From Conexibacter sp. (GTDB lineage: Bacteria; Actinomycetota; Thermoleophilia; Solirubrobacterales; 70-9), in assembly GCA_018263295.1 (NCBI GenBank), contig JADFCZ010000039.1:1-45581 (forward strand): 45,581 nt of DNA. Direction: 5' to 3'. Made by a program: the position numbers and the translations under genes. Each line of letters starts with the position of its first letter. Position 1 is the first letter of the stretch. This document shows, piece by piece, positions 1-45,581 of this stretch. Below the pieces are notes generated by a model that made no database searches, was not told where the DNA came from, and was given only the letters and a program-made list of their open reading frames with translations.

Positions 1-978
1 TCCGGCGTCGCCGGGTGGGACGAGCCGGGCGGCCTCGTGGCGGCGGCCGAACTCGGCGAACCCGCCGACGTCGCCGAGGACCATCGGCTTGCCGAAGGCC
101 AGCCCGGCGTAGAGGACGCCGGACTGCTCGATCTCGCGGTAGGGCAGCGCGAGCACGTCGGCGCGCCGCAGCAGCGCCGGGATCTCGGGGTCCGAGATGA
201 AGCGGGGCAGGAAGCGGACCGTGCCCGGCGCCCGGGCGGCCAGCTCCTCGAGCGGCTCGAGCGGCATCCGCGGCATTCCGGCGATCCAGAGCTCGGCGCC
301 GGCGACCGAGGCGAACGCCTCGAGCAGGGTGTCGATCCCCTTGTAGGGGCGGAGCAGGCCGAAGAAGAGGATCACCGGCCCCTCGGCCGCCGCGAGCTCC
401 GGTGGGAGCGGCCGCTCGTCGGGCAGCTCGGTCAGGTAGTCGAGCGGACCGTGCGGGATCACCTCGACCTTGGCGGGGTCGAGCCCGACCTCGGCGCGGA
501 GCCGCTCCCCCGCTCCCTCCGTATGGACGACGACGGCGTCGAAGCGGTCGAGGTAGCGGCGCTCGCGCTCGAGCCGGCGGCGGTCGCCGGGCTGCGGCAG
601 CGGGTAATGGAGGGTGACGACGCGCGGGTGCCCGGGATCGGGGCCGATCAGGAAGCGGTCGACCGCGGGAAGAGTCGTCCACTGCCAGTGCTCGACGTCG
701 GCGCCGGCGAGGCGACGGCGGGCGCCGATCATCCCCGGGAGGTGCTCGAGGCCCTTGACCGGAAGACGCAGGCGGCCGGCGGTGCCGAGCCGCGAGCTGC
801 GGCGGTAGAAGCACTCCTCGACCCGGTAGCCGGCGGCCGGCTGCACGGGCCCGTAGGGGAAGCGGCTCGTCAGCAGCTCGACGTCGGCGCCGGCACGGGC
901 GAGCGCGGCCGCGAGGGAGCGGTCGTAGGGCGGCGTGAACGCCGAGGGATCGACCAGGGAGACCCGGAGCGCCGTCAT
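1..978 (-). CDS. Family 4 glycosyltransferase, 3' end beyond the window
   Basis: Transfers a sugar from an activated nucleotide donor to an acceptor, probably during envelope polysaccharide synthesis in the cytoplasm. The frame is open from an ATG at 978 to the window edge (326 codons, no stop), so the C-terminus is missing. The N-terminal half has the GT-B layout, opening with LRVSLVDPSAFTPPYDRSL. The C-terminal half shows the donor-site signature of group 1 transferases: VILFFGLLRPYKG, then WIAGMP, then EQSGVLYAGLAFGKP. It is transcribed away from a family 2 glycosyltransferase with only 17 bp between the two start codons. Donor and acceptor cannot be told from sequence. The family assignment is firm, the pathway is inferred from neighbours. 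Confidence 0.85.
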   Translation of the reverse strand, partial: MTALRVSLVDPSAFTPPYDRSLAAALARAGADVELLTSRFPYGPVQPAAGYRVEECFYRRSSRLGTAGRLRLPVKGLEHLPGMIGARRRLAGADVEHWQWTTLPAVDRFLIGPDPGHPRVVTLHYPLPQPGDRRRLERERRYLDRFDAVVVHTEGAGERLRAEVGLDPAKVEVIPHGPLDYLTELPDERPLPPELAAAEGPVILFFGLLRPYKGIDTLLEAFASVAGAELWIAGMPRMPLEPLEELAARAPGTVRFLPRFISDPEIPALLRRADVLALPYREIEQSGVLYAGLAFGKPMVLGDVGGFAEFGRRHEAARLVPPGDAG

Positions 979-995
979 GGGCGACGATTGTCCCT

Positions 996-1961
996 GTGGA
1001 GCTCTCCTACTGCGTCGTCAACACGAACGGGCGCGAGCACCTGCTCACCTGCCTGCGTGCGATCGCCGCCTGCCACCCGGCGGGTGTCGAGCACGAGATC
1101 CTCGTCCTCGACAACGCCTCCGACGACGGCTCCGTCGACCTGATCGCGCAGACGGCGCAGCGCGAGCGCGACATCGGCGACCACCTCCGGCTGATCGTCA
1201 CCGAGCGCCGCCAGGGCAAGGCGCAGAACGACTCGCTGCTGCTCGAGTCGGCAAAGGGCGAGTTCTGCCTGTTGCTGAACGAGGACTCGGAGGTGCTGCC
1301 CGGCTGCGCCGAGGCGCTGCTGGGTGCCCTCCGCGCCGACCCGGCGGCCGGCGCGGCGGGAGCGCAGCTGCTGGCGCCCGACGGCACCCCGCAGCCCTGC
1401 GCGTGGCGTCTGCCCGGCTTCGGCACCGCACTCGCCCAGGCGCTGTTCCTCCACCGGTGGCTCGTCACCGAGAGTGGCGGGGGCGAGACGCGGATGGTCG
1501 GCTGGGCGCAGTCGGCGGCGATGCTCGTGCGCCGCGCCGCGGCCGAGGAGGTCGGCTGGCTCGACCCGGACTTCTTCGTCTACTCCGACGAGACCGACTT
1601 CTGCAAGCGCCTCGGCGACGCCGGCCACCCGACCCTCTACGTGCCGGCGGCGCGGGCGATCCACCACGAGCAGCTGGCCAACGACCGCGCGGCCGGAAGC
1701 CGCCGCGTGGTCGAGTTCCACCGCAACCGCGACCTCTACATGCGCAAGCACCACGGCCCGGCGGCCGCGGCGGCGGTCCGGGCGCTGACCGCGTTCTCGT
1801 ACATGCCGCGGGCGCTGGCGGCGCTGGTGCTGCCCGGCCACGACCCGGGCTGGTACCTGCTCCACGCCCGGCAGGCGTGGAGGCCGCAGGGCGAGGGGAT
1901 CCGCGAGGCGGCGGAGGCGTGGAACGCGGGGTTGGAGGCGGACGGGGACGCTGGCGCCTAG
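996..1961 (+). CDS. Family 2 glycosyltransferase (rhamnosyltransferase-like)
   Basis: A 321-residue GT-A enzyme that adds sugars to a growing glycan on the cytoplasmic face. The start is GTG at 996. The nucleotide-binding N-terminus reads SYCVVNTNGREHL and continues with LVLDNASDDGSVD. A NEDSE motif near residue 93 fills the metal-binding DxD position. The later segment with WLDPDFFVYSDETDFCKRL resembles the WbbL/rhamnosyltransferase-like subgroup. No membrane segment is evident. It is divergent from the GT4 gene and convergent with the flippase operon, so it forms a single-gene unit in this window. The sugar specificity is unknown. Confidence 0.88.
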   Translation: MELSYCVVNTNGREHLLTCLRAIAACHPAGVEHEILVLDNASDDGSVDLIAQTAQRERDIGDHLRLIVTERRQGKAQNDSLLLESAKGEFCLLLNEDSEVLPGCAEALLGALRADPAAGAAGAQLLAPDGTPQPCAWRLPGFGTALAQALFLHRWLVTESGGGETRMVGWAQSAAMLVRRAAAEEVGWLDPDFFVYSDETDFCKRLGDAGHPTLYVPAARAIHHEQLANDRAAGSRRVVEFHRNRDLYMRKHHGPAAAAAVRALTAFSYMPRALAALVLPGHDPGWYLLHARQAWRPQGEGIREAAEAWNAGLEADGDAGA

Positions 1962-2161
1962 CGCGCAGTCGGGGCCGGAGGGGGTTTGGGCTGAGAGGGG
2001 AGGTGGTCGGCTTGGGCCGCGTTCCACCGTTGGGTCGGGCGGCTGGGGTCGCTGTGGAGGATTAGGCCCGCATACGGGCGCGAACAGGGGTCAGCGCAGC
2101 CACGCTCCTCTCTCTCCCCCACCCCCGAGGAGCGCCGCGGCCCGCGGCGCCGGTGCAGGGA
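1962..2161. other. Intergenic part before hairpin element A
   Basis: Non-coding gap between the convergent glycosyltransferase and flippase genes. Apart from repeat element A (separate entry), it holds a perfect 8-bp GC hairpin at 2132-2150 (GCGCCGCG, loop GCC, CGCGGCGC). This could end the plus-strand glycosyltransferase transcript, but no T-run follows. Pyrimidine-rich sequence lies at about 2104-2126. I see no gene here. Confidence 0.4.
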
Positions 2162-2249
2162 GGCCGGGGGCCGGGGTGCCCGATCCGGACCGCGCCCATC
2201 AAGCTTTCCCGCTGCAATAGGTCCGGATCGGGTGCCCCGGCCCCCGGCC
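2162..2249 (-). repeat. Hairpin repeat element, copy A (30-28-30)
   Basis: Two 30-nt arms (2162-2191 and 2220-2249) are reverse complements except for two adjacent positions, and both of those would be G-U pairs in RNA. They enclose a 28-nt loop (2192-2219). Read on the minus strand, the loop starts TATTGCAGC, has CTTGATG in the middle and ends GCGC. The arm ends 14 nt after the stop codon of the flippase gene. It belongs to a family with copies B and C near 14.4-14.6 kb: same arm and loop lengths, and 23 of 28 loop positions identical in all three. No T-run follows, so it is not a classical intrinsic terminator. I do not recognise the family. Confidence 0.85.
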
Positions 2250-2263
2250 GGCGCCACCCGGAC

Positions 2264-3820
2264 CTAGAAGTTCCCCCTGTCCCGATCCCGGATCTCCTGC
2301 TCGTAAAGCTCCTCGGCCCTCGCCCGCTCGTCGCTCTCGCTCGCCCGCTCGCTGCGCATGGCGGCCAGGCGGTCGCGGAGGTTGCCCTCGCTGATCAGGG
2401 CCCTGACCTGGGCGCGCTCGTCGCGGTTGATGGCGCCGCCGAACCAGAGGACGACCGGGTAGAGGGCGAAGACGGCGAGGCGGGAGAGGAAGCCGGCGGC
2501 ACCCTCGGTCGGCAGGAGGAGGTCGCCGGCGGCGACGAGGACGACGCCGGCCCCGACGACGACCGCGAGGCGGCCCCACTGCCACGGGATCGGGAAGATC
2601 CGGCGGCTGACGCCGTAGATGAGGACGATCACGATCAGGTAGGAGACGATGAGGGCGACGCCGGCGCCGACGATCCCCCAGGCCGGGACGAGGATCAGGT
2701 TGAGGGCGACGTTGACGATCGTCGCGACGATCGTGACCGGGAAGTTGTATTCGGTCTTCCCGGTCCGGCCGAGGATGACGACGAGGGCGAGGTAGACGCC
2801 GTAGAGGGCGGCGCCGAGGGCGAGCGGGCCGATCGCCTCGTAGGAGTCGAAGAACTCCGGGGCGGCGAGGAGGCGGACGATCCAGCGCGCCTCGAGCCAC
2901 ATGCCGACGACGATGAAGCCGCAGAGCGCGGTGAAGGCTGTAACCACGACCGCGTAGGCGCGGCGGGCGTCCTCGTCGTCGCGGATCGAGTAGGCGAGCG
3001 GCGGCCAGGCGAGCTGGAAGCCGCGGACGACGACCTGGATCGCCTGGCTGAACTTGAACGCGAGCGCGTAGAGGCCGAGCTGGGCGGCGCCGAGGGCGTG
3101 GGAGATGATGATCCGGTCGATGAAGGCCAGCGAGTAGATCGAGATCTCGGCCGGCATCGTCGGCAGGCCGAAGCGGAACATCCGCCGCAGGAGCTCGCGC
3201 TCGGGTCGCAGGCTGAGCCGCTTGCGCTCGGCCCAGATCAGCCAGAGCAGGAACGGCAGCCCGGCGAGGTAGGAGCCGAGCAGCAGCCCCTCGGCTCCGG
3301 CGTCGAGGCCGACGACGAGCGTCACCGTCAGCGGGATCGCGAGCAGGACGTTGCCGATCGTGAACGCGAAGTAGGCCTTGGCGCGCTCGTCGAGCCGGAA
3401 CAGGGTGACCATGTACTCGTAGAGCGTCAGCACCCAGAGGCCGCCGATCGCGATCCGGACGAGCACGGGGTCGAGCGGGTCGCCGCTGATCAGGTCGCCG
3501 ATCTGTGAGGCGAACGGGAGCGCGACGACGGCCGCGACGGTCGTCGTCCAGAACAGCGCCCCGAAGCCGGTGGCGATCACCCGGTCGCCCCGCTCCCCGG
3601 GCAGGTAGTAGAAGCGCAGCAGCGCCTCGATCAGCCCGAGCCGGATGACGATGCTGGCGGCGACGACGGTCGAGAACAGGAGCTCGGCCTGCCCGTAGTC
3701 GGCGGTCGTGAGGTACCGCGTGTACAGCGGCAGCAGGAGTACCGCGAGCACCTTCGAGGCGACGCTCGCAGCGGTGTATGCGAAGCCGGTGGTGGCGAGT
3801 CGGCGGAGGTAGTCGAGCAC
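2264..3820 (-). CDS. Wzx-type polysaccharide flippase
   Basis: A 518-residue multi-pass membrane protein of the MOP flippase superfamily. It is expected to move lipid-linked oligosaccharides from the inner to the outer face of the cytoplasmic membrane. The N-terminus (YLRRLATTGFAYTAASVASK, then LPLYTRYLTTADYGQAEL) is the usual opening of polysaccharide biosynthesis export proteins, and hydrophobic spans continue to about residue 460. The C-terminus is charged and probably cytoplasmic. The start is GTG at 3820, 12 nt after the stop of the upstream Wzy-like gene, with GGAG ahead of it. It is the last gene of a six-gene operon and is followed by hairpin element A. The substrate is unknown. Confidence 0.88.
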   Translation of the reverse strand: MLDYLRRLATTGFAYTAASVASKVLAVLLLPLYTRYLTTADYGQAELLFSTVVAASIVIRLGLIEALLRFYYLPGERGDRVIATGFGALFWTTTVAAVVALPFASQIGDLISGDPLDPVLVRIAIGGLWVLTLYEYMVTLFRLDERAKAYFAFTIGNVLLAIPLTVTLVVGLDAGAEGLLLGSYLAGLPFLLWLIWAERKRLSLRPERELLRRMFRFGLPTMPAEISIYSLAFIDRIIISHALGAAQLGLYALAFKFSQAIQVVVRGFQLAWPPLAYSIRDDEDARRAYAVVVTAFTALCGFIVVGMWLEARWIVRLLAAPEFFDSYEAIGPLALGAALYGVYLALVVILGRTGKTEYNFPVTIVATIVNVALNLILVPAWGIVGAGVALIVSYLIVIVLIYGVSRRIFPIPWQWGRLAVVVGAGVVLVAAGDLLLPTEGAAGFLSRLAVFALYPVVLWFGGAINRDERAQVRALISEGNLRDRLAAMRSERASESDERARAEELYEQEIRDRDRGNF

Positions 3821-3832
3821 CGGCCGCTCCGA

Positions 3833-5311
3833 TCAGCCGCTCGGTCGCGGGACGCGGACGAGGGCGGCCCCGGCGATGGCGAGCACCGCCCAGGTGATCG
3901 GGTCGATGAGGAAGGCCGCGTAGCCGAGGCTGTGGACGAACATCAGCGCGTAGATCGCAAGCAGGGTCGCAGCCAGGGCGGTCCCCCGGGCGCGGCCGCC
4001 GAGGGCGAGGCCGGTCGCCGAGAGCAGGGCGCCGAACGTGACCACCAGGAAGGCGGCGTAGGCGACCAGCCCGATCGCGCCCTGCTCGGCGGCGACCGTG
4101 ACCGGTTCGGTGTGGCTCTCGGCCGCGAAGCCCTCGCCCTCGTAGTAGCGCGCCGTGAACTCGTCGCCGAATGCGCCCGACCCGATCCCGGCGACCGGGT
4201 GGTCCCGGGCGATCTCGAGCCCGCCGTCGATCAGGCCCGAGCGGCCGCTGGTCGTCTCGCTGCTCAATCCGCCGCCGGCGATCAGCGCCATCGCCGCCGC
4301 GAGCGCGATCGCGGTGGCGACGCCGGCGCCGACCCCGCGGGCGACGCCCCAGCGGGCGGCGACGAGTACCAGCAGCCCGGCGAAGAGCGCCAGCGTGCTC
4401 GTCTGCGAGTAGCTGATCAGCAGCAGGACGAGGAGCGCGGCGAAGCACGCCGCCGCACCCCAGACCTCACGCGGGCGTCGGCCATAGGCGACCACCGCGG
4501 CGAGGACCGTCATCGTCACCGCCAGATAACGGCCGAGGATGTTCGGATCCCAGAACAGGGAGTTGACCCGGAAGTAGGTGTGAGCCTCATTGCCCGAGAT
4601 CACCTTGTCGTTCCAGAGCAGCTCGCCGGAGACGTACTCGGCGACGCCGACCACGAGGAACAACAGCCCCTCGATCGCCAGCACCAGGACCACGGTCCGG
4701 AGCAGGGTCCGGTCCCAGTCGACGTCGGAGAGCAACAGGTAGAGCGCGGCGAACGGGGCGATGAAGAAGGCGACGTTCTGGAGGCCGTGGGTGATGTCGT
4801 CGGCGTAGGCGAGCTGGAGCGCGTAGAGGACGACGACCCCCGCGAGCGCCCAGCCGACCGCGCCGATCCAGGGACCGCGGTCGGTCGCCTCGTCCTCGGG
4901 TGCCGGGTCGCGCCAGGCGCCCCAGACGGTGGCGGCGAGCCCGCCGGCGATCACCGCGTAGAGCGGCAGCAGCAGGTTGGCGTCGCCGCCTCCGAGGTCG
5001 ATCGGGACCCGGAACGGCATCGCCGCGATCAGCGCCGGTGCGAGCCACAGCGGCTTGCGACGGAAGAACCAGCCGAGGACGAACAACCCGATCACGGCGG
5101 CAACGACCGCGGCGAGCAGGAGCGACGGCCGGTCGCGGAGGTCGGCGATCCTGTCGCTGTCCCAGCTGTCGGCGAGGACGAGGGCCGGCGCCAGGAGGAC
5201 GGCCGCGGTCAGCGCGCCGATCCGGACGCGGCGATTGAACGCGGGAACGACGCCCGCTGCGGCGAGCAGAGCGCAGACCACGGTGGCGATCCAGAGCAGC
5301 GGCGCGTCCAT
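3833..5311 (-). CDS. O-antigen ligase/polymerase family (Wzy-like) membrane protein
   Basis: A 492-residue membrane protein with about a dozen hydrophobic spans, likely a polymerase or ligase of lipid-linked repeat units at the outer face of the membrane. The signature is the Wzy_C region near residues 365-415: DHPVAGIGSGAFGDEF, then SHTEPVTVAAEQGAIGL. This is the usual HPxxGxGxG...H...EQGxxGL pattern of the family, with the large outer loop before it. The ATG at 5311 overlaps the stop of the FlgD-like gene by one base (TGATG), so the two are probably translationally coupled. Polymerase and ligase cannot be separated by sequence. The adjacent flippase favours a Wzx/Wzy pathway. Confidence 0.85.
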   Translation of the reverse strand: MDAPLLWIATVVCALLAAAGVVPAFNRRVRIGALTAAVLLAPALVLADSWDSDRIADLRDRPSLLLAAVVAAVIGLFVLGWFFRRKPLWLAPALIAAMPFRVPIDLGGGDANLLLPLYAVIAGGLAATVWGAWRDPAPEDEATDRGPWIGAVGWALAGVVVLYALQLAYADDITHGLQNVAFFIAPFAALYLLLSDVDWDRTLLRTVVLVLAIEGLLFLVVGVAEYVSGELLWNDKVISGNEAHTYFRVNSLFWDPNILGRYLAVTMTVLAAVVAYGRRPREVWGAAACFAALLVLLLISYSQTSTLALFAGLLVLVAARWGVARGVGAGVATAIALAAAMALIAGGGLSSETTSGRSGLIDGGLEIARDHPVAGIGSGAFGDEFTARYYEGEGFAAESHTEPVTVAAEQGAIGLVAYAAFLVVTFGALLSATGLALGGRARGTALAATLLAIYALMFVHSLGYAAFLIDPITWAVLAIAGAALVRVPRPSG

Positions 5312-5745
5312 CAGCCGTCCTCGGAGCGAGGCGAGATCTCGATCCGGCCCGGTGGCTTGACGTCACGGTCCTGCTCGCCGAGGACGACCTCGAGGGCGTA
5401 GAGCCCGGGGGGCGCCGGGATCCCGTCGTCCGTGCGGCCATCCCAGCCGTAGGTGTGCTCGCCGGCGGCCAGATCCTCCCCCTCGGCGAGCGTCGCGACG
5501 ACGTCCCCGTCGCTGCCCTCGTTGCCGTCGATGATCAGGACGTCCACGTCGGAGTCCGGCTCCGCCAGCGTGAAGGTGACTTCGGAGTCGCGGTTCTCGG
5601 ACTGCGACAGCACCACCGTGTTGACGACGTCGTCCGACGAGCGCGCCACTCGCTCGACCGCGAACGTCGCGATCGTCAGGAGGACCAGGGCGGCGAAGAG
5701 GACGGCGCCGAGATGCGCCCCGCGCCCGGCCCGCTCGCTGCTCAC
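5311..5745 (-). CDS. Small membrane-anchored protein with FlgD-like Ig domain
   Basis: A 144-residue protein with one membrane segment at about residues 10-30 and an outer domain. From about residue 50 the sequence resembles the FlgD Ig-like fold: VTFTLAEPDSDVDVLIIDG, then LAAGEHTYGWDGRTDDG, then PPGLYALEVVLG. The W-D-G-x-x-D-D-G turn and the P-G-x-Y strand are its hallmark. In flagellar hook-capping proteins this fold is structural; here there are no flagellar genes. It sits between the Wzy-like and LytR_C genes with 1 nt overlap and 4 nt spacing, so a role in polysaccharide assembly or attachment is inferred. The start is GTG at 5745. Confidence 0.7.
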   Translation of the reverse strand: MSSERAGRGAHLGAVLFAALVLLTIATFAVERVARSSDDVVNTVVLSQSENRDSEVTFTLAEPDSDVDVLIIDGNEGSDGDVVATLAEGEDLAAGEHTYGWDGRTDDGIPAPPGLYALEVVLGEQDRDVKPPGRIEISPRSEDG

Positions 5746-5749
5746 CCGC

Positions 5750-6532
5750 TCAGCCCTTGCCGCCGTCGGCCCCGACGGTCACGTCGTCGCCGACGAACGC
5801 GACGACCTCGGCCTGGTTGTTCGCCGCCGCCTCGGCCTCGCTGTCGAAGGGCTTGATCGACTTGATGCCGAGGATCTTGGCGACGAGCTTCGCCTCACGA
5901 TCGGAGCCCTTCGAGTAGCGGACGATGCTCTTGCCGCTGCCGCCGTTGGCGACGCTGGTGCCGATCACGTCGAAGTCGCGGTTGCCGAGCTGGTCGGAGA
6001 CCTCGCCGGCGAGACCGGATGAGGAGGAGGCGTTGAGGACGACCACGCTGACCGAGCTCGGGTCGATCCGGTTCGGCGCGCTGTCGTTGCTCTCCGCCCG
6101 GAGGAAGTGCGCGGCGGCGTAGAAGATCGCACCGGCGATGAGGATCACGAAGATCGAGATCACGAGCGGGTGCCGTGGTCCGCGCTCGATCACGCGCCTC
6201 CACCACGGGAGCTGCTGGAACTCGATCGCCCGCTGCTCGGCCGTACCGATCCGCTCGAGCGCGGGACGCTCGGAGGTGACGCGATCGGCGGCGGCGGACC
6301 CGGTCCACGTGACGGGCGGGGCGACCGCGCGGAACTCGCGGGTGCCGGCGTCGGGCTCGCGGTTCATCCAGCCGGTCAGCCGCGCGATCTCGCGGCGCTG
6401 ATTCAGGAAGATCGGGAGGAGCAGCAGCATGCCGGCCATCGCCAGGAGCGCCGCAATGCCCCCGAGCGGGACCAGGAGCCCCTTGCCGAGGAGCGACTCG
6501 GTGGCTGCGGTGACGGTCAGTGCGGCTTGCAT
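5750..6532 (-). CDS. Membrane protein with LytR_C domain (paralogue 1)
   Basis: A 260-residue protein. It has a membrane span near residues 18-43, a basic and charged cytoplasmic stretch, a second span near residues 125-145 and an outer C-terminal domain. That domain begins SVVVLNASSSSGLAGEVSDQL and matches the LytR_C domain (VxVLNGtxxxGlA...L...GF.V). This domain is normally found at the C-terminus of LytR-CpsA-Psr wall-polymer ligases. The LCP catalytic domain is absent. The neighbouring upstream gene (6552-7325) has the same architecture. Context suggests a part in attaching or sensing the envelope polymer. No enzymatic residues can be named. Confidence 0.75.
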   Translation of the reverse strand: MQAALTVTAATESLLGKGLLVPLGGIAALLAMAGMLLLLPIFLNQRREIARLTGWMNREPDAGTREFRAVAPPVTWTGSAAADRVTSERPALERIGTAEQRAIEFQQLPWWRRVIERGPRHPLVISIFVILIAGAIFYAAAHFLRAESNDSAPNRIDPSSVSVVVLNASSSSGLAGEVSDQLGNRDFDVIGTSVANGGSGKSIVRYSKGSDREAKLVAKILGIKSIKPFDSEAEAAANNQAEVVAFVGDDVTVGADGGKG

Positions 6533-6551
6533 CGGAAGACGCTCGGCGGGG

Positions 6552-7325
6552 TCATCCGGCGATGCCCTGGTCGTCCTGGCCGACGACGAGCGCGAGGTCC
6601 GCGCCGCCTGCGACGTCGGCGACCTCCGGCGTGATCAGGACCACGTCGAGTTCGCCGAGCTGATCGCTGAGGTCCGACGCGAGCGTCTCGGCGTCGGACT
6701 TGAAGCCGTCCTCGAACATCACCGAGCTCGTCGGGAAGCTGCCGGCATCGCCGACCTCCCCGACCTTCCAGCCCGCGTCCTTGACGAAGACGCTGGCGGC
6801 CTTGGCGGTGCCCGGCACCCCGACCCCGCCCTCGGGCGCCGTTCCGTTCAGGACCGCGACCTCCGGCTGTGCCGGCTCGGCCGGCTTCGAGGCGGTCGAC
6901 TTGGCGGCGCCGCCGCCGTCGTCGCCGGAGAGCAGCCCGAAGCCGCCGGTGAGTATCACCGCGGCGACGATCAGGGCCAGGATCCCGAGGCCGAGGACGA
7001 GTGGGCTGACCGGCGAGCGCTTGTCGAGCTCCTCGTAGCGGAACGCGGCCTCGCCGCGCATCCGCGCGAAGCGGCCGGGGCCGTCGGCGGCCGCCGGAGC
7101 GGCGCGATCGTCGCGGCCGGGAGGCGGGATCGCGGGCATCGTCGCCTCCGACGCGCCCCCGGAAGCGCGTTCCTCCTCGGCCGCCGCCCGCTCCGGTGCG
7201 CGGCCGGCCCACTCCCGCAGGCGGCGCAGATGGCGCGCCTGCTGGAACGTCATGAAGACGAGCACGGCGAAGCCGCCGAAGGCGACGAAGCCGAGGATCG
7301 CACCGATCTCCTTCAGCAGGTCCAT
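6552..7325 (-). CDS. Membrane protein with LytR_C domain (paralogue 2)
   Basis: A 257-residue protein built like its downstream neighbour. It has a span at residues 8-28, a charged Ala/Arg/Glu-rich linker, a second span near residues 108-128 and an outer LytR_C domain opening with VAVLNGTAPEGGVGVPGTA. That domain runs to the end, with ALVVGQDDQG near the C-terminus. Sequence identity to the neighbour looks low outside the domain, so the duplication is old or the domains were recruited separately. The ATG at 7325 lies 2 nt after the dehydratase stop, so it is co-transcribed. The function is unknown; a wall-polymer role is inferred from the domain and the operon. Confidence 0.75.
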   Translation of the reverse strand: MDLLKEIGAILGFVAFGGFAVLVFMTFQQARHLRRLREWAGRAPERAAAEEERASGGASEATMPAIPPPGRDDRAAPAAADGPGRFARMRGEAAFRYEELDKRSPVSPLVLGLGILALIVAAVILTGGFGLLSGDDGGGAAKSTASKPAEPAQPEVAVLNGTAPEGGVGVPGTAKAASVFVKDAGWKVGEVGDAGSFPTSSVMFEDGFKSDAETLASDLSDQLGELDVVLITPEVADVAGGADLALVVGQDDQGIAG

Positions 7326-7327
7326 TC

Positions 7328-9217
7328 TCAGCGGGTGATCTTAGACCCGCCGCCGGGGGCCAAGCCGTTGCTGATCACGCCGACGACGCGGCGAGCCAGA
7401 TCGGTCTCGTCTCCACCGCCGATCAGATCGCGCAGCTGCTCCAGCGTCTCCTCGACTCGGACGGGGTCCAGCGGCACCTCCCGGACGGCCCTGACGATCC
7501 GCGCCTCGGCTGTCGGCTCGGAGTGCTCGCCGTCGCCGAGGAGCTGCTCGTGGAGCTGCTCGCCGGGCCGCGGGGAGGTGAACTCGATCGCGATGTCGGC
7601 GTCCGGTTCGTAGCCGGCGAGCCGGATCATGTTCCGGGCGAGGTCGACGATCTTCACCGGCTCCCCCATCTCGAGGACGAAGACATCGCCGTCGCCGCCG
7701 AGGTCCGCGGCGCGGATCACGAGCTGGACCGCCTCCGGGATCGTCATGAAGTAGCGGGTCATCTCCGGGTGGGTGACCGTGACCGGGCCGCCGCGCTCGA
7801 TCTGGCTGCGGAAGATCGGCACGACGCTGCCGGAGGAGCCGAGGACGTTTCCGAAGCGGACCGAGACGAACCTGGTGTCCGGGTGCCTGGTGGCGGCGCT
7901 GCGGACGATCGACTCGGCCATCGCCTTCGACGCGCCCATCACCGTCCGCGGGTTGACCGCCTTGTCGGTCGAGATCAGGACGAACCGCTCGGCACCGGCG
8001 ACCGCGGCGGTCTCGGCGACGACCCGGGTGGCGATCGAGTTGTTGCGGACCGCCTCGAACGGGTTCGCCTCGACCAACGGCACGTGCTTGTAGGCGGCGG
8101 CGTGAAAGACGACGTCGGGCTTGAACCGCTGCATGACCTCGAGCATCCGCTCGCCGTCCTTGCAGTCGGCGAGGACCGCCTCGCAGCGCCCGAAGTGCCA
8201 CTCGGAGGTGAGCTCGCGGTCGATCTGGAAGAGGTTGTCCTCCGCCTGGTCGACGAGGACGAGCCGGCGGGGCCCGACGCGGGCGATCTGCCGGCAGAGC
8301 TCGGAGCCGATCGAGCCGCCGGCGCCGGTGACGAGCACGACCTTGTCGCGGAGATAGGCGCCGACGCGATCGAGCTCGATGACGACGGGGTCGCGGCCGA
8401 GCACGTCCTCGACCTGGACCTCGCGGAGCTGGCGGGTGAGCTGGACGCCGCCGCGCAGCAGCTCGAAGACGGTCGGCAGGGTCCGCACCCTGATGTCGCG
8501 CTCGCGGCAGGCGGAGACGACCTTGCCGCGGACGTCGCCGGGGGCCGAGGGGATCGCGATCACCACCTCGGCGGGCTTCTCGCGCTCGAGGATCGCGCCG
8601 AGCTCGTCGGTGCCGCCGAGAACCTTGAGCCCCGACAGGCGCATCCCACGCTTGCGGGGATCGTCGTCGACGAAGCCGACCGGGTTGCCGAGCTCGGGGT
8701 TGAGCCGGAGCTCGCGGACAACCATCTGCCCGCCGGAGCCGGCGCCGACGACGAGGACGTCGTCGTGCTTGCGCCGCTTGTGGCTGCGCATCCGGCGCTC
8801 GACGAAGTAGAAGCGGGCGATGCTGCGGGCGACGACGAGCAGCCCGAGGGTGAAGACGAAGTCGAAGATCATCACCGAGCGCGGCATCGGGCTCGAGAAC
8901 GGCTTGGCGATCACGAAGATCGCGATCAGCAGCGCCGAGGCGACCGCGCAGGCGCGCATCACCGACCAGATGTCGCCGAGGTTGAAGTAGCGCCACCACT
9001 TCTGGTGGAGCCCCATCAGCCCGAAGATCGCCGTCTTGCCGAGAGCAACGAAGACGATCGAGCCCGTGATCATCGTCATGTAGCGATCGGGGATCCCGCC
9101 CGGCTCGTCGATGAACCGGATCGCGAACGCGAGATAGAAGGCGATGGCAGCGAGGACCGCGTCCGCCGCAAGCTGGAAGATCCGGTGCCGGAGCACCGGC
9201 GCACGCAGGCGGTTCAT
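7328..9217 (-). CDS. Membrane-bound nucleotide-sugar 4,6-dehydratase (CapD/PglF/WbpM type)
   Basis: A 629-residue protein that probably converts a UDP-HexNAc to its 4-keto-6-deoxy form, an early step for amino- or deoxy-sugars. Four membrane spans fill residues 15-135. A CoA-binding-like Rossmann domain follows (VLVVGAGSGGQ near 154), then the catalytic SDR domain. Its NAD motif TGAGGSIG is at 297-304, STDKAVNP is at 416-423, and MGASK at 427-431 has Met in place of the usual SDR Tyr, as is known for this subfamily. It is the first gene of the operon. A TACCCT -10-like box ends 7 nt before the ATG, so the message may be leaderless. Confidence 0.92.
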   Translation of the reverse strand: MNRLRAPVLRHRIFQLAADAVLAAIAFYLAFAIRFIDEPGGIPDRYMTMITGSIVFVALGKTAIFGLMGLHQKWWRYFNLGDIWSVMRACAVASALLIAIFVIAKPFSSPMPRSVMIFDFVFTLGLLVVARSIARFYFVERRMRSHKRRKHDDVLVVGAGSGGQMVVRELRLNPELGNPVGFVDDDPRKRGMRLSGLKVLGGTDELGAILEREKPAEVVIAIPSAPGDVRGKVVSACRERDIRVRTLPTVFELLRGGVQLTRQLREVQVEDVLGRDPVVIELDRVGAYLRDKVVLVTGAGGSIGSELCRQIARVGPRRLVLVDQAEDNLFQIDRELTSEWHFGRCEAVLADCKDGERMLEVMQRFKPDVVFHAAAYKHVPLVEANPFEAVRNNSIATRVVAETAAVAGAERFVLISTDKAVNPRTVMGASKAMAESIVRSAATRHPDTRFVSVRFGNVLGSSGSVVPIFRSQIERGGPVTVTHPEMTRYFMTIPEAVQLVIRAADLGGDGDVFVLEMGEPVKIVDLARNMIRLAGYEPDADIAIEFTSPRPGEQLHEQLLGDGEHSEPTAEARIVRAVREVPLDPVRVEETLEQLRDLIGGGDETDLARRVVGVISNGLAPGGGSKITR

Positions 9218-9224
9218 CGGTCAA

Positions 9225-9234
9225 AGGGTAGAGT
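9225..9234. promoter_or_regulatory. Overlapping divergent -10 boxes
   Basis: The minus strand reads TACCCT (9230-9225), 7 nt before the dehydratase ATG. The plus strand reads TAGAGT (9229-9234), pointing toward the DedA gene. Both fit the TANNNT pattern of actinobacterial housekeeping promoters. No clear -35 is seen. If both work, polymerase binding for the two directions would be mutually exclusive. Confidence 0.45.
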
Positions 9235-9300
9235 CCCCGCCGAGCTCGCGCCATATCGGAAGCGGGCTCCGCAAGCCCCTCACCGCACCGCTGGACGCCG

Positions 9301-9954
9301 TTGCCGCCCCCGCTTCTCACCGCTTCCATCACCGATCCGATCGTCAACTTCGCCGTCGACGTGGTCGATGCGATCGGAGTCGTCGGCATCTTCATCCTGA
9401 TGACGTTCGAGAGCGCCTGCGTGCCGATCCCGAGCGAGGCGACGATGCTGTTCGCGGGCTTCGCCGTCAGCGACGGCGACATGACCCTGTTCGCCGCTGT
9501 CGCCGCCGGTGTGCTCGGCAACGTCCTCGGCTCCTGGATCGCCTGGGGCGTGGGTTACTACGGGCGCGAGGAGCTGCTCGAGAAGAACCGCCTCTTCCAC
9601 GTCAACCCCAAGCACCTCGAGACCGCCGACCGCTGGTTCCGCGACCACGGCGAGGCGACGGTGTTCTGGTGCCGGATGCTGCCGATCGTCCGCACCTTCA
9701 TCTCGCTTCCCGCCGGCGTCGCCGAGATGCCGTTCTGGCGGTTCACGATCTTCACCACGCTCGGCTGCATCCCCTGGGTGCTCGGGCTGACGCTGATCGG
9801 GCGCTCGGCCGGCGACAACTGGGACGAGTGGAAGGACAAGCTGCACTACGTCGACTACCTGGTCGCCGCCGTGATCGTGATCGCAGCGGCGTGGCTCCTG
9901 ATCCGGTACCTGCGCCGCCGCCGGGAGGCCCCCGCCGGCGGCGAAGGCGCCTGA
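9301..9954 (+). CDS. DedA family membrane protein
   Basis: A 217-residue integral membrane protein of the DedA/SNARE-associated family. Members act as lipid or undecaprenyl-phosphate transporters, or keep membrane energetics normal. The conserved re-entrant motif ESACVPIPSEATM occurs near residues 37-49. The second motif, with FWCRMLPIVRTFISLPAGV, is near 121-139 and carries the essential Arg residues of the family. The TTG at 9301 is the best start, because the next GTG would remove part of the first helix. The gene is 4 nt from an undecaprenyl-diphosphatase gene, which fits recycling of the C55 carrier. The exact substrate is inferred only. Confidence 0.9.
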   Translation: MPPPLLTASITDPIVNFAVDVVDAIGVVGIFILMTFESACVPIPSEATMLFAGFAVSDGDMTLFAAVAAGVLGNVLGSWIAWGVGYYGREELLEKNRLFHVNPKHLETADRWFRDHGEATVFWCRMLPIVRTFISLPAGVAEMPFWRFTIFTTLGCIPWVLGLTLIGRSAGDNWDEWKDKLHYVDYLVAAVIVIAAAWLLIRYLRRRREAPAGGEGA

Positions 9955-9958
9955 GCCG

Positions 9959-10771
9959 GTGGGCGCGGGCGGCGGTCTGACCACAGCCCGGGCGGCCTGC
10001 CTCGGCGCCGTCCAGGGGCCGACGGAGCTCCTCCCCGTATCGAGCTCGGCCCACCTGCGGATCGTGCCCTGGCTGCTCGGCTGGGACCTCGACGAGGTCA
10101 GCCCCGAGGACCGCAAGGCTTTCGAGGTCGCCGTCCACGGCGGCGCCGCGCTGGCGTTGCTGATCGGCCAGCGCCGGTTGATCGCCGACGAGCTCCGCCG
10201 GCTCGATGGCCGCCGCGTCGCCGTCATCGCCCTCTCCTTCCTTCCCGCGGTGGCGGTCGGGCTGGCGCTCGAGGAGCAGATCGACCGCCACCTCGGAGGA
10301 CCGCGTTCGACCGCCTTCGGCCTGATCGCAGGATCGGGCGCGATGGCGCTCACCGACCGCTGCCCGCAGGAACGGAACGCCGTCGAGGCGACGCCGGCCG
10401 ACGGCCTCGCGATCGGCTGCGCACAGGCGGCGGCCCTCGTTCCGGGCGTCTCCCGCAACGGGTCGACGCTCGCGGCCGCCCGGGCCCGCGGCTTCCGGCG
10501 CGCGCAGGCGAACCTGCTTTCGCGGACCGTCGCCCTGCCGGTGATCACCGCCGCGGCGGTGCGCAAGGCGGTGAAGCTGCGCCGCCGCGGCAACGTCGAT
10601 CCCGACCTCGCCCGCGCCGCGACGGTGGGCGTCGGCGCGGCCTTCGTCTCGACGCTCGCGTCGCAGGGACTGATCCGGCTGATCGAGCGCGACCGGAGCC
10701 TGCTCCCCTACGCGGCCTACCGGACCGGCCTCGCCGGGCTGATCCTCTGGAAGACGCGCGACCGCGGCTGA
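9959..10771 (+). CDS. uppP: Undecaprenyl-diphosphatase (BacA/UppP family)
   Basis: Removes a phosphate from undecaprenyl diphosphate to regenerate the lipid carrier for peptidoglycan and polysaccharide export. It is 270 residues and highly hydrophobic. The first signature, GAVQGPTELLPVSSSAHL (residues 16-33), contains the catalytic QGxTE with Glu23. The second, PGVSRNGSTL, contains the conserved Arg. Both fit the family consensus (GxxQGxTEFLPxSSSGHL and PGxSRSG). The start is GTG at 9959, 4 nt after the DedA stop. Pairing with DedA and nearby flippase, Wzy and RodA genes makes a C55-carrier role coherent. Confidence 0.93.
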   Translation: MGAGGGLTTARAACLGAVQGPTELLPVSSSAHLRIVPWLLGWDLDEVSPEDRKAFEVAVHGGAALALLIGQRRLIADELRRLDGRRVAVIALSFLPAVAVGLALEEQIDRHLGGPRSTAFGLIAGSGAMALTDRCPQERNAVEATPADGLAIGCAQAAALVPGVSRNGSTLAAARARGFRRAQANLLSRTVALPVITAAAVRKAVKLRRRGNVDPDLARAATVGVGAAFVSTLASQGLIRLIERDRSLLPYAAYRTGLAGLILWKTRDRG

Positions 10772-10801
10772 CCGGCGGGTGCGGTTGAATCAGCCGCGCC
10801 G

Positions 10802-11803
10802 ATGAGCCAGGACGCATACACCCAGGCGGGGGTCAGCCAGAGCGGGGCCGACGCCTCGGTCGCCGCGCTCGTCGCGCACCTCTCGCGGATCGAGACCGGC
10901 AAGCCGTCGCGGGTCGTCCCGCTCCCCGGCCACTACGCCAGCGTCCTCCGCCTCGACGAGACGACCGGCATCGCCTTCGGGACCGACGGGGTCGGGACGA
11001 AGATGGTCGTCGCCGAGCAGCTCGGCCGCTTCGAGACGATCGGCATCGACTGCATCGCGATGAACGTCAACGACCTCGTCTGCGTCGGCGCCGAGCCGAT
11101 CGCCCTGGTCGACTTCATCCTCTGCCGGACCGCCGACCCCGAGCAGTGCGGCGCGATCGGCGAGGGGCTCCGCCGCGGCGCCGAGCTGGCCGGGATCGAG
11201 ATCCCCGGCGGCGAGATCGCCCAGGTCGGCGACGTGGTCAAAGGCCTCGAGCTCGCCGGCAGCGCGATCGGGGTCGTCCCGCTCGACGGCATCGTCACCG
11301 GCGCCGCGATCGCCCCGGGCGACGCGGTGATCGGCCTGCCCTCCTCCGGCCTCCACTCCAACGGCTACACGCTGGCACGCCGGGTCCTCGCGGACGTCCC
11401 GCTCGACGACGGCCGCCTCGGCCGCCCGCTCGGCGAGGTCCTGCTCGAGCCGACCGAGATCTACGTCCGGCCGGTCCTCGAGCTGCTCGCCTCCGACGTC
11501 AACGTGCGCGGGCTCGCCCACATCACCGGCGACGGGCTCAACAACCTGCTCCGGCTCGGCGACGGGGTCGGCTACGCGATCGACGATCCGCTGCCGCCGC
11601 AACCCGTCTTCGACCTGATCGCCGAACACGGCGGGATCGACGACGAGGAGATGCACGAGGTCTTCAACATGGGCTGCGGGTTCTGCGCGATCGTGCCCGA
11701 GGCCGACCTCGATGGTGCGCTGGACCTGCTCCGCGCCCACTATCCGGACGCGCGCCGGGTCGGCATCGTGACCGGCCACGCCGGCGTCGTCACCAGGGGC
11801 TGA
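10802..11803 (+). CDS. purM: Phosphoribosylformylglycinamidine cyclo-ligase
   Basis: AIR synthetase of purine biosynthesis: it closes the imidazole ring of FGAM using ATP in the cytoplasm. It is 333 residues, close to the usual length. Landmarks are the N-terminal YTQAGVSQSGAD, GTDGVGTK at 60-67, DCIAMNVNDLVCVGAEP, GLPSSGLHSNGYTLAR and the C-terminal FNMGCGFCAIVPE, all characteristic of PurM. The start is ATG at 10802. A TTGAAT sequence at 10785-10790 may be its -10 box, which would give an almost leaderless message. The other purine genes are not in the window. It is convergent with the DsbA-like gene. Confidence 0.97.
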   Translation: MSQDAYTQAGVSQSGADASVAALVAHLSRIETGKPSRVVPLPGHYASVLRLDETTGIAFGTDGVGTKMVVAEQLGRFETIGIDCIAMNVNDLVCVGAEPIALVDFILCRTADPEQCGAIGEGLRRGAELAGIEIPGGEIAQVGDVVKGLELAGSAIGVVPLDGIVTGAAIAPGDAVIGLPSSGLHSNGYTLARRVLADVPLDDGRLGRPLGEVLLEPTEIYVRPVLELLASDVNVRGLAHITGDGLNNLLRLGDGVGYAIDDPLPPQPVFDLIAEHGGIDDEEMHEVFNMGCGFCAIVPEADLDGALDLLRAHYPDARRVGIVTGHAGVVTRG

Positions 11804-11810
11804 GCGGCAA

Positions 11811-11825
11811 CCGAACGGTGTTCGG
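11811..11825. terminator. Small hairpin between convergent genes
   Basis: CCGAAC, loop GGT, GTTCGG: a perfect 6-bp stem in the 48-bp gap between purM and the DsbA-like gene. No T-run is present on either side. It could end transcription from both directions but is weak. Confidence 0.35.
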
Positions 11826-11851
11826 AGTCGTCAGGTCCCCACAAGCCCTGC

Positions 11852-12700
11852 CTATACCCGCTTCCACAGGTTTCCAGTCATGACCGTCGTCGGTTCGACC
11901 GTCCCCTCGCAGGCGAGCCGCCACAGCTCGGCCTCCGTCTCCGCGCGGGAGTGCCCGGTGACCTCCTCCACCTCCCGCGTCGCGGAGGACCCGAAGCGGT
12001 CGAGGACGGCCAGCGCGTCCGGCGCCGGCCCCCCCGGATCGCCGGCGCCCGAGGCCGTCGCGGCCTCCGCGTAGAGCTCGTAGGGCTGCCAGCCGTAGAC
12101 GCCGCGGCGGGTCCCGTCGGCGCCGACGAACGTCAGCGATGGGAACGTCACCCGCTCGATCGGGCCGGTACAACCGGTCGCGTTCTCGGCGACCGCCTGC
12201 GACGGGATCCGCCGCGCCTCCTCGAGCTGGTCGGCGAGGCGCTCGAGGATCGCGTCCGAGCGGAAGTCGATCTCGAACCGCGCCGGATCGATTCCCTCCG
12301 CCTCCAGCTCGCCGGCGAGTGCGAGCAGCTCGGAGACGCGGTCGAGCCGGCGGCGACCGAACATCAGGCCCTCGCGGATCCGCCGCAACAGCAGCTCAGC
12401 GGCCGGCTTGCCCTGCTCGCCGGCGGCGATCACGGCCTGGCACGGCGGGTAGCTGGATTCGATTCCGCCCTGCGACCAGAGCCGCGGGTCGAAGGGCATC
12501 CCCGACTCGACCGCCACGTTCGGCCACACCCGGCCGTAGCGGGCGCGCTGCATCGGACCGACCTCGCGGACCATCCCGCCCATCACCCAGCGCCAGTCGA
12601 GCCGGTCGCCGAACTCCCACTCCAGCCGCCGCAGCTTCGGCTCCGATGCCCACGACCAGGCGCAGGCGGGGTCGGTTACGACCCTGACCTCAACGGCCAT
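11852..12700 (-). CDS. DsbA-family (FrnE-like) thioredoxin-fold protein with a single active-site Cys
   Basis: A 282-residue cytoplasmic-looking protein with no signal peptide. The N-terminus VRVVTDPACAWSWASEP matches the start of DsbA/FrnE-like oxidoreductases, but the usual CxxC is CAWS, so only the first Cys remains. Family features continue with a helical insert (residues 60-160) and the cis-Pro loop region VTFPSLTFVG near 185-194. The C-terminal 70 residues look like a helical extension. Single-Cys forms can act as isomerase- or glutathione-type enzymes or bind ligands, so the activity is uncertain. It is divergent from a kinase gene. Confidence 0.72.
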   Translation of the reverse strand: MAVEVRVVTDPACAWSWASEPKLRRLEWEFGDRLDWRWVMGGMVREVGPMQRARYGRVWPNVAVESGMPFDPRLWSQGGIESSYPPCQAVIAAGEQGKPAAELLLRRIREGLMFGRRRLDRVSELLALAGELEAEGIDPARFEIDFRSDAILERLADQLEEARRIPSQAVAENATGCTGPIERVTFPSLTFVGADGTRRGVYGWQPYELYAEAATASGAGDPGGPAPDALAVLDRFGSSATREVEEVTGHSRAETEAELWRLACEGTVEPTTVMTGNLWKRV

Positions 12701-12853
12701 TCGGGGCTGCTTCGGTGGTGTCGATCGTGCCCATTACGCAATCGTTCGTGTCGCCGGTCCCGCTTTTCGCGCCGCGAGCGGGGCATTGGGCCAAAATACC
12801 CGGGTCATGGTCTCCCCCGCCCTCGTTTCGGCGACCGCCCCTTGAACAGCACG

Positions 12854-14326
12854 ATGATCGGATCGATGCTCTCCGGGCGCTACCGCCTGGAATCGAAGCT
12901 CGGCAGCGGCGGGATGTCGACCGTGTACCTGGCGGTCGACGAGACGCTCGGGCGGCACGTCGCGATCAAGGTGCTGCACGGCGAGATCTCCGACGACGAG
13001 GATCAGCTCGAGCGCTTCCGTCGCGAGGCGCGGGCCGTCGCCCAACTCTCGCACCCCAACCTCGTCGGGGTGATCGACGCCGGCGAGGAGGGCGGCCGGC
13101 CGTTCATCGTCTTCGAGTACGTCCCCGGCCAGACGCTGAAGCAGCGGATCTCGAGCGAGGGCCGGCTGCCGCTCGACGAGGCGACCGCCTACGCCATCGA
13201 GATCGGCCGCGGGCTCCAGGCCGCCCACCAGGCGCGCCTCGTCCACCGCGACGTCAAGCCGCAGAACGTCCTGATCGATCCCGAGGGGCGGGCGAAGATC
13301 ACCGACTTCGGGATCGCGCTGTCGCTCGAGGCCCACGGGCTGACCGCGACCGGCCGCGTCCTCGGCACCACCGACTACGTCTCCCCCGAGCAGGCGATGG
13401 GGAAGGAGATCGACGCGCGGACCGACGTCTATTCGCTCGGGATCCTGCTCTACGAGATGCTGACCGGCGAGGTCCCGTTCAAGGCGGAGACCCAGGTCGG
13501 CGTCGCGATGAAGCACGTCAACGAGATGGTGCCGAACGTCCAGCGGCGGCGCCCCGACGCCTCGGCGGTCCTCGCGGCGGCGGTCGAGCGGGCGACGGCC
13601 AAGGAGCCCAAGGACCGTTACCGCGACATGAACGAGTTCCTCGGCGACCTCGAGCACGCGCTCGAGGTCGAGGTCGCCCGCGCCGGCGGCGCGACGGGCG
13701 AGGCGACCTCAGTCCTCGACTCGGTGCCCGAGAAGCGCCGCCGGGTCCTGACCCGGCGGCGGATCTCCTGGGCCGGGGTCCTGCTGCTCGTCGCCGCGGC
13801 GGCGACCGCGATCGCGATCGCCGCCTTCAGCGGGAACGAGGGTCCGTCGAAGGAGCCTCCGCCCGACAGCACGACGAGCGACGTGATCGAGATCCAGTCG
13901 GCGACGGACTTCGATCCCACCAGTTCCGGCGGCGACGACGAGGAGCACTCCGAGGAGACGGGCCTGGCCTTCGACGGCATCCCCTCGACCGGCTGGAGCA
14001 CCGAGAACTACACGGCGGGCCTGGAGGGCGCCGCCAAGGACGGCGTCGGCCTCTACGTCGACGCGGGGACCTCCGTCACGCCGAGCCAGATGGGGCTGGA
14101 GACCGGTGGCGGCGGCTGGACCTTCGAGGTCTACGGCTCGAACCTGAAGTCCCCGCCGACCGACATCGCGGGCTGGGGCGATCCGCTGACGAGCGAGCTG
14201 ACGGCCGAGTCGAAGCAGGTGGTCGACCTCGACACGAGCGAGCCGAACCGGTTCTTCCTGATCTGGATCACCAGCGTCGAGGCGGGCGAGCCGGCGGAGA
14301 TCTTCGACGTCCGGCTGCTGGGCTGA
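12854..14326 (+). CDS. Membrane Ser/Thr protein kinase with discoidin-like outer domain
   Basis: A Hanks-type kinase of 490 residues from the ATG at 12854; a TTG at 12842 is an alternative start and neither has a clear ribosome-binding site. Kinase landmarks are the glycine loop LGSGGMSTV (16-24), Lys39, HRDVKPQN (131-138) and DFG (151-153). One membrane span lies near residues 300-325. The outer region has an acidic linker and a beta-rich domain with the pattern FDGIPSTGWSTENY and VGLYVDAG. This resembles the galactose-binding/discoidin-like tail seen on some actinobacterial MurJ proteins and kinases. It is not part of the pknB operon. The gene is followed 12 nt later by hairpin element C. 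The signal sensed is unknown. Confidence 0.88.
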   Translation: MIGSMLSGRYRLESKLGSGGMSTVYLAVDETLGRHVAIKVLHGEISDDEDQLERFRREARAVAQLSHPNLVGVIDAGEEGGRPFIVFEYVPGQTLKQRISSEGRLPLDEATAYAIEIGRGLQAAHQARLVHRDVKPQNVLIDPEGRAKITDFGIALSLEAHGLTATGRVLGTTDYVSPEQAMGKEIDARTDVYSLGILLYEMLTGEVPFKAETQVGVAMKHVNEMVPNVQRRRPDASAVLAAAVERATAKEPKDRYRDMNEFLGDLEHALEVEVARAGGATGEATSVLDSVPEKRRRVLTRRRISWAGVLLLVAAAATAIAIAAFSGNEGPSKEPPPDSTTSDVIEIQSATDFDPTSSGGDDEEHSEETGLAFDGIPSTGWSTENYTAGLEGAAKDGVGLYVDAGTSVTPSQMGLETGGGGWTFEVYGSNLKSPPTDIAGWGDPLTSELTAESKQVVDLDTSEPNRFFLIWITSVEAGEPAEIFDVRLLG

Positions 14327-14338
14327 TCCCGTCCCCAC

Positions 14339-14426
14339 GGCCCGGGGGAGGGGATCACCGGCGGGACCTATTGCAGCTGGGATTCTTGATGAGCGCGGTC
14401 CCTCCGGCGCTCCCCTCCCCCGGGCC
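14339..14426 (+). repeat. Hairpin repeat element, copy C (30-28-30)
   Basis: Arms are 14339-14368 and 14397-14426, and the loop is 14369-14396. In kinase-mRNA sense the loop begins TATTGCAGC, has CTTGATG and ends GCGC, as in copies A and B. The arms differ at many positions from those of A and B, yet pair with each other at 27 of 30 positions plus one G-U. The 5 bp closing the loop (GGACC/GGTCC) are shared by all three copies. It begins 12 nt after the stop codon of the kinase gene. Confidence 0.85.
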
Positions 14427-14473
14427 TCCCGCGCCGGCCGGCGAGCGCCGCGGACGCCGGATCTGCTGAGAGC

Positions 14474-14512
14474 GGGTGCAATTCCTCGGTCCCGGGCCGA
14501 GTAATCGCACCC
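14474..14512. other. Hairpin with symmetric internal loop
   Basis: GGGTGC pairs with GCACCC (6 bp), then there is a 5x5 internal loop (AATTC/TAATC), then CTCGG pairs with CCGAG around a 7-nt loop. It lies between hairpin copies C and B in the gap between two convergent genes. Nothing else is seen in 14427-14546. Confidence 0.45.
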
Positions 14513-14546
14513 AATTCGGCCTGCTCGCGTGGCGGCGGTGCGGAGA

Positions 14547-14634
14547 GGCCGGGGGCCGGGGTGCCCGATCCGGACCGCGCACATCAAGCTTCCCAGCTGC
14601 AATAGGTCCGGATCGGGTGCCGCGGCCCCCGGCC
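14547..14634 (-). repeat. Hairpin repeat element, copy B (30-28-30)
   Basis: Arms are 14547-14576 and 14605-14634, and the loop is 14577-14604. The left arm is identical to that of copy A 12 kb away. The right arm differs by one base, leaving one mismatch. The loop differs from copy A at three of 28 positions. On the minus strand it begins 12 nt after the ddl stop codon. Copies B and C face each other in the same 320-bp gap. Confidence 0.85.
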
Positions 14635-14646
14635 GGCGTCTCGGCA

Positions 14647-15612
14647 CTAGAACCGGTACGAACGCTCCGCCGCGTAACGCTCCAGCGCCAGCTCCACCAG
14701 CCGCTCGCAGAGCGCCGGGTAGGCGACGCCCGAGGCCTCGAACAGCTTCGAGAAGACGCTCGTCTCGGTGAAGCCCGGGATCGTGTTGAGCTCGTTGACG
14801 AGGACCTCGCCGTCGTCCATCACGAAGAAGTCGCAGCGGGCGAGGCCGGTGCAACCGCAGGAGCGGTAGACGTCGGCGGCGAGCTCGCGGACCCGGGCGA
14901 TCGCCTCGTCGCCGATCGGGGCGGGGACGACGAGCTCCATCCCGCCGGGCTCGTACTTGGCGGCGTAGTGGTACCAGTCGGCCTTGATCACGAGCTGGCC
15001 CGGCAGCGAGGTCTCCGGCACCTCGTTGCCGATCACCGAGCACTCGACCTCGAGGCCTTCGCAGTGGGCCTCGACGATCACGCGCGGGTCGTGCTCGAGC
15101 GCGGTCTCGACGGCCGCCTCGAGGCCGCCGGGCTCGGCGACCTTGAGGATCCCGACGCTGGAGCCGAGCCGCGACGGCTTCACCCAGACCGGCATCCCGA
15201 GCTCGTGGACCCGCTCGCGCCAGCCCTCCTCGCCGGCCTGGCAGAAGCCCACCTGGGCGATGCCGCGCTCGGCCATCAGGCGCTTGAAGATCAGCTTGTC
15301 GATCGTCACCGCGGCGGCGAGGACGCCGGGGCCGACGTAGGGGACGTCGAGGCACTCCAGAAGTCCCTGGACCGTCCCGTCCTCGCCGAAGGGGCCGTGG
15401 AGGACGGGGAAGGCGACGTCGCACCCGAGCAGGCCCGCGGCGGGCCGGAGATCGATCTCCTCCCCCCCGCTGAGCCAGCGGCCGTCGGGCTCGATGACGA
15501 CGTCGGTCGTCTCGTAACCGGCGGCGCTCAGGCCCTCGGCGACCGCGGCGCCGGAGCGCAGCGAGACCTCGTGCTCGCTCGAGCGCCCGCCGCGGATCAC
15601 CGCGACCCTCAA
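14647..15612 (-). CDS. ddl: D-alanine--D-alanine ligase
   Basis: ATP-grasp ligase that makes the D-Ala-D-Ala dipeptide for peptidoglycan precursors in the cytoplasm; 321 residues, normal for the family. Landmarks are VAVIRGGRSSEHEVSL at the N-terminus, VLHGPFGEDGTVQG near 70-83, the ATP-grasp segment VKPSRLGSSVGI, and NELNTIPGFTETS with the magnesium-binding Glu and Asn. The start is TTG at 15612 and overlaps the pknB stop by 4 nt (TTGA), so translation is probably coupled. Its place after pknB puts a precursor enzyme directly downstream of the kinase that senses peptidoglycan. Hairpin element B follows. Confidence 0.96.
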   Translation of the reverse strand: MRVAVIRGGRSSEHEVSLRSGAAVAEGLSAAGYETTDVVIEPDGRWLSGGEEIDLRPAAGLLGCDVAFPVLHGPFGEDGTVQGLLECLDVPYVGPGVLAAAVTIDKLIFKRLMAERGIAQVGFCQAGEEGWRERVHELGMPVWVKPSRLGSSVGILKVAEPGGLEAAVETALEHDPRVIVEAHCEGLEVECSVIGNEVPETSLPGQLVIKADWYHYAAKYEPGGMELVVPAPIGDEAIARVRELAADVYRSCGCTGLARCDFFVMDDGEVLVNELNTIPGFTETSVFSKLFEASGVAYPALCERLVELALERYAAERSYRF

Positions 15613-17414
15613 GGAGCCTCGCCCCCAGTCGTCGTGCCGTCGCCGGTGGTTCCGCCGGTGTCGGGCGGCGGCTCCGTGTACTCGCCGACCGTCAGGGTCA
15701 CCCGGTCGCCCGGGCTGAGGTTCGTGCCGCTGCTGGGCGCCTGGCTGAGCACGATCCCGTCCTCGGAGGAGTCCTCGGTGTCCTGCTTGACGACGGAGAC
15801 CGACAGGCCGGCGGCCGACAGCTTGCGCTGCGCGTAGGTCAGCTTCTGGCCGACGTAGTCGGAGAGCGTGATCGTGCCGACGCCGCTCGAGTAGGTGATC
15901 GTGACCTCACTGCCCTCCTCGACCTCCTCGCCCGCGGCCGGGTCCTGCTCGAGCACCTGGTCCTCGGGCTCGTCGGAGTCGCGCGGGTTCGCGTTGACGA
16001 CGAAGCCCGCCTTGCGGAGCTGGGATGTGGCGGTGACGCGATCGAGCCCGAGCACGTTCGGGACGACGACGGTCTTGACGCCGGTCGAGACGATCAGCTT
16101 CACGGTCGAACCGGGGGCCACGCTCGTTCCCTGCGACGGGTTCGACCCGATGACCTTGCCGTCCGGAACGGAGTCGGATGCCCGCTGTTCGATCTCGACC
16201 TCGAAGCCGTTCTTGCGGAGCAGCTTCTTCGCCTCGGGCACCGGCTTCCCGGCGACCTTGGGCACGATCACGTTCGCCGGGCCGAGGCTCACGGTTATCT
16301 GCACCGTCGAGCCCTTCTCGACCTCGTCACCTCCGGGCGGATCCTGCTCGATGACCTCCCCCTCGGGTATGTCGTTGACGATGCGCTCCGTCGTCACCTC
16401 GAACTCGGCGGACTGCAGCTCGATCGTCGCCGCCTCCTCCTGCTCGCCGGTGACATCGGGCACCGTGACCATGTCGGGGCGGGTCAGGAAGTAGGCGAGG
16501 GCGCCCCCGGCGAGCAGCAGCACGATGATCGCGGCGATGATCCAGCGCCGACGCGAGCGGTCCTCGGGGACCGGCGCGAGGACGACCGGCTGGTCGGGGC
16601 TGCCCTCGGCGGCCTCCAGCGCCGCCGCCATCTCCGCGGCCGACTGGAACCGCTGGGCCGGGTCCTTCGCCAGCGCCTTGAGCACGATCGCGTCGAGCGC
16701 CGGGCTCACCTTCGGGTTGATCGAGCTCGGAACCGGCGGCTCCTCACCGACCTGCTTCATGGCGATCGCGACGGCGTTGTCGCCGTCGAACGGGACGCGC
16801 CCGCAGAGCATCTCGAAGAGGATGATCCCGATCGAGTAGATGTCGGTGGTCGGCGTGACCTCCATCCCCTGCGCCTGCTCGGGACTGAGGTACTGGGCGG
16901 TGCCCATCACCGAGCCGGTCCGGGTGATCTCGGAGCCGCCGGCGCGGGCGATGCCGAAGTCGGTGACCCGGATCCGCCCGTCGCGGTCGATCAGGACGTT
17001 CATCGGCTTCAGGTCGCGGTGGACGATCCCGTGCTCGTGCGCGAACGCGGCGGCGGCGAGCATCTGGCGCGTGACCTCGACGGCCTCCTCGATCTCGAGA
17101 CCCTGGTCGATCAGCTCGCGCAGCGAGGAACCCTCGACCAGCTCCATCGAGATGTAATAGCTGTCCTCGTAGGAGCCGCGGTCGAAGACGCTGACGACGT
17201 TCTGGTGCTGCAGCCCCGCCGCCGAGGACGCCTCGCGGCGGAACCGCTCGACGAACTCGGTGTCGCGGGCGAAGTTCTCGTGCAGGAGCTTGAGCGCCAC
17301 GTCGCGGCCGAGCTCGGTGTCGCGGGCGCGCCAGACGTCGGCCATGCCGCCGGAGCCGAGGCGACTCTCCAGCCGGTAGCGGCCGTCGATGGTGATTCCG
17401 GGTTCGAGCTTCAT
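15609..17414 (-). CDS. pknB: PASTA-domain Ser/Thr protein kinase
   Basis: A 601-residue transmembrane kinase that controls growth and cell-wall synthesis. The kinase domain has LGSGGMADVW (19-28), Lys42, HRDLKPMN (132-139), DFG (152-154) and a Thr/Ser-rich activation loop. The juxtamembrane region is basic and the single span lies near 293-312. Outside are four PASTA repeats (from about 318, 388, 455 and 520), the units known to bind muropeptides and beta-lactams. A Thr/Gly/Pro-rich tail ends the protein. The ATG overlaps the pbpA stop (ATGA). It is the likely partner of the PP2C phosphatase encoded upstream. Confidence 0.96.
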   Translation of the reverse strand: MKLEPGITIDGRYRLESRLGSGGMADVWRARDTELGRDVALKLLHENFARDTEFVERFRREASSAAGLQHQNVVSVFDRGSYEDSYYISMELVEGSSLRELIDQGLEIEEAVEVTRQMLAAAAFAHEHGIVHRDLKPMNVLIDRDGRIRVTDFGIARAGGSEITRTGSVMGTAQYLSPEQAQGMEVTPTTDIYSIGIILFEMLCGRVPFDGDNAVAIAMKQVGEEPPVPSSINPKVSPALDAIVLKALAKDPAQRFQSAAEMAAALEAAEGSPDQPVVLAPVPEDRSRRRWIIAAIIVLLLAGGALAYFLTRPDMVTVPDVTGEQEEAATIELQSAEFEVTTERIVNDIPEGEVIEQDPPGGDEVEKGSTVQITVSLGPANVIVPKVAGKPVPEAKKLLRKNGFEVEIEQRASDSVPDGKVIGSNPSQGTSVAPGSTVKLIVSTGVKTVVVPNVLGLDRVTATSQLRKAGFVVNANPRDSDEPEDQVLEQDPAAGEEVEEGSEVTITYSSGVGTITLSDYVGQKLTYAQRKLSAAGLSVSVVKQDTEDSSEDGIVLSQAPSSGTNLSPGDRVTLTVGEYTEPPPDTGGTTGDGTTTGGEAP

Positions 17415-18877
17415 CCGTTGTTCAGCAGTTCGTTCATGACGGCGGTGGCGATCGGGCCGGCATTCGTGCCGCCGAAGCAGCCGGTGCAGGGGTCGGTGGT
17501 CACCGCGATCGCGATCTGCGGATCGTCGACCGGAGCGAACGCGATGAACCAGGGGCGGGCGAGATCTTCCTCGATATTGATCTCGGCCGTACCCGTCTTG
17601 CCCGCGAACCCGCCGTCGACGGCTCCGTTCAGATCTTCAGCGGTTCCTTCTTCGACCACGCTGGTCATCATGTCGGTCAGCTCCGACGCCGTGTCCTCGC
17701 TGATCACGTCGCTCTGCACCTCGGGGTCGAGCTCGTCGGTGACGCGCCCGTCGGGGTCGACGACCTGCTGGACGAAGGTCGGCTTCATCAGCTTGCCGTC
17801 GTTGGCGACCGTCGCCGCGACCTCGGCCATCTGCGTCACGGTGGCGAGGACCTGGCCCTCCTCGCCGCCCTGCCCGATCGCGACGCGGGCGAGGTCGAAG
17901 TCGGAGTCGACCTGCTTGTAGGTGCCCTTGTCGGTCGGGACGAAGATCCCGCTCGGCGTCTTCTGGTCGTCGGGGAGCTGGACCTCGGGGTCGCTGCCGA
18001 AGCCGAAGCGGTCCATGTAGTCGAGCAGCGTCTCGGCGCCCACGTCCTCGCCGAGCTGGGCGAAGTAGGTGTTGACCGACTCGGTCAGGGCGGTGCGCAT
18101 GTCGATGTCGCCGAACTGCTCGCCGCCGGCGTTCGCGAGGTCCACCCCGCTGAACTCCTGCGGCGAGGCGCCGCTGAGGATCGTGTCGGGGGTGGCGGCG
18201 CCCGAGTCGAGCGCGGCGGCGGCCGTGACGACCTTGAACGTCGAGCCCGGCGGGTAGGCGTCCTGGATGGCGCGGTTGGTCAGCACCGAGGGATCGGCGG
18301 TGTTGAGCTGGTCCTGGTCGTCGGGGACGGTGTTCGGGTCGTAGCCGGGGGTGCTCGCCATCACCCTGACGGCGCCGGTCGAGGGCTCGATCGCGACGAC
18401 CGCGCCGGGGCGGCCGGTCGCCTCGAGTTGATCGGTCGCAAGCTGCTGGGCGGAGGCGTCGAGGGTGGTGACGATGTCGGAGCCCTGGCGCTGCTGCCCG
18501 CGGATCTGGTCGATGATCGAGACGAACTCGTTCTCCTCGCCGGTCAGCGTCGCGTTCTCGGAGCGCTCGAAGCCGCTCGTGCCCTGGGTGATGAAGCTGT
18601 AGCCGATCGGGTTGCCGAAGAGCGAGCCCATCGGGTAGCGGCGGACGTACTGGAAGCTCTCGTTCTCGCCGGTCTTCTTCGAGTTCGCGATCACCTGGCC
18701 GTCGGCGGTCGTGATCTTCCCGCGCTTGATCTGCTGCGCCTCGAACAGCGGCCGCTTGTTCTCGGTCTTGGCCTCGAGCTCCTCGGCGTCGAACACCGAC
18801 CAGTTGCTCGTGAAGGCCACGAGCAGCGCGAACAGGAGCAGGACGACCGCGAGCAGGCGGCGGATCGGGACGTTCAC
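17411..18877 (-). CDS. pbpA: Class B penicillin-binding protein (transpeptidase)
   Basis: A 488-residue membrane-anchored D,D-transpeptidase that cross-links peptidoglycan, presumably together with the RodA encoded next to it. An N-terminal signal-anchor (residues 7-23) is followed by a short dimerisation region and the penicillin-binding domain. Active-site motifs are SxxK at 212-215 (PPGSTFK), SxN at 267-269 (SVN) and KTG at 427-429 (KTGTAE). A Cys pair (DPCTGCFGG) close to the C-terminus could form an outer disulfide. It overlaps rodA and pknB by 4 nt at each end. The gene is named by its position in the conserved actinobacterial cluster. Confidence 0.95.
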   Translation of the reverse strand: MNVPIRRLLAVVLLLFALLVAFTSNWSVFDAEELEAKTENKRPLFEAQQIKRGKITTADGQVIANSKKTGENESFQYVRRYPMGSLFGNPIGYSFITQGTSGFERSENATLTGEENEFVSIIDQIRGQQRQGSDIVTTLDASAQQLATDQLEATGRPGAVVAIEPSTGAVRVMASTPGYDPNTVPDDQDQLNTADPSVLTNRAIQDAYPPGSTFKVVTAAAALDSGAATPDTILSGASPQEFSGVDLANAGGEQFGDIDMRTALTESVNTYFAQLGEDVGAETLLDYMDRFGFGSDPEVQLPDDQKTPSGIFVPTDKGTYKQVDSDFDLARVAIGQGGEEGQVLATVTQMAEVAATVANDGKLMKPTFVQQVVDPDGRVTDELDPEVQSDVISEDTASELTDMMTSVVEEGTAEDLNGAVDGGFAGKTGTAEINIEEDLARPWFIAFAPVDDPQIAIAVTTDPCTGCFGGTNAGPIATAVMNELLNNG

Positions 18878-20190
18878 AGCGGCTCCCCCGGCTCCGGGCG
18901 GCGGGCCCGGTCGGAGATCAGCAGCAGCAGTGCGACGAGGACCATGTTCGCGAGCACCGAGCTGCCGCCGTAGCTGATCAGCGGCAGGGTGACGCCGGTC
19001 AGCGGGATCACCCTGATCACGCCGCCGATGATCACGAACGCCTGTAACGCGAAGACCGCGGTCAGGCCGGCGGCGAGCAGCTTCGAGAAGCCGTCACGGG
19101 CGAGTGAGGCGATCTTGAATCCGCGGGCGGCGATCAGGGCGTAGATCGTGATCACGCCGCAACCGCCGAAGAGGCCGAGCTCGTTGACGATCAGCGCGTA
19201 GATGAAGTCCGTCTGCACCTGCGGGATCAGCGTGTTCTCGACCGTCTCCTTCGCCCCCGGCGCCCACAGCAACGACTCGCCGATCCCCTTGCCGAAGAGG
19301 CCGCCGTCGGCCTGGGCGAACATGGACTGCAGCACCTGGTACCCGGTTCCGTTGGCGTCCGCGTAGGGATCGAGCCAGGTGTCGATCCGGTCGCCGACGT
19401 GGCCGACGGTGGTGGCGAAGAACCAGGCGCCGACGAGGAACATCGCGAGCCCGATGATCACGAACGAGATCCGGTTGGTCGCCGTGTAGATCAGCGCCAG
19501 GAAGGCCCCGAAGAACATCAGCGAGCTGCCGAGGTCGCGGATGAAGACGAGCATCACCATCGCCGCGCCCCAGACCACGAGCATCGGCCCGAGGTGCTTC
19601 AGCGGCGGGAACGTGATCCCGGCGAACCGTTTGGCGCCGACGACGAGGACCTCACGGTGCTCGCGCAGGTAGCTCGCCAGGAAGACGACGATCGCGAGCT
19701 TGCCGAACTCGGCCGGCTGGAAGGCGAGGGGGCCGAGCTTGATCCCGAGGTAGGCGCCGTTGACCTGCGAGCCGATCACCGGCATCCGCGGCAGCAGGAG
19801 CAGCACCAAACCGGCGACCACGATCAGGTACCGGTAGCGCTCGAGCACGTGGTAGTCCTTGAGGAAGGTGATCGTCAGCATGAAGAGGATGAGGCCGACG
19901 ACGAACCAGTTGGCCTGGTCGCGTGCGAGATCCGAGTTGATCCGGTAGAGCATCACCAGCCCGATCGCGGCGAGCAGGGCGACGAGCGGGAACAGGTAGG
20001 GGTCGGCGTTCGGCAGCCGGAAGCGCAGGAAGATGTGCGCGGCCAGGCAGATCGCGAAGAAGTAGGCGCCGAAGATCAGGCTCGTGTTGTCGAGCTGGGC
20101 GCTGCGGACGCTGAAGACGGCCGCGAAGCCGGCGATCAGCAGACCGGCGACCGGGATCAGCCCGAGCAGCTCGCGATTGCGAGCGCTCAA
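18874..20190 (-). CDS. rodA: SEDS-family peptidoglycan glycosyltransferase (RodA/FtsW)
   Basis: A 438-residue polytopic membrane protein of the SEDS family that polymerises lipid II outside the membrane with a class B PBP. The start is TTG at 20190, overlapping the phosphatase stop (TTGA). The much longer open frame upstream is only a shadow of the phosphatase gene. Family motifs are seen: LGPLAFQPAEFGKLAIVVFL, FIRDLGSSLMFFG, the large loop with GIGESL and QTDFIYALIVNELG, and LPLISYGGSS near the C-terminus. The cluster order (pstP-rodA-pbpA-pknB) argues for RodA rather than FtsW. Confidence 0.94.
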   Translation of the reverse strand: MSARNRELLGLIPVAGLLIAGFAAVFSVRSAQLDNTSLIFGAYFFAICLAAHIFLRFRLPNADPYLFPLVALLAAIGLVMLYRINSDLARDQANWFVVGLILFMLTITFLKDYHVLERYRYLIVVAGLVLLLLPRMPVIGSQVNGAYLGIKLGPLAFQPAEFGKLAIVVFLASYLREHREVLVVGAKRFAGITFPPLKHLGPMLVVWGAAMVMLVFIRDLGSSLMFFGAFLALIYTATNRISFVIIGLAMFLVGAWFFATTVGHVGDRIDTWLDPYADANGTGYQVLQSMFAQADGGLFGKGIGESLLWAPGAKETVENTLIPQVQTDFIYALIVNELGLFGGCGVITIYALIAARGFKIASLARDGFSKLLAAGLTAVFALQAFVIIGGVIRVIPLTGVTLPLISYGGSSVLANMVLVALLLLISDRARRPEPGEPL

Positions 20191-21572
20191 CCCTGGCCTC
20201 CGCCGGGCTGGCCGCCCCCTCCTCCGGACGTGCCCCCGCCGCCGTTCGCCTGATTCGCGCCGCCGTCGCCGGCGGCGCCCTGGGTCCCGCCGCTCTGACC
20301 GCCGCCGCTGCCACCCGTGCCGCCCCCGGTGCCCCCGGTGCCTCCAGTGCCTCCGGTCGTCGTCGCGGCGGCGTTCTCGAGGTCCTCGAGCAGCGAGCGG
20401 GCGTCGTCCTCGGAGCGGAACTCGTGGTTGGTCGCGACCTCGCGGCGGGCCTCCGGCAGCGACTCGAGCGTCGTGTCGGTCGCGGCCTGCTCGGAGTAGA
20501 GCTCGATTCCGAACGGCAGGTCGTAGGGCAGGCCGCGGAAGAGGGCGAGCTGCTCGGAGCTGTCGGTGCCGACGAACCAGACCTGGCGGGCGCCGAACAC
20601 GGCGGCGAACGCGACCGCGGCGATCACGACCAGCGCGGCGACGCCCTTGGCGATCCGTCGCGGCCACCTCCGCTTCGGCGGCGGCGAGACGGCCCCGGGC
20701 CGGCGCGGCGCGCGGCGCGGAGGAGCCGGCGGGGCCTGGCGGGGGGCCGCGGCGCCGCCGGTCGATGCGGCGCCGGCGCGCACGGCCTCGGCACTGAGGC
20801 CCGCGGCGGCGGCGCTCGGGCCGACGAGCGTCTCGCCCTCGGCGAGAGCGCCCGCGTCGGCGGTCTCGAGCCGGAACAGGACGACGGTGATGTTGTCGCG
20901 GCCGCCGCGGTCGTTCGCCGCTCGGATCAGCCGCCGCGCCGCCATGGTCAGGTTGTCCTCGCGGGCGAGGACGGCGGCGACGTCCTCGTCGTCGAGCATC
21001 GTCGTCAGCCCGTCGGAGCAGAGCAGGAAGACGTCGCCGGGACGGGCGCTGAAGGTCATCGTGTCGACCTCGACGTTCGGCTCGGGGCCGAGCGCGCGGG
21101 TGATCACCGAGCGCTGCGGGTGCTCGGCGGCCTGATCGCGGGTCAGCTTGCCCTGGCGGCGCAGCTCCTCGACGAGGGAGTGGTCGTTGGTGATCTGCTT
21201 GAGCTTGCCCTCGCGAAAGACGTAGGCGCGGCTGTCGCCGACGTGGCCGAAGCTGATCTCGTCGCCGTGCAGGAGCGCCGCCGTCAGCGTCGTCCCCATG
21301 CCGGAGCGGGACGCGTCGCCCTGGGCGAGCTCGAAGATCTCGCGGTTCGCGTCCTGGGCGGTCTGGCGCAGCAGCTCCTCGGGCGCGGCGGCGCCCTCGT
21401 CGACGCGCTCGAACGCCTCGACAGCCATCCGCGACGCGACCTCGCCTGCCTGCGCACCGCCCATCCCGTCGGCGACCGCGAACAGCGGGGCCCGCGAGAA
21501 GTACGAGTCCTCGTTGGCCTCGCGCTGGCGACCGGTGTCGGTGAGCTGGACTACCTCGGCGATCTGCAGCAT
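20187..21572 (-). CDS. pstP: PP2C-type Ser/Thr phosphatase with outer Gly-rich tail
   Basis: Dephosphorylates the membrane kinases and their substrates. The catalytic domain occupies residues 1-235 with the metal-binding residues of the family: NEDSYF (Asp22), VADGMGG (Asp35), CSDGLT and GGRDNITVV. An Ala/Pro/Arg-rich linker follows, then one span near residue 310, and an outer region with YSEQAATDTTLESLPEARRE. The last 75 residues are almost only Gly, Thr, Ser, Gln and Asn, which is unusually long. The ATG shares one base with the fhaB stop. It sits directly upstream of rodA and pbpA, so phosphatase and targets are made together. Confidence 0.95.
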   Translation of the reverse strand: MLQIAEVVQLTDTGRQREANEDSYFSRAPLFAVADGMGGAQAGEVASRMAVEAFERVDEGAAAPEELLRQTAQDANREIFELAQGDASRSGMGTTLTAALLHGDEISFGHVGDSRAYVFREGKLKQITNDHSLVEELRRQGKLTRDQAAEHPQRSVITRALGPEPNVEVDTMTFSARPGDVFLLCSDGLTTMLDDEDVAAVLAREDNLTMAARRLIRAANDRGGRDNITVVLFRLETADAGALAEGETLVGPSAAAAGLSAEAVRAGAASTGGAAAPRQAPPAPPRRAPRRPGAVSPPPKRRWPRRIAKGVAALVVIAAVAFAAVFGARQVWFVGTDSSEQLALFRGLPYDLPFGIELYSEQAATDTTLESLPEARREVATNHEFRSEDDARSLLEDLENAAATTTGGTGGTGGTGGGTGGSGGGQSGGTQGAAGDGGANQANGGGGTSGGGGGQPGGGQG

Positions 21573-22063
21573 CAGCCGATCCCCTCGTCGTCGAGGACGA
21601 GCTCGAACCGAAGGATGGTGTCGCCGATCTGGATCTCGTCCATGTCGGAGAGAGGCGCCTCGCCGCGCAGCTCGCCCCCGTTCAGGTAGGTGCCGTTGGT
21701 CGAGTCCATGTCCTCGACGTAATAGACGTTGCCCCGGGTGTGGACCCGGCAGTGGATGCCGGAGGCGAAGCGGTCGGTGATCCGGACGTCGGCCTCGTCG
21801 GAGCGGCCGATCGTTACACCGCCGAAGAGGTCGATGCGCTCGCCGGGGGTGAGTCCGCCGCCCTGGACGGCGACGAGCGTCGCGTCGGTCGCGGCGACCC
21901 TGCCGCCGGCGACCGCGTGCATCCCGGTCCCCTCCTCGCCGCCGGCGACCGCGCGGCTGCCGCGCAGGTCCTTGAGCGCGCTGCGGGCGATCACGAGCAG
22001 GAACAGGTAGAGGACGCCGAGGAAGGCGAACTTGAGCGCAACCGCCGCCGGATCAGCGTCCAC
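21572..22063 (-). CDS. fhaB: Membrane-anchored FHA protein (FhaB/FipA type)
   Basis: A 163-residue protein with one N-terminal span (residues 9-28) and a C-terminal FHA domain that binds phosphothreonine. The FHA motifs are clear: IGRSDEADVRI near 85-95, then SGIHCRV, then DSTNGTYLNG near 120-129. In mycobacteria the equivalent protein links kinase signalling to the division and elongation machinery. The start is GTG at 22063. It shares one base with pstP and is 9 nt after the fhaA stop. Confidence 0.93.
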   Translation of the reverse strand: MDADPAAVALKFAFLGVLYLFLLVIARSALKDLRGSRAVAGGEEGTGMHAVAGGRVAATDATLVAVQGGGLTPGERIDLFGGVTIGRSDEADVRITDRFASGIHCRVHTRGNVYYVEDMDSTNGTYLNGGELRGEAPLSDMDEIQIGDTILRFELVLDDEGIG

Positions 22064-22072
22064 CGCTCAGGC

Positions 22073-22843
22073 TCACTGCTCGATGTCGAAGATGAACGAG
22101 ACGGTGCCGAGGGAGACCTCGTCGCCGGGCGCGAGGCGCGAGGTGTCGATGCGGCGGCCGTTGACCTTGACCCCGTTGGTCGAGCCGAGGTCGACGATCT
22201 GCCAGTCGCCGGAGCTGTTGCGCCGCAGCTCCGCGTGCCGTCGCGAGACGTTCTGGTCGTCGATCACGCAGTCGCTCTCGCGGGAACGGCCGATGACCGC
22301 GGTCGGCCCGTCGAGGACGTAGCGGCGGTCGTGGAATGAGACGATCGCCTTCGTCTGGGTCAGCGGGGCCGCCGGGCGACGCGAGCCGCGCGGCTCCTTC
22401 TGCTTCGCCGGGGGCGAGTAGACCATCGTGTGGCCGTGCTGGCCCTGCTCGCCGGTGTCCCCCTTGCGGACCGGCGGCTTGACCAGTCGCGGCTGGATCC
22501 CGAACTCGCCGAGCCGCAGCCGCTCGTCGACCTCGATCTTGACCTCCGGGCGGGTCAGCAGCGCGTAGTCCTGGCGGCGGGCGTGCTCGAGCAGGTAGGC
22601 GGAGAGCTCCTGGGAGAGCGAGCGGGTGTAGCCCTCGAGCCGTTCGTGGTCGTCGGGCGAGAGCCAGACCGTGTAGCTGTTCGGCGCGTAGGTCTGCGAG
22701 ACGGAGGCGGTCTTGTGGGAGTCCATCTCCTTCGCGAGCTTGCGAGCGATCTCGACAGGCTGGACCTGCGAGCTGAAGGCACGGCTGAAGACGCCTTCGA
22801 CGAGGCCCTCGATCCTCGCTTCGAGATTGCGTAGAACGCTCAT
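22073..22843 (-). CDS. fhaA: DUF3662/FHA-domain protein (FhaA type)
   Basis: A 256-residue cytoplasmic protein and first gene of the growth operon. The N-terminal DUF3662 domain (residues 1-120) has the characteristic LEARIEGLVEGVFSRAF and PVEIARKLAKEMD. A Pro/Lys/Gly linker leads to an FHA domain with IGRSRESDCVI, SRRHAEL and STNGVKVNG. FhaA is known to bind phosphorylated MurJ and control lipid II export in mycobacteria; a similar role is inferred. The ATG is at 22843. GATAGT lies just upstream and may be part of the promoter. Confidence 0.93.
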   Translation of the reverse strand: MSVLRNLEARIEGLVEGVFSRAFSSQVQPVEIARKLAKEMDSHKTASVSQTYAPNSYTVWLSPDDHERLEGYTRSLSQELSAYLLEHARRQDYALLTRPEVKIEVDERLRLGEFGIQPRLVKPPVRKGDTGEQGQHGHTMVYSPPAKQKEPRGSRRPAAPLTQTKAIVSFHDRRYVLDGPTAVIGRSRESDCVIDDQNVSRRHAELRRNSSGDWQIVDLGSTNGVKVNGRRIDTSRLAPGDEVSLGTVSFIFDIEQ

Positions 22844-22903
22844 GGCACTATCCGTTCGCCGGCTCCGGCCGCACCCGCCGGAGCCCGAATCGAGGCCTGA
22901 ATG

Positions 22904-24640
22904 CTACGGCAACCCGGCCTGCGAACCCGCCCCGTGGAGGGCGGCGCGCACGTGTCTTCTCGCCGTGCGCTGTGCGCGGATGCGCCCGTCGGCGGGCGGG
23001 CCGACGGCGGGATTGCGCGGGTTGCGCACGATCCGGCCCTCGGGATGCGACTGCCTTCGGGGCACGGCACTCGCGAAGCTCTCTTCCCGCGGGGGTCGCT
23101 GCCGGGCGGGGCGCTGCGCGCTCGGGCGCAGGTCCGGCCGGCCGGCGCGATCCCAGATCGCCCAAGCGACGCCGCCGAGCAGCGCCGGCGCGAGCATGAA
23201 GGTCGGGGCCGCCCCGTCGCCGGCCGCTCCGAGCAGCGCGGCGATCGCGCCCGCCCAGATCAGCCCTCCGACCGCCGCGCCGGCGGGGGAGGCGACGTCG
23301 AGCAGCAGGCCGAGGAGGACGGCGCCGCCGACCCAGGTCAGCCCGATCGCGATCGCGGTCGGGTCGAGGAGCGGCGAGATCAGCCCGTCGATCGCGGCCG
23401 GGCCCGAGCCGGCCCAGCCGCCGGCGTCGCCGGTCCCGAGCGGGACGCCGAGGGCGCGACCACCGACGCCGCCGGCGATCCCGGTCCAGGCCCAGGCGAG
23501 CCCGGCCATGGCGGCGCGCTCGGCGGTCCGCTCGCGCCGGGCGGCGACGGCGAGGAAGGCAGGGGCCGCTCCGATCAGCCCGAGGACCGGTGCCATCGCG
23601 GGCAGGAACCAATCGCGGACCCGGGTCAGCACGAGCGCGGCCGGGGCGAGCAGGGCCGCGGCCACGATCGCCAGCCCCGGCAGCCCGGCGAGGGAGCCGA
23701 GCAGGGCGACGGCCCCGGCCGCGAGCAGGATCGCCAGCGGCCGTGCGGGCACGCCGGGCGGAAGGGTCGCGACGCCGAGCGCCTCGGCCGGGATCGGCAC
23801 CGCCCGATCGGGATGAAGGGCGCCCCGGACCTCGACCAGCGCCTCGCGGAGGTCGGCGAGGTGGGGGCGGTCGTCGGGGTCGGCCTCGAGGCAGGCGTCG
23901 ATCGCGGCGCAGAGCGCCGGCGGCAGCTCCGGCCGCGCCTCGGCGAGGCTCTCGACCGGCTCGCCGATCGCCCTCGCGGTGGCGGCGGGGCTCAGCTTCG
24001 CGACCGGGTTGAACCCGGCCCAGAGCTCGTAGAGGGAGAGGCCGAGGGAGTAGACGTCCGATTCCGGGCCGGCGCCGGCGCCGGTCGCCTGCTCCGGCGA
24101 CATGTAGGCGAGGGTCCCGACGACCTGGCCGGTGGCGGTCAGCGTCGGTGCGTCGTCGAGCGAGGCGATCCCGAAGTCGGCGAGCAGCGCACGCTGAGCC
24201 AGCCGGCCCTTGACGCTGCGCGAGCGGACCGGGCGGACGAGGACGTTGTCGGGCTTGATGTCGCGGTGGACGACGCCGGCGTCGTGCGCGTGCTCGAGCG
24301 CGACGCAGAGCTCGGCGCCGATGTCGGCGAGGTCGCGGTCGCTGAGCGCCCCGGCCGCGGCGAGCTCACGCAGGTTCGGGCCCTCGACGAGCTCGCTGAC
24401 GAGGTAGGCGGTGCCCTGGTGGCTGCCGAGCTCGTAGAGGGTGACGATGCCGGGGTGGTTGAGGCGTGCCGCGGCATGGGCCTCGCGAATGACCCGGTCG
24501 GCGGCCGCGCCCTCGATCGCCTTGACCGCGACCCAACGGCAGAGGCGCTCGTCCCAGGCCCGGTGGACGACGCCATGGCCGCCGCCGCCGATCTTCTCGC
24601 CGATCGTGAATCTGCCCAGAACGCGCTCGCCTTCGACCAC
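22904..24640 (-). CDS. Ser/Thr protein kinase with multi-span C-terminal membrane domain
   Basis: A Hanks-type kinase of 578 residues from the GTG at 24640, the only start near the domain. Landmarks are IGGGGHGVVH (17-26), Lys40, HRDIKPDN (125-132), DFG (155-157) and YMSPEQATG. The kinase lobe ends near 265. The rest is a hydrophobic region with several spans (about 290-540) and a basic Arg-rich tail. Most bacterial kinases of this class have one span and an outer sensor, so this architecture is uncommon. It lies 60 bp upstream of fhaA on the same strand and may be co-transcribed. Its ligand and substrates are unknown. Confidence 0.85.
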   Translation of the reverse strand: MVEGERVLGRFTIGEKIGGGGHGVVHRAWDERLCRWVAVKAIEGAAADRVIREAHAAARLNHPGIVTLYELGSHQGTAYLVSELVEGPNLRELAAAGALSDRDLADIGAELCVALEHAHDAGVVHRDIKPDNVLVRPVRSRSVKGRLAQRALLADFGIASLDDAPTLTATGQVVGTLAYMSPEQATGAGAGPESDVYSLGLSLYELWAGFNPVAKLSPAATARAIGEPVESLAEARPELPPALCAAIDACLEADPDDRPHLADLREALVEVRGALHPDRAVPIPAEALGVATLPPGVPARPLAILLAAGAVALLGSLAGLPGLAIVAAALLAPAALVLTRVRDWFLPAMAPVLGLIGAAPAFLAVAARRERTAERAAMAGLAWAWTGIAGGVGGRALGVPLGTGDAGGWAGSGPAAIDGLISPLLDPTAIAIGLTWVGGAVLLGLLLDVASPAGAAVGGLIWAGAIAALLGAAGDGAAPTFMLAPALLGGVAWAIWDRAGRPDLRPSAQRPARQRPPREESFASAVPRRQSHPEGRIVRNPRNPAVGPPADGRIRAQRTARRHVRAALHGAGSQAGLP

Positions 24641-24784
24641 GGCGTCCGTTTCGCCGCCGTCGGAGGGCCTCCTGCGCCCCGCTCCTGCGACGATCGTGGC
24701 TGCACCGATGCGCCCGGATCGCCACCGCGCGCCGTCCCGCCCGAGGCAGGGGTAATACTGAAGGTGGCGAAAGGCCCGTAACCC
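24641..24784. promoter_or_regulatory. Divergent promoter region, kinase and CARDB gene
   Basis: This 144-bp gap separates two outward-facing genes. On the plus strand TAATAC (24753-24758) is a -10-like box, and GAAAGG (24769-24774) is a ribosome-binding site 10 nt before the GTG at 24785. No convincing minus-strand box is seen. Confidence 0.35.
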
Positions 24785-25948
24785 GTGGACTTCTTCGACG
24801 AGGACGACCCACACGACGAGCCGCCCCCGCGCGGCGAACCGCGCGAGCCGGCGAGATCCGGGCGTGCCGCGGCGCCCGCGGGCCCGGGCGGCGGCCACCC
24901 CCACGGCGGCCCACCGGCCACCAAGGGCCAGGCCCGCGCCCGTCAGGCCGGCCTGCTGCTCGGCGCGATCGTCATCCTGGTCCTGATCGTCATCGCCTTC
25001 CGCGGCTGCCTCGACGCCCGCAAGGACCGCAGCTACCAGAACTACGTGAGCGACCTGAGCTCGATCACCGCCGAGAACGAGCAGCTCAGCACCAACTTCT
25101 TCAACCGCCTCGAGGGCAAGGACGCGGGCTCGACCGGAGACATCGGCTTCGAGGGCGAGGTCAACGGCGACAAGGGAACCTCGCAGGCGCTGCTCGACCG
25201 GGCCGAGGGCCTCGACGCTCCCGACGACATCAAGGGCGCTCAGGAGCAGGTCGTCCTCTCCTTCGAGCTCCGCCACGACGCGCTCGAGGGCATCGCCGCC
25301 CAGCTCTCCGGCCTCAGCGCCGGCGGCGAAGAGGCCGACAAGGCCGGCAAGGCGATCTACACGCAGATGAAGGTGCTGTCGGCGAGCGACATCCTCTACG
25401 CGCGAGCCCAGGACCAGATCGAACAGGCGCTGGTCGACAACGAGGTCACCGTCGACGAGGGTGTCCCCGACAGCCAGTTCCTTCCCGACGACCCCAACTA
25501 CCTCGACCCTGCGGTCACCGCCGATGCGCTCGGCGGCGTCTCGACCGGCTCCAGCAGCACGGTCAGCGACACCGCCTGCAAGAACGACGGTGAGACTCAC
25601 GGCCTCGGCCTGGTCGACGGCAGCACGCTGCTGCAGCCGAGCGGCACGGCGCTCGTCAACGGCGGCACCGCGACCGCCGTCAGCGGCGACAACGAGATCG
25701 AGGTCGCCGTCCAGAACCAGGGCACCGCCGATGAGAGCGACATCAACGTCGACGTCACCGCCGACAACGGCATCAACGAGTCCGGGACGATCGACGAGAT
25801 CGCCGCCGGCGAGACGCAGACGGTGAAGATCCCGCTGCAGCCCGAGCCGAAGGCCGGCGAGAGCGCGACGATCGACGTCGAGGTCGCGACCGTCGGCTGC
25901 GAGCAGGTCGCCGACAACAACGCGGCGAGCTACACGGTCACCTTCTGA
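24785..25948 (+). CDS. Single-span membrane protein with CARDB-like outer domain
   Basis: A 387-residue protein of unknown role. The first 50 residues are Asp/Glu/Pro/Gly/His-rich and cytoplasmic. One span (about 55-76) is followed by a helical outer region (80-225), then a beta-rich domain (about 290-387) with the CARDB pattern EIEVAVQNQGTADESDINV and an ending with VADNNAASYTVTF. CARDB folds are adhesion-like and found in surface proteins. Two Cys residues in the outer region could pair. The start is GTG at 24785. It is followed by DUF4446 and pheA on the same strand. I cannot give a function. Confidence 0.8.
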   Translation: MDFFDEDDPHDEPPPRGEPREPARSGRAAAPAGPGGGHPHGGPPATKGQARARQAGLLLGAIVILVLIVIAFRGCLDARKDRSYQNYVSDLSSITAENEQLSTNFFNRLEGKDAGSTGDIGFEGEVNGDKGTSQALLDRAEGLDAPDDIKGAQEQVVLSFELRHDALEGIAAQLSGLSAGGEEADKAGKAIYTQMKVLSASDILYARAQDQIEQALVDNEVTVDEGVPDSQFLPDDPNYLDPAVTADALGGVSTGSSSTVSDTACKNDGETHGLGLVDGSTLLQPSGTALVNGGTATAVSGDNEIEVAVQNQGTADESDINVDVTADNGINESGTIDEIAAGETQTVKIPLQPEPKAGESATIDVEVATVGCEQVADNNAASYTVTF

Positions 25949-25968
25949 CCGCTCGTCCCGCCGGTACC

Positions 25969-25974
25969 TAACCT
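25969..25974 (+). promoter_or_regulatory. -10 box TAACCT, likely leaderless start
   Basis: TAACCT lies exactly 7 nt before the GTG of the DUF4446 gene, so transcription would start at or next to the start codon. The same spacing is seen at the dehydratase gene (9217). Confidence 0.45.
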
Positions 25975-25981
25975 GTAGGCC

Positions 25982-26509
25982 GTGCGGAACCTCGACTCGA
26001 CCGTGGGAATCGTCGCGCTCGCCGCCGCGGGCGCCGCCGTGATCGCCCTGCTGCTCTGCCTGATCCTGATGGTCCGGGTCCGGCGCCTGCGCGCCGACCA
26101 GAAGACCGTCCTCGGCGACGGCCGCGCCGACCTCGTCGAGCACGCCGCCGGCCTGGCACGGGTGGTCGCCGGCATGGAGGACACGCTCCACGCCGAGACG
26201 GCACGGAGCGCCGCCCGGATCGCTGCCGCCGAGGATCGCCTCGACGCGACCGTCAGCAAGACCGCGGTCCTCCGCTACGACGCCTTCAACGAGACGAGCG
26301 GCCGGCAGTCGAGCACGGTCGCGCTCCTCGACGACCTCGGCAACGGGGTCGTGATCTCGGCGATCCTCCAGCGCGAGCAGGCCCGCGTCTACGCGAAGCC
26401 GATCGTCGGCGGCCGCTCGAGCCTCGAGCTCTCCCCCGAGGAGATCGCGGCGATGGATCAGGCCCGCCGCGGTCCGTCCGCTACGGGCGAGGGCGGCGGC
26501 GAAGCGTGA
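25982..26509 (+). CDS. DUF4446 family protein
   Basis: A 175-residue protein with one N-terminal span (residues 8-30), a helical stretch likely to form a coiled coil (about 40-90) and the conserved DUF4446 core: TAVLRYDAFNETSGRQSSTV, then LLDDLGNGVVISAI, then AKPIVGGRSSLELSPEE. The family is of unknown function; in Clostridia it is often close to parB, and here it is also in the origin region but 16 kb away. The start is GTG at 25982. The stop overlaps the pheA start by 3 nt (GTGA). Confidence 0.9.
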   Translation: MRNLDSTVGIVALAAAGAAVIALLLCLILMVRVRRLRADQKTVLGDGRADLVEHAAGLARVVAGMEDTLHAETARSAARIAAAEDRLDATVSKTAVLRYDAFNETSGRQSSTVALLDDLGNGVVISAILQREQARVYAKPIVGGRSSLELSPEEIAAMDQARRGPSATGEGGGEA

Positions 26510-27381
26510 ACGTCGCCTATCTCGGCCCGGCCGGGACGTTCTCGGAGGAGGCGCTGCGCCTGGCCGCCGCCGGGACCGAGTTCGATCCGCTCCCGACCGC
26601 GACGATCCACGCCGCCGTCGAGGCGGTCGAGAGCGGCGAGGCTGATCGCGCCCTCGTCCCGTTCGAGAACTCGATCGAGGGGACGGTCCGCCCGACGCTC
26701 GACGCCCTCGCGTTCGACACCGACCGGGTCCGGATCGTCGGCGAGTACGACCATCAGGTCCACCAGATGCTGATCGCCGGTCGATCGATCGAGCTCGCGG
26801 ACGTCGAGCGCGTGCTCTCCCACCCGCAGGCGGCGGCGCAGTGCGCCGGCTTCCTGCGGGCCGAGCTCGCCGGCGCGACGGTGGAGATGGTCAGCTCGAC
26901 CTCCGAGGCGGTCCGGCTGGTGGCCGTCGAGCCGGAGCGGCCGTGGGCGGCGCTCGGGTCCGCCGCGGCGGCCGAGGCGTACGGCGGGATCGTCCTCCGC
27001 GAGGACGTCGAGGACGCGATCGACAACGTGACCCGTTTCGTCTGGCTCGCCGACGCGAGTGCCGAGCCCCCGCCCGAGGTGGCGGACCGGCCGTGGCGGA
27101 CGACGCTCGTCTTCGACGAGATCGGCGCCGACCACCCGGGCGCTCTCGTCGACGCGCTCTCGGTGCTCTCCGACCGCGAGATCAACATGACCCGGATCGA
27201 GTCGCGGCCCCGGCGCAGCGGGCTCGGCAGCTATCTCTTCTTCCTCGACCTCGACGGACGCGCCGATGCGGGCATCGTCGCCGAGGGGATCGAGGCGTTG
27301 CGGGAGCGCGCCGAGACCGTCCGCGTCCTCGGCAGCTACCAGGTCGGCGGTCCCCCTCCGCTGCCGGCGGGAAGCGCCTGA
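26506..27381 (+). CDS. pheA: Prephenate dehydratase
   Basis: Converts prephenate to phenylpyruvate in phenylalanine synthesis. The 291-residue protein has the PDT domain (YLGPAGTFSEEAL at the start, VPFENSIEGTV near 52-62, LSHPQAAAQC, then the TRF motif at the end of DNVTRF). A C-terminal ACT domain (about 203-280) follows, with the Phe-binding segment ESRPRRSGLGSYLFFLD. It is therefore likely feedback-inhibited by phenylalanine. The start is GTG at 26506, coupled to DUF4446. No chorismate mutase domain is fused. Confidence 0.96.
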   Translation: MNVAYLGPAGTFSEEALRLAAAGTEFDPLPTATIHAAVEAVESGEADRALVPFENSIEGTVRPTLDALAFDTDRVRIVGEYDHQVHQMLIAGRSIELADVERVLSHPQAAAQCAGFLRAELAGATVEMVSSTSEAVRLVAVEPERPWAALGSAAAAEAYGGIVLREDVEDAIDNVTRFVWLADASAEPPPEVADRPWRTTLVFDEIGADHPGALVDALSVLSDREINMTRIESRPRRSGLGSYLFFLDLDGRADAGIVAEGIEALRERAETVRVLGSYQVGGPPPLPAGSA

Positions 27382-27432
27382 TCAAGCCGGTCCCGCCGGC
27401 CGGAGGCGGGCGGGTCCGTTGGCGGCCGTGGC

Positions 27433-27438
27433 TAGAAT
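27433..27438 (+). promoter_or_regulatory. -10 box TAGAAT before the HNH gene
   Basis: TAGAAT is the same hexamer as in the tRNA-Ile promoter. It overlaps the first possible ATG (27437), so that ATG is unlikely to be transcribed. The second ATG (27449), 10 nt downstream, is the better start. No -35 is recognisable. Confidence 0.5.
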
Positions 27439-27448
27439 GCCGGCGCAG

Positions 27449-28033
27449 ATGAGCGTGGTGTCCGCACCGGGTTCTGTGGCCCGGGCTTCGGCCAGCCCGG
27501 GCAGGGGGGCGGGTATCGGCGGCCGCGTCCTCGTGCTCAACGCGACCTACGAGCCGATCCACGTCTGCAGCGTCCGCCGCGCGACGGTCCTCCTGCTGAA
27601 GGCCAAGGCCGAGATGCTCGAGACCGGCGACCGCGCGCTCCATTCGGAGCGGCTCGAGCTCGAGCGGCCGGTCGTGATCCGTCTCGTCACCTACGTCCGG
27701 GTGCCACGCGACGTCCACCGCCGCAAGATCACCCGCAAGGCCGTGCTCGCCCGCGACGCCTGGACCTGTCAGTACTGCGGCAGCGAGCGCGGAGGGTTGA
27801 CCGTCGACCACGTCATCCCCCGCAGCCGCGGCGGCGAGTCGGTCTGGGAGAACATCGTCGCTTCCTGCGCGCCGTGCAACCGGCGCAAGGGCAACCGGCT
27901 TCCGCGAGAAATCCAGATGCACCCGAAGACGACGCCCCGGCCACCCGGGCCGAACGTCTTCATCCGCGTCGCCGCGCCGAAGCCGCCGCCGATCTGGGAG
28001 CGCTACCTGGCGCCGGCGGCCGCGGCCGCCTAG
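27449..28033 (+). CDS. HNH endonuclease family protein
   Basis: A 194-residue protein with a C-terminal HNH nuclease fold. The zinc-binding CxxC pairs are CQYCG and CAPCN, and the catalytic part reads VDHVIPRSRGGESVWENIV. The N-terminal domain (VLVLNATYEPIHVCSVRRA) is the standard opening of a widespread actinobacterial HNH family, so this is a housekeeping relative rather than a homing nuclease. I chose ATG 27449 because ATG 27437 overlaps the -10 box. A GTG at 27458 is also possible. No mobile element or restriction partner is nearby. The in vivo substrate is unknown. Confidence 0.88.
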   Translation: MSVVSAPGSVARASASPGRGAGIGGRVLVLNATYEPIHVCSVRRATVLLLKAKAEMLETGDRALHSERLELERPVVIRLVTYVRVPRDVHRRKITRKAVLARDAWTCQYCGSERGGLTVDHVIPRSRGGESVWENIVASCAPCNRRKGNRLPREIQMHPKTTPRPPGPNVFIRVAAPKPPPIWERYLAPAAAAA

Positions 28034-28039
28034 CGGCGC

Positions 28040-28570
28040 TCAGGGACTGGTCGCGTACCCGCCGTCGGGAGCGACGTCCGCGAAGCGGCCGCTCGGCTTC
28101 TGCGTCGCCGCCGCCCAGCCGTAGCCGGCGCCGAGGCCGGGGACGTCGTCGATGTCGAAGCGGTAACGCCAGGTCCGGTCCCTCGCGACGAGGGTCGCCT
28201 CGGCGATCGCGACCGGCCGGCCCTTCCTCGGCACCCGGAAGACGGTCGAGCCGAAGACGATGAACTCGTAGTCGCTGCGCCGGCCCCCGCGGGTGTTGAT
28301 CAGGATCGAGGGCCGCTCGCGCGTCCGCGACGGCTTCGCCTTCGCCCGGGTCGTCACCGCGTGGGTCACGCGCGTCAGCCGTCGCTCGGCCGTCGCCTTG
28401 GTGATGTCGAGCCTGCCGTGCTTTGAGAGGAAGGGAGTGTCGAACCGCGGGTCGCGGACGGTCCGCTCGGGCGCCGCCGCCGCGGCCTCGGTCACGAGCA
28501 GCGCGAGCAGGCAGGCGGCGAGTGCGGCGAGTGCGCCGCGGCCCGGGCTGATGTTCGTCCGCGTCTTCAT
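28040..28570 (-). CDS. Small secreted protein of unknown function
   Basis: 176 residues from the ATG at 28570. A signal peptide is clear: basic KTRTNISPGRG, a hydrophobic core of about 16 residues, then an AAAAA cleavage region near residue 32. The mature part is beta-rich (SDYEFIVFGSTVFRV, then TWRYRFDIDDVPGLG) and ends ATQKPSGRF and GGYATSP. I recognise no domain. It lies downstream of gyrA on the same strand, beyond a terminator, and is convergent with the HNH gene (6 bp). GGAGACGAGG just before the ATG could bind the ribosome. Confidence 0.75.
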   Translation of the reverse strand: MKTRTNISPGRGALAALAACLLALLVTEAAAAAPERTVRDPRFDTPFLSKHGRLDITKATAERRLTRVTHAVTTRAKAKPSRTRERPSILINTRGGRRSDYEFIVFGSTVFRVPRKGRPVAIAEATLVARDRTWRYRFDIDDVPGLGAGYGWAAATQKPSGRFADVAPDGGYATSP

Positions 28571-28640
28571 CCTCGTCTCCGGGAACCCCAAACCACTTTG
28601 GGCGGCGAAAGTAGCAGTGCCCCGACCGCGTGGGGCCCGG

Positions 28641-28683
28641 CAAAGCAAGAGGCCGCCCGCGACGCGAACGCCGGGGCGGCCTC
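28641..28683 (-). terminator. Intrinsic terminator after the gyrA leader-like region
   Basis: On the minus strand a perfect 10-bp stem (GAGGCCGCCC/GGGCGGCCTC, arms 28683-28674 and 28658-28649) is followed by TTGCTTTG. This is the most terminator-like structure in the window. It would end the gyrA message or a separate small RNA encoded between gyrA and the secreted-protein gene. Confidence 0.65.
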
Positions 28684-28902
28684 TCAGGTGCGGTGCAAGC
28701 GGGGGAACGATCCTCGATCGGTTGGGACAAGCTCCGATCCCGTCCGTCCCGCCGGTGCCCGGGTGGTATTCGCCGGGCGGCCCGCGTGCCGCCTAGCGGC
28801 CCGTCACCTCCAGAGTCCCAACAAACATGTCACTCAATTTAGGACCACCTCCTTTCTCTGGTCCGCGGATTGAAGCAAACCGGGAGGTCGGGCTCGGAGG
28901 GC
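28684..28902 (-). other. Structured non-coding region or tiny ORF after gyrA
   Basis: On the minus strand AGAAAGGAGG (28857-28848) is almost fully complementary to the 3' end of 16S rRNA. It sits in the loop of a 6-bp hairpin (GGACCA/TGGTCC, 28842-28864). A TTG (28837) or ATG (28828) then opens a frame of 14 or 11 codons ending at 28793 (MFVGTLEVTGR). Further hairpins follow: GCCGC/GCGGC around the stop, GCCCGG/CCGGGC and GATCGG/CCGATC, then the terminator. This could be a leader peptide, a small protein gene or a small RNA. I do not recognise it. Confidence 0.5.
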
Positions 28903-31488
<2,586 letters not shown>

Positions 31489-31546
31489 CTAGCCATCCAC
31501 CTTCGGGTTGTCGGTTGTGTTGTCTGCCGTCGTCCGCGCGCCGCGT

Positions 31547-34199
<2,653 letters not shown>

Positions 34200-34517
34200 T
34201 CAGCGGTGGCGCGCGAGGTCGGCCGTGAACCGCAGCGCGGTGACCCGATCGGGCCCGATCGCGGCGTCGATCCGCTCCCGCAGAAGCTCGCCCATCAGCT
34301 CCAGTTCCTGCGCCCAGGCGCCGCTCTCGCAAGCGATCGTGACCCTGCCGTCGCGTTCGGCGACGGGCTCCGCCCGGGCCGCGATCTGCGCTCCGCAGAC
34401 GCCGGGCCAGGCGGTCTGGACCTCGGCGAGGAGCGTCTCCGGAGCCCCCTCGGCGATCAGCCGCTCGAACGCCGATCCGAGCCGGCGGGGCCCGCCGGAT
34501 GATCCCGGCCGGCTCAC
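34200..34517 (-). CDS. DUF721 (DciA-like) protein
   Basis: A 105-residue protein of the DUF721 family found between recF and gyrB in Actinobacteria. DciA, the studied member, helps load the replicative helicase in bacteria lacking DnaC. The conserved core is visible: WPGVCGAQIAARAEPVAERD, then GRVTIACESGAWAQELELM, then LLRERIDAAIG. The start is GTG at 34517, overlapping the recF stop (GTGA). The helicase-loading role is inferred from the family and from the replication neighbours. Confidence 0.88.
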   Translation of the reverse strand: MSRPGSSGGPRRLGSAFERLIAEGAPETLLAEVQTAWPGVCGAQIAARAEPVAERDGRVTIACESGAWAQELELMGELLRERIDAAIGPDRVTALRFTADLARHR

Positions 34518-35614
34518 CCGCCCGCTCCCGTCGGCGACGCGACCCCGGCGGCGATCGCCAGCGCGGCGGCGTCGCGGGAGGGGACGTGGTCGATCTCGGT
34601 CGCGGTGATCAAAGCCTGCCCCCCATCCTCGAGCATCGCGACGAGCCGCGAGCGCCGCTCCGGGTCGAGCTCGCTCATCACGTCGTCGAGCAGGAGCAGC
34701 GGCAGCTGTCGGCGGGCCGCGCGCAGTGCCTCGCGCTCGGCGAACAGCAGCGCCAGCAGACCGAGCCGCTGCTGTCCCTGGGAGCCGTAGCGCCGCAGCG
34801 ACCGGCCGCCGAACGAAAGCTCGACCTCGTCGCGATGCGGCCCGAACCCGGTGAAGCCGCGCGCGACGTCCCCCTCGCGACGCTCCGCCAGCTCGGCGAC
34901 GATCCCGTCCGCGTCGAGCTCCGCGGTCCGCGGCCGGTAGGCGATCTCGGCGCCGCCGGCGAGCCCGAGCTCCTCGCCCGCCCGCGCGTACGGCTCCGCC
35001 AGCTCGGTCGCGGCTGCGGCCCGCGCCTCGGTCAGCGGCACGGCGCGCTCGGCGAGCTCGCGGTCCCAGGCCCCGAGCGACTCGGGCGAGCCCCCGCGTT
35101 TGACCCGCGCCAGCAGGTTGTTGCGTTGCGCCAGCGCCCGCGAGTACTCGCGCGGGAGCTCGGCGCGGGCGGGCCAGAGGGCGCCCGCTAGGCGGTCGAG
35201 GTGGGCTCGGCGAGGCGACGGCGGTCCCTTCACGAGCGCGAGCCGGTCCGGCATGAAGATCGAGATCGCCGGCCGGCGGTGGTCGTCGGACGGCTGTGCC
35301 GGGGAACCGTCGACCAGCCGCCGCCGGGCCTCGCCGCTGGAGATCGACGCGAGCATCGCGATCGGGTCGGCGTGCTCTCCGTCGTCAGGCTCGAGCAGCG
35401 CCTCGACCCGCGCGAGCTCGCCCCCGAAGGCGATCATCTCGCGCTCGCGGCGCGTCCGGCACGAGCGCCCGGTCAGGGCGAAGAACAGCGCCTCGAGGAC
35501 GTTCGTCTTCCCGGCGCCGTTGGGCCCGTGGAGGACCGTGAGCCCCGGGCCGAGGTCGATCGCGGCATCCGCGAGGTTCCGGAACGAGTGCGGGACGACC
35601 CGCGCGACCCTCAC
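34514..35614 (-). CDS. recF: DNA replication and repair protein RecF
   Basis: SMC-like ATPase that helps load RecA at gapped DNA. It is 366 residues. Walker A is GPNGAGKTN (29-37), the signature motif is YGSQGQQRLGLLALL, and Walker B is LLLLDDVMSELDP, all in the standard order. The start is GTG at 35614, 28 nt after dnaN. It overlaps the DUF721 gene by 4 nt. Confidence 0.97.
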   Translation of the reverse strand: MRVARVVPHSFRNLADAAIDLGPGLTVLHGPNGAGKTNVLEALFFALTGRSCRTRREREMIAFGGELARVEALLEPDDGEHADPIAMLASISSGEARRRLVDGSPAQPSDDHRRPAISIFMPDRLALVKGPPSPRRAHLDRLAGALWPARAELPREYSRALAQRNNLLARVKRGGSPESLGAWDRELAERAVPLTEARAAAATELAEPYARAGEELGLAGGAEIAYRPRTAELDADGIVAELAERREGDVARGFTGFGPHRDEVELSFGGRSLRRYGSQGQQRLGLLALLFAEREALRAARRQLPLLLLDDVMSELDPERRSRLVAMLEDGGQALITATEIDHVPSRDAAALAIAAGVASPTGAGG

Positions 35615-35642
35615 GGTGCCGCGGTCCTCACGGCCGCCGCAC

Positions 35643-36749
35643 CTAGACGTTGAGGCGGATCGGCATCACGAGGTAGCTGAAGTCCTCCGACCCGGCCGGC
35701 TGCAGGAGTCCCGGACGCAGCGGCGAAGTCAGACGCAGGACCAGTTCCTCGGTGTCGACGCTCTCGATGCCCTCGATGAAGAACTGCGGGTTGAAGGCGA
35801 TCTCCATCGCCTCGCCGCTGAACGCGCACGGCATCGATTCCGACGCATCGCCGATCTCGGGCGTCTCGGCCGCGACCGTCAGCTGGCCCTCCTCGAACGC
35901 GAGCTTCAGCGGCGCGTTGCGCTGCGCCAGGTAGCGGATCCGCCGGGTGACGTCGAGGAACTCCGAGCGCGGCAGCCGCACGTCGTGGTCGAACGCGTCG
36001 GGGAGGAGCTGCCGGTAGCTCGGGAACTGCCCCTCGATCAGCCGCGACGACATCGTCACACCGCCGGCGCGGAAGACGATCTGGTTTCCCGGCAGCGCGA
36101 TCTCGACCTCCTCGACCCCGTGCTGGGCGACGACCCGGGCGAGCTCCCGCATCGCGCGGGCCGGCACGTTCGCCTCGAACGGGCTCGGGGCGGCGCCCTC
36201 GAGCTCGGTCCGCTTGACGCTCAGCCGGTAGGAGTCGGTGGCGACCATCGTCAGGGTCGACTCCTCGACGCTGACGAGGATGCCGGTGAGGATCGGGCGG
36301 ACCTCGTCGCGGGAGGCGGCGCGCGCGACCCGATCGACGGTCTCGGCGAGGGCGCCGGCGGGCATCTTCAGGACATCGCCCTCGAGCTCGGGGAGCCGGG
36401 GGAAGTCCTCGGGATCGAGCAGGCGCAGGTGGAAGTTGGCGGTGCCGGCGGTCAGCTCGACGTCGCCCTTGTCCTTGCGCTCGGCCAGGGTGACCGTGCC
36501 CTGCGGCAGCGCGCGCGAGACGTCGGCGAGAAGCCGGCCGGGGAGCAGGATCTCACCGTCGCCGTCCACCTCCGCCTCGAGCTCGACCGTGACGGCGAGC
36601 TCGCCGTCGGTCGCCCGTGCGGTCGCATTGCCCCCGGCGGCGACGAGCATGATTCCCCCGAGCGACGGCAGGGTCGTTCGCGTCGACAGTGCCCTGGCCG
36701 CGGTTTGCAGCGCGTCGAGCAGCGGATCGCGTTCGGCCTTCAGTTCCAT
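35643..36749 (-). CDS. dnaN: DNA polymerase III sliding clamp (beta)
   Basis: Ring-shaped processivity clamp. From the ATG at 36749 it has 368 residues and opens MELKAERDPLLDAL, aligning with the usual MKFxVxRDxLLxAL. I prefer this start over the ATG at 36755: GGAAGAGG (36763-36756) is 6 nt from the second ATG but touches the first. The three clamp domains are full length, and the conserved C-terminal SYLVMPIRL is present. The TAACAT box (36783-36778) gives a leader of about 22 nt. Confidence 0.97.
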   Translation of the reverse strand: MELKAERDPLLDALQTAARALSTRTTLPSLGGIMLVAAGGNATARATDGELAVTVELEAEVDGDGEILLPGRLLADVSRALPQGTVTLAERKDKGDVELTAGTANFHLRLLDPEDFPRLPELEGDVLKMPAGALAETVDRVARAASRDEVRPILTGILVSVEESTLTMVATDSYRLSVKRTELEGAAPSPFEANVPARAMRELARVVAQHGVEEVEIALPGNQIVFRAGGVTMSSRLIEGQFPSYRQLLPDAFDHDVRLPRSEFLDVTRRIRYLAQRNAPLKLAFEEGQLTVAAETPEIGDASESMPCAFSGEAMEIAFNPQFFIEGIESVDTEELVLRLTSPLRPGLLQPAGSEDFSYLVMPIRLNV

Positions 36750-36777
36750 CTGCATCCTCTTCCGGTCATCCGAGTTG

Positions 36778-36824
36778 ATGTTAGGTCCGTGGAAACCCTT
36801 TCAGAACCCCGTGACGGCAGTGTA
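36778..36824 (-). promoter_or_regulatory. dnaN promoter region
   Basis: The minus strand carries two TANNNT -10 candidates: TAACAT (36783-36778) and TACACT (36824-36819). The first is best placed for dnaN. No -35 consensus is seen. Confidence 0.45.
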
Positions 36825-36953
36825 TGAGCGCCATCGGGGGGCGTGGAAGGAGCTGTGGAGAAGTCCCGGGCCGTGGAATCCCGGCGCCGGCTCACGCGCC
36901 CTCCACAGTGATGTTGAGCCGCTCGTGGATCCGCTCGAGCGCCCTGTGGATAT
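36788..36953. other. Candidate oriC: cluster of degenerate DnaA-box-like motifs
   Basis: Six copies of (T/C)GTGGA with variable ends lie within 166 bp, all in one orientation: 36788, 36842, 36854 (TGTGGAGAA, one mismatch to TGTGGATAA), 36872, 36924 and 36945 (TGTGGATAT). They span the dnaA-dnaN gap and the 3' end of dnaA. This is the usual actinobacterial origin position, but there is no AT-rich unwinding stretch here. Confidence 0.5.
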
Positions 36954-38262
36954 CGGAGCCGGGCTCGAGCTCGCGCTCGACGCGTCGGATCGAGTGGAGG
37001 ACGGTCGAGTGGTCGCGATCGAAGCCGCGGGCGATCTCGGCCAGGGAGAGGTCGGTCTGATTGCGCGCGACGTACATCGCGAGCTGGCGGCCGCGGACGA
37101 GGTTCGGGGCGCGGCGCGGCGAGCGCATGTCGGCGAGCGAGAGGTGGAGGACGTCGCAGACGGCCTTCTGGATCCGCTCGAGCCGCTCCGATGCGGGCTC
37201 GCGGACCGGAACCGCGTCGACCGGGTCGTGGTCGCCGCCGAGTGCCCGCCGGACGAGGTCGACGGTCGGGACCTCGCCGAGCATCGAGGCGAAGGCCGTC
37301 ACCCGGGTCAGCGCGCCCTCGAGCCGGCGCAGGTTCCCGGGGGCGGAGCCGGCGATCTGCTGGAGGACCTCGAGGTCGGGGACGGCGATGCCGTGCTCGG
37401 CGGCGAGCCGGCGCAGCAGCGTGATCCGGGTCGCGGGGTCGGGGCCCTGAAGCTCGACCGTCAGGCCCCACGCGAACCGGTCGCGCATCCGCTCGCTGAG
37501 CCGCTCCATCGCCTCCGGCGGCCGGTCGCTGGAGAGCACGATCTGGCTCCCCTGGGCGTAGAGCTCGTTGAACGTGTGGAAGAACTCGTCCTCGGTCCGG
37601 GCCTTGCCCTCGAGGAACTGAACGTCGTCGATCAGGAGCACGTCGACGTTGCGATACCGCTGTTTGAAGCGGTCCGTGGGCCGGCCGTCGCCGCGCAGCG
37701 ACATCACGAACTCGGAGGTGAAGCGCTCCGCCGTCGTGTAGGCGGCGTCGAGATCGGGCCGCTGAGCGCGCAGGTAGTTGGCGATCGAGATCAGCAGGTG
37801 GGTCTTGCCGAGGCCAGGGGATCCGTAGAGGAACAGCGGGTTGTAGGACTCGCCCGGAGACTCGGCGACGGCGAGCGCGGCCGAGTGGGCGAAGCGGTTG
37901 CCGGAGCCGATCACGAAGTGGTCGAAGTCGAGCCCGGCCGCGAGCCCGGCGGGAATCGGATCGGCGGCGGCCCGGCCCTCGTCCCGCCCGGCCGCGGCGC
38001 CGGCGGGGGGATCGGCGAAGGCGATCTCGGTGAAGCCGGGGGCGCGGCGGCGGAGGGCGTCGGTGGCCGCGGCGCCGTAGCGGCGCTGGAACCAGTCGCG
38101 GACGCGATCGGGCCCGGAGACGTAGAGGCGGCTCCCCTGGACCCCGACCGCCCGCAGCGGCTCGAGCCAGTTCTCGAAGGCGGACGGCGGCAGCGTGTGG
38201 CGGAGCTCCTCCCGGACTCCGTCCCAGATCGTCGTCAGTTCTTGTTTCGAATCGCCTTGCAA
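36892..38262 (-). CDS. dnaA: Chromosomal replication initiator DnaA
   Basis: Origin-binding AAA+ initiator, 456 residues from the TTG at 38262. Domain I opens [13 protein letters not shown], Walker A is GSPGLGKTH (147-155), Walker B is [12 protein letters not shown], and the DNA-binding domain IV has [16 protein letters not shown]. The frame is open to an ATG at 38322 and beyond, but that ATG overlaps a strong -10 box (TATGAT), so it should not be in the message. TTG 38262 leaves 8 residues before the conserved domain. No clear ribosome-binding site precedes it, so the start remains a judgement. Confidence 0.95.
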
Positions 38263-38317
38263 ATGTGCCGGGGAACGAGGCCGCGTCCGGCGGGTGCCGG
38301 GGGCTGCTCCGCGGGCG

Positions 38318-38323
38318 ATCATA
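38318..38323 (-). promoter_or_regulatory. dnaA promoter -10 box TATGAT
   Basis: TATGAT on the minus strand, close to the TATAAT consensus, about 55 nt upstream of the preferred dnaA start. The -35 region is GC-rich and not recognisable. Confidence 0.6.
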
Positions 38324-38400
38324 GGTCCGCCGCAGGGCCCCGACGGGGTGCCTTTTCGCCAACTCCGCAAATCGCGTCATAACCCTTGCGCCGGTCCCCC

Positions 38401-38406
38401 TATACT
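38401..38406 (+). promoter_or_regulatory. rpmH promoter -10 box TATACT
   Basis: TATACT on the plus strand, 52 nt before the rpmH ATG, in the otherwise GC-rich 196-bp gap between dnaA and rpmH. The -35 is unclear. The promoter likely drives rpmH-rnpA-yidD-yidC-jag and perhaps further. Confidence 0.6.
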
Positions 38407-38458
38407 GCGCCGTCCCGCCGATCCCGCCGTACCGGTCCGGGCCCCGCGGAACACGACC

Positions 38459-38593
38459 ATGAAGCGAACCTGGCAGCCAAAGAAGAGAAAGCGCGCTCGC
38501 GCGCACGGCTTCCGTGCCCGCATGCGGACCCGCCACGGCCGCGAGATCATCCGCCGCCGTCGCCGCAAGGGCCGCAAGCGCCTCACGGTCTAG
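38459..38593 (+). CDS. rpmH: Ribosomal protein bL34
   Basis: A 44-residue, very basic protein of the large ribosomal subunit. [19 protein letters not shown] and the ending KGRKRLTV match bL34 throughout. The position opposite dnaA and just before rnpA is the conserved bacterial order. Confidence 0.98.
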
Positions 38594-38596
38594 CTC

Positions 38597-38971
38597 GTGT
38601 CGTCCAAGCCGGGAGGCGAGGGTCGGAAGCGTGGTCGTCTCTCCCGCAGCGGTGACTTCGACCGTGCCTACCGGGACGGCCGCTCGCACGCGAACCGCTT
38701 CCTGGTCCTCTACGCCTTCCCGCGCACCGAGGACGACGCCGACGAGGTTCGCCTCGGCGTCTCGGTCGGCAAGAAGGTCGGCGGGGCGATCGAGCGCAAC
38801 AAGGTGAAGCGGGCGATGCGCGAAGCCTTCTGGAGCCTGTCCGACCGCCTCCCCGACGGCTACGACTTCGTCCTCGTCGGCCGTAGCGGCGTCGCCGGCC
38901 TGATCGACCGCGAGGGCACGGCCGGACTCACCGCCTCGCTGACCGCGCTCCTCGCCGAGGCCGACGAGTGA
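38597..38971 (+). CDS. rnpA: Ribonuclease P protein component
   Basis: Basic protein that supports the RNase P RNA in tRNA 5' maturation; 124 residues from the GTG at 38597, 3 nt after rpmH. The RNR signature is present as ERNKVKRAMREAF, and the N-terminus has the LSRSGDFDRAYRDGRSH substrate-cleft segment. The stop overlaps the upstream yidD start by 4 nt (GTGA). Confidence 0.97.
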   Translation: MSSKPGGEGRKRGRLSRSGDFDRAYRDGRSHANRFLVLYAFPRTEDDADEVRLGVSVGKKVGGAIERNKVKRAMREAFWSLSDRLPDGYDFVLVGRSGVAGLIDREGTAGLTASLTALLAEADE

Positions 38972-39327
38972 GCGTTGCACGTGAAACGGAGGTCCCGGGG
39001 GCAGGGATTCCGGCCACTTCCGGCGAGGTCGGCGTTGCACGTGAAACGGACCCGAAACCGGGCCCCGTCGCCTGGGTGGCACTGCTTCCGATTCGCTTCT
39101 ACCGCCGCTTCCTCTCCCCCGCGCTCGGCCAGCGTTGCCGCTATTACCCGACGTGTTCGGCCTACGCCGAGGAGGCTGTACGCGAGCTCGGGGCGTTTCG
39201 CGGCATGATCCTGGCCGCGTGGCGGGTCCTACGATGCAATCCCTTCAGCCCGGGCGGCCTCGATCCGCTGACCGAGCGCACCCTCTTCCGCAACACCGAA
39301 ACCCGCACCGAGAGAGCCACTAGATGA
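38968..39327 (+). CDS. yidD: Membrane protein insertion efficiency factor YidD
   Basis: Small membrane-associated protein that assists YidC. The core is standard: LLPIRFYRRFLSPALGQRC, then YYPTCSAYAEEAV, then LRCNPFSPGGLDPL. From the GTG at 38968 it has 119 residues, with an N-terminal extension of about 35 that contains VARET twice, encoded by the two parS-like sites. A GTG at 39076 would give an 84-residue protein of normal length and leave parS in a non-coding spacer. A weak GAGG favours the longer form. The choice is open. Confidence 0.93.
   Translation: MSVARETEVPGAGIPATSGEVGVARETDPKPGPVAWVALLPIRFYRRFLSPALGQRCRYYPTCSAYAEEAVRELGAFRGMILAAWRVLRCNPFSPGGLDPLTERTLFRNTETRTERATR
38973..38988. 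other. parS-like centromere site 1
   Basis: CGTTGCACGTGAAACG matches the bacterial parS consensus TGTTTCACGTGAAACA at 13 of 16 positions, with the central CACGTG and the right half intact. ParA and ParB are encoded 2.3 kb downstream. It overlaps the rnpA-yidD junction. Confidence 0.85.
39033..39048. other. parS-like centromere site 2
   Basis: The same 16 bases as site 1, exactly 60 bp away, including the same G in place of T in the left half. Flanks agree for GCGTTGCACGTGAAACGGA only, so this is not a larger duplication. Confidence 0.85.
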
Positions 39328-40091
39328 CCCTCCCCGTCGCATCGATCTTCACCGACATCCCCGAGCAGATCATCCTGTTCTTCCACGACACGCTCGGCCT
39401 CGGCTGGGGCCCGGCGATCGTCGCGCTCGTGTTCGTCGTCCGGCTCGCGATCCTGCCGATCTCGATGAAGCAGATCCGCTCGATGCGGGCGCTTCAGGAG
39501 TTGCAGCCGCAGCTCAAGCAGATCCAGGAGAAGCACAAGGACGACAAGCAGGCCCAGCAGCAGGCGATGATGAAGTTCTACCAGGAGAACGAGATCAATC
39601 CGCTCGCCTCCTGCCTGCCGCTGCTGCTGCAGATCCCGGTCTTCATCTCGCTCTATTACATGCTCAAGAGCGACAGCTTCCAGGCGGACGTCGAGGCGTC
39701 GCCGCCCGAGGGATGGCTGTTCATCCCGAACCTGATCCTGCCCCCGGAGGGCTGGGTCGCGGCCGTCCTCGTCGTCCTCTTCATCGTCACCCAGCTGGCT
39801 TCGGGCCTGGCGATGTCGGTCCGCGGCCAGGGCATGGAGGGACCGCAGAAATACATCATCTACGGCCTCCCGTTCCTGTTCGCGCCGTTCGTGCTCCAGT
39901 TCGAGTCCGCGCTGTCGGTCTACTGGATCTCGACGAACCTGTGGACGCTCGGCCAGCAGCAGGTAATCCACTCGATCATGGGCCCTGTAAAGAAGACGAC
40001 GCCGGAGGAGCTCGAGGCGCAGCAGCGGGCCGCCAAGCCGCCTCCGCCGCCGCCGCGCAAGAAGAAGAAGAGGAGTGGGAGGACGCGATGA
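39324..40091 (+). CDS. yidC: Membrane protein insertase YidC
   Basis: Inserts proteins into the cytoplasmic membrane, alone or with SecYEG. It is 255 residues, the short Gram-positive type. The hydrophilic-groove Arg lies in the first core span (FVVRLAILPISMKQIRSM), followed by the charged hairpin and three further core spans. The typical NPLASCLPLLLQIPVFISLY and SVYWISTNLWTL are present. The C-terminus is Pro then Lys/Arg-rich and may contact the ribosome. It overlaps yidD and jag by ATGA at both ends. Confidence 0.96.
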   Translation: MTLPVASIFTDIPEQIILFFHDTLGLGWGPAIVALVFVVRLAILPISMKQIRSMRALQELQPQLKQIQEKHKDDKQAQQQAMMKFYQENEINPLASCLPLLLQIPVFISLYYMLKSDSFQADVEASPPEGWLFIPNLILPPEGWVAAVLVVLFIVTQLASGLAMSVRGQGMEGPQKYIIYGLPFLFAPFVLQFESALSVYWISTNLWTLGQQQVIHSIMGPVKKTTPEELEAQQRAAKPPPPPPRKKKKRSGRTR

Positions 40092-40570
40092 GCGAGCTCG
40101 AGGAGATCCCCGAGGAGCCGGCGGAGCGGGTCCGCGCGATCGTCGACCGCGTGCTCGACGAGATCGACCTCGACGCCGAGGTCGAGGTCAGCGAGACCGA
40201 GGACGAGATCTACGCCGAGATCGACGGCCCCGACGAGCTCGGGATCCTGATCGGCCGCCGCGGACAGACGCTCGACGCCCTGCAGCTCCTCTGCTACCGG
40301 GCGGCCTCGCTCGGCGTCAGCGAGCGCAAGCGCGTCACCCTCGACGCCGCCGGCTACCGCGAGCGGCGCCGGGCGCTGCTCGAGGAGGAGGCGGTCGTCG
40401 CCGCCCAGCGCGCCGTCCGCAACGACGAGCCGGTCCGGCTCGAGCCGATGTCGGCGAGCGAGCGCCGGATGGTCCACGAGGTCCTCAAGGACCGCAGCGA
40501 CGTCGAGACCTACAGCGAGGGCGACGAGCCCGAGCGCCGGATCGTCGTCGCCCCGCTGATCTCTGACTGA
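40088..40570 (+). CDS. jag: Jag/KhpB RNA-binding protein
   Basis: A 160-residue protein with a KH domain (residues 40-90; GILIGRRGQTLDALQLL is the RNA-binding GxxG loop) and a C-terminal R3H domain (LEPMSASERRMVHEVLKD). The N-terminal Jag_N domain of longer homologues is absent. It is probably coupled to yidC (ATGA). KhpB homologues bind RNA and influence cell elongation and division. Confidence 0.94.
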   Translation: MSELEEIPEEPAERVRAIVDRVLDEIDLDAEVEVSETEDEIYAEIDGPDELGILIGRRGQTLDALQLLCYRAASLGVSERKRVTLDAAGYRERRRALLEEEAVVAAQRAVRNDEPVRLEPMSASERRMVHEVLKDRSDVETYSEGDEPERRIVVAPLISD

Positions 40571-40622
40571 GCCGCTCCCACAGCCCGAGCTGAGCGGCGA
40601 GGCGCGGGCCAAGCTCGAGCCC

Positions 40623-41261
40623 GTGCTGGCGTTGCTGGCCGCCGATGCCACCGCCCCGAGCACGGTGATCGAGCCCGAACGGGCCCGCGTCGTCCACGTC
40701 GCCGACAGCCTCAGCGGCCTCGCCTTCGCCGAGCTCGCGAACGCGCGCCGGATCGCCGACGTCGGCGCCGGCGCCGGCTTCCCGGGCCTCGTCCTGGCGG
40801 CGATGCTCCCCGACGCGCAGGTCGACCTGATCGAGTCGGTCGGCCGCAAGTGCGAGTTCATCGACCGGGCCGCGGCCGCGGGCGGGATCGAGAACGCCCG
40901 GGCGATCAATGCCCGGGCGGAGGAGTGGGCCCGCGAGGGTTCCCCCGGCCGCGAGGCCTACGACGCTGTCACCGCCCGCGCCGTCGCCCGGCTCAGCACC
41001 CTCGCCGAGCTTGCGTCGCCGCTGCTCCGCGACGACGGCGTCCTCGTCGCCTGGAAGGGGAGGAGGGATCCGGACGAAGAGGCCGAACTGGAACGCGGTG
41101 CACCCTTGCTCGGGATCGTCCCGGCGGAGATCCGCAGCGCCGATCCCTACGCGGGGAGCCGCAATCGCCACCTCCACCTGCTCCACAAGCGGGGTCCCAC
41201 GCCCGCCGGCCTGCCGCGCCGTCCCGGCATGGCCAAGAAGCGCCCCCGCGGCGTGATCTAG
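40623..41261 (+). CDS. rsmG: 16S rRNA (guanine-N7) methyltransferase RsmG
   Basis: SAM-dependent enzyme that methylates G527 of 16S rRNA; its loss gives low-level streptomycin resistance in other bacteria. The SAM site is IADVGAGAGFPGLVLA, preceded by HVADSLSGL. The GTG at 40623 gives 212 residues but cuts into the first helix of the family (LSGEARAKLEPVLALLA). The frame stays open upstream into jag, and a rare CTG start at 40563, giving 232 residues, fits the family better. The real start is therefore uncertain. The C-terminal Arg/Lys tail looks natural. Confidence 0.92.
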   Translation: MLALLAADATAPSTVIEPERARVVHVADSLSGLAFAELANARRIADVGAGAGFPGLVLAAMLPDAQVDLIESVGRKCEFIDRAAAAGGIENARAINARAEEWAREGSPGREAYDAVTARAVARLSTLAELASPLLRDDGVLVAWKGRRDPDEEAELERGAPLLGIVPAEIRSADPYAGSRNRHLHLLHKRGPTPAGLPRRPGMAKKRPRGVI

Positions 41262-41294
41262 AGTCGCGCGGCCAGCGCAAGCCGAAGGAATCGA

Positions 41295-42053
41295 ATGGGT
41301 TACGTCTACGCGATCGCCAACCAGAAGGGTGGGGTGGGGAAGACCACCACCACCGTCAACCTGGCCGCCTGCATCGCCGAGACCGGCCGGCAGACGCTCG
41401 TCGTCGACCTCGACCCGCAGTGCAACGCGACGGTGACGCTCGGTCTCGACCGCGAGGCGCGCCCGTCCACCTACGACACGCTCTGCGGCGACGTCTCGAT
41501 CGCGGAGGCGGCCCGCCCGACCGCCACCGACAACCTCTGGGTCGTCCCCGCCAACCGCGACCTCGCCGGCGCCGCGGTGGAGCTGCCCGCCCTCGAGCAC
41601 TCCGAGTACCGCCTGCGCGAGGGCCTCGGCCCGGTTCGCGAGCGCTTCGCCGCGACGTTCCTCGACTGCCCGCCCTCGCTGGGCCCGATCACCGTCAACG
41701 CGCTCGCCGCGGCGGACCGGGTCGTCGTGCCGGTCCAGGCCGAGTATCTCGCGCTCGAAGGGCTGGTCCAGTTCCTGGACACGCTGCAGACCGTACGCCG
41801 TCAACTCAACCCCGGACTGGTTCTGACCGGCATCGCGATCACCATGGCTGATGACCGCACCCGTCTCTCCCAGGATGTCGAGCACGAATTGAAGGAGCAC
41901 TTCACTGAGCTGGTCCTCGAGACCGTGGTGCCACGGAGCGTCCGCCTCGCCGAAGCGCCGAGCTTCGGCGTCCCGGTGATCTCGCACGCTCCCGAGTCGC
42001 GAGGGTCCGTCGCCTACCGGGCCCTCGCGGCGGAGGTGCTGGCCCGTGGCTAG
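41295..42053 (+). CDS. parA: Chromosome partitioning ATPase ParA (Soj)
   Basis: Deviant Walker ATPase that moves ParB-bound origins. It is 252 residues. The deviant Walker A KGGVGKTTT is at 11-19 and the second motif is VVDLDPQCNAT. FLDCPPSLGPITVNAL and RLAEAPSFGVPVI also match. AAGGA 6 nt before the ATG is a good ribosome-binding site. It overlaps parB by 8 nt. Confidence 0.97.
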   Translation: MGYVYAIANQKGGVGKTTTTVNLAACIAETGRQTLVVDLDPQCNATVTLGLDREARPSTYDTLCGDVSIAEAARPTATDNLWVVPANRDLAGAAVELPALEHSEYRLREGLGPVRERFAATFLDCPPSLGPITVNALAAADRVVVPVQAEYLALEGLVQFLDTLQTVRRQLNPGLVLTGIAITMADDRTRLSQDVEHELKEHFTELVLETVVPRSVRLAEAPSFGVPVISHAPESRGSVAYRALAAEVLARG

Positions 42054-42900
42054 GAAGCCGGGGATGGGGAGGGGCCTCGCCGCGATCCTGCCGGAGAGCC
42101 ACGAAGTCAGCGAACCGTCCTACCGCGACGTCCCGGTCGAGCTGATCAAGCCGAACGCCGGGCAGCCGCGCAAGACCTTCGACGACGACGGCCTCGCCCG
42201 TCTCGCCGAGTCGATCGCCGAGAGCGGGGTCGTCCAGCCGCTCGTCGTCCGCCCGCTCAGCGACGGGCGCTACGAGCTGATCGCCGGCGAGCGCCGCTGG
42301 CGTGCGGCTCGGCAGGCCGGCCTCGACACGGTTCCGGCGATCCTCCGGACCGAGGACGAGACAAAACGCCTGCAAATGGCGCTCGTCGAGAACATGGCGC
42401 GGGAGGATCTGAACCCGATCGAGGAGGCCCGCGCCTGCGCGGCTCTGGTCGAGGAGCTCGACCTCAGCAAGGAGGAGGTGGCCCGCCGCGTCGGCCGCAG
42501 CCGCTCGTCGATTTCGAACCTGATCCGCCTCCTCGACCTGCCCGACCCGGTGATCGAGATGCTCGAGAGCGAAGCGCTGAGCGAGGGTCACGGGCGGGCC
42601 CTGCTCGCGGCCAAGAGCCAGGACCGGCGCCGCTCGCTCGCCCGGCAGGCAGTCGCCGAGGGCTGGTCGGTGCGCGAGACCGAGCGCCGTGCGAAGGGGG
42701 AGGGGGGAGGCGCCGAACGCAAGGCCCGCGAGCTCCATCCCGACGAGGAGGCGGCGATCGGCAAGGCGGAGGACGCGCTCGAACGAGCCCTCGGCCACGA
42801 CGTCCGGGTCCGCTCGGGGGCGAAAGGATTGACGGCTCAGATCCGCTTCACCGACCTCGACGAAGTGCTCGCGCTGACGAAGGCGCTGCGCCGGAAGTAG
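42046..42900 (+). CDS. parB: Chromosome partitioning protein ParB (Spo0J)
   Basis: CTP-dependent clamp that loads at parS. It is 284 residues. The N-terminus GRGLAAILP is the ParA-contacting motif, GERRWRA (81-87) is the CTP-binding box, and ENMAREDLNPIEEA and the helix-turn-helix (about 139-162, EEVARRVGRSRSSISNLIRL) read parS. The C-terminal dimer domain is present. Two parS-like sites lie upstream in the same operon. The start is GTG at 42046. Confidence 0.97.
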   Translation: MARKPGMGRGLAAILPESHEVSEPSYRDVPVELIKPNAGQPRKTFDDDGLARLAESIAESGVVQPLVVRPLSDGRYELIAGERRWRAARQAGLDTVPAILRTEDETKRLQMALVENMAREDLNPIEEARACAALVEELDLSKEEVARRVGRSRSSISNLIRLLDLPDPVIEMLESEALSEGHGRALLAAKSQDRRRSLARQAVAEGWSVRETERRAKGEGGGAERKARELHPDEEAAIGKAEDALERALGHDVRVRSGAKGLTAQIRFTDLDEVLALTKALRRK

Positions 42901-42917
42901 GGCATCCCCGCGGCCAC

Positions 42918-42923
42918 TAGAAT
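42918..42923 (+). promoter_or_regulatory. tRNA-Ile promoter -10 box TAGAAT
   Basis: TAGAAT lies 10 nt upstream of the first base of the tRNA, giving a very short 5' leader. Confidence 0.6.
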
Positions 42924-42933
42924 CCGCGACCGC

Positions 42934-43007
<74 letters not shown>

Positions 43008-43017
43008 CTTGCAACGA

Positions 43018-43524
43018 ATGCAGATCTACGGCGTCAGCTTCGACATGGTCGGCAAGCAGCCGATCGTGCTGCTGAAGACGGCCGACGGCAACCGCTTCCT
43101 GCCGATCTGGATCGGGCATCCGGAGGCCGCCGCGATCCTGATGAAGCTGCAGGGGGCGAGCACGCCGAGGCCGATGACCCACGACCTGATGGCCGACGTC
43201 CTCGACAACATCGACGCGAAGTGCGAGCGGGTGTCGGTGACCGAGCTCCGCGACAACACCTTCTACGCGACGATCACGCTCTCGGTCGACGGGACCGAGG
43301 TCGAGATCGACTCGCGCCCCTCCGACGCGCTCGCTCTCGCGGTCCGCTGCGACGCGCCGATCTATGCGGCCGAGGAGGTCATCGAGGAGTCCTCGATCGA
43401 GTTCGAGCACGAGGTCGAGGACCAGGAGGAGGTCGTCGAGAAGTTCAAGGACTTCCTCGACGAGGTGACGCCGGAGGACTTCGCCGGCGGCGCCGACGAG
43501 CCCCCGCGGGAGCCCCCGGACTGA
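43018..43524 (+). CDS. Bifunctional nuclease family protein (DUF151)
   Basis: A 168-residue protein from the ATG at 43018. The DUF151 core is clear: GKQPIVLLKTADGNRFLPI, then WIGHPEAAAILMKLQG, then RPMTHDLMADVL, then DSRPSDALALAVRCDAPIY. Plant members have nuclease activity and a Mycobacterium homologue has been crystallised. The in vivo role is unsettled. The C-terminus is acidic. The start lies only 10 nt after the tRNA, with a TTG at 43009 even closer. The stop shares a base with the next ATG (TGATG). Confidence 0.92.
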   Translation: MQIYGVSFDMVGKQPIVLLKTADGNRFLPIWIGHPEAAAILMKLQGASTPRPMTHDLMADVLDNIDAKCERVSVTELRDNTFYATITLSVDGTEVEIDSRPSDALALAVRCDAPIYAAEEVIEESSIEFEHEVEDQEEVVEKFKDFLDEVTPEDFAGGADEPPREPPD

Positions 43525-43964
43525 TGCGCGTCGAGGAGTCGTTCACCGTCGCTCGCGAGCCCACGGACGTCTTCGACTACCTCACCGATCCAGCCAAGCT
43601 CCGCGACTGGCAGACGACCAAGACCGGCGTCGAGGTCCTGACACCCGGCCCGCCCGGGCCAGGAACCCGGATCCGCGAGACGACGAAGCCTCCGGGGGGA
43701 AGGGAGTTCGTCCAGGTGACGGAGTTCACCGAGTTCGACCGGCCGCGGAAGGTGACCGTTCACGTCGTCGAGGGCCCGTATCCCGTCGACGGCACCTGGA
43801 CATTCGCGCCTGCGGACGGCGGGACCGAAGTGCACTTCTTCGCCGAGGGCGAGCTGACCGGGCTGCTCGGCCGGCTCGGCCCGATAACCCGGATGTTGCT
43901 GTCGCGGCAGTTCGCCGGCTTTCACCGCCGGCTCAGAGCGAACCTCGAGGGCGCGGGCGGCTGA
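43524..43964 (+). CDS. SRPBCC-fold protein (polyketide cyclase/dehydrase-like)
   Basis: A 146-residue protein with the START/Bet v1-like fold: RVEESFTVAREPTDVFDYLTD at the start, a beta-rich middle (FVQVTEFTEFDRPRKVTVHV) and a long C-terminal helix (MLLSRQFAGFHRRLRANLE). Such proteins bind hydrophobic ligands. The ligand is unknown and no catalytic residues can be assigned. It is coupled to the DUF151 gene by a one-base overlap. Confidence 0.85.
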   Translation: MRVEESFTVAREPTDVFDYLTDPAKLRDWQTTKTGVEVLTPGPPGPGTRIRETTKPPGGREFVQVTEFTEFDRPRKVTVHVVEGPYPVDGTWTFAPADGGTEVHFFAEGELTGLLGRLGPITRMLLSRQFAGFHRRLRANLEGAGG

Positions 43965-43967
43965 GGC

Positions 43968-44405
43968 GTGGACGTCTTCACCATCGGTTTCACGCAGACG
44001 ACCGCCGAGGGCTTCTTCACCCGACTCCGCGACGCCGGCGTCGTCCGCGTCCTCGACATCCGCCTCCGCAACGACTCCCAGCTCGCCGGCTTCGCCAAGG
44101 CCCGCGACCTGCCCTACTTCCTGCGCGAGCTGATCGGCGCCGACTACGAGCACGAGCCGCTGCTGGCGCCGACCGCGGAGATCATGGACGCGTACAAGAA
44201 GCGGAAGGGGAGCTGGGAGGACTTCGCTCCCGAGTTTCGCGGCCTGCTCGCCGAGCGCGCCGTCGAGGAGGTGCTGGACCGCGGCGACTTCGAGCGGCCG
44301 ACGGCGCTGCTCTGCAGCGAGGCCGAGGCCGCGCACTGCCACCGCAGCCTCGTCGTCGCCTACCTCGACGAGAAATGGGGCGGAATGACCCCCGTCGATC
44401 TCTAG
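43968..44405 (+). CDS. DUF488 family protein
   Basis: A 145-residue protein with the DUF488 pattern: FTIGFTQTTAEGFFTRL, then VLDIRLRNDSQLAGFAK, and the closing Cys/His motif LLCSEAEAAHCHRSLVVAYL. The family function is unknown. The start is GTG at 43968, 3 nt after the SRPBCC gene. The first conserved IGxSxx motif is here IGFTQT. Confidence 0.88.
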   Translation: MDVFTIGFTQTTAEGFFTRLRDAGVVRVLDIRLRNDSQLAGFAKARDLPYFLRELIGADYEHEPLLAPTAEIMDAYKKRKGSWEDFAPEFRGLLAERAVEEVLDRGDFERPTALLCSEAEAAHCHRSLVVAYLDEKWGGMTPVDL

Positions 44406-44445
44406 TGTGGAAAAGGCGACGCGGATGTGGTCTGATGATCTGCGT

Positions 44446-45581
44446 ATGGGCAAGGGAAGGGCTCTGCTGCTACTCATTGGGCTCGCGCTCGGCGCCTGGT
44501 TGGCGTTCGCAGCCGGGGCGAGCGCGAAGCAGTTCGGCTACTTGAGCGGCTACGACAACGGCGAGGTCTCCGGCGGCAAGCTCCTGCCCGAGGGAGGCTT
44601 CGTCCCCGTCCCGGGGTCGCCCTTCGCGCCCGGTTCCACCAGGCTGCAGGGGATCGCGGTGTCGCCCGACGGCAAGCTCGTCTTCGTCGCCGATGAGTCC
44701 GGCGACGAGCTGGAGGCATTGGCGGTGGGGGCGAACGGGTCCCTTTCCGATGCTCCCGGATCTCCACGGCCCGTCGGCGACAACCCGGTCGGGGTCGCCC
44801 CGACTCCCAACGGCAAGTTCGTCTACGTCTCGGGTGGCGATTCCATCTCCGGCTTCAAGGTCAGCGCCGACGGCAAGGTCTCGCCGACCTTCCAGGCGAC
44901 GATCGACAATCCCGAGGGCCCGCAGGGCATCGCGATCAGCTCCGACGGCAAGCGGCTGTTCACCGCCAACGGCAACAGCAACGTGTCCTCCTACAGGATC
45001 GCCAAGGACGGGAAGCTGACCGAGGTCTCCGGCTCTCCCTTCGGATCCCTGTTCATCCCCTACGCGCTCGTTGTGAGCCAGGATGGAAAGCATCTGTACG
45101 TGGCCGACCGCGAACAGCCGACCTCGGGCGTCCACGCCTTCGCGATCGCCTCCGACGGCTCCCTGACCGAGCTCGACGACTCTCCCTGGAGCACCGGCGG
45201 TGGCAACGCCTTCAGCCTCGCGCTCTCTCCCGACGGCGATTACGTCTACGCCGGCAACTACGAGAGCGACTCGCTCGCGGCGTTCCGGATCATGTCCGGC
45301 GGGCCTCTCACCCCGCTCGCCGGCAGTCCCTACCCCGCGACCGAGAGTCCGTCGGCGATCACCTTCGACGGCGCCGGCGAGCGCCTGTTCTTGAACGGAG
45401 GCAGTGGACCGCTCCAGACCTGGTCGATCAGCTCCGGGGGGGTTCCGGACAGTCCGCTTCTGAACCTGTTCGGCGAGGCTGGGGACTTCCAGTCGATCGC
45501 ACTGACACCCGCGCAGCCGCCGAAGGCGAAGCTGAAGGCGAAGCGCAACGGCCTGAAGGTCAAGCTCGACGCCTCGAAGTC
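44446..45581 (+). CDS. Secreted lactonase-like beta-propeller protein, 3' end beyond the window
   Basis: 378 codons are visible with no stop. A signal peptide (residues 2-30, GRALLLLIGLALG... to AAGASA) leads into repeated units of about 45-50 residues, each with a SPDGK-type turn and a VYV strand: IAVSPDGKLVFVADESG, TPNGKFVYVSGG, ISSDGKRLFTANGN, SQDGKHLYVADRE and SPDGDYVYAGNY. This is the 7-bladed propeller of the 6-phosphogluconolactonase/YncE superfamily. The last visible part is Lys-rich and may start a further domain. ATG 44425 is an alternative start. An enzymatic role is not assured; secreted propellers are often binding proteins. Confidence 0.8.
   Translation, partial: MGKGRALLLLIGLALGAWLAFAAGASAKQFGYLSGYDNGEVSGGKLLPEGGFVPVPGSPFAPGSTRLQGIAVSPDGKLVFVADESGDELEALAVGANGSLSDAPGSPRPVGDNPVGVAPTPNGKFVYVSGGDSISGFKVSADGKVSPTFQATIDNPEGPQGIAISSDGKRLFTANGNSNVSSYRIAKDGKLTEVSGSPFGSLFIPYALVVSQDGKHLYVADREQPTSGVHAFAIASDGSLTELDDSPWSTGGGNAFSLALSPDGDYVYAGNYESDSLAAFRIMSGGPLTPLAGSPYPATESPSAITFDGAGERLFLNGGSGPLQTWSISSGGVPDSPLLNLFGEAGDFQSIALTPAQPPKAKLKAKRNGLKVKLDASK

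What the first reader, a model, noticed from the sequence alone, without database searches (positions are those of the whole stretch)
14339..14426. Stem of copy C has changed on both sides and still pairs
The arms of copy C are clearly different from those of A and B (C-rich GGCCCGGGGGAGGGG against GGCCGGGGGCCGGGG), yet the two C arms pair at 27 of 30 positions plus one G-U. In copies A and B the only two shared differences between arms are an adjacent T-G/G-T pair, which RNA tolerates. Compensation plus wobble tolerance points to selection on an RNA structure rather than a DNA-only repeat. The GGACC/GGTCC pair closing the loop is invariant.
Basis: seen in the sequence. Interest (0 to 1): 0.7.

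Follow-up and report, generated by a model that had tools for sequence, protein, structure and literature searches.

The report
REP-like hairpin repeats ending convergent genes
The hairpin is one of six copies of a small, genus-specific repeat placed just after genes that face each other; its stem has been rewritten many times while still pairing, which shows that the folded form matters, but the sequence does not prove that the folded molecule is RNA.

Summary
Copy C (14339-14426) is a 30-28-30 nt palindrome with 27/30 Watson-Crick pairs. It belongs to a family with six copies in this genome and five, one of them degenerate, in two congeners; no other genome searched has it. In nine aligned copies 16 of 25 stem pairs changed on both sides (44 cells, against 14.2 in shuffles and 6-14 in slid controls). 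The ddl-linked copy is orthologous in three species, with a largely different but still paired stem. The wobble argument fails: none of 225 stem cells is G-U, and C's 'G-U' is A·C on the strand named. Mismatches are strongly strand-biased (25 of 27 contain C on the loop strand) and cluster 12-18 bp from the loop, so one single strand seems constrained, RNA or ssDNA. At all four assessable gene pairs the hairpins lie between convergent genes, just after a stop codon, loop on that gene's sense strand. Best reading: a low-copy REP-like repeat, probably transcribed as a 3'-end/boundary hairpin. It lacks the REP tag, a RAYT transposase and a U-tract. New variant of a known kind; function untested.

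The parts
14339..14368 (+). copy C, 5' arm (30 nt)
14369..14396 (+). copy C, 28-nt loop TATTGCAGCTGGGATTCTTGATGAGCGC
14397..14426 (+). copy C, 3' arm (30 nt)
14547..14634 (-). copy A, same element inverted; loop 14577-14604 read on the - strand, just after the ddl stop codon
2162..2249 (-). copy B, same element; loop 2192-2219 read on the - strand, just after the stop of the polysaccharide-export gene
12854..14326 (+). Ser/Thr protein kinase gene; its stop codon is 12 nt before copy C
   Evidence: PF00069, 3.8e-53
14647..15612 (-). D-Ala-D-Ala ligase gene (ddl), convergent with the kinase gene; its stop is 12 nt before copy A
   Evidence: PF07478, 1.3e-56
2264..3820 (-). polysaccharide biosynthesis/flippase-type gene ending 14 nt before copy B
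   Evidence: PF01943
996..1961 (+). glycosyltransferase gene convergent with the flippase-type gene; its stop is about 200 nt from copy B
   Evidence: PF00535

Best explanation
Copy C is one unit of a small, genus-restricted family of dispersed palindromic elements (about 88 nt: roughly 30-bp stem, 27-28 nt asymmetric loop), comparable in genomic behaviour to REP elements. SHOWN: loop ends (TATTGCAGC...GCRC) and closing GGACC/GGTCC are conserved; the stem is free to change if both sides change; mismatches cluster 12-18 bp from the loop and fall almost wholly in one strand class; copies lie between convergent genes, about 5-31 nt after one gene's stop codon, with the loop on that gene's sense strand. 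INFERRED: the element is transcribed at the 3' ends of mRNAs and acts as a boundary hairpin, ending or blocking transcription into the facing gene and/or shielding the 3' end from exonucleases, with loop and mid-stem defect recognised by an unknown factor. Copies were gained and lost by duplication or gene conversion; no mobilising enzyme was found.
For: Six copies in G000. Orthologous ddl-3' copies in three congeneric species with largely different, still-pairing stems. Shared FtsX-permease/luciferase-like-oxidoreductase locus in G000 and HKST-UBA61. 16/25 pairs changed on both sides, 0/500 shuffles as high, slid structures far lower. Arms of one copy pair at 17-18 of the outer 20 positions, against 9.8 when arms of different copies are mixed. 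Mismatches on the loop strand: 25 of 27 contain C (A·C, C·U, C·C), 2 are G·A or G·G; 18:2 for distinct position/type events, p about 2e-4; 21 of 27 at positions 12-18. All copies with known neighbours lie between convergent genes. Published REP biology gives the same placement: near 3' ends of convergent ORFs, opposite orientations, probably transcribed (PMC3733652).
Against: No U-tract or consensus terminator, so classical intrinsic termination is not indicated. Transcription was not observed. The more stable strand is antisense to the adjacent gene (8/10 copies with RNA parameters, 9/10 with DNA parameters), which does not fit a simple sense-strand 3'UTR stabiliser. Copy C191 lies upstream of a GMC oxidoreductase start, not after an identified stop. 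Some syntenic loci are empty in relatives, so the element is dispensable there.
Confidence: 0.5

Rival explanations
1. DNA-level palindromic mobile repeat: a non-autonomous mobile hairpin handled as single-stranded DNA by an unidentified enzyme. Arms are kept matched by intrastrand template switching or gene conversion, and intergenic 3' ends are simply the tolerated sites.
For: Near-identical stems in copies A, B and C100 (20-22 of 25 pairs identical pairwise) indicate recent copying. Presence/absence varies at syntenic loci. No G-U cells at all suits arm correction at the DNA level. The more stable strand is the same in nearly all copies.
Against: No Y1/RAYT transposase in any of the three genomes (G000 is only about 90% complete). 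No target-site duplication seen by eye. The loop is on the sense strand of the nearest gene wherever that gene is known, which suggests a transcription-related role. The ddl copy has persisted in three species.
Confidence: 0.3
2. Cis-acting RNA with a specific protein or ligand (autoregulatory or riboswitch-like) whose apical loop is the binding site.
For: Conserved loop ends and closing pairs while the rest changes; predicted inner UGC/GCR pairs behind an asymmetric internal loop.
Against: 3' position rather than a leader, unrelated neighbouring genes, no Rfam family above threshold (one search gives only long-hairpin miRNA models far below gathering scores).
Confidence: 0.12
3. Ordinary GC-rich terminators that resemble each other only through composition or recent duplication.
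For: 3' placement between convergent genes.
Against: Exact loop motif in six copies with reversed-pattern control 0; no comparable palindromes elsewhere in the window; no U-tract; loop ends conserved at orthologous sites with changed stems.
Confidence: 0.08

Closest known systems
REP elements (repetitive extragenic palindromes; GTAG and CGTC super-families, BIMEs/REPINs)
   Same: Dispersed intergenic palindromes close to 3' ends between convergent genes, pairs in opposite orientation, probably transcribed (PMC3733652).
   Different: About 88 nt instead of 20-40; no GTAG/CGTC tag at the palindrome ends; 1-6 copies instead of high copy number; no RAYT found; conserved loop with variable stem.
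Intrinsic (Rho-independent) or bidirectional terminators
   Same: GC-rich hairpin just after the stop codon between convergent genes.
   Different: No U-tract, a 27-28 nt loop with conserved sequence, a far longer stem.
attC sites of integrons (from general knowledge, not tested)
   Same: A single-stranded hairpin in which unpaired bases make the two strands unequal.
   Different: In attC the outer ends are conserved and the terminal part varies; here it is the reverse. An integron integrase was not searched for.

Membership tests
REP elements (GTAG/CGTC) | extragenic palindrome dispersed in a genome | tested here: met
   Six intergenic copies in G000
REP elements (GTAG/CGTC) | unpaired GTAG or CGTC motif at one end | tested here: not met
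   Sequences at both palindrome ends of each copy read by eye; no such tag adjoining the palindrome
REP elements (GTAG/CGTC) | 20-40 bp and high copy number | tested here: not met
   78-90 nt; 6, 4 and 1 copies
REP elements (GTAG/CGTC) | RAYT (Y1_Tnp) gene in the genome, for the GTAG class | tested here: not met
   PF01797: 0 of 3 genomes, 5 of 14 control genomes positive; G000 is about 90% complete
REP elements (GTAG/CGTC) | placement near 3' ends, convergent or codirectional genes | tested here: met
   compare PMC3733652
Intrinsic terminator | hairpin followed by a U-tract | tested here: not met
   0 found in 14200-14800; the flanks of the other copies show none by eye
Known Rfam RNA family | score above gathering threshold | tested here: not met
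   Only a tRNA in the window; below-threshold miRNA-hairpin matches only
Structured RNA under selection | covariation above controls | tested here: met
   0/500 shuffles; slid structures far lower. Only nine sequences; relatedness not modelled by an R-scape-type test
Structured RNA under selection | G-U preferred over A·C on the transcribed strand | tested here: not met
   A·C 13, G·U 0 in register on the strand sense to the adjacent gene; the opposite strand shows the reverse
Structured RNA under selection | transcript exists and folds | not testable with these tools
   no RNA data

The most novel reading that the evidence does not exclude
A genus-specific, strand-specific boundary element: its function resides in the single strand antisense to the adjacent gene (RNA read through from the facing gene, or ssDNA), recognised through a fixed apical loop and a fixed mid-stem defect while the stem sequence is free, and spread without any known transposase.
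Probability: 0.2. Interest if true: 0.6.

Novelty: new variant of a known kind. Interest (0 to 1): 0.42.

Why it matters
It is a clean natural example of palindromes whose stems are replaced while loop and architecture stay, at orthologous sites in three species. The mismatch strand-bias is a cheap test for which single strand of a repeat is constrained and could be applied to other REP-like families. It may also bear on how convergent genes are insulated in high-GC actinobacteria whose 3' hairpins lack U-tracts.

Tried and rejected
Known RNA family (Rfam): only generic long-hairpin matches far below threshold. RAYT/IS200-type mobilisation: no Y1 transposase. Spread beyond the genus: loop pattern absent from the other 231 genomes of the order; the shorter pattern is in only 3 of 399 class genomes, all of this genus; covariance model in only 3 of 50 family genomes, all of this genus; no match in plasmids, only a 25-nt match at E 0.8 in one phage record; the Mesorhizobium and IMG/VR pattern hits have no matching stem and are taken as chance. 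Rolling-circle nick-site resemblance (CTTGATR in the loop) considered and dropped because the ddl copies of both congeners lack it. Fixed orientation to replication rejected: copies C and A are inverted neighbours. Kink-turn considered: no tandem G·A behind the internal loop. Literature searches on stem-loop repeat families and on actinobacterial terminators gave nothing closer than the REP papers.

Full report
What is there. Copy C at 14339-14426 is a 30-28-30 hairpin with 27 of 30 Watson-Crick pairs. Copies A (14547-14634) and B (2162-2249) carry the same loop on the - strand. The three are the only gapless palindromes of score 15 or more in the 45.6 kb window. In 377 kb sampled from this genome (which includes the known loci) six of eight palindromes of score 16 or more are members of the family; none were found in 2 x 200 kb of first-order Markov sequence.

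Family. The loop motif TTGCAGCTGGGANNCTTGATG has six true copies in the window's genome (a seventh hit, with three mismatches, has no matching stem). With the shorter motif GGACCTATTGCAGC...GGTC and a covariance model, relatives appear only in the two other genomes of the genus held. No other member was found among the other genomes searched in the order, class and family, nor in viral contigs, plasmids or phages apart from hits taken as chance.

Orthology. The ddl-3' copy is present in all three species. TATTGCAGC, GCRC and GGACC/GGTCC are kept; the middle of the loop and much of the stem differ between G000 and the other two. The permease/luciferase-like-oxidoreductase gene pair carries one copy in G000 and two, one per gene, in G028; the permease 3' flank is empty in G027. 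The SDR/MFS pair carries a copy in G000 and none at the syntenic place in G028; the flippase/glycosyltransferase pair carries a copy in G000 and none in G027. So copies persist at some sites and come and go at others.

Covariation. On nine copies, 16 of 25 pairs have changes on both sides (44 cells; shuffles 14.2, s.d. 2.7, 0 of 500 as high; slid structures 6-14 cells). Cells paired: 89.3% against 28-56% when slid. Every copy has 22-23 of 25 pairs. Mixing arms of different copies gives 9.8 of 20 outer pairs, own arms 17-18. Copies are related, so these are not independent events, but the comparison of G000 ddl with G028 ddl alone has 7 compensated pairs, 14 unchanged, 4 broken and none one-sided. 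The finder's own refutation criterion is therefore not met, within the limit that no phylogeny-aware test on a large alignment was possible.

Wobble. Not one of 225 cells is a G-U pair. On the strand carrying TATTGCAGC, in-register mismatches are A·C 13, C·U 10, C·C 2, G·A 1, G·G 1. Under strand-neutral decay C-type and G-type mismatches should be equal; counted as distinct position/type events the split is 18:2 (p about 2e-4). They cluster 12-18 pairs from the loop (21 of 27; 14 of 20 distinct events, p about 0.0015). Both the choice of classes and of the 12-18 range was made after seeing the data, so these p values are optimistic. Two readings fit: the opposite strand, antisense to the adjacent gene, is kept stable (it shows G·U, G·A and G·G instead, and folds better in 8/10 copies as RNA and 9/10 as DNA), or the sense strand must keep a real defect in mid-stem. 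Both mean that one single strand is constrained, which argues against a strand-symmetric cruciform or duplex site. A strand-specific mutational or mismatch-repair bias is a third possibility that was not excluded.

Setting. Where both neighbours are known, every copy lies between convergent genes: kinase/ddl, flippase/glycosyltransferase, SDR/MFS, permease/luciferase-like oxidoreductase. In these the loop is on the sense strand of the nearer gene, about 5-31 nt after its stop codon (coordinates read by eye). C191 is the exception: it lies upstream of a GMC oxidoreductase start near a contig end, and its other neighbour is unknown. There is no U-tract.

Mechanism. The most likely role is that of a REP-like repeat transcribed as a boundary or 3'-end hairpin. 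Placement and opposite-orientation pairs agree with published REP biology (PMC3733652). Membership in the described REP super-families fails on tag, size, copy number and RAYT. The transcription step, the blocking or protecting step and the recognising factor are inferences.

Verdict. It is a new, small family with an unusual conserved-loop/variable-stem layout, of moderate interest.

Noticed in passing
window 2054-2080 (+); G000:C100 2654-2680; also C67, C151, C204: A second dispersed hairpin motif, GTGGAGGATTANGCCCGCATACGGGCG, has five copies (up to 3 mismatches) in this genome and none in the two congeners; two of the copies lie beside copies of the present element.
   Followed up: partly
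window 14476-14515: A separate smaller inverted repeat (GGGTGCAATTCCTCGGTCCCGGGCCGAGTAATCGCACCC) lies between copies C and A.
   Followed up: no
L095 (G028:C250) about 193-238: Hairpin ACCGATCGG...CCCGATCGGT with a different loop after the glycosyltransferase gene in HKST-UBA61, near the contig end.
   Followed up: no
L076 about 4710-4758 (G000:C191 end): The contig ends in an inverted repeat CTCGTGGGCGGA...TCCGCCCACGAG.
   Followed up: no
L145 1994-2074, L140 14058-14119 (G027): The congener G027 has about one strong palindrome per 40 kb with other loops, so long hairpins are not unique to this family there.
   Followed up: partly
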